Positions 1 to 64,000 of a stretch of 64,000 nucleotides of DNA are shown here, piece by piece; within the stretch, counting starts at the first letter, position 1, and every line of letters starts with the position of its first letter. The notes beneath the pieces were generated by a model. That model saw nothing but the letters and a program-made list of their open reading frames with translations, searched no databases and was not told the origin of the DNA. The position numbers and the translations under genes were made by a program. The stretch is from Auricularia sp. M13 (Eukaryota; Basidiomycota; Agaricomycetes; Auriculariales; Auriculariaceae), in NCBI GenBank assembly GCA_037042915.1, contig CM073196.1, positions 1,426,001 through 1,490,000 on the forward strand, written 5' to 3'.

Positions 1-300
1 GCGCAGCGCCCAGATCGAGTCCATACTCGTGCGCATGGCCCAGAGCGGGCAGCTGCGCGGGCGCGTCACCGAGGAGGGGCTTATTGGACTGCTCGAACAG
101 GTGCATATATTCATATTTGCGATATATTCGAGTGTTAATATTGTCCAATTGTAGGCCGAGGAGGCGCAGAAGAAGGCTGCGCCTGCGAAAACAATCTCTG
201 TGAGTCTGGTCGAGCTTAATTGCATTATAGGCCCGTGTTCAATTCGGTTCAGTACCAACGACGGCGGGATTTCGACGATGACGACGAGTTTGATATCTGA
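1..300 (+). CDS. PDCD5-family protein, C-terminal part (gene enters from the left)
   Basis: This is the 3' end of a gene that begins outside the window. Exons at 1-100, 155-199 and 253-300 join in frame and end at TGA 298-300; the two introns are 54 and 53 nt. The translation gives a helical stretch with QIESILVRMAQSGQLRG, then a GLIGLLEQ segment, and an acidic tail RRRDFDDDEFDI. The order is that of PDCD5/TFAR19: a DNA-binding three-helix bundle closed by a basic-then-acidic tail (animal members end in a similar RRR...D/E stretch). PDCD5 proteins are small nuclear and cytosolic proteins tied to chaperonin function and apoptosis in animals; the fungal role is poorly defined. The N-terminal half cannot be seen. 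Confidence 0.8.
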
Positions 301-553
301 TTCTGAGACTCGGAGTCGGGGGCTGCAGACTGTGTCCAGTGTACATTTGGGTTGGCAATCTAACTACATTGATGAGACGCGATTCCGACGCTAGCCCGCA
401 ATCCTGCGCGACAGTCGCGTCTAGGGATAGGTAATAAGGCAGACAAGAGCGTGGGCTGGAGGCTATCAAGAGGCGGGTCCTCGGGGCGTTGAGAGTGGAG
501 ATCGGAGGTTGAAACGCTCCGCTCTTGCCTTTTGCTCTTTTTGTTGCAGCCCG

Positions 554-3500
554 ATGTCGTCGAGACCCGCGCAGCTGCCGCAGTCGACCACCGTGTCCGT
601 GCACTCCAAGTCCCACGTCCTCGCCGGCGTCCAGGACGCGTACTGGAGCGACGACGAGAATGTGAGTCGCCGCCCAGCCCCAGCGTCCGCCAGCCAGCCT
701 GACGCCGCCGCCGACAGGAGGACACCGAGTGCCCGCTCTGCATGGAGCAGATGGACGCCTCCGACCTGGGCTTCAAGCCGTGTCCGTGCGGCTACCAGGT
801 CCGTACCCCGCCCCGCCGCCGCCGCCGCCGCCGCCGCCGCCCCGCCCAGCGCTGGCCCAACTGACACCCCGAGCCAGATCTGCGGCTTCTGCTGGCACCA
901 CATCAAGCAGAACCTCAATGGCCGCTGCCCCGCCTGCCGCCGCGAGTACTCGGACGACGCTGTCGAGTACACCAAGATGCCCGCGGACGAGTGCGTGGCC
1001 ATCGCCCTCGTTTCTTTGTCAGAATCCTCACCCAGTGCGCAGGCTCAAGCGCCTCAACCAGCAAAAGAAGGCAAAGGAGCGCGAGCGCAAGGAAATCGAG
1101 CAGCTCGGACGGAAGCATCTGCTCAATGTGCGCATTGTTCAGCGGAATCAAGTTTACGTCGTCGGTCTGGGACCGCGGCTCGCCAAGGAGGAGGTAAGCA
1201 CTCGCAGGCGCTGCTCTGCGCCCCGGCCGACACATCTTGCACCGCAGTTTATACCGTCGTTACGCTCCAACGAGTACTTCGGGCAGTACGGCAAGATTTC
1301 AAAGATATTGCTCGTCAAGCGCAATCAGCCTGGCTCGCGCCAGCCCGTCGTCGGACTCTACGTCACCTACCATCGTCGCGAGGATGCCGCCCGCGCCATT
1401 GCGGCGGTGGACGGTACGCCCTCGCCAGGTGGCGGCGGGGAGATTATGCGCGCGAGCCACGGCACGACCAAGTACTGCATGAGCTTTCTGCGCAACGTCA
1501 ATTGTTCCCAGCCCGGATGCCTAGATTTACACGACTGGGGCGATGAGCGGGATTGTTTCACCAAGGAGGACCTGTCCACGCTGTGCGTTGCCCTGACCCA
1601 TCGGCTGCTGAGGAGCTGCCGTCGCTAACGGTGTCTCACAGCAAGCATACGATTAAGGATAGCGAATTGGGCAAGGCGAACGGCAAGCGGGATGATGGTG
1701 CGTGACAGTCGCGCCGCATCAGTCAGCCTGGCACAGGCGTGTCTAACACGCTGTCCGCCCCTTTAGGCTCCGCATTACCCCGGACGGCGGCATGGGCGCA
1801 GAAAGGCGCGGCCGGCTCGCAGGCACAAGCGCCCGGGTTGCCGCCGCCGATGCCCCGCCAGCGGCAGGGCCGCGAGCGCGGCGGCGAGTCTCAGCGCTCG
1901 CGGAACAACCAGGCAAGCGCGGGTGCCACTGCGCGCCCATCTGGAACGGACGGCGCGCGGACGAGGACTACGCAATCGCGCGCAGCCGCGGCGCACAAGG
2001 CGTCTATTTCGACTTCGGCAGCCTCGCAAGCGTCGTCGTCTTCGCGGCCCAATACACCCGCGCTCCCGGCGCCTCCGCCTGCACGTGGAGAGCGCGAGCG
2101 CGACCCTGCGCCGCCGGTGCCACCCGTCACGCCGCCCCCGCCGATCCGCTCGCCCACTTCGTCTGTTGCACAAGAGTCCGAGGCTGGCTCTTCCGTGCCT
2201 GATATGCCACCCGCGCTGGCTGCGCCACCAGGTCTGCCGATGCCTCAGCAGCAGCCGGCCCAGCAGCAACAGCCAGAGCAGGAGCAGCAGCAGCAGCAAC
2301 AACAAATGCAGCAGCAACAACAGCAAGCGCGCGGCCAGTATCAGCTTTCCACACAGGCACAGGCGCTGGTCGACGACGTGCGCGCGCGTCGCGAGAATGC
2401 GCAGACGAACGGCATCGCAGCTTCCGTGCAGAGTCCGTTCCCGGATTTCGACCGCCTTCTTTCGACGCTGGGCGAGGAGACCATCGGGTTCAGCTTGGAC
2501 CAGAAACTTGCGGGCCGCATGGGCGCCGATGTAGATCTTGAGAGGGAGCTGGCGTCTGGGGGCAGTTTCGACCCATTCAGCGTGCAGCCCCAGCAGAAGG
2601 GTGGATTCTTCGCCCCGCCTGGCTTGTCGAGTCCTCCGGGGCTGTCGCAGCCGGACTTCTCGTCGTCGTTGGATTCCACGCCGTCCAAGCCTAGCTATAC
2701 GGGCAGCTTCAATCCGTTCGCGGCCGATTTGACGGAGTCGCCGAAGCGCCTTGCGGACGATGGCTACCGCTCCGTGTCGCGCTTCAACTTTGCGCGCCGT
2801 CCTGCTGGAAGCGCGACGTCGTCGCCGTATATGGGCATCGGAAGTCTTGCTGGCTCGGTTGTCGGAGACAGTGATGGACGGAGCTCGCGGTTGAGCTCGT
2901 TGCAGCAGATGCAGAGCCCGGTTGTGGAGCAGCAGCACGGGTCATTGCCGCCGTGGGCCCAGCACCAGAATCAGTCGCTGGCCCAGCATCATCACCAGCA
3001 GCACCAGCAGCAGCATCATTACCAGCAGGCGCACCACCCGCAACAGGTGCACCACCAGCAACAGCAGCAGCAACATCATCTGCAGCAGCTCCAGCAGCAG
3101 ATGCGGTTGCCTCCGGGGATGCCGCTTCCGACGCACCTGCTCCAGCAACAGCAGCAGCAGTTCTTGCAGCAGCAACAGCAGCAGCAACATCAGCAGCAGC
3201 AACAGGAACAACAACAGCGCTTTGGGTTCCAGCCGTTCGACGACTACCGAACTCAAGCGGCACAAGCGCAGGTTCCCTCCGGTATGGTATACAGGGTCCC
3301 TCTGCTCGCGAAGGCCGGCCGTCGCTGACGTCTGGTGCGCTTCCACGCGTTTTTCTTTTTTGATCTGTCTTTAGGGGTTTCACCAGCAGATGCGTATGCC
3401 CGCGGCGGTGCCCAACTACAGCCACGTGCAGAGCCGCCGTTGAACTACTCGTCGCGTTTCCCGGCGCCGCCCCATCGCCCGTCTGAAGTTTCCCATTCTC

Positions 3501-5767
3501 ATTCCCTGTCCCAACCCCATCCTCAAGCGCTCGCTCAATCCCAGTCTCACTCTCATGCTCATTCTCAATCCCAGTCCCAGTCCCATCCTCATTCTCATGT
3601 CCCCCATCCGCTATCAGTACACATGCAACCGCAACCGCAACCGCTACCGCCTCTCTCTGTGTCTACGCCCGTCTCCCAGTACCGCCCCAACCATCGTAAT
3701 TCCGTTTCGTCGCTTTCGATCGCTTCCAACCACACGTCCACGACGCCCGGCAGTCTTGCTTCCTCGCTTCCGATACACGACGAGTCGTTCCCGCCGCTGC
3801 AGCATCAGCATCAGTTCTTCGCCCCTGCCGCCGTTCAGGCTCCTCCTCCCGCTCGGCTGCCCGTTCAACAACCCCAACCGCAGACTCCGTCTGTCCGCTC
3901 GTCCGTCGCTGCCGTCGTTGCCCAGTCGCCCATTGGTGCGCAGCGACAGCAGCAGCAGCCGAGACGCCCGTCCGTTTCGCATACCCGCCAGAGCACGCTG
4001 TCTAGCTCGTTCATCGGCTCGGCTGGGTCTGTACCTGAGTCGCCTGCCGTTGCACCTCGTGAGTGTCATTTTATTCAAAGCGTTCTTGGGCATGGATTTT
4101 GACCCGTGTACGATGCAGATGTCGTCGCCCGTCCGCCTCAGGCGCTTGCTCCTCCGCCTGCGCCTGCTCCGCCAGTTCCTGCGCCTGTATCTGCTCCTCC
4201 TGCTCCCGAACCCGTCGCCGCTTCCGCTGTCGCCCCTCCTCCACCCGCCGCCGCACCTCCTCCTGAGCCGGCTACGCCTGTCCTTTCGGCAAGCGAGTTC
4301 CCCGCGCTGCCGGTCTCTGCTCCTGTCGAGGCGCGGCCGCTTCCTGCGTTCATTGCTACACCGTCCACGCCGAAGCTCGCGACGCCGACGCCCAAGACGC
4401 GCAAGGAAAAGAGGAAGGAGGAGAAAGAGAAGAAGGACAAGGAGAAAGAGAAGGTCAAAGACAAAGATGTCGCTGTGACTCCTACTCCTTCCAAGACGGC
4501 GGCTAAAACCTCGGCGCCGGTTTTGACCATACCTTCGACGCCGGCGAAGGCTGTTGCGGCTACGCCTTCCAAGTCCACCAAGAAGGCGGAACCTTCTACT
4601 CCAGTGGCGGCCGAGTCCAAGAAGAAAGCTGCTGCTGCCACCGCCGCTCCTGCTCCTGCTGCTGCTGCTCGTTCTGAGTCCCCTCCCCCGGTCGTTGTCC
4701 CTGCGCCAGCAAAGCCTCAGCGCAAGGAGAAGGAAAAGGAGAAGGAGAAGGAGAAGGAGAAGCCTGCGCCAGTTCCCGCGCCTCCTGCGCCCGAGCCAGA
4801 AGCCCCGGCGCCGATGGTGTCGAAAATGCCTAAGAAGTTCAAGCCGGCGACCAAGGTCGTCAAGGTCCGCGAGGAGACCGCCGAGCCCGAAGACGGCGTC
4901 GAAAGCCAGCCGGCGCCAGACCGTCCGACACCTACGACGGACGACGACATGAGCGCGTTCCTGCGCGGCATCCCTGGGTATAGCGTCAAGCGCGCGACAC
5001 TCGCTGAGCTCCTGCGGTCTCTGCAAGATCGCGAAATCGAGCTCCGCGCATTCTCGTTCTTCAGCCCGTCGACGTTGACGAGCAAGTCGCAAACGCCATT
5101 AAGATACGGTCCCTTGGTGCATGCGCTCTCTGCCTTGTCCGTGGGCGGAGGATCGTTCGCCAACACGCTTCCCTCTGGATCTATTGACACCGCCGTCAGC
5201 TCGTTCCAGCAACTCCTCGAGACGCTCACGCAGACGATTTCGGATCTGTTGCGTTTGCTGCCGCGGACGACGTGGGACGATAGCTCGTCGTTCGACGGCG
5301 TGCTGCGCGACATGCTCAAGGGCGACGACTTCTTGGACGAGAACGGCGAGGGGCGTGGCACGCCTGCGCCGCCGGCCAGCGAGGCGCAGGAGGGCCGCGA
5401 GGACGAGGTGACCGTGCTGACGCAGGCGCTGGAGAAGCGCGCGCGGTGGATGGAGGTGCAGCTCGCCAAGCTGGAGGAACTGCACCGCGACATCAATACC
5501 GCGGCTGCGCGCGCTGTGCTCTCGCTGAACGACGCCGGCTGGGATCGCATTGCGCCGGACGAGGGCCGGTATGACCACCGGCCGGACCTCTTCCTGCCGC
5601 ACCAGACCAAGACCCTACGGCGGTACGACGAGCTGACCGCGGCCGCTTCGCGGTGGACTATCCCGGAGCTGGAGGCCAAGTTGGCGGAAGAAAAGCGGAG
5701 GGAGGCGCTCGCGGAGGCGTCGCTCAAGGCACTCATGAACGTGAATACGCAGCTGCTGCAGAACTGA
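554..5767 (+). CDS. NOT4: NOT4-type RING/RRM ubiquitin ligase of the CCR4-NOT complex, very large form
   Basis: Nine exons (554-661, 718-798, 878-990, 1043-1193, 1248-1582, 1642-1697, 1767-3281, 3375-4058, 4119-5767) join in frame to about 1,563 residues. The first domain is a C4C4 RING with CPLCMEQMD, PCPCGYQ, CGFCWHHI and CPACRREY. A basic coiled-coil linker (RLKRLNQQKKAKERERKE) follows, then an RRM beginning NQVYVVGLGPRLAKEE with FGQYGKISKI, then a CCCH-like segment (CSQPGCLDLHDWGDERDC). This is the NOT4/CNOT4 order. The rest is a long low-complexity tail (poly-Gln/His at 2245-2330 and 2950-3220, Ser-His-Gln repeats at 3480-3610, Lys/Glu-rich at 4390-4760) closed by a folded-looking C-terminal block of about 280 residues with helices and a coiled coil. 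Yeast and human NOT4 are about 575-715 residues, so this is more than twice as long. An ATG inside a possible upstream exon cannot be excluded. Confidence 0.9.
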
Positions 5768-6116
5768 ATGAATGGACGGCTTCCTTTTTTCGCTTGCTAA
5801 TCTCTGTTCCTCGTTGTCTACCCCTTCCCCCGTTTGTTACGAACTCTGCCTTTTTCGCGCCTCTGCATCAACTCCCATGCTCTCTTCTACGATCAGCCTT
5901 GTACTACACATCCCTTGAATATTAGCATTGGTCGACTGTGCTCTTCGTCGACGTGGCACCGGAAGGCTGAGGCAATGTCTAGACTCCATCTTCAAAGCTA
6001 GTAGCTGCGCAGATACAAGTAATCTATCGAATCAAAGCTGCAAACCGGAAAGCTAGCTGATGATGCATAAAGTAAGATGCGGAATTGATACAATAGGGGG
6101 TGTCACATTAGTCGCA
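5768..6116. other. Intergenic spacer, 3' side of NOT4
   Basis: Pyrimidine-rich 3' UTR-like sequence followed by unremarkable DNA up to the LINE insertion site. I see no open reading frame with coding character and no RNA gene. Confidence 0.5.
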
Positions 6117-6131
6117 ACATGTATATCTGGT
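6117..6131. repeat. Target-site duplication, left copy
   Basis: The 15-base sequence ACATGTATATCTGGT is repeated exactly at 7126-7140, directly after a poly-A run. The two copies bracket the LINE fragment and mark its insertion by target-primed reverse transcription. Confidence 0.92.
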
Positions 6132-7125
6132 TACGCAGAGGAAGGCTAATACAGCGATCCGATTCTCCAAACAACGATTTGCCCCCGGTCGGACCGTAAC
6201 GGAACGGAATATTTGCATGATCAAGGATTGCTTCCGAGAACAGAACAAGGTCGTTCCCTCGACGAAACAGATCTGGTTGGGACTCAAGGACCAGTCGATC
6301 TCGAGGCAGGCTCGAAATTTCATTTGGAAAGGTATTCACGGTGCGCATAAAACTGGAGACTACTTCAAGAAGATGCCAGACCCTTGGAAGTCCATGGCGA
6401 CGTGCCCCTCGTGCAACGTCGAAGAAACTATGTCACACATCCTACTTGAATGCCCAGACTCTGCTCAAGAACAAATCTGGGAGCTCCTTATTAGCTTCCT
6501 TGAAGACAAACTGATCACAGCTACCATTAACTTGGGAATAATTTGGGGCTGTTCTAACTTCCGCGTCCAAAATCAGTGGGGACGACGAGATGTATCTAGT
6601 GAAAGAGCCTTCAAAATCATGGTGTCAGAGTCTGCCTTCCTGGCATGGAAAATACGATGTGAGAAGAGACTAGATCATGCGGATGACCCTAACTGGCGTA
6701 TGAGCAGCGAGGAGGTGTCTGCGCGGTGGAACAAAATCCTGAATACCAGGATTAGGCATGATTTCGCTATGACGAATAAATACCGATATGGAAACCGGTC
6801 TCTCCCCATGGAGTTAGTCTTTACTACCTGGCAAAATCTTCAGAAACCAGTTGATTTTGTAAACACATCATACAATAATCCCGGAGTTTTAGTGGGTACG
6901 GGAACCTTTTCACAATGCCGAGGCATCGGATAATTGTATGTTCCAAGCCCCACACTGCCCCACAAGGGCGTGCTAACGGCCATTTCTCCGGGAGGAGACG
7001 TCCCATTCGAGTGTGAGATTCGCTCAATCTAGCTCCTGAGTCATCGGGATACGGCGGTAACTGGGCCACTATGTGGTTATGGACCGCCTGACGCTCCACA
7101 AAAAAAAAAAAAAAAAAAAAAAAAA
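6132..7125 (+). mobile_element. 5'-truncated non-LTR retrotransposon (LINE) with poly-A tail
   Basis: A 994-bp insertion bounded by 15-bp target-site duplications. It begins inside the 3' part of the LINE reading frame, carries the stop codon and 3' UTR, and ends in about 26 A residues (7100-7125). Its 3' UTR shares blocks with the minus-strand LINE at 53.66-56.64 kb: CCAAGCCCCACACTGCC, TTTCTCCGGGAGGAG and CTGACGCTCCAC. The two therefore belong to one family. The coding part, however, is only distantly similar to that copy and more AT-rich, so it comes from another lineage. Severe 5' truncation is typical of LINE integration; the copy cannot move on its own. Confidence 0.93.
6133..6933 (+). 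pseudogene. LINE ORF2 C-terminal fragment (zinc-knuckle/zf-RVT region)
   Basis: The frame is open from the truncation point through ATG 6217 to TAA 6931-6933. It contains the post-RNase H zinc-binding segment seen at the end of fungal LINE polyproteins: WKGIHGAHKTGDYFKKMP, then CPSCNVEETMSHILLECP (Cys-x2-Cys ... His ... Cys), a motif around NLGIIWGC, and the closing PGVLVGTG. The equivalent part of the 53.9-56.6 kb LINE has the same blocks (CPTCDVVESLEHILLECP, PGVLVGTG). There is no frameshift or internal stop, which suggests a fairly recent insertion. It lacks reverse transcriptase and RNase H, so it is a dead fragment despite the open frame. Confidence 0.88.
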
Positions 7126-7140
7126 ACATGTATATCTGGT
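7126..7140. repeat. Target-site duplication, right copy
   Basis: Exact match to 6117-6131, immediately after the LINE poly-A tail. The first A could belong to either the tail or the duplication. Confidence 0.92.
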
Positions 7141-7287
7141 ACTTATAATGATACTCAGGTTAACAAGATTACGAGGACATTGCTGCACGACCAAGCTGCT
7201 ATAGACCGATCGGGTCGTAACATTACTCAGTGATCCCGCAATGCTAACCATGTTGGCAATGCCAGTCTTACATTGTGCACGTAAAGA

Positions 7288-8541
7288 TTATACTCGCCGC
7301 CGCTTCGAAGCCTTGACATCGCGCTCGAACCGACTGCGCTTACGTTTCGAGGCACTGGCATCCTCATCGGCCAGGTTGCTCTCCTTGCGCGACATCGCAC
7401 GCTCGAGGAGGTCGCGCTTCTTCCCTCTCTGCCTCAGCTCCTCGTAGCCATCGCCCAAGGCCGCCGCCGCTGATGCTTTCTTCTTGCCGCGCCGGGGGTT
7501 CTTGAGCAAGTCGGCGAAATCATCTTCAAGCCCGCCACCGCGCCGCTTGCCAACGGCCTCGCCGCGGCCACCGAGCGCGATGTGCTCCTCGTCACGCTTG
7601 CGCCGTTTGTCATCGCGCTTGGCGAGCACGAGCCGCGTCATGTTGTCCTCCTCGAAGCGCGTCATGTGCTCGAGCTCACGCGCGCGCGCACTGTCGAACG
7701 TTGCCTTCGCGCCAATGCCCGTCGTCGACTCTTGCAGCGGCGCGGATTCGTCGATGCGTCCCAGTGCAGCAAGTGCTGCGGGCACCCGAGCACGTTTGGT
7801 CTTGTCTTTGTCCTTTCCGGACGACTCCAGATACGGCACTGGGGCGACCTTCGGCGGACGGTAGATGCCGCTGCGCTCGTGCGCATCGTCTTGTCCTGAC
7901 GCGTGGCCTTCGTCGTCGGACTGTGGGGCCATAAGAGTTGCAGGGTTCGGGCGGAAAGCAAGCGGGTCTACAGCAACGAATTCATGAGCACCTGGAGCAG
8001 CAAGCACAGAGAAATTTTCTCTACCATCGCCGATGTCTGCTCCAGCAGCGGTGTCTGCGTCCTGCTCAGCTAGTCGGACAAGCTTGTCGACTTGGTACTT
8101 CATCCTCGTCTCGAGAATTTTGATCTTGTCGAGCACGACCGAATTTTCGAGCAGCGTGTCGGCGACGTCGCCTGCGCTGTCTCCGCGTGCGCTACGCGTT
8201 GGCACAGAGAACCTGTCCGCAGGCGGTGTGCGCTGGTCCAAGGACTCGCCCAACAGGCGACGGCATGACAGCAGCGTCAGACCTTGCAGATGCGACAGCA
8301 TAAGCTGGTGCTTCAGCGACAGCAGCGAAATCCCGTCTTTCATGTCAAAATCGGAGGCGTTGACGCTATGAGGACGACAACATGAATACTGGAGGCCAGA
8401 CAGACGGAGTATGTACAGGACGCACGTCGACAGCAAAATTTTCACGCTCTCATGCGCAGCCGACATACTCTTGGTCATGTCCTCCAACGCCCCCAGCACG
8501 TCCTCAGCGTTGTTGTGCTCATCAACGTCCATTGCTGACAT
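7288..8541 (-). CDS. LCP5: Lcp5/neuroguidin-like Sas10/Utp3-family ribosome biogenesis protein
   Basis: Two exons on the minus strand (8541-8426 and 8365-7288) give about 397 residues; the 60-nt intron keeps the frame open when read through. The protein has the Sas10/Utp3 core near the N-terminus (DMKDGISLLSLKHQLMLSHL), a coiled stretch with LDKIKILETRMKYQVDKLVR, then IYRPPKVAPVPY followed by a strongly basic tail with LAKRDDKRRKRDEEH, GGGLEDDFADLL and a lysine/arginine-rich end. This is the architecture of yeast Lcp5 and animal neuroguidin, U3 snoRNP-associated factors of the small-subunit processome acting in early 18S rRNA maturation in the nucleolus. The start is the first of two nearby Met codons; an upstream in-frame Met would add a hydrophobic stretch that does not fit the family. 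Confidence 0.87.
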   Translation of the reverse strand: MSAMDVDEHNNAEDVLGALEDMTKSMSAAHESVKILLSTCVLYILRLSGLQYSCCRPHSVNASDFDMKDGISLLSLKHQLMLSHLQGLTLLSCRRLLGESLDQRTPPADRFSVPTRSARGDSAGDVADTLLENSVVLDKIKILETRMKYQVDKLVRLAEQDADTAAGADIGDGRENFSVLAAPGAHEFVAVDPLAFRPNPATLMAPQSDDEGHASGQDDAHERSGIYRPPKVAPVPYLESSGKDKDKTKRARVPAALAALGRIDESAPLQESTTGIGAKATFDSARARELEHMTRFEEDNMTRLVLAKRDDKRRKRDEEHIALGGRGEAVGKRRGGGLEDDFADLLKNPRRGKKKASAAAALGDGYEELRQRGKKRDLLERAMSRKESNLADEDASASKRKRSRFERDVKASKRRRV

Positions 8542-9292
8542 CGGACCTGGAGATAAAGTCAGTACGATGCTGGTAATCACGGAGGAAGGGGTTAATGAGA
8601 GGCTCAGTAAACCGTTTTCTAGGCGGCCCGCTCGTAAGCAGTTAGTGCATGACATCAAAGGACTCAGAGCCCAGTGCGTTTCATCGTAGCCAGGGAAAGA
8701 ACGGTCGGACGGGCGCACTCACCGAGAGAAAATTTTGAAGGAAGAGAAGCAAATCGCTGAGCTTGAATTCGCTCAACTCGTCTTCAACTCCTCGCGTCGA
8801 GCGCTTGAATTCAGAACTGATTCTAGGGATCTGTAACCTCTGCTAGCTCTCGCAGCCCGCACACGCTATGATCAGGAATGACCGATTATGAATGGTTCGA
8901 CCTGCAGTCATGCCCGAGTGGTTCCCGGTGGTCGCCGTCGGTTTCCACTTCTTGCTTTCCTAGAGGTTCAGCATGACCTCGACCTTATCTCGCGATCAAC
9001 TTAAAAGACATAAGCCGGCGTAGCCTGTGTCCCTGTATGCTTTGCTTCCTGCGGATCCTCCCTTGTATAGCTTCGGTGCAACTCCCGGCCAATTGTTGTG
9101 CAACTGCATGACCAGTCTCGACATCGACATGCTATCGAGCCTAGAAACCGGCCGTAATCAACCACTCGAGTGACCACGGCGCCCACACCACGTTGCTTAT
9201 TGTGCCCGCCGTTTCTTGCGCTATATAATGCACTGGGAAGCCACAGGGACAAGAGCCATAGGGCCCACAACGCGCACGCACAACACCACCGG
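8542..9292. other. Intergenic region between divergent genes
   Basis: About 750 bp between the divergent LCP5-like gene and the small gene at 9351. I see no coding frame with family features. A second TATA-like element (CTATATAATG) lies near 9221-9230. Confidence 0.5.
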
Positions 9293-9302
9293 GCATATAT
9301 AA
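9293..9302 (+). promoter_or_regulatory. TATA box upstream of the small Pro/Gln-rich gene
   Basis: The sequence GCATATATAAGTA lies about 50 bp before the ATG at 9351, a usual TATA-to-start spacing for a short-leader fungal gene. It is followed by an A/C-rich leader ending in CTACCATG. Confidence 0.6.
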
Positions 9303-9350
9303 GTATCCAGTACCGCTGCACTAACACAATCATACACCCTCAGTCCTACC

Positions 9351-10149
9351 ATGCCCACCTACGATTTGTATGGGCGGCCGCGACCCAAGAAACAAGTGCG
9401 TTTCGCCCCGGGTACCGTGTCGCCGCCGCCAGGGCCGCCCAGGCGGCTGCGTCGCTCTCGGAGCTCCGAAACCGGTGCGCGTCGTTGTTTCTGCTGTTGG
9501 ATTTCAATTGATCATGTTGTACAGAAAAGATGAAAGAGCCGACGGCGCCTGCCCACAAGGATACACAACCGTACGCTGCGCCGTCGTCTCGCGACCTGCA
9601 CCCGAACTACAACGTCCGCCCGGAATACTTGTTTCCACAGCATGACCCACCCGTATGTCATATGCGATCTGCGTCCCATCGTCGAGGAAATGAGATTCAT
9701 CGTCTTTAGCCGTCACCTCCTCCCTCTCCTCCACGCTACGTTGAACGTCTGGCCTCCGTTGAACACAACATGGATCAACCTCGTGCACCGCATGTGCCCA
9801 CCTGGGACCCTCATCCTGCATTTATACCTGAGTATTATTATCCCAACGTGCGCTGCCTGCTATTTGTCGAAAGCCAGATACTAACTTTCATGAGCAGCAG
9901 CAGCCCGTCTATCATTACTATCCTGCGTACGATCCTATGATGACATTCCCTCCTCCACCTCCACAACAACAACCGTCTGTTCAGAGGCAGTGGTCGAGAG
10001 CTGGCGCGCTCGCCGAGGCCGCCGCTTCGTTCGCATGCGCAGCAGCGCTCATATCGGCTGTTCAAGAACCCAGAATCCCGCCTCCAGTTTACGATACGTT
10101 GCGCTTTGCTGGCCAACAACTGCGCTATGCAGCGACTACCTGCCGCTAA
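9351..10149 (+). CDS. Uncharacterised small Pro/Gln-rich protein
   Basis: I do not recognise this gene. Four exons (9351-9474, 9525-9652, 9710-9847, about 9895-10149) join in frame to about 214 residues. All three introns have fungal donors and acceptors and are about 47-57 nt. The protein starts MPTYDLYGRPRPKKQVRFAP, continues with proline-rich and tyrosine-rich stretches (RPEYLFPQHDPP, FIPEYYYP, YHYYPAYDPMMTFPPPPPQQ) and ends in an alanine-rich helix (ALAEAAASFACAAALI) and a short polar tail. There is no signal peptide and no clear domain. The composition suggests a disordered cytosolic or nuclear protein. Gene reality is supported by the TATA box and by consistent splicing; the exact acceptor of the last intron is ambiguous (CAG repeats). 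Confidence 0.6.
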
Positions 10150-10403
10150 GTATGCTTACTGTGACGACAGCTACGACTTTTGTATCACTAGCAACTTCGT
10201 TCCTGTTCCTCTGCCTTAGAATTAGAGTTTATTCCCACGAGTGTGTGGGTACGTGTGGTCGTGAGGTTGTGGGAGCATGTGTGCGTGTGTGTGTGGCGGA
10301 TATTAGGCTTCGCACCGGAGAAGGGCATGGGCAGCGGACCGGGTGGCAGTGAGCCTCCAATGCCCCTTGGCCGGGTGCGCGCATACACAAGTGTAGCGCC
10401 GCG

Positions 10404-13400
10404 ATGTCGTACCAACTGGCGGACTCGATAGTGCACTACTACGACACGTACCCGCAGCCAGTGACGGCACTGTCGTTCGACCCAGTCTCGGACACGCTCT
10501 GGGCGGGCACGCAGACAGGCCAGGTCGCCGCGTTCCACAGCTCGCGTCAGCGCTCCGTCTTCTTCCCGACCTGCAAGCGCGACCAGGGCGGGCCCGTCAA
10601 GCGCATACACGCGGCCGAGACCCATGTGCGCGCGCTGAGCACCGTCGCCGGCGCCGGGCTGGGCGCCTGGTCCAAGGGCGGCGTGCCCAAATGGCAGTGG
10701 AGGTGAGCCGCCGCCTGCAATTCCTCGTTATGCGAGAGTCTCAACGGACGCAACAGCCCCGCCGCGCACGTCCAGGTCGCGGACTTCTGCGCGGCGCCGG
10801 GGAGCGCGAGCACGCTGGTCGCCGCGACGTCGGCGCCCGAGTTCGTCATCGTTAACGCCGGCACGGGCCAGGCAGTGCGCGCCGTGCCCGCGCCCGCGCT
10901 GCTCACGTCTCTCGCGCCCTCGCACACGTCCGTCATCTCTGGCGGCGGCGACGGCCAGATCCGCGCGCACGACTTGCGCAACGGCAGCACCGTCGCGTCC
11001 GTGCGCTCGCACGTCGGCGGTGTCCAAGCCGTCGCCGCCGCCGGCTCGTACGCGTTCAGTATAGGCTGGGCGCTGCGCCAGGGTCGCCCGCACGCGGACC
11101 CGCTGGTCAAGGTTTACGACGTTCGCATGCTGAGAGCCCTGGTGCCCATCCCGTTCCCGACAGGCCCCGGCTTCATCAACCTGCACCCCAAGCGCCCGTC
11201 GACGCTCATTGTCACGTCTGCCACCGGCCTCGTGCACGTTGTCGACGTCAACAACCCCACGGCCAACACGGAGTTCATGCAGGTCGGGCTAGGGCTGCCT
11301 TATTTCGCGCTCTTGCTTACCAACAGCCGTGCAGCTGCCCGTTGAGACCTGTCTCACATCGACAGCCGTATCGCCCACAGGTGGATATCTCGCGTTCGGC
11401 GACATGGAGGGCACCATTCATATCGCAACGGCGTACGACACTGCAGCGGGAGAGGAGGTGCCGTTCAACGGCTTTGAGGGCGTGCCGTGGGAGTGGGCGC
11501 CTCCGCCCGAGCCTCTGCCCGACATCGAGTGGACCGACCGAACGTGCGTTTTGTCTGCCTCAACCAGTCTCTAATGTGAAACGCATGCCCTCATCAATAG
11601 CCCGCTGAACCTCATCGGCATGCCGTTCTATGACGAGCCTCTGTTCTCGTCCTGGACGCCTAGCTTTCTGCCAGCCAACGTGTCCTGGCCGCCTCCCCAG
11701 AAGATCCCGCCGCAGGTCTTGTCGAGTCTGCAGCTTCGGCATGGGCTCATGTCTGCTGCTGTGCCGCGCGAGCTGAAGGGAAAACGCAATGTTGTGGTTA
11801 CTGCGACCAAGGCTCGTACGGAAGGCCGTTTCCGGAGCGACAGAGGGCGGCGCAGTGATGCGGTAGGTCCCACCGCGTGCGCTCCCTTTATAGTCCTGAG
11901 CGATGGTAGATGCCTGATTCGCCGGCCGAACTGCTCGGTGCGAATGAGGTCCCGCGAGCGTACCATAAGGTCGAGATCGAGTACTCTAAGTTTGGCGTTG
12001 AGGATTTCGACTTCGGGTTCGTCACATCTTCTAACCTTGGGCGCTGCGCTCACGTCTATGCAGATTCTACAACAGGACCAACTACTCCGGCCTGGAGACG
12101 CACATCCAGGGCTGCTATACCAACGCCCTGCTGCAGGCCTTGCATTACACTCTGCCTATCCGACAAGTAGCCAAGTCGCACATCACGACGGAGTGTACGC
12201 GCGAGCACTGCACGTTATGCGAGTTTGGCTTCCTTGCGCGCATGCTCGAAGATGCCCGGGGCAAGAACTGCCACACATCGAACTTCTGCAACACGTTCAC
12301 GAGCATCCCGTCTGCCGCGGCGATGGGCATCGTCGACTTCGAGTACGACACGGCCAAGGGCGAACGCACGGATTATGTCGGCATGATTCAGCAATTCAAT
12401 CGCTTCCTCACGGAGCTCATGGCCGCCGAGGGCAACGCGTTCCCGCTAAACCCGCATATTGTCCCGCCGAAGGTCGTCGATGGTGTTGTGCAGCCGGCCA
12501 AATCGCCATTGACCCAGCTCATGGGTGTCGATGCGAAGAGTATCTTCGAGTGTTCCTCGTGCGGGGCTCGCCGCGAGAAGGACAGCGTGACGACCACTGT
12601 GGATCTGATGTATCCTCGCAAGGTGACTATCTTGTCGTATCTTGTATCGACCTTGCTGATGGGTTGTAGTGGGCTGGCGAGCACGACTTTGCATCTCTTC
12701 TGCGATTCTCGCTCCTCCGCGAGCGAGAGCACAAGGCAACCTGCACATCCTGCCATCAGCAAACAACCATGCGCTCCCTGCGCGCTGTCAAGTCGTTCGA
12801 CTTGCCGCCGCTGCTCGCGGTCAATGCGTGTGCGTATGACGCTTCGGACTCCTGGACCGACGTGCGCGGCGCGCCGCCGATTTTGACGAGCCACGTGTCC
12901 ATCCAGCTGGACGAGGACGAGCCGGCCGTTGAGTACGTGGTGCGCGCGCTCGTCGTGCAGGTCGCCAGCAAGGAGGAGATGGTGCGGCCGCATTTGGTCG
13001 CGCTCGTTAAGGTGCCCGACGCGGAGAAGAGGTCCGATTTGGCGAGCGCGTGGCATTTGTTCAATGACTTTGTGGTCAAGAATGTCCCCGAGGAGGAGGC
13101 GTTACGCTTCCCGGGCAAGTGGAAGGTATGTCTGCTCTCAGAGCTCTGCAGCGCGAGTCTGACTCTGGGGTAGATCCCGACTGTCATTTACTTGGAGCGC
13201 CTGGACATGCGCGACAAGCTGGACTTTTCGCAGTTGAAGACTTCCATCGACCCCGCCATTCTCAGCCGGGATATTTCCATATCGCTGTGAGTTATGTTCT
13301 TCATTGAGATTTCTTCGCTCTGAATGCTGTTTAGAAAGCGCGACCGGTCGCTCATTCGTCACGAGCCTCTCAGTGTTGACGAGCTCCCCACGCCTGGCTA

Positions 13401-14605
13401 TGTCATCGCTATCGATGCAGAGTTTGTACAGCTACAAGAGGTATTACTTGATTGCTTTTGTCGCTATTCCTTGCCTGACGCTTGCTCAGGCTGAGACCGA
13501 GGTTCGGTCGGACGGGACGAAAAAGACTCTTCGTCCACCGCGACGGTCACTCGCCCGGGTCTCGGTGCTGCGTGGCAGTGGTCCAAAGGAAGGCATCCCC
13601 TTTATTGATGATCATATCCACACAACTATCCCTGTCGTGAACTTTCTTACGGAGTTTTCTGGCATTCATCGTCAGTACCCCACTGATATTTATCTACTGA
13701 TTGTTAACATTCACAACAGAGGGTGATCTCGACCCGGCGACGTCCCGCTACACGCTGGTGCCCCGCAAGGTTGCATACAAGAAACTACGCTTGCTCGTGG
13801 ACTTGGGTTGCATGTTTGTAGGCCACGGTCTTATGAACGATTTCCGAACGATCAGTACGTGACTTGCGATATCCTATAGTCATTGATCACTAACGATGCC
13901 ATGAAGACATCCACGTTCCGCCTGAGCAAGTCATCGACACTTTCGATGTCTACTTCCTGCAACATCGACATCGCCGGCTAAACCTGCGCTTCTTGTCCTG
14001 GTTCGTACTCAAGCAGGACATTCAGACAGGAAACCACGACTCGATCGAGGATGCCCGTGCCGCACTTCTGCTGTACAAAAAATGGCACGCTTCTGCTGAA
14101 GGCGAATTCAGCAAGATTTTAGATGCCTTGTATCGGGAGGGCAAGGAGCATGTAGGTGCCTTTCTTAACTGCTTCCGCTGGTTTTAACCCGATGCTGCAG
14201 AATTATCGAGCACCGAGCGCCCAGCCAAGCCCTGTTCCAGCACCGTCCCAGGCAGCCATTGGCGCCAACCCCGCACATCGCGCACTCGGGCTTGCAGCCC
14301 GCGATCGCACACCGGAATCCCGCTCAACGCCCTTCGCGTTGCTTTCCCCGCTCTCCGCGGGGGCGTTCTCCCCACACCTTGGCGCGGCGGCCTTCACTGC
14401 TGCACCATACGCACACTCCCCCGTGGCGTTCGCGCCGCATGCGGCATACGCCCCGGGTTTCGACATCGTCCAGGTCCTCCGCCATGCGCGGGCAGGCTCG
14501 CAGCCCAGCCCGTTTCAGCAGCCGCAGGGCCTCGCGCAGGACCAGTGGCAGGAATACCTGTATCGCCAGCAAGAGGCCATGCGCCGCATGTCGGGTCCTA
14601 GCTAA
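10404..14605 (+). CDS. PAN2: PAN2, catalytic subunit of the PAN2-PAN3 deadenylase
   Basis: The multi-exon gene starts at ATG 10404 ([13 protein letters not shown]) and ends at the TAA before 14606. In order it shows a WD40-like N-terminal domain ([33 protein letters not shown]), a ubiquitin-hydrolase-like domain starting [19 protein letters not shown] with a Cys cluster ([23 protein letters not shown]), the segment [20 protein letters not shown], and a C-terminal DEDDh exonuclease: [11 protein letters not shown] (D and E), [13 protein letters not shown] (D) and [14 protein letters not shown] (H and D). All the exonuclease acids are present. A Pro/Ser-rich extension follows the nuclease. PAN2 shortens poly(A) tails in the first phase of deadenylation, recruited by PAN3. 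NOT4 lies 4.6 kb upstream on the same strand. Confidence 0.94.
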
Positions 14606-14832
14606 CGAAACGTCTTGCACATGAACTGTGCCTGGTCCCCTACAGTATTTGCTGTATCTTAGAGTTGTATCTTCCGCCGCGACTGCTCTCCATCTGCTTT
14701 CTTGTTTTGTTGCTCGATATATAGAATGCACACACAACATACAAAGATCCCGTCCGGACCGGTGGCATCCCCTGTGATTTGCTTCCTACTTAGTCGGAGA
14801 CGAAGTCGCGTCTTTGCCTGGTGCGATAATTC

Positions 14833-15969
14833 ATGACTTCGACAAAACTTGACAGTATTGTTCTCTTTGGCGATTCGGTCAGCTGCGCTACTGGATGATG
14901 CTCGTTGGAAGCTGATTCAATGAACGTGTGGTGTGCATAGATCACGCAGGGCGGATGGGAGCCTGGAGGTACGACCGCACCAAGTCGGCTGTATGCACTG
15001 CGATGGGCTGCTGATACTCTCCCCATCAGGCTTTGCCCAGAAGCTCGCATGTGAGTAGATTTGATTGAATTCTCGCATCTGCGGATAGAGCCTCACATGG
15101 ACTCGCGTCGTAGATGTGTATGCGCGCAGGCTGGACGTGATCAACCGTGGACTCAGCGGCTACAACTCGGAATGGGGACTCCCCGTCCTTGAACAGGTAT
15201 ATTCTATGATAACTTCCTCGTATACAGTCCATCTAAAAGGCATTGGGCCGGAAGATAGTAGCTAAGAAGAGCGAGCAGCCGCACGTCCCCAAGCTGCGCC
15301 TCCTCACGATCTGGTTCGGCGCAAACGACGCGTGCCTGGAGCAGTCGCCGCAACACGTCCCGCTCGACCGCTTCCGCGCGAATCTGACTCGCATGGTGAC
15401 GATGCTGCGCGACGAGAAGAGCGAGTGGCACCACCCGGACGCCAAAGTGCTCTTCATCGCGCCGCCGCCCGTCGACGAGGCCGCGCGCTCGGCCGATCTC
15501 GCGTCGCGCACCCCTCCGCTGGCGCCGGACCGTAAGTGGGAGACGACCAAGGCGTATGCGGAGGCGGTGAAGCAGGTCGGCACGGACCTCGGTGTGCCCG
15601 TCGTCGATGCGTGGACAGCCATCTGGGACGCCGCGGGCAACAAGGTCGAGAACCTCAAGATGTTCCTTCCAGACGGCCTGCATCTCAGTGCGCAGTCCTA
15701 CGCGGTAAGCACGAAGGAATGCGTGACTGGGACGAGCGGGTGCTGAAGCTGAAGTGTCACGGTTGCAGATCGTGTACGACCTCATCCTCGAAGCCATCTC
15801 GAAGAACTGGCCAGAGCTGCACTATAACAAGTTGCCGTTTGTTTTTGCACCGTACGTCACGTCTTCGTCAGTTTGAGGCGGCCAATCCTGACCTGGACAC
15901 AGATGGAGCGAGATTGACTGGGTGGACCCAATTCCAACGCTTCAGGCGGGCCACTTCTCCGTTCCTTAG
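14833..15969 (+). CDS. IAH1: IAH1-like GDSL/SGNH esterase (isoamyl acetate-hydrolysing type)
   Basis: Seven exons (14833-14877, 14941-14968, 15030-15050, 15114-15196, 15240-15704, 15769-15851, 15903-15969) join in frame to 263 residues. The protein starts MTSTKLDSIVLFGDSITQGG: the catalytic Ser sits in the GDS block close to the N-terminus. The SGNH blocks follow in order: NRGLSGYNS (block II Gly), WFGANDACL (block III Asn) and PDGLHLSAQSY (block V, Asp-x-x-His). It ends WSEIDWVDPIPTLQAGHF, close to the usual end of Iah1. No signal peptide is seen, so it is probably cytosolic. Family members hydrolyse acetate esters and other short-chain esters. A decayed tandem copy follows directly. Confidence 0.9.
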
Positions 15970-16299
15970 GCATGGATAGAACCAAATGTGTATTTCTTGT
16001 AGACTTACGAACAAGCAATCGACGAATGTGGGCGCCGAAGAGGGCGGTCTGGAGTTTTGAACATTCAGGGTTGTAACTTGTCGTGAATTCGCGCAGCGAC
16101 CGTGATACACCTTTGTTCGCCGCGTAACGCGGTCGGCACGCACCCGGTCGGCGCACAATGCATGCTCGACCCATTTTGGAAGCCGTGCATCAGGCCACAG
16201 GTCTGAGTCCTGCAGCGCGGCGGTGGGGCTCAGCGACCTAAACATAGGCAAACACGATGTACACACGCCAACTCTTTCTCGCCCAGAAACTCACATTGC

Positions 16300-17062
16300 C
16301 ATGTGGGTATGTACAGTTCCGGCTCTCACATCCTTGGATGAGTCGGCACTCCGGTCGTAATGGCGTACGCGTGCTGGTTGGATGTGATCAAACGAGGCCC
16401 GCCGGCTACATACAGTGTACACCACAGAATGGCCTGGAAGATATGTAGTAGCCAAAGAGATCGAGCAGCCATACATCCCAAGCTGCGCCTCACCATCTGA
16501 ACGACATGTGCCTGGAATAGTCGCCGCATCGCGTCCCGTTCGACCGTTTCCGTCCAAGCCAGACCCGCATGGTGCCGCGCTACGAGTGACACCGTCCGGA
16601 GGCCAAAGTACTTACTCTTATTGGCGCCGCCACCCGTCGACGAGGCCTCATGTCGTTCACGCCGCCGTTGCCCGCGGATCGCATATTCGAGACGACGAAG
16701 GCGTACGGTACTACACGAGCACCATAAAGCACATCAACGCCGGGCTCGGCGTGTCCGCGTCTACGCATGGACGGCCAGCTGGAACGCCGCGGGTGATGAC
16801 GTCGATAACCTCAAGACATTCCTCCCGGAAGGCCTGCCCCTCAGCGCAGAGTCCTACCTGGTGAGTCCAGAGGAGATATGCTAGAAGGTACGGCCGAAGC
16901 TGAAGTGTTGCAGATCGTGAACGAACTAACTCATCCTCAAAGTCAAATGGGACAACTGGCCAGAGCTAAGCCCGGCCAAGGTGGCGTTCGTGTTTCAGCG
17001 AACGTCGTGTCTTTGGCTGACCGAGGTGGACGTCGCAGATGGAGCGAGATCATTGCCTTGTG
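16300..17062 (+). pseudogene. Decayed tandem copy of the IAH1-like esterase
   Basis: This stretch matches the preceding gene in order but in broken frames. Recognisable pieces are AYACWLDVIKRG (cf. VYARRLDVINRG), VVAKEIEQPYIPS (cf. IVAKKSEQPHVPK), LAPPPVDEA, WTASWNAAGDDVDNLKTFLP followed by EGLPLSAESY (cf. DAAGNKVENLKMFLP, DGLHLSAQSY), and a last block WSEIIAL (cf. WSEIDWV). The first exons with the catalytic GDS block are not found. The block V His is replaced (GLPLS instead of GLHLS), the GAND block is lost, and several frameshifts and stops interrupt the frame. It is a non-functional duplicate; splice signals before the last blocks are still partly recognisable. Confidence 0.85.
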
Positions 17063-17516
17063 AGTCCTGTATCCGCATCATCCTGCCCTGTTCGGACTTA
17101 GCTGACTTCAGCTAAGTTAGTATCAGGCCTGGCAGGGGCCCATGTGCGCAATTCAACTCGGCTATTTATGGACATCTCGTCTGTCCGTTACTCATTACTG
17201 TACGCCGTACAACAGGATGTACACCGACATTTTTGTTAACTCACGCTCGTCAATCCAAGACTCGCTCTTTGGTCGCCCAGGATGATCCTCATCGGCGAAT
17301 GCGTAGTCACGATCATCGACAGTACCAACATGGCGGTGCCGTTTGCAAATCACCTGGCCGTCCCATAAGACCTCGACCAACTGCTCGTGACGGTCCACGC
17401 TTTTCTTTCTTCCTTCCCGCGACCCGCGTTCTCCTTGGCCTTTTCACTTTCTCTTTTCTTCGCTGCCGCTTTCGTCATTTGACCTTTTGAACCTTTCGAG
17501 CTTTTTGGTTGACATT
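17063..17516. other. Promoter region of the GxGYxYP-type gene
   Basis: Non-coding spacer ending in a long pyrimidine-rich tract (about 17400-17510) directly before the ATG, as is common in strongly expressed fungal genes. No other feature is visible. Confidence 0.5.
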
Positions 17517-19639
17517 ATGGTCGCATCGTCCAAGGCGCTCGCCATTCTGTCCGTTGCAGGACTCGCTGTTGCTGCTCTCAGTGGTTCGTCACGACTTTAA
17601 AACGGACGCCGTCGTTTGCTGACAATTTCTTTGCTGTGTTTATAGAAGGCCCGCGTCGCATCGGCGGCGTGCCGCGCAATGGGTCTATCGCGAGACGGCG
17701 CGCGCAGTGTACGCTGCTTGATTTTGTTTTGTGCGCGTTCAGTCCGCTGATGATCGGGAATAGTCGCCAAGCGCGCATGCAAGCCAACCACGACGCCCGC
17801 GCCAGAGCCCGAGCCCACGCCCACACCGACCGCCGCGCCTGAACCTGTACCTGACCCCACGACGCCCGCGCCTGAACCCACACCCGATCCGACAACACCC
17901 GCGCCCGAGCCCGAGCCCACACCGACTGAGCCGCCCGCGCCGCCGGAGCCGAGCATGCTGCCGGGTACATGGCAGTCGTTCCCCGCGCCGAAGGGAGCGG
18001 CGCTGCTCGTCGCGAAGCAGGCGAAGGACGTCGGGCCGCAGGTCGTGCAGCACACGCTGAGCGGAATTGTCACGCGCGCGTCGCTCGCAAACGACTCGAC
18101 GACGCCGCTGTGGATCGACTTTGGGAAGACGAGCGACGGCGTGTGGCGAGAGCGCTACGTCAAGCGGTATTCGCTCACCGAAGAGCAGGTCGGTGGCGAG
18201 GACGCAGACGTGTGGGCGCTCGTGAAGCGCTATGCGGACGCGGGCGTCGTAAAGGGCTATGTCGTGTATAACGAGGGCCCGGACGATGTGAGCTCAAACA
18301 TCGCGACGTCGCTCTGCGGCCCACTCTCTGCCATCGCCGTTCCGTCTACTCTTGAGGACGCCGCCAAAGGCGCGGGCCTGACCCAGCTTGCCGACGCGCG
18401 CACCATATCGTTTGGCGACCTCGCAAATCAGTACGGCGACAAGCTGAGCAAGACGACGCTTGGACTCCTGCGCAACGACATGAGCCACTGCCGCGACATG
18501 ATTGTCGCGCAGAACGCGGCCGTCGGCATCGACGGTGACGGCGGAGGCTACACGGACCTTCTGCAGCGTCTTGAGCCCGCGGCGACCGTCATCGGGTACG
18601 GCAAGTCTGAGGACGGCAGCGTCCACGCCGCCTCGCAGGTCGGCGCGGGCCTCGTCGCGAGCGACTGGATGACCAACTGGAACGTCATGTCGCTCGGCGC
18701 GCGCGACATCCCTGTCTCCCAGCTGCCCGACTATACCGAACTTGCGAAGCCCACTGTCACGGACGACGGCACCAGCTACTATGTTGCGTTTGTGATGACG
18801 GATGGCGATAACGTCCAGTGGGTACTTGGCGACTACGCATCCTCCAACACTTGGTACGGCGCGCCCGAGCGCGGCGAAATTCCGTTCACTTGGGGCTTGG
18901 TGCGTAGTTATCGTCTCCGAAAACCGCGCGCTGAACTTATATCTAGCCTATCTCTTCGATGGCCGAGACAATGCGTATGCCACCGCTTCTTCTCCAGATA
19001 TTTTACTAACTCTTCGCAGCTGACGCGCTGGGTTGGTTCGCCGAGGCCGCGAAGCCAAACGACAAATTCGTCAACTACGGCGACCCGTACCTTTACATTG
19101 ACTCCTTCTCGTCCGACGCGTCCGCCTTCACGAACATGGTCGCCAAGCACCAGCAATGGGCGCAGGCCATTGGCGTCAAGTCCGCCGTGATCTTCTGCGA
19201 GGACTGGCAGGCGCCCGCGTCGCAGACAGGCTTCGACATCATCGCGAAGGCGGACCCGGCGCTCGACGCGGCGTTCATGATCCAGTACTCCTCGTACGCC
19301 GCGGGCCGCGGCGCGCTGCGCTTCGGCACGCGCGACGACGGCTCGAAGATGCCCGTGCTCATGGCCAAGACGCACCTGTGGTCGCAACCTGACTCCGAGG
19401 AGGCCGGCGGGCCCGCGCACATCGCCGACCTGCTCAACAACTGGGCAAACGGCGCCGCCGGCGACATCAAGGACCGCGTCGCCTGGGTGCCCGTCAATGC
19501 GTGGAGCACGTTCGATATGGGCGACGGGCGCAAGGTCGGCGGGTACGCTGCCGCGCGCGAGACGGCCGGCAGACTCGGCGACAAGATCAAGCTTGTCACG
19601 CTCCCTGACCTCGCAGCCATGCTCAAGGGCGCAGCCTGA
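17517..19639 (+). CDS. Secreted GxGYxYP-type putative glycoside hydrolase with Pro/Thr-rich linker
   Basis: Five exons (17517-17583, 17646-17708, 17764-18899, 18947-18974, 19020-19639) join in frame to about 637 residues. A signal peptide opens the protein (MVASSKALAILSVAGLAVAA), followed by a short basic stretch and a linker of P-T-P-E-P repeats (about 17790-17950). The body starts at WQSFPAPKGAALLVAKQAKD and contains FVMTDGDNVQW, which I associate with the GxGYxYP family (Pfam PF14323), then SSMAETMPDALGWFAEAAK, NYGDPYLYIDSF, and a C-terminal half with VIFCEDWQAP and RVAWVPVNAWSTFDMG. The name-giving Gly-rich motif appears altered (YGDPYLY). The signal peptide and linker argue for secretion and perhaps attachment to wall or substrate. 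Activity of the family is not well established. Confidence 0.72.
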
Positions 19640-19854
19640 GGTTCTCTTTCGTAACGTGTAAATCTCCTCGCACTTCAAATATTATTTATTGTTGTATTCC
19701 CTTTGTCGGTGTCGCATAGTCAGATGCTAAAGGGCTCAATCTGGAGTGCGCAGGGGCGCGGTGACAGGCGGGGAGCATCGTCTTGAGTGTAGTATGGAGA
19801 ACATGCGAACCAAATGAATCAAAGTATGCGTGCATAGTACTTTATTTCGGATTA

Positions 19855-20000
19855 TCTGCTACCACCATGACCGCATTCTGACAGGCCAGCCAGTTCCCGT
19901 GATCGTAGGCATGGTTGGAACTAGCTGCGTAACTCTTATGGATTTATGAACGAGCAATTGGCTGGCGAGTGTGGGCATTGAGGGGACGTTCAGATGGGAT
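19855..20000 (+). pseudogene. Possible relic of the 3' end of an esterase-like gene
   Basis: Reading this stretch beside 15915-16045 (3' end and 3' UTR of the IAH1-like gene) shows the same order of short matches: a segment before the stop, then AGGCATGG, GAAC, a T-rich piece, TTATGAACGAGCAATTGG (cf. TTACGAACAAGCAATCGA) and GTGTGGGC. By eye similarity is roughly 65-70% with small gaps. It may be a third, much older duplicate of the esterase end, or a shared 3' regulatory sequence. Confidence 0.4.
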
Positions 20001-21922
20001 TTCGAGCCTTGAAGTCGATGGAAGACACTGAACAAACTCATAACGTCCCGGGTGAGTGAGCACGAGCATAAGATGCCGCGCGTGCCCCACCCCAGTCGAA
20101 ATGAATACGTCGCAGGAGTGCTCGGGCAGCAGTTGACAAATGCGCGTCCTCGTCCGGTCGTCAACGCGTCAACCTCGTCAAGCGAGCCAGTCGATGGCAT
20201 CACGCAGCCAGGCAGACCCTTCCGAACGCCTTCGCAGCAAGGCTCGGAGTGGGACGCGCGAAACTGCCGGTCGAGGGCAGGTTGGATGGGAGCGAACAGA
20301 ATTGGCGTGTACGAGTGTTTGGACAAACCGCCGCGATCGGCACCGCCGCTGGCCGCGCGCGCTCTGCGGCGAACCCGCTCACTCCCGGCGTGCACGATGC
20401 GTCCAGCCGGGCGGCGCGATGGCTCGAGGGCAAGGGTATTGTCCCCGCGAAGCTTGTACGTGCTCAGGAGGCCGCGTAAACACTCGCGTGCGCGAGAATA
20501 GAACGCGAAGCCCTGTCAGGGGCCGGGACGAGGTCCTGCTTGGGATGGCAAGGCGTTCGAGGCGCGCCGGTGCTGTATGCCTTCGCATTGCTGCTGTTAC
20601 TGTGTTGTTGTTGACGGGTTCATAATGGAAGGGCATGGTGACAGCGGTCCCGCGTTCGCTGCCTGACGACCATGGCGTCGGCGGATTTGCACATCGCAGA
20701 CAAAGCACGGTGTACGCCTAGGCGAAGGGTCTGCATTGTGTACTCGGGCTTCCTGTTTCAATCTGCTGTCAGCGCGACTCGCAGCTTGCTCGGCTGAAGC
20801 ACACACAATGCAGCGGCCTAGAGCCCAGTGGGAAGTTGATCACGTCTGCATACAGCCCCCTCGGTGTGTCATGCGCTCAGCTCTTGGGCAAGGAGTAAAG
20901 TGCGATATGGATTGCCGTAATGACGAGGCTGAGCACGAGGGAGAGGTGGCTCCTGGGCTGTGGTGGTCCGCAAAGATGCGTCACCGTCGCCGGGAAAATA
21001 CTTCCATTGCTGGGCCCGTGGTGTAGTCAAGGGCCCCTGCTGCTGTCTGCGCATACAAGGTGTTTTCATGAATGATATGCGGCCGTTTAGAAGATGAGTA
21101 CGAGATCGATCTAGTGGTTTTGGGTTGCACAAGGTCTGCATTACGGGTCGGATAAGGATACAGTCCAGGATTCTCCTTGTAGTCCATGCCTTGCCCTTCT
21201 TCGAGAATTATTGCTTGTAAACTACCCAGAGACCCGGCGATAAGGTCTACGAGGCTGCGCGTGGTTTCGGACACGTGTCTCAGTCGCGACGAGGGCAATG
21301 GGTGATTTTCGACGTGGTCTCTGGCCTCGCTAAGCGAGCGCCATGGGCGGCCTGGGTATCTCAGCTGCTAGGCGTGGTACGGGACGGGATTGGGGGCCAC
21401 GGGCGGTGCGCAGCGTGGTTATGGGGGACAATAGAAAGTTTTGTCCGGCATCACGTGTGGGACAGTTCGCGCGGGGGTCGGAGATTTAAGCAGTCGCCTC
21501 CTCTTGGACGCTCCCCTCCACCTTCCGCTCCGTATCCCGCATACCGCGCTGCGGGCCATCGTAGTAGGCGCACCGGGCGACGGCGAGCAGAGCATCAAGC
21601 GAATAGGCGCCGACTCGGCCGTATTAGTCAAGTCGTACACAACGCTACACGCGAGCAAATTCCCAGGTTGAATATCTGTCAGTTGAGCGCCTCTCGGCCG
21701 TTTGCTTCCTGGCCTTCGTCGTCCTCGTCGCGTCCCTCGTCCCGCTCACCCTCCCCTCCACAGGCACGGCCTCCTCCGCGCACGCTCTTTCCAGGTCCGT
21801 GCGCCCGCCGCCGCCGCTGCTGCCGCCGGCGCCGCCGCCCGTGTCGCGGTGATGGCTGATGGACCACCACAGAATAGCTACAGGCCGCCAGATCTACTCT
21901 GAGTCCACCCCTCTAGCAACCT
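20001..21922. other. Gene-poor spacer
   Basis: Several overlapping open frames exist on both strands but none has a recognisable domain, a consistent intron structure or plausible composition. I see no tRNA, rRNA or transposon ends. The right-hand part is the upstream region of CDC25. Confidence 0.45.
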
Positions 21923-21930
21923 CTATAAAC
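21923..21930 (+). promoter_or_regulatory. Putative TATA box of the CDC25 gene
   Basis: CTATAAAC lies 25 bp before the ATG at 21955 and 61 bp before the ATG at 21991. A transcription start about 30 bp downstream would favour the second ATG. Confidence 0.4.
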
Positions 21931-21990
21931 GGTGCGGATTTAAGAATAAGATTAATGTCGTGCTCAACCGCCGCCCGCGCCGCCGCCCAG

Positions 21991-24171
21991 ATGGCTTTTT
22001 TCGCCCCCATTGCCAGGTCCTTTTCCAAGGCCACTAAGCCCTCGCGCACAGAGCTCGAGACGTATCTGCAGTCCAATGACCTCGAGAACTCGTTCGCGTC
22101 GACCATGTCCCTCAACTCCCCGCCGCACTCGCCCAACATGACCTCGGCCCAGCTCCTCCCGCCTGGCGGCTACGCCCACGGCCACTCTCCAATGGATATC
22201 TCGCCCTGCCCGCCCCCGTCCAAGGGCTACCTTGGTGTCCCGCGCTCCGGCCGCGAGTTCGGTCGCGAAATCGCGAACGTCTCGCCGAGTCCGATGTTGC
22301 CGGGCGACGCCACCCGGTCCGCCGGTCGGGGACGCCAGCGCAGCGCGCTGCCCACCCAGTGGATGCAGCCCAGCCCGGAATGCAAGTCCAAGGCGTCCAC
22401 GGCGTCCACGCTCGTCGATGTAAGCCTCCTGCTGATCTTCTCTCGGTGGTCGTGTGCCACTTGCTGAATGTTGCATTTTCTTCTTTATGGCAGAGTGACG
22501 CGATGGACATCGACTCTCCTCAGCCAGCTATGCATTCCGAGTGCAAGCTCTTGCCCGCCGCACCGATCGCCGCCCCTCTCGGTAACGACTTGTCCTCCCT
22601 GTTCTTCGATTCCATGTCCCCGGCTGCCAAGCCCAGCAAGAAGCGGCGCTCCCTCTCCCCGGACGCGATTCAGGACGCTTCCTCCTCCCCGGCGGCATCC
22701 TCGCCTATTGCTCGCAAGTTTGACCGCTTTGCATCCACCGGCCACAACGGTCTCCTCTTCAAGAAGCCCTCGTTCACCGGCGCTGGTGCAGCCGTCATCA
22801 ACGGCAACAAGCGCCGTCGCCCGGTGCTCTCTGCTCTCATTCCCGCCAATGACGGCGACATCGTTCAGTCCTCGTACCCCGCTCTGGAAACCGCGAAGCC
22901 CGAGACCAGCGTCCCGAAGCCCAAGGCGCAGGCGCCGCCTGTTCGCCGCGCTTTCAGCGCGCTGGTGGCACCCGCACCTATGTTCGGCGCAGACCTCAGC
23001 TCGGATGACACGTCCGCCGATATTGAGAACTCGTCCCCCGCTGGCGCGTACGCGCGCCGCCAGGAGAACCGTCTTGTCCGCAAGGTCGACGGTACCGCGG
23101 ACTTCCGGCCACTGCACGGAGCTGGCGCGCTCGACCAGCTTGATCGCGACCAGGTCAAGAACAACGTTGCCCTGCCCGAGTTCGGTGACATCGAGGCCGA
23201 TGGCAAGATCTTGCCCTGCTCCAGGGTCAAGCAGGACGGCTTGATGCGTATCACGGCGAACACGGTAAGTTGCTGTCCGCCGTGTTTTCTGCAGCAGCTC
23301 ATTGGCCCATTAGTTGAACCATCTGCTTGACGGCCACTACGATGACAAGCTCAACAACTTCATGGTCATCGACTGCCGCTTTGACTACGAGTACCAGGGC
23401 GGTCATATTCCCGGCGCTATCAATATCAGCAGCCGAGAAATGCTTGATGATTTGCTGTTGGGCAAGACGACTCTGCCTACCGCAAGCCGCAGTGGCGATG
23501 GCACGGCGAAGAACGTTTTGGTTTTCCATTGTGAGCTGAGCGAGCACCGGGCACCGACGCTGTGAGTCCGCACGACGCTGTTGTTCCATTTGAGTCTAAA
23601 CATCCACCCTCAGTGCCAAGTACCTTCGGTCGAGAGATCGCGCTCTCAATACCGCGAACTACCCGAAGATTTGCTACCCGGAGCTGTATATCCTCCAGGG
23701 TGGCTACAAGGAGTGGTTTTCTTGCTTCCCGGTTAGTCGTGTCATCCAGGATGATCATACGACTGGCTGACCTGCGTATAGAACCGTTGCGAGCCCCGCG
23801 GCTACGTGATCATGGACGATATGAAGCACAAGGAAGCGTGCGAGACTCAGCTCGACCAACTTCGCAAGTTTGGTCGCCACCGCTCGTACACTTATGGCGA
23901 TCGTGGCACGGGCGCTTTGCCGCGCCCGCCTCAGCGCTCTTCTGCGCCAGCTGGCACGCTCTCCTTCACGGCGGCAACGACTCGTCCCCGCCGCGGCACA
24001 TTGAGCTCAGGCTTGGACACTCTTCATGAGGGCGCCGACACGTCGCACAGTGGCGATGACGGCCCCAACTATGGCGATAGCCCCTGCCCGCCGCCGTCCA
24101 AGACTGCGGCGCTCCGTGCGACCAAAGGTCGCATCGGCATCGAGCGTGCTGTGACGTTCCGCGCCTATTAG
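21991..24171 (+). CDS. CDC25: CDC25-type M-phase inducer dual-specificity phosphatase
   Basis: Five exons (21991-22419, 22494-23264, 23314-23561, 23614-23731, 23782-24171) join in frame to 651 residues. The N-terminal half is disordered, Ser/Pro-rich and full of SP/TP sites expected of cell-cycle kinases (for example LNSPPHSPNMTS, MDISPCPPPSKG). The C-terminal half is a rhodanese/CDC25 domain: NFMVIDCRFDYEYQGGHI, GAINI, then the catalytic loop VLVFHCELSEHRAPT (Cys-x5-Arg), LRSRDR, and LYILQGGYKEWF before CEPRGYVIMDD. All active-site residues are present. CDC25 activates CDK1 by removing inhibitory tyrosine phosphate at mitotic entry. An ATG at 21955 in the same frame would add 12 residues. 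The exon 1 to exon 2 intron precedes a second Ser/Pro block. Confidence 0.93.
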
Positions 24172-25334
24172 GCCATTATGAAGGGGACCACTTCCTACCT
24201 CCCGACACCTCCACCCACATCCACCGAGGACCAACAACGACGACATCTATGCCCTTAAGCACCCTATGACACCCTCCGACCCCGTACGCATCTCTGCATG
24301 ACCCCTCATAGCAGCCATACACGGCGCCACACCTACGCTCATTACTCCTTCCGCTCATTACGAGCACCGACCGCACGACCCACGGCCGCCACGCTCAGTT
24401 ACGGTCCCTACTCGGCCCACACGCCCGGTATACGCCTCATCATCGTCAATATCTCAGAAAGCCGAAAAACCCCACACATCGAAATTTCTTGCTCTTGCGA
24501 TCTGCGCCATGCTCGATCTATATACTCTGTCCAGCTCTGTCGTTGCGTTTCCTCTTTCTGCGTCGCCTCCCCCGGAATTGCGCACCGTACATATTCGATC
24601 TAGCTTGCGTCTCATCCACATCTTTCTCCATCCATCATCCTCCTCCACCTCCGTTTTCCCGCTTTAGCTTAGGTTATCGTCGCTTTCGCTAGCGACGTTT
24701 GCTCTTTTTTCGTTCCTGCACATCTCTTCAGCAGGCCTGTGCACGGAGCATCTTCTCCTTTGCCACTCTTGTGACTCGGACTCGACATCCTCCCCTTTTT
24801 GGCGCGTCGGCGCTCGTCGCACTGCTGCCCTCATCTCTCTACGGACTCGTCCTACGATGTTTTTCTTTTGTGATCTCGCCAGTATACCTACTTTCGTCCC
24901 TTCGTTAGTAGTTAGTATAGAGATCGGACTCGTGCCTCGTGCTCGCCCTCCCCCATACATGCCTCCCTCTCAACAGAATCTGTCTCGGCCTCTCTACTAT
25001 CTCGCTCCCATCATCCCGTCCGAAGCATCTCGTCCCGCTCCGCATCGCGTCTGGCTTTGGTCCAGGTCGCCGCGTCGAGCTCCCAGTGTCTCCCAAGTCT
25101 CCTACCATCGTGTCACATTACCCATGCCTGCACACAATTTTCACTGGTCTGAAACACATTTTGCGCGCGTTTTTGGTAAATTTGGTGCGAGCGTGCGTGA
25201 TATTTCCCTGTTTAGCGGGGTGCCGGCGGCTGCGTCGCGGTGCGCGAAGGTGGAAGTGGAAGTTTCCGAGCGGATTTTCCGGTGGCTCTCAGACCGTGAC
25301 CGTGCGACCGACTGCCCGACGGTGCACGCGCAAA
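24172..25334. other. Intergenic region between CDC25 and POL5
   Basis: Pyrimidine-rich non-coding DNA forming the 3' UTR of CDC25 and the upstream region of the Pol5-like gene. No coding frame with domain features is visible. It could hold a short unspliced leader exon for POL5 but I cannot show one. Confidence 0.45.
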
Positions 25335-28300
25335 ATGTCGACGACGCTGGAATATTTCTGGCACCTGTCTGCAGCGTCCAAGGAGGAACGCTTGGACGCG
25401 TCCTCGCAGCTCATCGGGGCGCTCGTGCAATTCCAGGCGCAGCACGAACCAACTGCGTCGATCGGCGCGGGCAGCGAGCTCGAGCAGCGCAACGCGCCCG
25501 ACGTCGCGTACGCCATCAAGCGGCTCGTGCGCGGCCTTGCCAGCCCGCGCGAGAGCAGCCGTCTGGGCTTTTCGGTCGCGCTCACCGAGGTGCGCGCGCA
25601 TGCTGCTAAAATTGCCAGGACTCGCGTGCTGACTGCGCCGTGCGAAGCTGCTGGCCCGTATAGACACTGTCAGCGCCGGGCAGATGATCACGCTTATTCT
25701 TGAAGCGTCCGAGTCGACAGGCGCGATGAAGGGCCAGGAGGAGCGCGACATGCTCTTCGCGCGGCTTTTCGGTCTCACCGCGCTCGCGCAGTCTGGCCTG
25801 CTCGTCCGGCATGGTGCCGCAACGGAGGAGGACTTTGCGCGCACTGTCGACGCGCTGAACACGCTCGGCACGCGCAAAAGCTGGCTGCAGGAGAGCGCGG
25901 TGTGGGCTGTCGCGCGTGTTCTCGAAGCGTTGCACAACTCGGACATCGACTGGCGCGACAAAGCAGCAAAGCATGTACTCAAGGATATCTTTGCGGAGGG
26001 CAAGGAATGGACGCCTGAGAAGGTCGCGCTGGCTCTCCAGGCTCAGAAATGGTTCCCTGAGCTTCAAGTGGAAGAAAATGCTCGGTCCGACATTCAAGGA
26101 TGCCAATATCCTTTCGACGGGTCATCTGGCCACTCTTGCCAAGATCTTCAAAGTTTGTAAACGTCGCTCGACTTGTGTCTGTACTAATCGTTCTACAGGA
26201 AGGCTCGGTAGACGAGGACGCTGAACCAAAGCAGTCTGGAGGAAATTGGAAGCCTCAACTGCATTTTGCTTGGGATGTTATTTTGGATGCATACTACCCT
26301 CCTGACGGCGCGAAACGGGGCGACGACTTGTCCTCTGTACAGGACTTCTTCCGCATAGTTGTCGACGGTATGATCTCAATTTTCTCGAAATTTCGCTTCT
26401 CATATGCCTTCAGAAACCTACTTTGCAACAAGCGCATCGTCAGAGCGCAAGTACTGGGGTTTCCTCATTTTCCAAAAATTCGCTCAGCGCGTGCCCTCTT
26501 CCGAACTGCCTCTGCTCTTAACACGCAACTTCATGCGGACATGGATCAACCACCTCTCGCATCCTGACCGATATTTGCACAAGATAGCGAAGCAAGTGGT
26601 GCGTTCTCGCTCCCGCCGTGATTGACTATGCTGTTAGGCTAAGGATTTCCCCCATGAAGGCGTTAGATGTGCAGAAACTGGTCGCCAAGGACCCGCGCGC
26701 CGGTTTCGCCTTGGTTCTGGAGCTGCTCGGTCGCAATGGAAATCGGCAATTTGACCAGATCACAAGGACGAAGACCGTAGAATCCATTCTCTCATCCATG
26801 AATGCATCAGGCATTCAGGAATATGTGGACCACCTTCTGGCTCAGGTTGGCGAGGCTGAACCGGACAGGTATGCGAAATCCTCGTGCTTGCCCTTCTGCC
26901 GGCTCATTTGCTTGCTCAGTGACGCTAAGGCCATACAATCTAAACGCCTCTGGATAATTGACCAGCTTGCAATCCTCATCCGCAACGGCGCTGTGCCAAA
27001 GGACGACGCGTGTATCAAGACTATTCTTGATTTCTTTGTCCTCCATGGCTTCTTTGAACTCAAGAAGAAATCGACGAAGAGTACCATTTCCTGCGTATGT
27101 TATGAATCACGGCTTCGTTGTGTGGGGCTGACAATAACATTTCCGTAGTTGCGATATGTGCCCGAGCCGCCGTTCTCGGACGAGCTGCGAAAGGAGTGTC
27201 GTTCACGTCTTTTGGCGGCACTGGCAGACCTGCTAACGTTCACGCCGAACAAGAAAGGTGCGATAGAGAGCTGCTGCGTTATCTGGTTCTAATTTGCGCC
27301 GTGACATAGCTTCGGAAGACACGCCCGTCAGACAACCAGGCTATGCGCAGGACGGCGAGTTGTGGCTCACCAAAGTTTGGAACGTTGTCTCCGAGCTGGA
27401 GAAGGATTCCAAGCATGTCGCAGCTGCGCGTCAGTTCACCGAGGAAGAGCAGGCTTTGCGCAAGAAGGTCTTTGATGCTGTTGCTGCCCTCAAAACGGTG
27501 TGACTGCTATGCCTGAGGCTGCCCTTTCCGCTCATGCAGAATGCAGGTACCAAACGACAAGGGACATCTTGTCCCTGGAGTCCAATTGCTTCTCGTGGGT
27601 GGTCTGTTGCAGGAGTTAGCAACCGAGGGTGGTGGTTCCACTGAAGACCTCGAGGTTTGCACTCCCATTCTCTCCATCCGCGATATAGGGCGCTGATATC
27701 ATCTGCACTGCGTAGGACTGCATCGACGCTGTACCCCGCATGTTCGCCGCAAAGCCCAAGTCAAAGTCCAAGTCGAAAGGCAAGGACAAAAGCCCGAGTA
27801 AAGCCGCTTCTAGCGACGCTGAAGAGGATCACGAGCCGATCGACGTCTTCGTTAACTTCCTCATCGGCTACCTGGAGCGCGGGACCGCGTTTACGAAAGC
27901 CATCTCAACAAGAGCATTCGAGCCTCTCTGCTCGGCTCTGCAGGCGTCTACGGTGACATTGATTCTGACTGTACGTTCACGGTGCTTTGTTGGTGCGCTT
28001 GCTAAAGTACGTGTCATAATAGCAATTAGAACGTAGACCCGTTGGCGACGAGACTGGAGGTGGGGAAGACGTGGAGATGGGGGACGGCGACGATGAAGAG
28101 GATGAAGCGTCGGCGGCTTCCTCGTCAGGCGAAGGGGAAGATGACGCCGAAGTCGACGACGACGACGAAGGCTCGGAAGACGACGACGAATCCATAGACG
28201 ACGATGACGATGATGATGATGACGACCAAGAAGCCGATCCGGAGCTGCGCAGTCGCATCGAGGAGGCGTTGCGCTTGAGCGGCGTCGAGCCGGCGGGCGA

Positions 28301-29513
28301 GGACAGCGACGAGGAGCTGATGGATGACGACCAGATGATGCAACTCGACGAGCATCTAGCCGACATCTTCCGCTTACGCAAGTCTGAAAAGAGTGGTACA
28401 AAGCAGGGTGAGTTCAGGCCGCTTACTTGTTTTCCCGACAACTGATATCATGCCATGCAGGTGCCAATGCACAACGCGAGGCCACGCACTTCAAGAATCG
28501 TGTCCTGGACCTGGTCGATATCTTCATTCGCAAGCAGCCAACAAGTCCTCATATACCAGGGATGGTTATCCCCCTCCTAGATCTAATCACAGGGACTGGG
28601 CAGGACGAGAAGCAGCTGCAGGACAAGGCGAGCGGAATTCTGCGTTCACGATTAGGCAAGAACAAGGAACTTCCCGAGCTTCAAGACAAATCTGAGGCGG
28701 AAGATGTCTTCAAGCGACTGCATGAGCGCGCACGGAAAGCGCGTTCTGGCCAGGTCCTGGCTGTCATCAGCCAAAGCACTGTCTACATTGCTCGAGTACT
28801 CGCGCAACACGACGGCGGTGCTATTGTTGCTGAGCAATATGGCGCCTCTGTCAAGGACTACGCAACGCGAAAATCCTCGCCGTTGGTCACATCGTTCTTC
28901 CTGGACTTCGTGCGACGGTTACGGACCGTCGCTTGGGGTATGCGGACTTCTTTGCTGGAAGCCATGCAGGAGCCCGTCAACTTCTACCGCGCAACACAGC
29001 TCTTCCTCGTCTTCCAGTCTCTCACCTCCCCTCTGCCTGCCGTAAGTTAACACTACGTATGGCTAATCATGGACTGACGCTGCCTTCCAGGATGTCGACC
29101 AGAAGAGCTTATTGAACTTCTGGAGGGAATCCAGAAAAGTATTATACGCCACGATTTCGAAGGCTTGCGAAGTCGATCCGGCACCCAAAGCTGCGCAGTT
29201 CAAGGAGGTCCTCAAGGTTGGGCATGCAGCAATGCGCCAAAGCAAACGTGCGGATGTTAGCGAAGAGGTCTTCTCAGAGATCTGGGACGCGCCGCGTTTG
29301 GCAAAACTGGCGGAAAGGGTGGCAGAAAGCCCAAGGTTCAAGACCGCCGGCGCCGTTCAGACTTTGATGAAGCAGATGAACGGTCTGGCAAATCCGAGCT
29401 TGCTGTCAAAAAAGACGAAGGTTAACGGGGTGTCGAAGCGGAAGGTCGAGGAGCAGGATGTAGACTCGAGCACAAAGCCGCAGCGCAAAAAAGTACGGAA
29501 GAATAAGGAATAA
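25335..29513 (+). CDS. POL5: Pol5/MYBBP1A-family nucleolar protein (so-called DNA polymerase V)
   Basis: A multi-exon gene from ATG 25335 (MSTTLEYFWHLSAASKEERL) to TAA 29511-29513. The N-terminal region reads LVRGLASPRESSRLGFSVAL, the typical Pol5/MYBBP1A opening, followed by a long array of helical repeats (for example EERDMLFARLFGLTALAQSG). An acidic stretch at about 28060-28250 (DDDEGSEDDDESIDDDD...) lies where this family has one, then an EELMDDDQMMQLDEHLADIF segment that is also diagnostic, more helices, and a basic C-terminus (KRKVEEQDV...KPQRKKVRKNKE) that probably targets the nucleolus. Despite the name these proteins are not replicative polymerases; they work in rDNA transcription and 60S ribosome biogenesis. 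It ends 35 bp from the end of the convergent MSH3 gene. Confidence 0.88.
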
Positions 29514-29548
29514 TAGTGGATATTGTAACGTTATATGTCGCGCATAAT

Positions 29549-32500
29549 TTATGATTGCAAGATGGCACGCAGAGATGATAAATCAAGAGAGGTTGAGGAT
29601 GTGCTTGAAGACGATGCTAGTATAGATAGCTCTCGAGCAGCCCGTCTCCATCTGGCGTTGGTCAGTAGGGTACTGGTACAGATAACTAGACTGCTTGCTT
29701 ACTTGTTCGCCTTTACGCGATTCTGGACTTGCTCCTGCAGAATAGCTGACCGTATGACGGCAGACTCGAGAAGAGGCTCTGGGAGACCGGCAAGACGACC
29801 GCACTCGATACCGAAAGATCCTGCCAGACCAGGCTTTAACTTGTACAAGAAATGAATCGTCCGCACGCCATCCAAGCCTTCGCTTTCGACAAAGCCCATG
29901 TGGGCCACGCTAATTTTCCAAGGATACCTTTCTTCCAATGATGTCGCGACGTATGGATAATGCGTGATGAAAAGGACTTTGCAGTCAGTTTGCGTGATGA
30001 GGTGTTCTAGCACGCCGCTTGCGATGGCCATCTGGAATTGCGTTGGAAAGAGTAAAATGGCCAGCGCGAACATGCGTACGCCATCGAATGTGCTGGTTCC
30101 ACGGCCCAATTCTTGCCGGCGTTTAGTGCAAGATTTACACAGCGTTCAAACAGGCTACTCACCGTCCAAGATGACAAGTGATCTGGGCGTCGCCGACTTG
30201 ATAATTTCGCTGGTCTCTGACATCTCCACCATGAAAGTTGAGCGGCCCTTCATGAGCTCGTCCGACGCTACGCATGGTCAATACGCATCACCCACACGCT
30301 GCGACGGCGGCATACCTCCCATCCGAGCGAGCAGAGCATCGCGCATTCCCAGAGTGGCAGACTTCGCAGGGACATGCGATCCCACTTGTGCCATGATGAC
30401 GATGAGCGCGACCATGCGCACGAACGAGCTCTTGCCACCCATGTTCGGCCCAGTGATGACCTTCGACGTCGGATCGCCCCCTCCCAGCGTGATGGAATTC
30501 GGGGTGTAGGGGTCGTCGCGCAAGAGTTCGATCATGGGGTGTCGTCCGTCTTTGATGTCGAGCACGCTCGAGTCTACAAACTGCGGTTGGCAATAGCTGG
30601 GCTCCATCGAGACGTGCGCCAGCGAAACCAGACAGTCTGCAATAGCTAATTGCGACACGACGTTGCGCAGTGCGACATAATCCTCTGATATTTTCCGCTG
30701 GAAATCCAGCTGCATGCACGCGTCAGGCATTTGTATCATGATGGAAGGAGCCAGCTAGACACGTACGAAAGCTTCGTCGGCCTCTTGAGCCAGCAGCTCT
30801 CTATGTTGATCCAGTTCAAACAGCAATTCTCGGGCTCTTGGAGACCTGTAGCGGGAGAACTTGGTCGTCCTTTGCACTTGGTTAGAAAAGGAGACAAGTA
30901 CCAGGCGGCGTCTTACCTCGATACCAAATCCCAGCCTTCAGGGATATCGATGTTGGCATTCTTCTCTATCTCTACGACATACTGAAAAGATTAGATATTT
31001 GAACAGCGCCGCTATTCGCATTCCTACCTCGTCTGATAACGCGCTCGTCACCTCCTTGTACTTTAATGCGGGTCTGTGCAGAATCTTCCTGACTAAAATG
31101 AGATTAGAGGACGTCCTTGAGATCTATTACGTATACGTACTTTCCTTCAGCTCGTCTTGCAAATCGCTCTCCGTGGCAGTGATAGCCTAATTGCGCGTTT
31201 GTCACTAGATTCGGACACTCACACCAATGGTACTCCGGTACTCACAAAGAGACGTTGTTCCACAGCAGGATATAGTTTATCGTCCCGCCAGAGATGTTCC
31301 TTCTCGCCCCTGCTCGCGGCCTCGAAGCTGAAGTTCTCGGTGTGCTTCTCAATCGTCTCCTGAATAGACGGTAGCGTCGCGAGGATCTCGTTGAGCAAGC
31401 GCGAGCGCATCCCAGGGCCGAACTCGGGGTCGAAGGTCTTGAACGTGTTTGCGATCTTGCGGAACGCGGACAGGATGCGGCCTAGCTCCTGCGGTGTGCA
31501 CTTGCCACTCTGGATTTTCGAGAGCCCTTTAGCGAGGTCGGGATATTCGTGCGCTTTAGAGAAGCGCTTCAGCAGCTCTCGAAGTTGGCTGGAAGAATAA
31601 AGGATGAAATGTTATTCTTCGAGCTGTGTTGAGACGGTGTACGCACTCGATAAGGTCCCCGTTCTCCGAGGGCGTTCGGATTTCATCAATGGCGTCGAGG
31701 CGTTCCTGCAGACGTCTGTCGCGGGCATGAGTCCCGTAGGCGAAGCACGCAACATACGTACGCTTTGTCCACCAGTGGCCGGCCTATCCAGTCTTTAAGC
31801 AGACGCGAGCCGAACGTAGTTTCCGTCCTGTCAAGTAACCCCCAGAGAGATCCCTTTTTTGTAAAGGTCGTCTGGTTCTGGAATATCTCCCTGTGCACAC
31901 AAGCAATGAATGAGTGCTTTTGCAATGAAGGACGCGCGACGCACAGGTTCGCAAGTGTACTGGCATTCAGCAGCATGTGCGTTTTCTCGCTAAAGCGTTT
32001 GAAGGCCTTTGCTTGGAGCAGCACGTGTGATAGTTTATATTGCTCGAGATACTTGAAGACGTGCGCTACGGCGACGACAACTTGGCGTGGAAGCTCGAGA
32101 ATTGCGGAAACCCAAGGATCTGCAAAGTCATCGTGTCAGCAAATGGTGGAACCGCAAGCCTCCAACCTACGTGCTATCGCAGGAGCTTCAGGTTCGCCGG
32201 ACTTGCTTGATTTAGAGAGCGTGTCGAATGCCGCGCTGTAGTCCATAGTAGATTTAAAGCGTTCCGTCCGAGTTTGGCTTCGCATGCTGAGCCTTGTGAG
32301 CCGAGGCCAGCGACACCGTACAATGGCTCAATCACCTATAGGTATCCACAAGCTTTAACATGTCTTCCGTCAACTTGGTCAAGCCTTTGGAAGGGAGAAG
32401 GAGCTCCCAGGGCTTCAGATAGGCTATTCGCGTCTAGAGATGCGTCGGGATGGTGTGTTTATCTGAATGAGTTCGAGCGTACCTCCAGCTCTGTTCGCAC

Positions 32501-33965
32501 ATGCGAATCTGAAATGGCATGAGCGCGTATTCTGCATCATCATCATAGGGCAGCGTTATTGCCTTCAAAGTCGTCGTAGACAACATCGCCTGCCTAACAT
32601 CAACCAACCTGGAGGTAGAACAAAAGATCGAAGAGGTACCTGTAGATGGAGTGACGGAGATAATCCCAATCCTCACGTTCTCTCCACTTGAGCCTTGACG
32701 TTCCTCGATTAGGCACAATATGGACGGCGGTGAGCCCAGATGCCTTTCGTCCGTATTGTCGTGGGAGTCCAGGTCGTCGATGTAAGTCGCCGACGTCCAC
32801 AAGTGCAGCAGTTTGCGATCGAAGAGCTTGTTGCGGTTGTTTCCTACTTTCTTCAGTGCTGCCGTTTCAGCCTGTCCGATGATGCCGACTTTATGTCCAA
32901 GAGAGAGCAACCTGGCGCAAGTTTGGGTCAGTCACATGTCAGTAAAGATACCAGTACCCACTTCTTGACATGCTGAGGCCGAGTTTGCGCTGCAGCAACT
33001 CAGACAAGGTAGAATAGATCGTCCAACATCGAGACATACCAGGAAAGCTAGCTGCCAGGAAATTACGAAAGCGAAAACAAACAAAGCCCAGCGCCTGAGC
33101 AGCAATCTTAACAGTATTTCAGAGGAACGTATTCTATGCCGAGACGAGCATGCCGACCTTTGCGTCCTCGCCATAGAATCTGGGAGCAGAAATTTATTAT
33201 ATAGTCAAGTAGCGAATGGACAACGGACCGGTACTTGTAACCCACTTCGAAGATCAACAGGATTCCTGGGTATTTATTCTTGAAGTGCATAACCTGCTGC
33301 TCCAGCGGTGTATAAGGCTTTCCAGATGGTCCAACATCTGAGGCGCCCGCGCTCTTGGATATCCTTGCGAAAGCAGCGAACTTGTCCGTGCCTAGGTCAT
33401 CTGGAAGGACAGCCATTCCTTCTGATTCGCTTTCATCATCGTTGTCGTCTTGCTGTTGAGTAGTTTGGGTAGCAGAGTCCGCTTTGTCCTTTCCTTTTGC
33501 TTTGGCCGGCGCGGGGTCCTTCCTCGCACGGTCAAGGACGAGTTGAAGAGCTGGGTTTATAGACACGCCGCCGGACTTTGTCTTTTTCGCCGAGCTGGAT
33601 TTCGCGGGTTTCAACTTTGCCACAGTTGCCTTCCGCGGTGGTTCGTCGTCATCAGATGATAACGAAGCCACCGTGCGCGCCACAGACTTGGACTTCGACG
33701 GCGCGTCGTCTGGCGCCGGAAAGAACGGAGAGCGCGTAGACGAGCTCGATGCGGCGCTGGGTGTCTGTGCTTTAGACTTTTTGGAGGGCCTGGAGGCAGC
33801 AGCGACTTTGGCGCGCTTCTTGGGTGGCTGCCCGTCCTCGTCGTCCTTGGTCAGGTCTATGGCCGCAGGTGAACGCGCCCTGGGTTTCGCAGCTGCCTTA
33901 GCCGGAGGCCTTGGAGGGCTGCTGCTGTCGAAGAACCCTGTCAGGGTCGTCTGACGCGGGGCCAT
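29549..33965 (-). CDS. MSH3: MSH3 DNA mismatch repair protein (MutS homologue)
   Basis: Many exons on the minus strand. The start at 33965 gives [16 protein letters not shown]: a PIP box (QTTLTGFF) for PCNA binding right at the N-terminus, as in other MSH3 and MSH6 proteins. A disordered basic and acidic segment follows, then MutS domain [35 protein letters not shown], and after further short introns [20 protein letters not shown]. Domains II to IV occupy the middle. The ATPase at 29.7-30.6 kb has Walker [15 protein letters not shown], then [34 protein letters not shown] (after Walker B) and LFITHYP. MSH3 pairs with MSH2 (MutS-beta) to repair insertion-deletion loops. The last exon after a 51-nt intron gives [17 protein letters not shown] and ends at 29549. 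The domain I GYKYR, rather than the Phe-x-Glu of MSH6, supports MSH3. Confidence 0.92.
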
Positions 33966-34041
33966 GGTCGCGTCGAGAGGCAAGAAGCGAGTCGGAATTG
34001 CCCGCTGTTCGCGTTCAGCTCCTGCTACCTTCTTGCTTCCA
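33966..34041. promoter_or_regulatory. Shared divergent promoter of MSH3 and ATP12
   Basis: Only 76 bp separate the MSH3 start codon (minus strand) from the ATP12 start codon. Any promoter elements must be shared or overlap the coding ends. No TATA box is evident. Confidence 0.6.
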
Positions 34042-35191
34042 ATGCTTAGCCTCAGCCGGGCGCTGGTAGCTCCGAATAGAACGCGCACATTGCGCGTAGC
34101 TTTGAGATATTCTGCCCGCCAGTACGCTGCGACTGCGTTGGCAAGTGACGCCGAGCCCGCAGCCAAAAGTGCGTCCGGTATAGGTCGTTCAGCTCGGACC
34201 ATCTGACACAGTGCTAGATGCGAACGTTACAATGAAACGGTTCTGGAAGGTCGCCGACTTGCAGGAACAACCTAGTATGTCCCGACGAATGCATTATGCA
34301 GTAAACAGCAGCCTCAACATCTGCTATAGCCGTGTTCCACATAACGCTGGATAAACGGCCACTCAAGACGCATGGAGGAAAGGTCCTTGAGATACCCAAG
34401 ACGAAGCGCTTGTTGGCGACACTGGTTGCGCACGAGTGGGATAACCAAGAAAAACTCATCAAGCCGCACGCTCTGCCCTTAGTGCGCGCGTATTGTGCTG
34501 CTCCCTACAACTCAGTTTACATTTTTAACAGACATCGCTCGCAGCGAGAGCGATAGACGACATGCAAAACGAAAAGACGCGTGCAGAAGTGCGCGAAGCC
34601 TTGTTGAAATACTTGGACACAGATTCGATATGGTAAGCCGTTTGCCGCGCGCACGAGAATACACTCACTCATTCTCTAGCTTTCACGAAGAGGAGCCCGC
34701 TGGCTTAGTGGAACTGCAAGCTCAACATTGGCAACCTTTGCTCGACTGGGCGCGAGAAGAATTCGACGCAGATATCCGCGTATTTACCGGCCTCTTTGGG
34801 TCTTCTCATCCTCCAGAGACGCACAAGAAATTTGCCGACGTCCTGGCGACCCTGGATCCGTGGCAGCTGACTGGTGCGAGCACACACACGATATGATATA
34901 ACCACTCCCGCTGAATGTACTTGCAGCCCTTGAGCGTGCCGTGTATTCTTCGAAGTCATTGATCATCGCTCTCGCGCTTGTCCGAGGGCGGATAACCCCC
35001 GAACAGGCTGCCCAGGCTGCGCACGTGGAAGTGACGAGCCAGGTGCAACGCTGGGGCGAGGTTGAAGACTGTGAGCAGCGTACTTGACCATCGCGTCCTA
35101 TGCTGACGCTGCACCTGCAGCGCACGATGTTGACTTCCAGGATATTCGTAGACAACTTGGCAGTGTCGCATGTCTGCTGGCAGATGTATAA
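34042..35191 (+). CDS. ATP12: ATP12-type mitochondrial F1-ATPase assembly chaperone
   Basis: The start gives MLSLSRALVAPNRTRTLRVA, an Arg-rich amphipathic mitochondrial presequence. After the first intron come TMKRFWKVADLQEQP and VFHITLDKRPLKTHGGKVLE, the signature opening of the ATP12 domain (the family has KRFWK...LDKRPLKTP). Further exons give HEWDNQEKLIKPHALPL, AIDDMQNEKTRAEV, LLKYLDTDSIW, FHEEEPAGLVELQAQHWQPL, LDWAREEFDADIRVFTG, and a helical end with SLIIALALVRGRITPEQAAQ and ARRQ/IRRQLGSVACL before TAA 35189-35191. ATP12 binds the free F1 alpha subunit in the matrix and delivers it to the hexamer. All introns are about 50 nt. It shares a 76-bp divergent promoter with MSH3. Confidence 0.92.
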
Positions 35192-35288
35192 CACCCTGTC
35201 AGTGTCACTTATTACAACATGAACGTCCCCGCAATACAAATACAACCGCCAAACAAACGCCGAATGCCCGAATGCGCTCCGTATCTCG

Positions 35289-35825
35289 CTACTTCGAGTT
35301 GTTCTGCGCGTACTTGGCCTCAGCGCGGGCCTTCAGCTTCTCGTTCATACTCTCGAACGTGCCGCGCAGCGTGCGGCTGAAGAGCGCGAGGAACAGCCCG
35401 CCGAGCAGTCCGCCGAAATGTTCCGTGTGCACCCACTCCGTGACGCCCTCGTCGTCCTGCGCGGGCAGCCAGGCGTACCGGTGCACCGTGCGCAGGAGCA
35501 GCGCATGTCCGATCTGGCCCGTCCATACGAACTCGCGATCGTCGCAGCGCTGCACGCTGGGCGCCGCGACGAGCGGCTCCCATTCAGGGCCTATCGCCAG
35601 CTGCGCATCCAGCCGTGCGCCCACAGCAGGTCTGCCAGTCGCGGCGTCCGTCTGCGCCGCGGCGAGACTGCGGATGAGGGGATTCCACTGCGGGAAGCTC
35701 GCGAAGTCGAAGAATACGCCGGCTCTACTCAAGTATGAGTAAAGGTACGCGGTCGCTGATCATCACACTACACACACGACTTCTGGAGGGGCAGCAACTC
35801 GCGTCTTCGTTTCCAGCAGAGGCAT
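35289..35825 (-). CDS. SRPBCC (START/Bet v 1-like) ligand-binding protein
   Basis: Two exons on the minus strand. The first is short (MPLLETKTRVAAPPEVV, start at 35825); a roughly 50-nt intron then joins to AGVFFDFASFPQWNPLIRSL, continuing in one exon to the stop at 35289. The opening, with a beta strand, APPEV and then a DF-x-x-FPQWNP motif, is the hallmark of the polyketide cyclase/START-like SRPBCC fold. Later strands include VQRCDDREFVWTGQIGHALL, RYAWLPAQDDEGVTEW, HTEHFGGLLGGLF and a long C-terminal helix, which in this fold covers the hydrophobic pocket. About 160 residues, close to a single domain. The ligand and role are unknown. The exact intron acceptor is inferred from frame. Confidence 0.75.
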
Positions 35826-35913
35826 TCTGGGTGGAGGAGCGGGGAATTACACCGGCCAACAGAAGACCACGGCGATTCGGCCATTTCAAGGGTTTCAGCA
35901 ACCAGGTCACCGG

Positions 35914-36600
35914 TCAATTTGGCTTCCGTCGCTTATCTGGCAGAAGCTCGTTCAAACGGACAGAGGCCAGGTAGGCCTCCGGGGTATGTAATGCCGTGAT
36001 GCTCGCGCTCAAGCGCGGGCGGCCTGATAGAGATCCTGACGTCAACGTCGCGCTCTGGCCGGTCAGCGCTTGTAGAACCGTGTCAGCATCCTGGACCTGG
36101 CCTTGCGGGTCTGTGGCTGATATATGCACTACCCTCTCAGCGTCCTTGGACGCATGCACTGACAGCGTTCTCGTTGTCCGAGTCGGTTCCTGATCGACAG
36201 GATCGACAGAATGGCACGTCGTTTGGGATTTGCACGGTACGTAGGATATGTACACTCGTCCAGCGACATCCATGCAGAGCCCAGGCTAGAGCTCCCTATC
36301 CTATTACCTCCAAGATGCCGATGCACTCGCAAACTTGGCAAGTCCGGGCTCCTCAGTGACACGCAGCCCATCTTTGATCACCGGCACATGTACTGCTCCC
36401 AGACCGAAATGGAAGGCCTATCTCTGTGTAGGGACTCCTTCGCACCATCACCTGCAGGCACGACACGTGAAAGCGACGTCGGTGGTACCAATCAGTTTCT
36501 CAACGACATCTATGCAATCGAGGATACAGTATGGAACAGCTGCCAGTGTTGCCGTGGTATTTTGCGAAGAGTATGCTATGTTCCACGCCTCGGACCTTTT
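35914..36600 (-). CDS. Unresolved minus-strand locus with protein-like exons
   Basis: I do not recognise this locus and cannot build a single clean gene model. Three minus-strand stretches look like coding sequence: about 36590-36450 (WNIAYSSQNTTATLAAVPYC, then DCIDVVEKLIGTTDVAF), about 36410-36310 (FHFGLGAVHVPVIKDGLRVT, then EEPGLAKFASASASW), and 36130-35914 (TDPQGQVQDADTVLQALTGQ ... LASVRLNELLPDKRRKPN, stop at 35914). A sequence with YISY or SLDECTYPTY lies between the last two. Joining them requires either a very short intron (22 nt) or an unseen frameshift. It may be a real small gene with introns I mis-placed, or a pseudogene. It reads in the same direction as the SRPBCC gene and CRY-DASH. 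Confidence 0.4.
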
Positions 36601-36688
36601 TGGTCGTGATTGGTGAAACGACAGTGTCTAAATTTCCAACCGAACACATTCAACAAGCAGTATCTCATTCGTGGAAAACGTTCTCAGG

Positions 36689-38648
36689 CTAATTGTCGTC
36701 ATGGGCTAAAGCATCCTTTACCACTTTGTCGCCACGCCGGTGGCTACCACGTCCATTCGCCTTCCCACCGCGGCCACGGCCTCTGCCTCTGCTTGGACGG
36801 CCGCCGCTCTGTTGAGTATAATCATTGCCCTTCGTGCCCTTGCCGAGAAATTTCTCCCATTCCGGGCGTGTGAGGATCGGCTGCTGGGGATACTCCAGCG
36901 TGCCCGCATTCCAGGTCCAGGGATGATGGACGTGTTCCCGGGTAACCTTCGCCAGCTCGGGGCACCACAGCTTCACATATTCGGCGTCCGCATCGTAGTC
37001 ATTGGCCTGCTTCAGAATGTTGAAATTGCGCCCCGCCCTTGGATCGGTTCCGACGCCAGCAGCTATGCTGAGAGTGAACACGAGAGCAGGAAATGATGCA
37101 ATGAGAACGTACCGTAGGTCCAATTGCCGTAGTTCGAACACACGTCGTGATCGACGAGGCAACTCTCAAACCACTCCGCTCCCAGTCGCCAGTCCATGCA
37201 CATCTGTCCTGCAAGGAAGTTTCCAACATTCTGGCGGCCGCGGTTGCTCATGTAACCTGCAGCCATCACGTCAGACAAACTTGCAGGGAAGAGAGAGAAA
37301 CAGAACGAGGGGAACGTGCCTGTTGCAGCCAGCTCACGCATGTTGGCGTCAATAAACGGGATACCCGTATTCCCGTCTTTCCAGCGCTGGAATAACTTCA
37401 TGTCCTGGCTCCATTCATTAGAGCCCTTCTCCGGATGGTGCTTCTTCCCCTGCGCGCTCTTCATACCATAGAGTGCGAACAGCCTGTCGTCATCCATCGG
37501 GCCCCTCGCAAGGAACTTCCAGTAATCGCGCCAGAGCAGTTCAAAAATTAACCAGTACGAATCCTCGTTCCCGCCGTCTTCACGCCTGTCCTCGGCATCG
37601 CGCACGGCCCAGAAGATCTGGCGCGCGCTGAGCGCACCGACGGAGAGGAAGGGCGAGAAGTGCGACGAGCCGTCAAGACCGCTGAGAGCGTTGCGAGTTT
37701 TCTTGTACGTGAATAGCGGACCAGAAGGGGAACAGTAGTGCTTCAGACGCTCCAAGCCGGAGGTCGCTCCGCCGGTGTAGGGAATCGTCGAACGCGGGTC
37801 GAAATTGGCCTCCAAGTCTGCGATCTGGCCGAGTAACTTAAGATTGTCATGAGACTTCATGAAATTGCCTGCAGTCGGTGGCAATGGAGGCAGCGAACTT
37901 GGTGCAGGAAGCGAGTCGCGAACCATTGGTCGCAAACCTTCGACCTTCTTGCGGAAAGAGGTGAAGACGTTCGGACAACCCTTGGGCGCGAAGGGAACGT
38001 CGCCTAATGTGATTCAATGGGCAATGTGCGGTAGAGGCATATGCACGAGCGCACCTGGATGCACCATCGTCGACCCGCCATCGGTGAGCGTGAGCTTGAA
38101 CTTCCTGAGCATTTCCTCTACGCGCATCTCTTCAAAGGTTTGCTGCGAGAGCTCCATTAGTTCCGGTTCAAATGTCGATTCGGCGGCATGGAACAAACCT
38201 CGCGCTGACAGAACAACTCTACACTGCCCGCCGGCGTACCCTGGCGCAGGTGCTCGACCAGCTTGCCGATGATCTGGTCTGGGGCACCAAACCGAATGAG
38301 CAAGTCCGAATTGACGCGTCGAAGTTCTTTCTGGAGGTCTAGCACCGACTCGACAAGAAATCTGCGATGCGCAATGAACGGTCCGTCAACAGCGGTGTCA
38401 CGAATCATGCACTTCGTTTTGAATTTTTGGTTGCGTGGAAAGCCGAAATGCCAGGTGCGCGCAGGCTCAAAGGGTGCAACTTGGAGATCTTCTGCGTTCG
38501 CGTTGAGCGCCGTCAAGTCTACTTGTCGTGGGTCGAAGCAGTACAGGGGCAGCAGCTCGTCGGTTCCGTCGAGTGCAGCATGAAGCATTGGGTTGTCGTG
38601 AATTCTGAGGTCGTTCCGAAAGAGAGCGATGCGGATCGTGCGTGCCAT
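36689..38648 (-). CDS. CRY-DASH type cryptochrome/photolyase with RGG tail
   Basis: The start at 38648 gives MARTIRIALFRNDLRIHDNP, the N-terminal alpha/beta antenna domain of the photolyase family, with LYCFDPRQ and FGFPRNQKFK. After introns the FAD domain reads TGGATSGLERLKHY, THYKKTRN-like TYKKTRNALSGLDGSSHFSP, FLSVGALSARQIFW, YWLIFELLWRDYWKFLA, GNTGIPFIDANMRELAATG, YMSNRGRQNVGNFL and DWRLGAEWFESCLVDHDVCS before NYGNWTY. The combination LFAL...GMKS..., SSHFSP and the N-YGNW block is that of CRY-DASH. After GVGTDPRAGRNFNILKQA the protein ends with a Gly/Arg-rich RGRGRGRGGK tail. CRY-DASH proteins repair UV dimers in single-stranded DNA and can act as light sensors; the RGG tail suggests RNA or DNA binding. 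Confidence 0.92.
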
Positions 38649-38981
38649 GGCTGAGAAAGCGGCCTGGCAGAGGAGAAGCGGCGGCGGGTTTATGACTGCA
38701 CGGGGAGGTCGGGCCCATGTCACTGACGTCGTTGTCGATCGACACTAACAACACGTCTGCGAATAGACGATGCAGGGAGACAGGAGGCGCTCGGGCATCT
38801 ATCTGGCATTTGGCGAAGCAGGATGTTTAGAGAGGTGTACAACAGGTGCCAGCGTCAAGACACGCTTTCGAACCCAGCCAATAGTCGCAGACGACGGCTT
38901 CACACAAGCTCAAAGCCGCAGAATGTCAAAGTGGTATTGCATCGGCATGGGCAGGTAGAGAGACGCGACATGTACAATTCA

Positions 38982-40348
38982 CTAAGCAGTGCGCTGGTCT
39001 TTGGCAGGGATGGTGACAATAAGCGCAAGGTCTCCATAAATGCTTCCCAAGCTAGCTTCATTGCCGTACTTGAGGTACTGCGACTTGACGCGCGAATTTT
39101 CGTTGCGTGGGACTATCCATTCGATAGGGGAACTGATAGGTGGAGCGGGGACCCACTTGCATGCTGCGCGATCGTATACCATATCCTCCTCCTCGTCTCC
39201 ATTTTCGACCTTCTCGCCGCCCAACCGCCGGACGAGATTCTCTTCCCAGTCCTGCTCGTAGATATAGCTACCTTGGTATACGTGGTCAAGAAGGTAAACT
39301 CCTTTGAAGTCCGTGCTGTAGACCATGTAGAGCTTCGGGGCGAGCCCAGCTGCTACGATGGCCTGAAAAAGTGCGCGGTCCCCAGCTTTGAGGCTCTTGG
39401 CTACGTCTTGCAGGACATGCGCATCCTCGGGACCGGCCTCGGTCTTAACTGGGTATTGGTGCTTCAAACCAAACCCAAGGCGGCCGCCACTGGGCATGAA
39501 GGTATCGTCGGCGAGGAGCTGCTGAAAGGCTTGGAGGAGAGGCTCGCTTTGAACGGGGAGAATCTCAGGAACACTTTGGAAGTAGAGGTTGTAGGTGAGA
39601 GTCACCCGGTGACCAGACGTAACGGGAAGGACTTCATGCTCGACGTCGCTATAGAATGCGACCCACGAGACCTGATCGGGAGATGTGTAGGTAGACTTGC
39701 TTGCGTCGTGCTTGACTTCAAGGCCATCATGGCGCAGAACCAGAGCGCCTCCTTCGTGCTTAATGGGAAAGTTCAGGACCAGGGATCCGAACATATCATC
39801 ACCGCGCGGCGTGTCCTTGTGAGCCTTGAAGAACGAGCCAGGTCCTGGGAAGAGTATGAGAGAGAATTTGACCGAGCCATGCCAAGACGGCGCACCGTAA
39901 ACGTTCAGCTTGTAAAGTTCAGCTCGAATATTGCGCGGCGAGGCCTCCCAGCTAAAGAGTGCTTGATGCACAGTTTGAAGTAAACCGGATCCGACAATGT
40001 CGAGGTTAATGGCAAAGTCCTTCCTGTCCAGCTTGCCAGCCTTGCGGTAAGTTTCATCAAGAACATCTTCATGATTCACGCCAAAGGTGGCCGGCTGGCA
40101 GACAGCAGCCAGTTTTTCCAGATCGGCCGCAGTTGCAGCATCCTTGCTCAGGCTGACGCACCTGCACTGACTTTAGAACGTCGACCGAAGGACAAAGAGG
40201 ATGAACCGGACACGCACCATGGATCATTGCGTATGAAGAGGTTGAGCTGGTCGTTCGGGAAGGACCAGATGCCTTCGGAATAAAATGGCTTTGGCTCGAC
40301 AAGAGCCTCGATGAGCAGAGCGCGCTGGGCATTGGAGATCGCAGACAT
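38982..40348 (-). CDS. 2-oxoglutarate/Fe(II)-dependent oxygenase (prolyl 4-hydroxylase-like)
   Basis: The start at 40348 gives MSAISNAQRALLIEALVEPK; an intron near 40.1-40.2 kb leads to ATFGVNHEDVLDETYRKAGK. The catalytic fold is clear: ELYKLNVYGAPSWHGS, then FKAHKDTP (His-x-Asp iron ligands), FGSLVLNFPIKHEGGALVL, WVAFYSDVEHEVLPVTSGHR (distal His and the 2-oxoglutarate-binding Arg) and VTLTYNLYF. All three metal ligands and the Arg are present, so it should be active. A C-terminal region of about 170 residues contains an acidic loop and SPIEWIVPRNEN. The substrate is unknown; similar fungal proteins are usually annotated as P4Hc-domain proteins. No signal peptide is seen, so it is probably cytosolic or nuclear. 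Confidence 0.85.
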
Positions 40349-40818
40349 GGTTTGTGGCGGGGAGTGAGCCACTTTGGCCTGACCTGGGTTTTATACGTTT
40401 ACGGTATAGAAGCGACGGGGCCGTGAATGACTAGAAACACGGAACAGTATGATGACGAGTCTGAGAAAATGGGGAGAGACAGGCTTGCCACGCTTTGAAA
40501 TTCAGCGCATGCTGTTTACTGACTTAATGTTCAACCTACTCGCTGTAGCTTCCATTCTACGGCAAACCCAACCGGTCGTCGCGTCGACCTCGCTAAAGGG
40601 GTCGGCACCATGGCCATCGCTGAGGCGCTGAGAGAGTGTGAATTTGCGCCCAGACTAGGACAATTATACATTCCCGAGAGATCTGATCGCGAATTGCCTC
40701 ATGGCGGGTACATTTACTGTCTACTGTATGTATCGACTCTATGTGAGAAACCACGGCTACAAGAAGGTCAAGACAACACGCAACACGAAAGCAAGAGCAG
40801 AACGATACAGTCTAACAT
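40349..40818. other. Intergenic spacer
   Basis: Non-coding between the oxygenase promoter side and the 3' end of the BRE2-like gene. No feature recognised. Confidence 0.45.
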
Positions 40819-43592
40819 CTATCTACCGTCATGCATCGACACGTCCCCATCCCGATCTCTGCCACCTGTTCCATGAGAATCCCACATCCGACTGTCATCG
40901 CCGCCCCTATCCTCCTCATCCTCCTCATCCGCGGCGCCAGCACCAGATCGCAAGCTGGACTCGGCCTGCATGACGTACGCCACAGGTGAAGTGGGAGCCC
41001 CGAGGCCGCCGCTACCGTATGAGAACATGCTGGGCCGCGGAGAGATGGGGCCGTACCGCTGCTGAACGGGCGAGAGCGAGTGCCGCTGCAGCGCGACGGG
41101 CGGCTGGTACGACGACAGCGAGGACGACGGCGCAGGATAGTGCGACGATGCCGGCGGCGCGTAGCTCGCGGGAGGCGGGCCATACCCGCCCGCCATCCCC
41201 GGGCCCGCGGTGTACCTGAATGGCGCACCGAGGCTGGGGCTGCTCGTCGGGCGCTCCTGCTGATGCTCGCGCTCCCGGTCGCGGTCGGTCCACTGCGGGT
41301 GGAAGCCACTGGGGCCCGTGTCGATCATGAGCGAGTTGCGCGGTTGGTCGACGTCGCGCACGGGGTCGAACATCGTCGAGCGTTGCGGCGGCGGGGGCGC
41401 GGGCGGCTGAGCGACAAGAGGCGGTAACTCAGCCCGCGGCGCGGCGGCGAGTCGAAGGCGTGCATGAGCGTGCTGACCGCCATCGCGTTTCCGGCGGTCG
41501 ACGGCCGCTGCATGACCTGCGTAGGCGAGGTCGATACCGTCCGGAGATTCGGTGCGCTAGGATACTGGTACGGCGCAGCGAACTGGAACTGCTGGTACGG
41601 TTGCTGAGGCGCCGGGATCGGCGCTGCGTACGCGTGTGGGTGCGGAGGGAACTCGCGCTTGATCGCCTGCGGCGATTGCGACTGTGACGGGCCTCTGGGA
41701 TATGGTGCATAGCGCAGCGCCTCCGGCGGCATGACGGACTGCACTGGCAACGGCGCGACCGGCACAGGCTGGGGCAGATCCGCCGGTGTCGGCGGTTCCC
41801 TAGGTGTGGGCGCCGCATCGATGCCCGTGTCCATCTTCGTATCCGGAGCGGGCGTCTCTGCGTCGTCATCGTGGCCAGGCGCCGGTGTGCTCGTAGTCGC
41901 AAGCTTCGAGCCACCATGGATCCCCATCTCCTTCTCCTTGTTGGCCTTGCGCCGCGCTGCATCCCGTAAACGCCGTTTCTCACGTTGTAAGGCGCGCTTC
42001 TCCTCCTCGGCCTTGTTCTTGTCTTCAGCCTCCTCGAATGTCTTTGCCGCGGCCCTTTGCTGGTCGTCGTCCACCAAATCCTGCGCCTTGGTCTCTTCCC
42101 AGAATTCCGCATACCGCTCGCTCAACGGTCGCCACGTACGCTTCACATCCTCTTGCTTCACAGTCGCGGGGTCTGCGCCAGCTTCCATCGCGTCTAGCAG
42201 GGCATCAACGTCTGGGGGCGGAGGGTGCTTAAAGTCGGGCCCAGGGTTGATCCTGACGCGCGCGCTGTTGAAAAGCGAGATCATGGCGTAGTAGCCCAGC
42301 GAGCCGTCGTCGAATTGATTCTCGCGCTCCTTGAGTGCGTCCTTCTTCTCCTTCTCGCGCGCCTTGCGCATCGCAGATGTGAGTCGCAATTGCAGAAAGT
42401 CGTATATATCCTCGTAGGCTGTACCTTGGCACTCGCCGTTCACGAAGAATGCGATACGCGCCTGTTTCCCCAGAGTAGGAAGAGGCCGCCCTTGCGGTTC
42501 GGGCGCGGGCGTCTTCTTCGAGCGCGATCCGCCAGCAGCACCAGGCAGGTTTTTCACAGTCGCAGAGCGTTTGGAGGGAGAGGGCTGAGGACCCGGCGCG
42601 TTTTCGTCGTCTGCACCATGGGGTCGCGCTTGTGGCCCGCGTTTAGCAGTCGCAGCGGACGCGCCGCTCTCTAGAAGCGCCATCATTTCCTTGGATTGAG
42701 GATACTCTGCCTGCTCGAAATATAGACGGTTTTTGAGCAGCACAGCCTGTCGCTTGCGCTTTATGTGTGCGGGATCGTGTGGGTCGTCTGCCTTGGGCTG
42801 TCGCAGTGGGGGCAGCGAGATGTACATGCCAATGACATCGTCGTTGCCAAACGGCCTTCCGTACGGCTTCGGGCGCGAAAGGGTCGTCTTGTAGCCTGTC
42901 TTGTCACAAAAGCCGTAGGAGTAGCCGTCGCAACCAACTGGGGCCTCCAATGGGGCCTCGCGCCGCGCCCAGCCGAGGCGGACGTGCGAACCGTCGAGAT
43001 GGCCGCTGAGCTCGCCCTTGTCGGCACCGCCGCCGCGCTCGACGTCTATCTCGAGATACCACCTGCCCTCGCGCACGGGCACGTTGAGGCGGGCCGAGCG
43101 GTAGCCTCTGTCGCCCGCGAGCCCAAGGCCGTCCTGGGTGACGCGGATGTGCGGCGAGCGGTCCTCCCAGCTGACGCGCACGCAGTCGGCCGGCGGGCTC
43201 TGCTGGCTGTGGAAGACGAACGGCGCGACCTCGACGGCGTCCGTGTAGCGGTACTTGCGGTTGACGGCCATTTCCTGCGTCGTGAAGAAGCCTGGCAGGC
43301 CGGGCACGGGCACCAGGTTGGGCGGCGGCGCGCACGCGGGGATCGGCTTGGACGGGTCGAAGCGCGACGAGCCCGACGTGAGCTGGACGACGACGCCCGC
43401 GTCAGGGCCGGGCGAGCCAGTGTCGCCGACGCCAGGCGAGTTGGCTGCCGCCGCCGCCGCTGCCGCTGCTGTCGGGGCGGGCCGCTTGCGCTTGCGCGAC
43501 TGCCTGAGACGCTGTGCAGGGCCCTCCGGCGCCGGGGTCTCTGCGGCGTCCGGGACCGGGGTACTCGACTCTGAGACCTCGGCGGCGGGCAT
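40819..43592 (-). CDS. BRE2: Bre2/Ash2-like SPRY subunit of the COMPASS histone H3K4 methyltransferase
   Basis: The start at 43592 gives MPAAEVSESSTPVPDAAETP. A disordered, Ala-rich region is followed by FYTT-like PGFFTTQEMAVNRKYRYTDA and the SPRY domain: VRVSWEDRSPHIRVTQDGLG, GYRSARLNVPVREGRWYLEI, DGSHVRLGWARREAPLEAPV, GCDGYSYGFCDKTGYKTTLS, and PYGRPFGNDDVIGMYISLP. A long insert splits the SPRY, then ARIAFFVNGECQGTAYEDIY and YYAMISLFNSARVRINPGPD close it, the split-SPRY layout of Bre2/Ash2. An acidic/basic coiled coil follows, and a Pro/Ser-rich tail after a 71-nt intron (41407-41477) ends VSMHDGR. Bre2 with Sdc1 stimulates Set1 for H3K4 methylation. No PHD or winged-helix part of animal ASH2L is present, as in yeast Bre2. 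Confidence 0.88.
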
Positions 43593-43782
43593 ATCAGTTA
43601 AATTCGGGATGATTACCAGGATTGACTGGGATGTGCGGAAACTCCGACGCGGGGGTCGGCATTCCTCTTCTTGCTCTCCACCTTCTTCCGCTCACTCGGC
43701 TGGGCTCTCAAGCACGCCCTGAGCCTGCGCGCTCGTCGACTTTGTTCACCTTAAGCACCCTGCGTCTACTCATATTTAACTT

Positions 43783-45672
43783 ATGACTGGACTATTCCCC
43801 GCCCGCCTGCGCTCAGTCGCCGCCGCCGCCGCTCTGTTGGCCTCGCAGGCGCTCGCCCAGACGCTCGACCAGCACTCCTTTGGCTTTAAATTCGCTAGCT
43901 CTGTGAGTGCGCTCCAACGGGTGATCACTGGGATTCAACTCACGCCGCCCACTTAGACCTTTACTGATATCGTGCAATGCGATGTCCTCCCGCTGTCCGC
44001 TATCCCCGTCAACACCTCGAGCACATACCTCGGCCAGCCGCCGTATACCGTTCTCACCTTCGTGGCCGGCGGCGTGCCCGACGCTCAGGACGGCGGCTCC
44101 AACTCGACCTATATTCCCTGGCAGGTCCGGCATGAACCAGGTGCGCGCCCAACACTGCGCCGGGGCGGTGTTCTGATACCGTCCCCCAGGCAGTCGCATC
44201 TTCCTCACCATCATCGACGCCAAAGGCGACTTTGCCGGCTTCCCCAAGGGCTACTACACCGTCGTCCGTGCGTGCTGCCTCGACATATCTTATCAACCGT
44301 CTATTAGTATTACTGACACACGTCGCTGCCGCAGCCGGCTCGTCCAAAGCATGCATGCCCACGCTCCCCACCGGCTCAGAGCTCCCCAAGCTCACCGCCA
44401 ACGTCACAAACGCCGACCTCAAGACCTGCCAGCCGTGGGGAATGACCATCAAGGGCGGTCTCCCGCCCTACTCTGTCCAGATCATCGCCGACGACTCGCC
44501 CGTCTATACCAACACGACCGCGCCCTCCACCGTCACCGACCGCTTCACCTACATCAATCGGGCAGACCCGGGCAGGACTATGATCGGTGCGTATCTCAGT
44601 CCCCTGTTGCCTTTGATCACAAGGCTGGAGGGTCATGATGGCTGATTGTTGCCCATGCGCAGTGGCCGTGAGCGACGCGTGAGTGCCGGTGCAAACAGCG
44701 TCCCTGCACCTGTCACCCAGCGCTAAACGTTTATATTTACTGAACACAATTTCTCGCAGCACCGGCAGATTCGGTTACAGCACTGAGCCCGTGTTCACAA
44801 AGGGCAGCACCAACACCTCGTGCCCTGGCCTGAGCTCGTCATGGCGACCCGCCGCCGCCGTTGCAAAGGAGATGGAGGACGACCGGAAACGGGATGAGGC
44901 GCGCGCAGCAAATCAGCGCAGGATGTCCATCGTCGGCGCTGTCGTCGGCGTTTTGTGCTTTATTCTGCTGTGCATAGGCGGCTTTTTCGTTTGGCGGAGA
45001 ATCCGGAAGGCGCGCATCGTGCGCAAGGGGCAGCCCGGCTTCGACATGGAACCCGTCGCGGCATTCTTCCCTCCCGCTGCCGGCGGCACGACGACGATGA
45101 CAACGACGACGATGTCGCCGGCATTCCCGATGCGTCAAGCGTCGGGCAATCCGTCGACGTTCACGACGAACTCGCAATACCCGCTCCAGCGGAACCCGAG
45201 CGCTGTCTCGGGTGCCATGTCGTACGGCAGCTCATATTCGCAGCGCGACGAGCTGCCGCCGCTCCCGGGCGAGTTCGACCCGTACTCGCTCATGTCGTCG
45301 TCGCCGAATCCGCCGGGCTCGCGGGCGCGCAAGGCGGACGAGGCGGCACAAGACCGCCGCGCCGCCTTTGCCCAGGAAGCGGCGCAATCACAGGTGCACA
45401 CGCCGTCGATGCCGGGCACACCCTACTACCCCGTCGGCGCGCAGCCGCCCGTCAGCCTGCGCCGCGGACCGTCGAGCAGCGTCACGAGCCCGTCGACGAA
45501 CGGCGCAAGCGTCGTCGGCACCGACTCGGACTCGGGCGCGATCATCCTGCAACACCGCGACGGCGGCGCACCACCCATGGTCGTCGAGCTCCCGCCGGCG
45601 TACGACAACACGCGGGGACCGTCGTTCGATGCGGCAGCAGCACAAGGCAGCAGTCATAACGTCAAGCACTGA
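43783..45672 (+). CDS. Single-pass plasma-membrane or cell-wall sensor-like protein
   Basis: I do not recognise a named family beyond a layout common in Agaricomycetes. The protein starts MTGLFPARLRSVAAAAALLA (signal peptide, cleavage near ALAQ). Several exons with 50-60 nt introns encode an extracellular region with N-glycosylation sites (NTSST, NSTY, NVTN, NTTAPS) and blocks PPYTVLTFVAGGVPDAQD, FLTIIDAKGDFAGF, TCQPWGMTIKGGLPPYSVQI and SWRPAAAVAKEMEDDRKRDE. A membrane segment follows (SIVGAVVGVLCFILLCIGGF) with a basic cytoplasmic border RRIRKARIVRK, then a long Ser/Pro-rich cytoplasmic tail rich in possible phosphosites. It may be a sensor or scaffold; no catalytic domain is seen. It shares a 190-bp divergent promoter region with the BRE2-like gene. 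Confidence 0.7.
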
Positions 45673-46403
45673 AAGGACTTTGTATCTTATAGCGAATCTG
45701 GGCTGGCGACCCGCGTGGCGGTTTTTTTTGTTTGTTTCATTTATCCCTTACTTCGTTCGCATCGTCTCTTTTTTTTACCATTGTTTCCGTCAGGTTCGCT
45801 TGTCCTTTCGAATATACTTATTCCTATATGTTGCAGCCAGCTTATACTGTGTGCGCGTCTGAGGTCAAATCTGTGCCATTCGGTGAACAGTTTTTCGTTC
45901 CCCTCCTCCACAGCTCAGACTGCAAAACTCAGTCACTTCGTTGCAGCTTTGTCAAGCTGGATGAAGCGTTGCCCGCTTGCATTGCTTCGATGATTGACAA
46001 ATTATGATTATGCTGAAAGCTTGCAGCTGCACGCTCTCACGAACGACGTGGCGGCAACGTTGCTCTTCTCCGCAATGCATGACGACAGTTCCAACGGACG
46101 GAGGTAAATTGTCGTTGCCCAAAAGCCCAAAGAAATTATGCCATTCAACGCGTGATACTATTGGATATCTAAGTGTCCGGAATGCGTAAGGTAGCAGCAT
46201 TACATCCAGGTTCATTCGGAATGTCCAAAGCAGCAACGTTGGGGGATGGCACTGCCCGACGGCGTGCCATCAAGGCCGCGCAGCGTCGGGCGGGGGTAAA
46301 GAAATGGAAGAAAGGAAGGTCTCGAAACGCGTCTCATGTTGAATGTCCCTCGAGAAGTCCCTCGCCCGGTTCACTGCACGGCCCCAGTCGCGCCGCGGGG
46401 CGC
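45673..46403. other. 3' intergenic region between convergent genes
   Basis: T-rich 3' UTR-like sequence after the membrane-protein gene, then plain non-coding DNA up to the end of the cupredoxin gene. Open frames here are antisense shadows or too short to support. Confidence 0.45.
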
Positions 46404-47565
46404 TTACAGGAGGAGGCCTGCAGCGAGCGAGGCGATGAGCAGGCCGGAGACGCTGGTCGCGAAGCGCGAGCCAGCGCCGTTGCCCGGGGTGCCCGTGGCA
46501 GCGCCGGTGTTGTCGCCGGTCGTCGCGGCCGGGTCGGAGCCCATGGCCTTCGCCTTGAACGCGGCGGCGGTCTTATCACCGGTGGTCGCAGCGTTGAGGG
46601 AGAAGACCATGCCTTGCTGACAGTGGTTGCCCTGCTTGCAGAACATCCAGATGGGCTTGCTCACGTCGGTAACGGGGAAGCGGAACGGCTCCGGGTTGGA
46701 CGACGCGAGGCGGAAGTCCGAGTCCTGGCCGCCGGCCAACGGCACGCAGGGCGAGTCGAACGTGCTCTGCGTGACGGAGTGGTTGCCACCGACGAACGTG
46801 AAGACGATGGTGTCGCCGACGGCGGCGGTCACGCTCTCCGGGACGAACTTGAGGCCGCCCTGGCCGACCTGGACGGGGATCTCCTTGCCGCCCGTCGTGC
46901 CTGCGGCACCGCCAACAGGCGACGACGGGGCGGGGATGGTGCTCGTGGTGCCAGGGGTGGCCGGGTCAGCAGGCGCTGGGGTTGAGGGTGTGCCTGCGCC
47001 GGGAGCGGGAGTGCTGGCGGCGGGAGCACCGCCAGGGACGGCGGCAGCAGCGTTGCTGATGAAGGTCTGCATCTTCGCGCCTGGGTTGACGGCGAAAACC
47101 ATGCCCGACTGGCAGTGGTTGCCCTGGGCGCAGAAGAACCACAAGGGCGTCGTCGAGTCGGGGACGGTCAGCTTCTTGGTCGGGAACGTCGTTTCCGTTG
47201 CTGCGACCGGGACGCTATAGAAAGAAAGCCCCGATCAGGAACGAGCGGAAGCATATTTTGCGGGGCTGAGACTTACAAGCCAGAGTCTCCTCCGCCTGGA
47301 ACGGGCGTGCAGGGGTTCGCGAGCGTGGACTGGGTGAGCGTGTGGTTCTTGGGGTGGCTGGGGATCCGTCAGTCGGTGGCTGGCTGACCGGCGTGCACGC
47401 CGATCGCACTCACAACTCGAAGGTGATAACATCGCCGGCGTTGGCTGTGACGAAGTTCGGCTCGAAGGTGAGGCCGTTCGCACCGACCTTGACGGTAAAA
47501 TCGGCCGCGTAGACGGACGAGGCGACGAGGGACGAGACAAGAGCGTAACGAGAGAAGGCCAGCAT
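46404..47565 (-). CDS. Extracellular two-domain cupredoxin, probably GPI-anchored
   Basis: The start at 47565 gives MLAFSRYALVSSLVASSVYA, a signal peptide. Two homologous cupredoxin domains follow. The first begins FTVKVGANGLTFEPNFVTAN; after two introns it has FFCAQGNHCQSGM. The second begins VQVGQGGLKFVPESVTAAVG, then FTFVGGNHSVTQSTFDSPC, and FCKQGNHCQQGM. Each has the type 1 copper pattern His...Cys-x4-His-x4-Met. The domains are joined by an Ala/Pro/Thr linker (STPAPGAGTPSTPAPADPAT). The C-terminus ends in a small-residue stretch and a hydrophobic tail (SVSGLLIASLAAGLLL), typical of a GPI signal. Similar fungal 'extracellular serine-rich' proteins sit on the cell surface. The function is unknown; it may bind copper without redox activity. 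Confidence 0.85.
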
Positions 47566-49479
47566 CTTTGCTTGTTGTTGGATGGACGGTGTAGTGGTGT
47601 GAGACAAAGAGTGCAGTGGCAGGGGCGTTCACAGAACAACGACAAAGAAAAGTAACAACAAAAAAGAGAGCGAGAGGGAGTCAATCACCTTCGAGGGGGA
47701 AAAGCCGGAGAGCAAGGACTAAGGCCCATGCGCCTTATATTCCCCCTGCGCCGGAGTTCGAACTGGTTGTTATGGCATCTCCAACAGAAAACCCCCATCG
47801 CCCGCAATCGGTTCTCTCTGGCTAGTGTCTCCTATTGTATCTACCTATTCCACGCCTTTAGTTATCGCAAGACAATTTTTTCCACGAAATGAACAATGGC
47901 AAGACCTCCGACCCCACTTCCTCCTCTCCCCCACCATGAGGCATTTTTGCCTTCAACGAAGACGGCTATGATGTATGTACTTTACGACGGTCGCCCACGT
48001 CTTCCGTATCATTCGCAGCCTCAGGACGTGATGAGCGTCCTGATTCAGATGGCGAGGACAACGCAGCCGTCAAGGGGCCTTGCCAGGGCAATGCACTCTG
48101 TGAGCCCCGTGTGCTGCGTCCGGATAATAGGTATCCTCCACTAGCAGCACATATTATCGTGAGGACAGGAGGATTTGCAAAGCCTCGGCCTCTCCGTCGC
48201 CCGTATCCAAGCCGACCCGACGGCGTCCCCGCGCTGCTTACCGTAGCTTGCGTGCTCAGGCCTGCGCAGCTATTTTTGTGTGCGAGATCGGGTTCGGGAC
48301 GCTTTGTTCTGAATTTGGGAGATACAGGATGTATTGTGCGTGTAATTTTGGCCACGTTCCCATGCAATGCGCGGGAGCTTTGTCGACCTAAATACAGCTG
48401 ATGAACCTTATTGACATCAGGACATCAATGGCAAACATGTGTCCTGCACCGACCTCGACCAAAGACTGAGAACAGTGTCTTCCACTTCCAGCGAGCCTTC
48501 GCGAATGCTCAGTGAATGGGTGCGACCTGTGCAAACAGCACCACTGCGTCTGACAGGAAACAGCCACCGATCCTCGCTGACGACGTTCAAGTCCCTATGC
48601 AACCATGTCTACATTCAGTACCTGCCAGTGCCACTGGAGAATCGCGACGTTGAGAACCAGATACGTGCAACTGTCACAATACTCCTGGCATGACAGCATC
48701 TGCACCCGTCAGGAGTGCGAGTCTACCAAAGGCCCCTACATAAGTCGCTCAACGCACTGCAAGGCTAACACGCTCTACACAACCATCTGTGTCGCTATTA
48801 ATTGCCCATTTGCTCAGCTTCAGTAACTGCGCATAAGCCCAAGCCCTCGTTTCCGGCAACAACAGAACATCGTTTCATGGCGCAGCATCTAGAATTACAG
48901 CTACAACGTCGATACAAAGGCGCGAAGGGGGAAGACCCAGGTCACACGACGGAGAACAATGGCCCAACGGAGGAGGAGGAGGAAAGAAGTCGCGCAGCAA
49001 AGGGTGACAACGGGGGGCCCAAGACAGGCGTCGCAGTGGGTGTTACGGTAACTTACAGTCGTGAAGAAGCAGCAAGCGAGAGCGGAACCCATATATACCA
49101 CACGTCGTCGACTGGCGGACGTGCACGCGTATAAATGGACTCGTGGATGAAGTGGAATGGAATGGAATCAATGCGAGCGTCGCAATGGTGATGCCAGAGT
49201 GGCAGGACAGTCTTGAGGCCGGAACCGAAACTAATCGTGGCGATGGCGGGGGTTTCGCAGCAGTTGATGGATGGATGGGTGAACACCAGAAGTGGGTAGC
49301 ACTGAGCACAAGCACACGCAGAAAAGACCAGGAGGAAAAAATACTGTATGGGGGCCGCCCTCAGCGCGCACCACGTAGTGGTGACCTGCATCCTCGCGGA
49401 CAGCAACCGTCGCATCAGCGCCAGGGGCGCCGCCAACGAGGAGCAAAAGGGGCCCATGAACGGCATATGCCGTCAATAA
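47566..49479. other. Long spacer without a supportable gene
   Basis: About 1.9 kb. Short open frames exist on both strands (the largest minus-strand one at 49053-49466), but none shows domain features, credible splicing or regular composition. I see no tRNA, no terminal repeats and no poly-A tail. Part is the 5' region of the cupredoxin gene and part the 3' region of the gene at 49480. Confidence 0.4.
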
Positions 49480-51155
49480 TCAAAGCTCGGCAGCGCGGCG
49501 CGCGCCACCGTGTCCAAAGTCGAACGTCTTAGCCGCCAAGTCGTCGAATCCGAATTTGTAGGGCGACGCGAGCGCGACGGGCGGCAGACGCAGCGGCGCG
49601 CCCGAGCTCGGGAACGTCGGCGTGTTCATGCCGCGCGGGAAGAGGTGGTCGAGCGGCGTGCGTGGCGCCGGCGCAGGGTGTGCGGGCGCGGGCGTGCTGC
49701 GGTCGAAGTAGAACGCAGACATGGACGCGGGGAACGCGGCCTCCGTGGGCGTCGGGGCCCAGAAGCGCTCTCCGCGCACCGTCTTGCGCTCATCTGCATC
49801 GCGATTCAGAGGGGGCGGATCGGCGGGGGCATGGATCAGCTGATTGAGTGGGGTGATGGGCATTGGGCTCGGCGCCGCACGCAGCATTCCCCCGCTAGCC
49901 GGTGCTGCTGCTGCTGCCGCTGCGAGGTAACCCTCCGCAGGCGGGATGGCTACGGTGAGATTCGGCCTTTTGAGGCGCTTAGGCAGCGGCGCGAGCAGTG
50001 GGAGCTCTTCAATCAGCGACTCGACATTGAAAAGCGGGGCAAAAGTCGAAGTCGAGACAATGGTCGGGCTCGGTAGCAGCGCGGGCTGTTCCAGCGGAGA
50101 GGCAGAGAACGGGAGCGGGAACAAGACCGGACGCCAGAGCTTGACAAAGCCTTGGTCGCTGTGGACCAGGGAAAACTGGCAGGCAAGTACCAGCAGGTTT
50201 TTCTGACCCGGGTCGGTCTGCGACTGGAAGCGCAGGAGGACGAGGGTGTCTTCGTAAGAGGGAGAGGGGGTCGTGTCGAGAGAAATCGTGTCGTTTGGGG
50301 TCGTTTCGTGTCGTTCATGGTTGGGGCGAGTGAGGAGGCGTGATAAAAAGTCGGGCGCAAGGGGGGCCGAATATTCGTAAGAGCTAAGGTTGTTCCGGGC
50401 GACAGGGAGGACCGGGACGTCGTGCGAGGCCACGAGGGCACCAGCGCAGTAGATGCTGGTGGAGCAGCGCAGCTGGAGCTCTTGCTTTGAAGAGACCGTT
50501 ACCAGCGAGCTGACGGACGCAATGGCGTCCGGGCCAATAGATAGGCCGACGTGGGCAAGCACCGTCGGGCACGGGGACTGGGCGAGCAAGGGAATGACAG
50601 GAGCCAGGGGGCCGCGTGCGGCCTGCGGAGTCTGGTCCAGGGCGAACGCGGGGAGCGCGGGCGGGGCGTCGGCGACGCGAGCACAGACGCGGTCTGGGGC
50701 ACAGACGGCGAGGCCGGCGACGAACAGGTCGGGGGCGCCGCCGAAGACGTCGTCGAGCGGGAAGTCGGAGAGCGGCGAGAGCGAGGCGAGGGAGGCGCCG
50801 TCGGCGCTTGCGAGGCTTGGGGTGCCGACGCTGGGGCTGAGGGCGGGCGTTGCGGGCGAGTGGAGCTGGGCCATGTAGTGGTCGTGGGCGAAGAAGGACG
50901 GGCGGCCCCTAGTCCTGAGACGCGTGCCTGTTAGGGGTGGCCGTCAGACTGCATTCCGGACGTGCCGTGCCGCTGGCTGGGGCTGCATACCTGGCGCTGC
51001 CGCCGCGAGCGAGCCCACGCGCTGGCGCTTGTAGGACACGTCCGGGCTGGTGCTGGCGCGTTTGAGCATCTGGCGCGGGGAGCGGGAGGCCGAGGACAGG
51101 TCCGGCGACGACGAGGCGCGTCGGAGGGCGCGTGGGGCGGCGGGGGCGGCGTGCA
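49480..51155 (-). CDS. Uncharacterised Ser/Pro/Ala-rich protein
   Basis: I do not recognise this gene. Two exons on the minus strand (51155-50991 and 50927-49480) join across a 63-nt intron with a good donor (GTATGC) and acceptor (CTAACAG). The protein starts MHAAPAAPRALRRASSSPDL with two RRASSSPD/KRASTSPD-like repeats, then YKRQRVGS and TRGRPSFFAHDHYMAQLHSP, followed by a Ser/Pro-rich region. The middle has a more ordered stretch (LQLRCSTSIYCAGALVASHD; SYEYSAPLAPDFLSRLL; EDTLVLLRFQSQTDPGQKN; LLVLACQFSLVHSDQGFVKL) that could be a beta-rich domain, then KRLKRPNLTVAIPP and a disordered tail. The basic, phosphosite-like N-terminus and the KRLKRP patch suggest a nuclear protein, possibly a transcription regulator; this is inference. 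Confidence 0.62.
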
Positions 51156-51471
51156 TTATGGCGGGAATATATGCTCCCTGGAAAAGTAAGAAGGGCGAAA
51201 GAAGCAGGGCGGGCGGAGTTTGGAGATGGCGCGATCCGCAGGAGGGTATATAAACGACCCCGCGTCCGCGTGCTGCCCCCCCGTGCCCGCCCGCCCCGCC
51301 CCCGGCCAGCCCGTCGTCCCTGCCCCGCCCGCCGGCCCCGGCGCCGCAGCCTGCCCGCAAGCGGAGTTTGGACGCCCCCTTCCTCCGACCGCTGCCGGCC
51401 AGCACCTCCCGTACGTGGTCCTGCTCCGCCGGTCTGGGCGCCTCTCGCGCCCCTTCGGCACTTTATCTCCG
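51156..51471. promoter_or_regulatory. Divergent intergenic region between the unknown gene and ABD1
   Basis: 316 bp of GC-rich sequence between two divergent start codons. A TATA-like GGGTATATAAACG is seen near 51243-51255, pointing to ABD1 with a leader of about 200 bp. Confidence 0.5.
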
Positions 51472-53190
51472 ATGCCCGTGGGCTCGCGATTTGACCCTGT
51501 TAGGGACGCGCTGGCTTCGCCTGAAGTGCCCTTGCACCCGTTCCAGTTCCCCCCGCCGCCGCCGTCGCCCTCTGCCTCCCGCCCCTCGTCGTCCAACCAC
51601 CCCCAGCCGCCAGAGCCAGAGCCAGAGCCGGTCCCAATGTCGTCCAGCAGCGCAGTGCCCTATGCACCCACCCACAGAGTCTCGCCGCCGGGCTCGGTCC
51701 TCGTCCCGCTCACCCAGGCCGACCTGCAGCGTTTCTTGCATCCCAAGAACAGGCTGCGCGCCCCAGGCACCGCCAGGAAGGCCATAGAGGCCATCTACGA
51801 GCGCAACGGCCTCATGCCGATTTTGCGCGGGGAGCACAACACCGGTACCAAGCGCGCGCGAGACCCAGACGCCCCGCAGTCCTCGCGGCCCGCAAAGCGC
51901 ACACGGGACAGCGGCGCCGTCATGGAACACTGTGAGCCCGTCTCTCAGCCCGGGAGCGCGTCCCGGAGTGCTCACGAGCCCGCAGACAATAAGCGCGCAA
52001 ACGTCTCGGTCGACCAGCGCGTCGAGTCGCCCATCATCGGTCTCAAGAATTTCAACAACTGGATCAAATCCGTCCTCATTGCCAAATTCACCCGCAACCT
52101 ATTCGACCACGGCAAGAACGACCCTCCCAAGGGACGCGTGCTCGACATGGGCTGCGGCAAGGGTGGTGACTTGCAAAAATGGAGCAAGGCCCGCGTCGCC
52201 GAATACGTCGGCCTTGGTGCGCCCGCAGCTAGCATCCATTGCCCGCATGCTAACGCACGTTCCACCCAGACATTGCTGCCGTCTCAGTCGATCAGGCCCG
52301 AGACCGCTGGCAGACCATGAGGGGAAGGAAGTTTCGCGCTACCTTCGCCGCAGTGGACTGCTTCACTGTAAGCGCCATCTCACTCTTCCAGCCTGCTATC
52401 TCGCTGACAGCGTCGCTTCCAGGAATCCATCGACTCTGTTCTCCCACCCGAGGTGCATTCGGTTCCATTCGACGTCGTCTCGATGCAGTTCTGCATGCAC
52501 TATGCATTCGAGTCGGAGGCCAAAGCCGAGACCATGATTCAAAACGTTGCGACGCATCTCCGGCCGGGCGGCATCTTCGTCGGGACGATACCTAACAGTG
52601 TCCTGCTTATGGGTCGGCTCGATGAGCTCCCGGAGGACACTCCGGCCGACCAGCTGGAGTGGGGAAACAGCGTGTACCGCATCCGCTTCGACTCGCGCGA
52701 CGATCGGCCGCTCTACGGCCAGCGGTACAGTTTCTACCTCAAGGATGCTGTCGATGACGTCCCGGAATATGTTGTCCATTGGGACAATTTCCTCGAGTGC
52801 GTCATTATTTCGTTTCGCTTTTCGGTCTAGCGCGTTTCAAGGGTGGCGGCTGATTCGCCGCGTCTCTTGCTTTGCAGTCTCGCCGCGAAGCATGGTCTGC
52901 GACTGCTATACCGCGAAGAATTCCACGACGTGTTCGATGCCGAGCGCGACGATGCCGAGTTTGGGCCGCTCCTCGAGCGCATGCGCGTCGTCGACGCCGA
53001 GGGCGAGAGCCAAATTGACGAGGATCAATGGGAGGCTGCCAGTACGCACTAACGCATCGATTTATGCCTCCCCGGCGTGGCCGTCTGACGCGATCCTTCC
53101 CTTTTGGCAGACATCTACATCGCGTTCGCATTTGTCAAGACCGACCCCGCAAACGACGAAGAAGAAGCGTACGACCCGTCTCTAGTATGA
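51472..53190 (+). CDS. ABD1: mRNA cap guanine-N7 methyltransferase
   Basis: The start at 51472 gives MPVGSRFDPVRDALASPEVP; a Pro-rich N-terminal region precedes the enzyme. After a 54-nt intron (51932-51985) the sequence reads VESPIIGLKNFNNWIKSVLI, the family signature, then VLDMGCGKGGDLQKWSKARV (SAM-binding motif I), FDVVSMQFCMHYAFESEAKA, THLRPGGIFVGTIPNSVLL, YSFYLKDAVDDVPEYVVHWD, LREEFHDVF-like YREEFHDVFDAE and, in the last exon, IYIAFAFVKTDP. Stop at 53188-53190. Abd1 methylates the 5' cap of nuclear pre-mRNA with SAM. The N-terminal extension (about 150 residues) is longer than in yeast and low in complexity; a downstream ATG at 51637 is an alternative start. Confidence 0.92.
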
Positions 53191-53662
53191 CGACCACTTC
53201 ACATGAACACATCTTGACTGCTATCTCGCCCGTCCTTGCTGTCGCTCACATCTGATATCCAATCTGTGTGTGTACTAAAACATTTGTACTTCTGTAAAAA
53301 TCCGATTGCTCCTGAGCACCCGGTTCATGCTCAGGCTGTGCTTCGGCGCTCTCCGGCTCTCCCGCCGCTCAGCCGGTGCTCCTGAGCACGAGAGCACGAG
53401 AGCGCATGAGCGTTTCGTGACTTCAGCACCTACGACACAACGCTCTTCAGATACATAGGTACTGTAGTATGAAAATGATACATTGTATCAATAATTATAC
53501 CCAAATTATACATGTAAATCAGTTATTGAACGGAATGAAAAATTCCATGCCTTGTCCGTGCACCACTCACAGAAATTATACATAGCCCGCATTTACTGTA
53601 ATGTGATGCATTGCATTGGTCGCCGGGATGGATGGCAGGGCTTTTGCGGAGCTCGAAAAAAC
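53191..53662. other. Intergenic spacer with GAGCAC/GTGCTC-rich patch
   Basis: A+T-richer DNA between ABD1 and the LINE 3' end. At about 53310-53425 there is a dense patch of GAGCAC, GTGCTC and GAGC motifs in both orientations that could fold on itself. No gene is seen. Confidence 0.45.
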
Positions 53663-53860
53663 TTTTTTTTTTTTTTTTTTTTTGGTGGAGCGTCAGCTTA
53701 GACCGCGGCCACATAGTGGTCCGGTTTTAAGCCTTTCTGCAACAAGTTGTCAGAGCTGAGAAACGGGTGTTATTCCGCTTTTGACGAGTCGACTCCTCCC
53801 GGAGAAATCGCACTTAGCACGCCTCATTGAGGCAGTGTGGGGCTTGGAATGAGGGTCTTT

Positions 53861-56636
53861 TTAACCAACGCCTCGGGCGGTACGCCGTCCTGTACCCACT
53901 AAAACTCCGGGATATTTCTTTTTATACTCAGCCAGATATGGAGCGGGGTCCATGTTGTTACGCCACGTGCCGTGTCGTAGGTGGGAGTCGAGTGCTCGTC
54001 TCCCGAATTTGTACTTATTGGAGAATTGGTGATCTAGGATAACCCGCCGCTTAATTGCGGCTTTCCAGCGCAGCAGTACCTGCCCCGGCGTCAATCTTCG
54101 TGCCGGGTCGCTGTTGTGCTCTATTCGGAGCTCGCATCTCATTTTCCAGATCAGGAAAGCGGATTCGGAGATTACTATCCGAAAGGCGCGTGCCAGGCCG
54201 GCGCCTCGTTGTCCCCACATGCCCGCTGGCCGTATCGTCGCGCATCCCAGAATCGTGCCCAGGTTGATTTCGACCGTGATGCACTTGTGCCGCAGGAACT
54301 CTCTTGTCATCCGCCACACCGTTGCTTGGCCCGAGTCCGGGCACTCGAGGAGGATGTGCTCGAGTGATTCCACGACATCGCAGGTTGGGCAACGTTCGCG
54401 GGCCTGCCACGGCTGGGGCATTTTGGCGTAGTACGCACCGACTTTGTGCGCATTGTGTAGTCCTTTCCATAGGAAGACGCGGGCTGGCTTCGAGATGTCT
54501 CTATCCGCCGTCCCGCGCCAGAGCTGTTCCTGCGATGGGCGCGGTTCTCCTGCCTCGCTAATGTCTCTGACGACTCGCTCTATCATCTGGGTTGTCGCCT
54601 GGCGTGTCGAGCCCTGGGCTGCCTTTGTTGCCTTGATGCCTCTGTGCGCATCGCATTGGCGCATGTTCAGGATGCTGACTCCTGGCACGTCAAATTCGGC
54701 CCACTGGCGTACGTCCAGGTCCAGCGTCGGGGCCCACAGTACTGCCGTCTGTGCTCTTTGCACATTGTCTCGTATTGATCTATCACTGTTCGCCATCCTT
54801 TTGGGCACGTATTGGAGTGTCGTTTCCGCGTGGCGCGCGCGCAGCGCTGCCGTCGCCGCGCGGAGCGCGGGCCCCGCTGTCGTCAAATCGCACCATCCCC
54901 TCGCTTCATGGCTGTGGCGCCGCAGCGTGAGCGCCTGTACGACCTGTTTGCATGGCATCTTGATCTCCAGCGGGGCGTCCCTCGCTGACGTTTGTACGAC
55001 CGCGCAGACTGCCAGTGCCATGCATCGCACGAATGAGTGTGTGGGACCTGGGCACCTATAATATAGGTCTGCGTGCTCGCCGTTGGGAAAATGTGCCGAG
55101 AATGCGCTCTCCGCGTCTGCTGTGTCCGCCATCTGCATTGCTCCGCATATGATGACCTGGATTCCTGGTCGTCGCGTGCCTGGTGGCTGGCGGGCTCCTG
55201 CCCGTTCTCGGATCTGGGCCTGCGGTGCCAGCTTGCCCAGGGAGAATACCTCCCCGAATACTCGTCCCATGTCTTCTGGGCGCTGCGCTGTCGTTGCAGA
55301 CGAGTCGAAGGCAATGGCCTTGCCTTGTTGCAGTGCCGAGTCTCGAGACTGGGCCAGGGCAGTCCATGCCGTGGGGCTTGGAGCCTGGTCGACAGTCGAT
55401 AGGTTCCATTTTTCGGCGATGTCGCTTAGTAACCCCTCCGCAAGGGATTGGCATCTGTGGGGGTTTCTGCATCCTATTGCTCTGTCCTGTTTGCAGTTGT
55501 CGCACCGGCAGCGTCTACTTTCCGTGTGGTCTGCTTCATCGAGCTCTGCGATTTCCTCGAGCTCTGCCACCGTGCGCACTAGGTGGACGCTGCGTAGGCA
55601 GCGCAGCGCTCCTCTGCGGCTGTGCATGGTAGAGACGTTGAGCATGGCCGGGTGCGCCCAGAGCGGCGCTGATTCTCGAATGGCGAGCGGGAGAACTGGG
55701 GCGTCGACTATTACCCCGTATTTCGCCGCCGTCTTGAGCATTTGGCGTAGCATGAGGGGGAGGCGCTGTACGTTCGGTCGCCATGCTTGGTAGAACGGGT
55801 TTATGCGTTGTTCGGGTGGGATCCGTTCACGCTGTTCCGCGACTATTGCATCGCTAAAGATAATGTCCGCAAGCATTGCCCATGCTGGGCGCTTGGATGG
55901 TGGTTCCATGTACGCGCTGATCCACGCGAGGTGCTGCGCTTCGTTTCGTTCCTCTACGTGCAGCAGGTTCAGGCCTCCGTCTTCTCGTCGGCGGCGGAGA
56001 GTCTCCATGTTGATTGGATGTTTTTTGGTACCCTTCCACAGGAAGTCGAGTGTCATTTTATCCAGGCTACGCTCCACCGAGAGCGGCATGCCTTGCGCCG
56101 CCGCAAGGTATTGCGAGTGTCCTCCGATGATTGCTTGCGATATGATGCTGCGTCCGTTGAGGGACGGTCTGGAGCGTTCCCAGCTCTTCAGGACGTTCGC
56201 GAGTTTGTCGAGCATCTTGGACCAGGCGCCTACGACTCCGACTTCATTGCCAGGCCACGCACCTAGGATTCTTGTTGGTTCCCCGTCTCGGGCTATTCGT
56301 ATGGTGTCCGGCAGCACCGGGCCCGTGGGGTGTAGCTTCCGTGATGTTATCACCTGGTTCCTATACTGTGCGGTCCCCATTGGGATTACTTCCGTCTTTT
56401 GGATGTTAAATTTTGCTCCAGAGGCTCTGCACCAGTCGTCCAGGATGGCGCAGAGGCGGTCGTATGAGTCCGTCGACGCTAGGTATGCCGTCGTGTCATC
56501 GGCGTACAGTGTGGCGATTAATTTCTCTGTTAGCCCAGGTATCCTCAGGCCGCTCAGTTCTGATCTGCGCAGCATGGCCGACAGGGGTTCGATCGCGAGA
56601 TTGAACAGAAGGCACGATAATGGGTCACCTTGACGT
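53861..56636 (-). CDS. LINE ORF2 polyprotein: reverse transcriptase C-terminal half, RNase H, zinc region
   Basis: An open frame with no stops from element A to the stop at 53861-53863. In order: RQGDPLSCLLFNLAIEPL (RT palm entry), TLYADDTTAYLAS (catalytic YADD), GAKFNIQKTEVIPMG, thumb and connection segments (GRSIISQAIIGGHSQYLAAA; FLWKGTKKHPINMETL; GGLNLLHVEERNEAQHLAWI), a Cys-rich patch CRCDNCKQDRAIGCRNPHRC, a degenerate-looking RNase H region, and the terminal zinc segment CPTCDVVESLEHILLECP with PGVLVGTG at the end. The YADD is intact. The N-terminal fingers and any endonuclease are not in the window. It is not functional as it stands because element A splits it, but the absence of stops suggests the LINE was young when it was hit. 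Confidence 0.9.
56632..56636. repeat. Predicted left target-site duplication of LTR element A
   Basis: The five bases GACGT lie directly before the LTR start and belong to the LINE reading frame. If element A inserted normally, GACGT should follow its far LTR outside the window. This is a prediction. Confidence 0.4.
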
Positions 56637-57491
56637 TGTCACGGCAGAGCGCTCGTCACTCGCCGAGACCGACGCCCAAGAGAGGAGAGAAGGACGAGGA
56701 AGAACGGACAAGCGGTACAATTGACCAGACCAAACCTAGGGTACACGCATCTACACCCCACAACCTATATACCCATCCCCAAGGTCCACTGATCCGGTCC
56801 ATGGTGATCCCGGAGCTAAAGGGTCCATCCACCATCGTCTCCCATAGTGCTAGCACTCTACCACACCTCCAGTCGAACAGGGTCCGAGACAGGGCGAAGG
56901 TGCCGAGGTATGCCACACATACACACACCCACCGAGTGCACGGACCGAGAAGGAGGGCACCTCCCGAGTACACGGGGCGAGCGCCGAGCTGTTGAAGCCA
57001 CGGGCCGAGGGTCCGAGGATGTAGCCGAGCTTGTACCAGGTGATGATAACCGACCTACTATCCATCCGAGGGGTACCGTACCGACGAGAGGTCCAATAGA
57101 GGCGTTTCCGACCCTCCGAGGTTGCCCAGGGTGACCCACCGAGTCCGCCCGAGGTCCAAAGGGGGTTCTGGAGCCTGCCCCGAGCACCACAACGCCCATA
57201 TCCGACGCATACAGCGAGGGGGGAGCTGCCGAACATTGGTCCGAAGGTGAGAAGCCTCCACCGAGCCGAATTGGGGTATGCACCGAGGTCGTCTCACCCC
57301 TAGGTAGGTAGAGAGCGGCGTGCAGATCATATCCCGAGTTGAACAGCCCGAGGTGTATAACTCTGGCCGAGTCTCCGTCCGAGGGTAAGCAGTGCGCCGA
57401 CTGTATGCAGCAGCGACCGAACGCTCGGCGAAGCGGCGTAAAACCCGCGGGCAAGCGGACAGAGCTTGCGACGGCCGTGATGACCGCAACA
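56637..57491 (-). repeat. LTR of element A (inverted)
   Basis: 855 bp that is the reverse complement of the two element B LTRs, with clear divergence: about 80% similar by reading translated frames. In this orientation it starts TGTCACGGCAGAGCG and ends CCGCAACA, with TG...CA ends. The internal TATA box appears reversed near 56765-56772. Pentamers that read CTCGG in B appear here as CCGAG, as expected for an inverted copy. It is followed by the inverted polypurine tract (TAACCCCCCCTTCAAG at 57491-57506). Confidence 0.9.
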
Positions 57492-57659
57492 TAACCCCCC
57501 CTTCAAGCCGCGAGCCGAGGGAGCGTCCGAGGGAGGGAGGCGCAAGGCGGGGAGGGCGAAATGACGGGCCGAGGGCGCCGCGGACTGAATGGCCATTCAA
57601 TTCGCGGTTTGACATAAAGCTTCGGCCTGTCGTTTTGCTTCTTGTCCTCATACCACCAC

Positions 57660-59075
57660 CATGCCCGCGCCTGACCGCGTTGACCACGTCCGCGACGACC
57701 AGCCCCACAGCGGGGCGCCCGCCTGGGTGCCCGTGTTGGGGACTTTGTCCTTTCTCGCGCCCGGCCCGAGGATCTGGAGGCCCGTGTCGTCGTGCTCGGC
57801 GACGCCGTGAATCGCATCGTCGCCGCCCTCGTCGACCCTGGCATCCCGTCCGCGCACCGCGACTTTGCCCGCCACCGTCAGCTCGAGTTCGAGACGGAGC
57901 GCCGCCTGCTGCTCGCGCTGCTGCCATCCGCCGCGTCCTGGCCGATAGTCTGGCCGCGTGCTCGTCGCCGTCGGATGCCCTGCTTCTGCCGTCTATGACC
58001 GTGTCGCCGTCGCCGTCTGACCCGGTCCGACCACTGGCGTTGCGTCTGCCGCCGCTACCTTCTGACGCTCCGTTCCGCCCGCGCTGCTCGACGTTGAAGG
58101 TTCTGCCCGGGCACCCGCTGTATGCTGAGTGCGAGGAGCTTGCGCCGTCACCGTCCGCTGTTGCTCCGAGGCCGCGCCGTCCTGCACCGGCACCGTCATC
58201 GTCGCGACCATCGGGGCCGCCTCCTCCTGCGCGCTCGGCGCCAACGCCTCGTCCGCCGCGCTCGTCGTCTGCTGTCCGCGCGCCGCCTGCGTCTGCTCCG
58301 CCAGCGTCGGCTCTTCTCCACCACCCGCGTAGGCCGAGGACTCCCCCGCCCGGTGTGTACGAGCGCCCGGCACTGCGCGAGCGGCGTCAGGCGTGGGACA
58401 ATGCGTTTGCCGACGGCCTGATCGACCGCCACGGGGTCCCGACGTCGGTGAGCACTTCGTTCTGCTGCTGCTGGTCTCGGGGTATTAACATTCAGCAGCC
58501 ATGCAGCCGATGCGTGGACCGCGACGACGAGTGCCTTCCGGCGCAGGGGCTGGCGGCGTGCCTCGAGTGCTCGCGCCGGAAGGTGAAATGCTCGTGGAAG
58601 GACCTGCGCGCGCCACTCGGATTCGGGACCAAGACCGGGAAGGGTTCCAAGGCGCCGATGTCGGGCACGCGTGCGCCGCCGTCTCGTTCCCGCGCCGCGT
58701 CCGTCACCTCCCAGGCGCCCGCCTCGTCGTCGTCCCGTGCGTCGAGATCCCGGGCCGCGAAGGAGAGCTTGCCGGCGCTGCCCATTGAGGCGCCGGGCGA
58801 GCTTGGGGTCGCAGCGCCCGCACTGCACCCCAACTTCATGGGCCAGTTTGCGGCGGCGTGGGCGCTGGTCACTGGGGTGCGGCCGCGAATGCGCAGCCGT
58901 CGGCGGCGCCGCGCCTTTGCGCTCGGCGATGCGTCGGGGCACTCGCTTCGCAGCGGGTACGGCTACCCGGTCATCGCGCTCCTCCGTGACACCTGGGGCG
59001 GCCTCCTCGCGCGCATCCGCGCCACCTGAGTCGGGTCCGGAGGAGGAGGAGGAGGAGGCGATGGACATGGATTAG
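57660..59075 (+). pseudogene. Zn2Cys6-like cargo gene of element A, frameshifted
   Basis: Starts MPAPDRVDHVRDDQPHSGAP. A one-base loss near 57737 breaks the frame before FVLSRARPEDLEARVVVL; another indel near 57935 separates LLLALLPSA from LAACSSPSDALLLPS. A long Pro/Ser/Arg-rich region follows (SDAPFRPRCSTLKVLPGHPL), then RRQAWDNAFADGLIDRHGVP, an intron of about 50 nt at 58447, and the cysteine motif PCSRCVDRDDECLPA joined to CLECSRRKVKCSWKDL: C-x2-C-x6-C-x8-C-x2-C-x6-C. The end is Ser/Arg-rich with NFMGQFAAAWALVTG. The spacing fits a fungal Zn2Cys6 binuclear cluster, but the basic half (CSRRKVKC) comes second, not first. Homologous to the copy in element B. Role unknown; DNA binding is a guess. 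Confidence 0.75.
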
Positions 59076-59669
59076 ATGTTTCGGGTCGGCCGTCTTGTAT
59101 ATAGTTTTCTTGTCGCAATGGGCGCGTGTATAGAATATAAATAGTCTTCTTGAACCTGTGATCGACGTGGGGGTCCGAACAAGCGCCAAACCGAGTGGAC
59201 TCCTTCCTGTGGGTCCGAGAGTTTGGTTCCAGTCTTCGGCGTGTCCATCCTGGCGTGGCATCTTCCGACCCAAGCATCCTGCAGCCGAGTCCAAGGTCCG
59301 AGAGAGGTTGGATTCCAGTCCTGTACTGTGTCCTGTCGGTCCGGCTGCGCCTGCGCACCGACCAGTAAATGATGAGGGAAATAAAGAGCGTGTGAGAATC
59401 GCCCTCGGCGACTGTGATCCGCGCAGCGAACGAAGTTACTGGTCATTGGAGCCTCGGCACGAGCCCGGGACATCGTTAAACGTCGTACATGTCGTTCAGC
59501 CAGCGGCCGGTGGTTCGTGACGTCCTCGGGACGAGGATATTCATATCTCGGGCGTGGCGGCGCGTGCATCCAGTCCATCCGGATCACGGCCGAGGCCCCA
59601 TCTGCCGATGGCGTGCGAGAGGGAGAGGTGTAACAGCTGTGGCTTGAGCGCGCAAGTCCAGACAACCGG

Positions 59670-59674
59670 GGCGG
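59670..59674. repeat. Target-site duplication of element B, left copy
   Basis: GGCGG directly before the TG of the left LTR, repeated directly after the CA of the right LTR at 63986-63990. A 5-bp duplication fits LTR retrotransposon integrase. Confidence 0.85.
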
Positions 59675-60532
59675 TGTTGCGGTCATCACGGCCGTCGCAA
59701 GCTCTGTCCGCTTGCCCGCGGGTTTTACGCCGCTTCGCCGAGCGTTCGGTCGCTGCTGTATACAGTCGGCGCACTGTTTATCCTCGGACGGAGACTCGGC
59801 CAGGGTTATACGCCTAGAGCTGCTCACCTCGGGATATGATCGACGCGCCGCTCTCTACCTGTCTAGAGGGTGAGACGACCTCGGCGCATACCCCAATTCG
59901 GCTCGGTGGAGGCTTCTTCTCCTCGGACCAGGGTTCGGCAGCTTTCCCTTCGCTGTATATGTCGGATATGGGCGTTACGGTGCTCGGGACAAGCTCCAGG
60001 ACCACCTTTGGACCTGGGGCTGACTCGGCGGGTCACCTTGAGCGGCCTCGGAGAGTCGGGAACGCCTCTATTGGACTTCTCGTGGGTGCGGTACTCCTCG
60101 GATGGATAGTAGGCTGGTTATCATCGCCTGATACAAGCTCGGCTACACCCTCGGACCCTCGGCCCGTGGCCTCAACAGTGCGGCGCTCTCCCCGTGTACT
60201 CGGGAGGTGCCCTCCTCCTCGGTCCGTACCCTCGGTGGATGGGTGTGCGTGTGTAGCATACCTCGGCACCTTCACCCTATCTCGGACCACGTTCGACTGG
60301 AGGTGTGGTATGGTTTTGGCACCATGGGAGACGACGGTGGGTGGACCCTTTAGCTCCGGGATCACCCTGGACCGGATCAGCGGACCTTGGGGAGGGGTAT
60401 ATAGGTTGTAGGGTGTAGATGCGTGTACCCTAGGTTTGGTCTGGTCAATTGTACCGCTTGTCCGTTCTTCCTCGTCCCTCTCTCCTCTCTTGGGCGTCGG
60501 TCTCGGCGAGTGACGAGCGCTCTGCCGTGACA
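59675..60532 (+). repeat. Left LTR of element B
   Basis: 858 bp, TGTTGCGG...CCGTGACA. It contains about 19 CTCGG pentamers on the plus strand and one CCGAG, concentrated in the first 600 bp (the U3 part), and a TATA box at 60399-60404, about 130 bp before the end. A 191-residue open frame (59836-60411) is probably incidental, since it spans promoter sequence. Confidence 0.9.
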
Positions 60533-60934
60533 TAAGACCAAACCTTCACTCCCTTTCGACCGACGCTCATCCCTCTTCTCCTTCCCCACACGGCCGCGGC
60601 GTCCTCTCGACTACTATCGCCCGTGTGTCAAAGCCGACGACCTCATCAGGCCGGCCTCGCCGTCAGCGAGCCGCTGTGCACCGGCCGAGGTCCATTGGCA
60701 CCCGCATCCTTCTCCCTCGGAGTCGCCACCCACCCCGAGAAGCGAGGCGTACGCTGTCAAGGCCCTATCTCCACCCCATCGGCCGCAGCGCATGACCAAG
60801 CCCTTGGCACAGCCTCTCCACACGGTCGCGCGGGATACCCCGATCCCGCCCTCGGCGACCCCTGGTGCAGCACCTCCTTCGCACCTTCTACCCCGGCGAG
60901 TAAACCGAGACACTCGCCTACGCCCAAAATCCCA
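60533..60934. other. Element B internal 5' segment
   Basis: About 400 bp after the left LTR, present in B and presumably in the unseen part of A. GC-rich and proline-codon-like in several frames, but I recognise no gag motif or zinc knuckle. It would be the place for a primer-binding site and packaging signal. Confidence 0.45.
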
Positions 60935-61533
60935 CCCCGGTTGTCTGGACTTGCGCGCTCAAGCCACAGCTGTTGTACCTTCCCCTCTCGCACGCCATCG
61001 GCAGATGGGGCCTCGGCCGTGATCCGGATGGACTGGATGCACGCGCCGCAACGCCCGAGATATGTATACCCTCATCCCGAGGACGTCACGACCCACCGGC
61101 CACTGGCTGGACGAACTGTACGATGTCTCACGACCCTCCGAGCTCACGCCGAAGCTCCGGCAACCAGTAACTTCACTCGCTGCGCGAATCCCAGCCGCCG
61201 ACGGCGGATCCCACACGTTCCTTATTTCCCTTATCACTTACAGGTCGTGGCGCGGGCGCAGTCGGACCCACAGGACACAGTACAAGATTGGAATCCCACG
61301 GCCCTCGGACACTGGATTCGGCCGCAGGAGACATACATTAAACGGCACCCCATCTAGGATGGACGCGCAGGCGGTCGGAACCGAACCCTTGGACCCGCAG
61401 GGAGGAGCCCAATTATTCTCACACGGACCCGGACCCTCGCCTCGGTCGCAAGTTCAAGAAAACTATTTATATTTTGTACACGCGCCCATTGCGACAAGAA
61501 AACTACATACAAGCCGGCCGATTCGAGCATCTA

Positions 61534-62980
61534 GTCCATATCCATCGCCTCCTCCACCTCCTCCTCCTCCTCCTCCTCCGGACCCGACTCAGGTGGCGCG
61601 GATGCGCGCGAGGAGGCCGCCCCAGGTGTCACGGAGGCGCGCGACGACCGAGTAGCGGTACCCGCTGCGAAGCGAGTGCCCCGGACGCATCGCCGAGCGC
61701 AAAGCGCCGTCGCCGACGGCTGCGCATTCGCGGCCGCACCCCCGGTGACCAGCGCCCACGCCGCCGCAAACTGGCCCATGAAGTTGGGGTGCAGCGCGGG
61801 CGCTGCGACCCGACCTCACCCGGCGCCTCGATAGGCAGCGCCGGCAAGCTCTCCTTCGCCGCCCGGGACCGCGACACACGGGACGATGACGATGCGGGCA
61901 CCTGGGACGTGACCGACGCGGCGCGGAACGAGAAGGCGCGCGCGCGCGCCCGATACCGGCGCCTTGGAGCCCTGGCCCGTCTTGGTCCCGAACCCGAGCG
62001 GGGCGCGCAGGTCCTTCCAAGAGCACTTTACCTTCCGACGCGAGCACTCGAGGCACGCCGCCAGCCCCTGCGCCGGAAGGCAGTCGTCGTCGCGGTCCGC
62101 ACAACGGCTGCACGGCTGCCCAGTGTCAGATATCACAACCCGCGCTGGACGATGGTAACTACTCACCGAGGTCGGGACCCCATGGCGGTCTATCAGACCC
62201 TCCGCGAACGCCCGGTCCCACGCATGTCGGCGGTCGCGCAGAGCGGGTTGCTCCTCCACGCCGGGCGGGGGTGTCCGTGGCCGACGCGGGTGATGCAACA
62301 CAGAGCCCAACGACGGCGGCGCAGGAGCGGGCGGCATCCGCACAGCAGACGATGAGCGCGGCCGACGAGCAGGCGGCGCCGAGGGAACAGACGGAGCGGG
62401 CGCCGACGGTCGGGACGAAGACGACGCTGGCGCAGGACGACGCGGCCGAGGAACAACAACCGACGGCGGCGGCGGCGCGGACCTCTCGCACTCGGCGTAC
62501 AGCGGGTGCCCGGGCGGGATCTTCAGCGTCGAGCAACGGGTCCTGAACACGGCATCCGACGGCAGAGGCGGGAGGCGAAGCGCCAGCGGACGAACTTGCT
62601 CGGATAGCGCGGCGGGCACGGACAAAACGGAGACAGGAGAGCGTCCGCGGGCGACGAGCAAGCAGCCAGACCGAGAGCAAGAGCACGGGCCGACGGCAAC
62701 AACGAGAAGAGCAGGCGGCGCTCGACGCCGAACTCCAACTGTCGGTCGCGGGCCAGGTCACGGTGCGCAGCGGGGATGCCAGGGTCGCCGGCGCGGCGGC
62801 GATGCGGTCCATGGCGTCGGTCAGGACAGCGATGCGGGCCTCCATATCCACGGTCCGGGCGCGCGAGAGCACAAAGTCGGGCAGCACGGGCACCCAGGCG
62901 GGTGCTCCGCCACTGCGCTGGTCGTCGCGGGCGTCGTCTGCGCGGTCTGCAGAGGGCATGGTGGTGGTAAGAGGACAAGA
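61534..62980 (-). pseudogene. Zn2Cys6-like cargo gene of element B, antisense and frameshifted
   Basis: Read on the minus strand from ATG near 62960: MPSADRADDARDDQRSGGAP, AWVPVLPDFVLSRARTVDME and ARIAVLTDAMDRIAAA are in one frame. A one-base deletion before DPGIPAAHRDLARDRQLEF shifts the frame, and another indel separates LAACSSPADALLS from VRPLALRLPPLPSDAVF. The same Pro/Ser-rich region follows, then RRHAWDRAFAEGLIDRHGVP, a short intron and the cysteine motif PCSRCADRDDDCLPA with CLECSRRKVKCSWKDL. The frameshifts fall at other places than in element A, so the two copies decayed independently. The Cys motif is fully conserved between the copies. Transcription from the element LTR would be antisense to it. 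Confidence 0.75.
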
Positions 62981-63105
62981 AGCAGATTGACAGGCCGAAG
63001 CTTTATGTCCAACCGCGAACTGAATTGCCATTCAGTCCGCGGCGCCCTCGGCCCGTTGTTTCGACCTCCCCGCCTTTCGCCTCTCGCCCTCGGACGCTCT
63101 CTCGG

Positions 63106-63127
63106 CTCGCGGCTTGAAAGGGGGTTA
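63106..63127 (+). other. Polypurine tract of element B
   Basis: The purine run GAAAGGGGG followed by TTA lies immediately before the right LTR. It is the expected primer site for plus-strand DNA synthesis and fixes the element orientation as plus. The equivalent in element A is inverted next to its LTR. Confidence 0.65.
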
Positions 63128-63985
63128 TGTTGCGGTCATCACGGCCGTCGCAAGCTCTGTCCGCTTGCCCGCGGGTTTTACGCCGCTTCGCCGAGCGTTC
63201 GGTCGCTGCTGTATACAGTCGGCGCACTGTTTATCCTCGGACGGAGACTCGGCCAGGGTTATACGCCTAGAGCTGCTCACCTCGGGATATGATCGACGCG
63301 CCGCTCTCTACCTGTCTAGAGGGTGAGACGACCTCGGCGCATACCCCAATTCGGCTCGGTGGAGGCTTCTTCTCCTCGGACCAGGGTTCGGCAGCTTTCC
63401 CTTCGCTGTATATGTCGGATATGGGCGTTACGGTGCTCGGGACAAGCTCCAGGACCACCTTTGGACCTGGGGCTGACTCGGCGGGTCACCTTGAGCGGCC
63501 TCGGAGAGTCGGGAACGCCTCTATTGGACTTCTCGTGGGTGCGGTACTCCTCGGATGGATAGTAGGCTGGTTATCATCGCCTGATACAAGCTCGGCTACA
63601 CCCTCGGACCCTCGGCCCGTGGCCTCAACAGTGCGGCGCTCTCCCCGTGTACTCGGGAGGTGCCCTCCTCCTCGGTCCGTACCCTCGGTGGATGGGTGTG
63701 CGTGTGTAGCATACCTCGGCACCTTCACCCTATCTCGGACCACGTTCGACTGGAGGTGTGGTATGGTTTTGGCACCATGGGAGACGACGGTGGGTGGACC
63801 CTTTAGCTCCGGGATCACCCTGGACCGGATCAGCGGACCTTGGGGAGGGGTATATAGGTTGTAGGGTGTAGATGCGTGTACCCTAGGTTTGGTCTGGTCA
63901 ATTGTACCGCTTGTCCGTTCTTCCTCGTCCCTCTCTCCTCTCTTGGGCGTCGGTCTCGGCGAGTGACGAGCGCTCTGCCGTGACA
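63128..63985 (+). repeat. Right LTR of element B
   Basis: 858 bp; I found no difference from 59675-60532 when reading both line by line. Same CTCGG array and TATA box (63851-63856). Confidence 0.9.
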
Positions 63986-64000
63986 GGCGGGGTTTTGGGC
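63986..64000 (-). mobile_element. Element A resumes after element B
   Basis: GGCGG (target duplication copy) then GGTTTTGGGC. The reverse complement continues the element sequence seen at 60923-60941 inside B, as expected if A carries on past the nested insertion. Only 15 bases are visible. Confidence 0.75.

Follow-up and report, generated by a model that had tools for sequence, protein, structure and literature searches.

Near the end of the 64,000-nucleotide stretch of Auricularia sp. M13 DNA analysed here (the window, C4:1426001-1490000 in genome coordinates), a long terminal repeat (LTR) retrotransposon, element B, lies inside an inverted relative, element A, which raises the question of how elements with no evident enzymes of their own have come to move, and to move so recently. 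We are confident, if short of certain, in an explanation that combines four parts: young B is nested in A, its RNA would be self-primed in the manner of Tf1, a gypsy helper would provide the enzymes, and an antisense gene has been kept by selection. The original prediction had recognised the nested insertion in opposite orientation, its recency and the missing enzymes, all of which stand, and it had overlooked the self-priming layout, the gypsy family with matching tips, the antisense gene and the equal youth of A.

Table 1 Positions of the features of elements A and B in the window
Feature	Position	Strand	Basis or remark
Reading frame of a LINE, disrupted by A (RVT_1; weak zf-RVT)	53861..56638	-	
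Target-site duplication GACGT of A	56632..56636		other copy directly after C4:1491244
Element A up to the insertion of B: 3' LTR (56637-57491) and interior	56637..59674	-	self-alignment, genome
Target-site duplication GGCGG of B, left	59670..59674		
Element B, complete non-autonomous LTR element, 4,311 bp	59675..63985	+	self-alignment, genome copies
5' LTR of B, 858 bp	59675..60532	+	identical to 3' LTR
TATATAGG box in B LTR	60398..60405	+	LTR offset 723; exact box in 28/29 rows
Self-primer AGGTTTGGTCT, inferred RNA 5' end (start of R)	60432..60442	+	
U5 arm of second helix (TGGGCGTCGGTC)	60491..60502	+	12-bp helix
Leader after LTR of B	60533..60930	+	~93-99% identity between subfamilies; without consistent coding frame
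Primer-binding site AGACCAAACCT	60535..60545	+	complementary to 60432-60442
Second-helix arm after primer-binding site (GACCGACGCTCA)	60558..60569	+	
Antisense gene (459-464 codons where intact)	61531..62959	-	frame changes break B copy; ends read by hand
CCT microsatellite, acidic C-terminal tail of antisense protein on other strand	61548..61579	+	
Six-cysteine motif CX2CX6CX8CX2CX6C	62023..62112	-	weak Zn_clus match to second half, below cut-off; coordinates by hand
Predicted 51-nt intron (GTGAGT...CAG) of antisense gene	62116..62166	-	coordinates read by hand
Polypurine tract GAAAGGGGG, then TTA and 3' LTR of B	63116..63124	+	
3' LTR of B, 858 bp	63128..63985	+	self-alignment
Target-site duplication GGCGG of B, right	63986..63990		within the resumption of A
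Element A resumes (GGCGG is the duplication), runs on to C4:1491244	63986..64000	-	genome

Two recent insertions in opposite orientation

The LTRs of B (59675-60532 and 63128-63985) are identical at all 858 of 858 positions, have TG...CA ends and are enclosed by GGCGG on either side. Along with the polypurine tract (PPT) before the 3' LTR and the primer-binding site (PBS) after the 5' LTR, they give B the hallmarks of an LTR retrotransposon. The predicted identical repeats, duplications, PPT and LTR TATA boxes were thus all recovered, and the identity of the LTRs bears out the very recent movement that had been claimed.

The flanks of B are those of an inverted relative, 56637-59674 aligning with 60932-63985 at 83.7% over 3,072 columns (90.6% in the LTR). 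The sequence past position 64000 continues element A, as nesting had led one to expect, through C4:1489986-1490388 to a final LTR at C4:1490389-1491244. The LTRs of A, 855 and 856 bases long, show no mismatch and a single 1-nt gap, and A is bounded by GACGT on both sides. Empty sites, which are paralogous loci in the same genome, were found for both elements: the joined flanks of B minus one copy of the duplication match eight loci without mismatch (L023, L025-L029, L031, L032) and further family loci with one to seven mismatches, and for A, among LINE paralogues that are about 70% alike, the flank matches meet at C1:4683006-4684195 with the 5-bp duplication counted once. With separate duplications and empty sites for each, B is a recent insertion into A, a member of another subfamily, and A itself was recently inserted into a LINE. 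Despite the length of the inverted match, a 7-kb palindrome or a DNA transposon with long inverted repeats has practically no chance of being correct, as already concluded in the original prediction, given the duplications and empty sites proper to each element, the resumption of A beyond B and the fact that B-like elements stand as single copies at other places in the genome.

The element around B had been assigned to the same family, and it is indeed a family relative in inverted orientation, but one of a different subfamily: within the window A is 81.6% identical to B as against 99.3-99.7% to six other copies (L023, L026-L029 and C11u1), and A and B diverge by about 9% in their LTRs and by about 18% in the interior. 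In spite of this divergence the LTRs of A differ by one indel. A and B represent two subfamilies, both recently mobile, and A is as young as B. Copying of B from A is unsupported, three indels private to B having no match in A.

Throughout the genome, the 26 LTR pairs compared, a set that includes A, carry 0-2 mismatches and 0-4 gapped bases in every case (L004, L019 and L032, which lack a complete 3' LTR, and C3u2 lie outside this set). Five-base duplications flank A, every one of the 20 single copies that have both LTRs, and the two tandem arrays, of four and three units, each array being surrounded as a whole by one target-site duplication.

A Pfam search of eight open frames of B and one of A detected no enzyme domain, in agreement with the earlier view of a family without enzymes of its own; the gag and the pol with reverse transcriptase (RT), RNase H and integrase (IN) of an autonomous Ty3/gypsy element were absent from the B and A frames examined. 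Two comparisons of the first 990 bases of the interior revealed no consistent coding frame, and the low dN/dS of 0.26-0.34 obtained there rests on few changes or falls in differing frames.

A self-priming layout

The complement of AGGTTTGGTCT sits 2 nt past the end of the LTR. The RNA of B would start about 34 nt past the start of the TATA box, so that its first 11 nt could pair with this site and a second helix could join U5 to the sequence beyond; as in Tf1, the RNA 5' end would then be cut and prime reverse transcription. The 11-nt complement is exact in 28 of the 29 aligned copies and 10 nt long in the remaining one. When the LTRs are shuffled, a complement as long as that observed arises in 1 of 2000 trials for B, 1 of 2000 for L037 and 0 of 2000 for L040, a gypsy element of this genome that has pol genes.

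A second family (family 2) shares the primer of B's family (family 1) and bears a sense gene for a free chromodomain protein and an antisense six-cysteine gene of its own. A search for other elements with this PBS, made through CATAAGACCAAACCT with at most one mismatch, led back to families 1 and 2 at all 59 sites: 58 are exact, 33 with a family-1 and 25 with a family-2 PBS, and the last (C11:1708864) adjoins a family-2 PPT/LTR tip and family-2 proteins. Read backwards, the pattern occurs at five sites. The longest PBS-to-PPT distance among the family-2 copies read, that of L038, reflects family 2 plus a 1.85-kb insert.

L040 has the same self-primer layout with another primer, and four of the 11 primer pairs differ on both sides, an outcome reached by 0 of 500 shuffles, although every one of these changes stems from L040 and they amount to one comparison rather than many events. 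Primer and PBS cells are paired in 99.3% of cases against at most 48.6% when slid, and one of the five covariation measures, that of further pair types, was reached by 62 of 500 shuffles. The second helix, between U5 and the sequence after the PBS, was equalled in 0 of 1000 shuffles in B, L038 and L039 and in 50 of 1000 in L037. The short helix adjoining the primer does not exceed chance, being equalled by 586 of 1000 shuffles in B and by 940-947 in three copies of family 2.

Priming by tRNA is the commonest mode in LTR elements, and B might be a tRNA-primed element in which the complementarity of LTR and leader is due to chance. Nothing further was found in favour of this reading; ARAGORN, applied to the window, found no tRNA gene there. 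Such an element is very improbable, since both families and L040 have an exact complement of like geometry, with four both-sided changes. The observed complementarity and covariation instead lead us to infer self-priming of the Tf1 type. The Tf1 and sushi chromoviruses likewise have a PBS directly behind the LTR to which the 5' end of the RNA is complementary, and in them, too, U5 forms a helix with sequence flanking this PBS (PMC10085805, PMC4600332). The likeness is one of sequence layout rather than of RT phylogeny, B being without gag, pol or chromodomain match, and whereas the Tf1/sushi pretzel has two further helices, only one is strong in B. No Chromo match was found in the B frames, or in the L040 pol frame at E 0.01.

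An antisense six-cysteine gene

Opposite the interior of the element runs a putative gene whose dN/dS in frame is 0.14-0.27, the remaining two frames of the antisense strand giving 1.00-2.56 (ten comparisons with L031). Every exon length difference among L031, L030, L004, L018 and L008 is a multiple of three, the intron differs by 1 nt between L018 and L008, and the splice sites read GTRAGY...CAG in 29 of 29 rows. The predicted protein resembles a zinc cluster. Fungal Zn(2)-Cys(6) proteins have the spacing CX2CX6CX5-12CX2CX6-8C, which by eye fits the antisense proteins of both families; the Zn_clus profile (PF00172) scores 18.1 bits for P0001 and 16 bits for B, below the curated cut-off of 21, and gives no match for the family-2 protein (P0003). 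Judged by its substitution pattern, the gene of this zinc-cluster-like protein has been under purifying selection. By a strict criterion it is intact in 7 of 29 copies and broken in 22, although homopolymer indels were counted and some of the changes of frame there may reflect faulty assembly. Since the broken copies include A and B, movement does not require the gene in cis.

The antisense frame could alternatively be a by-product, either a captured fragment of a host gene or a functionless open frame of the kind that GC-rich sequence yields in number, and the many broken copies would fit this, as would the lowered dN/dS of the opposing sense frame that shares its codon positions. Compared piece by piece between L031 and L004, however, that sense frame gives 0.34-0.52 and the antisense frame 0.16-0.40, the antisense value being always the lower. 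The frame-specific dN/dS, the frame-keeping exon lengths and the conserved splice sites all speak against a by-product, and no separate host gene was seen by eye among 77 matches, 74 of which lie at known element places and the other three at two diverged pieces (C12:482641-482976, C7:2809842-2809997) that likewise appear among the genome copies of the element. We therefore regard this alternative as quite unlikely and retain that of a selected gene.

The transcription start, splicing and expression of the element and of its antisense gene are predicted from sequence features. The product would probably bind DNA or chromatin and might, we suggest with reserve, act in trans on the transcription, packaging or targeting of the family, and lying antisense may keep the intron from being lost when the element passes through its sense RNA.

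A candidate source of the enzymes

L040 has nearly the same PPT/LTR tips as B, shares with it the spacer of 2 nt and the GACGCTC that follows the PBS, and its RT and IN find their best PDB match in Ty3. A gypsy family of the L040 type is thus the likely helper of B, a proposal in which the similarity is observed and mobilisation is what it suggests: the enzymes would be supplied by self-primed Ty3/gypsy elements of this genome, a family exemplified by L040. The tie consists of the tips and the R-U5-PBS layout, in the one L040 copy read and with a primer unlike that of B.

That primer difference could also mean that a gypsy family of another kind supplies the enzymes, and with at least 150 Integrase_H2C2 matches the genome has many gypsy elements; moreover, a further seven exact GGGGTTATGTTGCGG sites lie away from the known copies and beyond those examined, and the tip sites listed are 100 of 108. 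Against this, 29 of the 100 listed sites read GGGGTTATGTTACGG, 14 of them about 1.3 kb after an H2C2 match (paired by eye), and the spacer and GACGCTC are common to L040 and B. We consider a different helper unlikely, though it deserves some weight, and favour the L040-type family.

Discussion

Additional antisense ORFs near the 3' LTR are reported for Boty (brtn) of Botrytis, Grande of maize, RIRE2 of rice and Retand of Silene (PMC7264820), and brtn also occurs in BcGypsy1 (PMC8365987). The present family, too, carries a conserved antisense gene before the 3' LTR. The antisense ORFs of those elements are described as added to gag and pol (PMC7264820), whereas no gag-pol was seen here, and the present gene bears an intron and a six-cysteine motif. 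TelKA2n of bdelloid rotifers is likewise a non-autonomous LTR family that lost most of pol and kept an accessory ORF, but this ORF is env-like and, in the available part of the account, not described as antisense (PMC5408684). The Cassandra elements of plants carry a 5S RNA sequence. They too form arrays in which LTRs and interiors alternate (PMC7215508); here, the two arrays each lie within one duplication.

Large non-autonomous LTR elements are known as LARDs. Like them, B has a long interior without enzymes and has presumably been moved in trans, but its interior holds a gene under purifying selection. Among open PMC papers we found no report of a self-priming non-autonomous LTR retrotransposon with a helper, which does not imply its absence from print. 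With primer and PBS differing in step between the candidate helper and its dependents, nature offers a test of self-priming beyond fission yeast.

A broader reading, possible but rather less likely than not, is that antisense six-cysteine regulators arose convergently, one to a family, in at least two non-autonomous families that have hardly anything but the self-primer in common; they could be parasites with a private transcription or targeting factor that leave the enzymes to a helper. If so, a frame that is selected although dispensable in cis would open selection in trans between selfish copies to direct testing. The functions of antisense genes in LTR elements are as yet unknown according to a review (PMC7264820). 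Because the elements described here show no gag-pol, because intact and broken copies are similarly young within one genome and because a candidate helper has been found, the role of such a gene can be studied apart from gag-pol.

Nested insertion of B in A

The original prediction, that the non-autonomous element B is a recent insertion within A, an inverted copy of its own family, is borne out by a search of the 52.1-Mb assembly (14 contigs, with the window at C4:1426001-1490000). In self-alignment, B's two LTRs of 858 bases show no difference and GGCGG lies at both sides; genome matches show A resuming past the window, as had been anticipated, and ending in its own LTR. The GACGT that follows this terminal LTR is the same five bases found just before 56637, and therefore B lies inside A, and A inside the sequence that it cut, a LINE frame with an RVT_1 match. 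The joined flanks of B have mismatch-free matches at eight loci, and for A, in paralogues of the LINE, the matches to its two flanks join at the 5-bp duplication. Nested LTR elements are an ordinary occurrence.

Age, probable recombination and arrays

A's LTR pair differs solely by one 1-nt gap. Across 25 LTR pairs of family 1, to which A and B belong as members of different subfamilies, mismatches number zero in 13, one in eight and two in four, with 0-4 gapped bases, although within-array pairs may not be birth pairs. Since the interiors of different subfamilies are only ~81-92% identical, such near-identical LTRs show that several old lineages have recently been mobile. Identity is also uneven along the element; against the copy L023, counted from B's start, it is 95-96% at 1801-2100 and 66-83% at 1351-1800. 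A further copy, L030, matches B at 94.5% in the LTR and 83.2% in the interior and is probably a recombinant between subfamilies. These sharp shifts, together with an LTR closer to B than its interior, suggest recombination between RNAs.

In both tandem arrays (L035, L036, L024 and L025), LTRs and interiors alternate, with LTRs shared between units and one target-site duplication per whole array, as would be expected if either a single insertion was enlarged by unequal exchange between LTRs or a multimer was inserted. The 3′ LTR matches of copies L004, L019 and L032 end at 448, 535 and 504 bases, marking truncated or interrupted copies.

Coordinates of elements, arrays and other repeats
Feature	Location	Remarks
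A, end of terminal LTR	C4:1491244	
A, empty site (example)	C1:4683006-4683600 and 4683598-4684195	LINE paralogue
L030	C10:3547630-3554035	
Array, four units	C3:2500596-2513596	duplication GTGGC
Array, three units	C11:2666624-2676985	duplication CCAGC
Insert in C11 array unit	L024 ~3906-4742	~0.84 kb; interior match ends overlap by 7 bases
Insert in family-2 copy	L038:2211-4057	1.85 kb
Four family-1 LTRs, 94%	C3:4074388-4084567	three spaced 2.6 kb; no PBS or PPT match in genome pattern searches; possibly duplication of a segment, plus a solo LTR
Diverged pieces of related interior, 69-70%	C7:2809698-2810614; C12:482387-482969	perhaps remnants of a further family
Exact GGGGTTATGTTGCGG sites	C3:2480719; C5:3290349; C6:2526735; C7:3257567; C8:3402979; C9:749774; C10:2313999	absent from longer PPT/LTR tip search; perhaps diverged or further families
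Direct repeat, 67% (self-alignment)	window 15244-15865 and 16430-17013	
Inverted match, ~124 bp, 73% (self-alignment)	window 6878-7000 and 53790-53913	

Probable self-priming and a candidate helper

In 28 of the 29 copies and array units, the 11-base putative primer AGGTTTGGTCT has its complement just past the LTR, from 2 nt on; the remaining one pairs over 10. The box TATATAGG, which in B starts 34 nt upstream of the primer, is exact in 28/29. Shuffling B's LTRs gave a complement as long as that observed once in 2000. In B, a second helix of 12 bp can form between U5 and bases lying 12 nt past the primer-binding site (PBS) (0/1000 shuffles). Pattern searches revealed a second family with a 480-bp LTR, in which the first 13 bases after the LTR are identical to family 1 (25 PBS sites in one search and one more in another). 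Among the three copies read, the second helix spans 11 bp in L038 and L039 (0/1000 shuffles each) and 7 bp in L037 (50/1000). The primer duplex is present in RNA folds of the region, with z of -3.0 in B and -3.8 in L037. In the shuffle test, the counterpart of the Tf1 pretzel's short third helix is at chance level.

The sequence GGGGTTATGTTACGG was read at 29 of the 100 sites listed (108 in all), and at least 14 of these 29, paired by eye, lie ~1.3 kb downstream of a same-strand Integrase_H2C2 match, a lower bound because 150 of 208 candidates were scored. The one copy read of this gypsy family, the candidate helper, is L040. It has 284-bp LTRs that are 99.6% alike, a CCAGC target-site duplication, an upstream 423-aa frame whose position alone points to gag, and a pol frame in which a domain search gave reverse transcriptase, RNase H and integrase matches and no Chromo match; among solved structures, its best match is Ty3. 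A 12-nt stretch of the L040 LTR is complementary to the L040 PBS, at the 2-nt spacing of B, and the GACGCTC after the PBS is kept. An alignment of L040 and nine dependent copies, which together make 8 distinct rows, shows both-sided changes at 4 of 11 primer pairs, every one through the single sequence L040, and no broken pair; the second helix has one unpaired cell.

Self-priming (PMC10085805, PMC4600332), antisense ORFs (PMC7264820) and a non-autonomous family with an accessory ORF (PMC5408684) are already known for LTR elements. Their combination in families lacking gag-pol, with an intron-bearing selected gene and a matching gypsy family alongside, was not found in searches of open PMC papers.

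Antisense genes

In family 2, the sense strand carries a chromodomain gene (Chromo matches of 36.5 and 38 bits versus 25.1) and the antisense strand a six-cysteine gene, whose protein has little in common with that of family 1 except the cysteine motif (E 0.008). Between L037 and L038, window-wise dN/dS ranges over 0.22-0.5 for the chromodomain frame, and antisense windows give 0.29-0.44. The evidence for selection on these genes is weaker than in family 1, because some opposing frames are as low (e.g., 0.25 and 0.3) and the closely related L037 and L039 give a less clear picture.

In family 1, ten copies compared with copy L031 give dN/dS of 0.14-0.27 in the antisense gene frame, against 1.00-1.57 and 1.93-2.56 in the other two antisense frames. 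Six-frame windows (L031/L004, L023/L018) place the lowest values in the gene frame across the coding part, interior 991 to 2310, with one opposing sense frame lowered too. Exon length differences among read-through copies (L031, L030, L004, L018, L008) are multiples of three, while the broken gene of array unit C11u1 has two 1-nt exon differences and the introns of L018 and L008 differ by 1 nt. Predicted splice sites (GTGAGT, GTAAGT or GTGAGC with CAG) occur in 29/29 rows. A loose length criterion counts 10/29 genes as intact; B, L005 and L021 among these lack the conserved C terminus, and the count is therefore 7/29 (L004, L008, L018, L019, L030, L031, L034). The six-cysteine motif, which scores under the Pfam cut-off, suggests that the product may be a DNA- or chromatin-binding factor. 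The pattern of selection shows that the gene was kept over the long term, and the few intact copies show that it is dispensable in cis for a moving copy.
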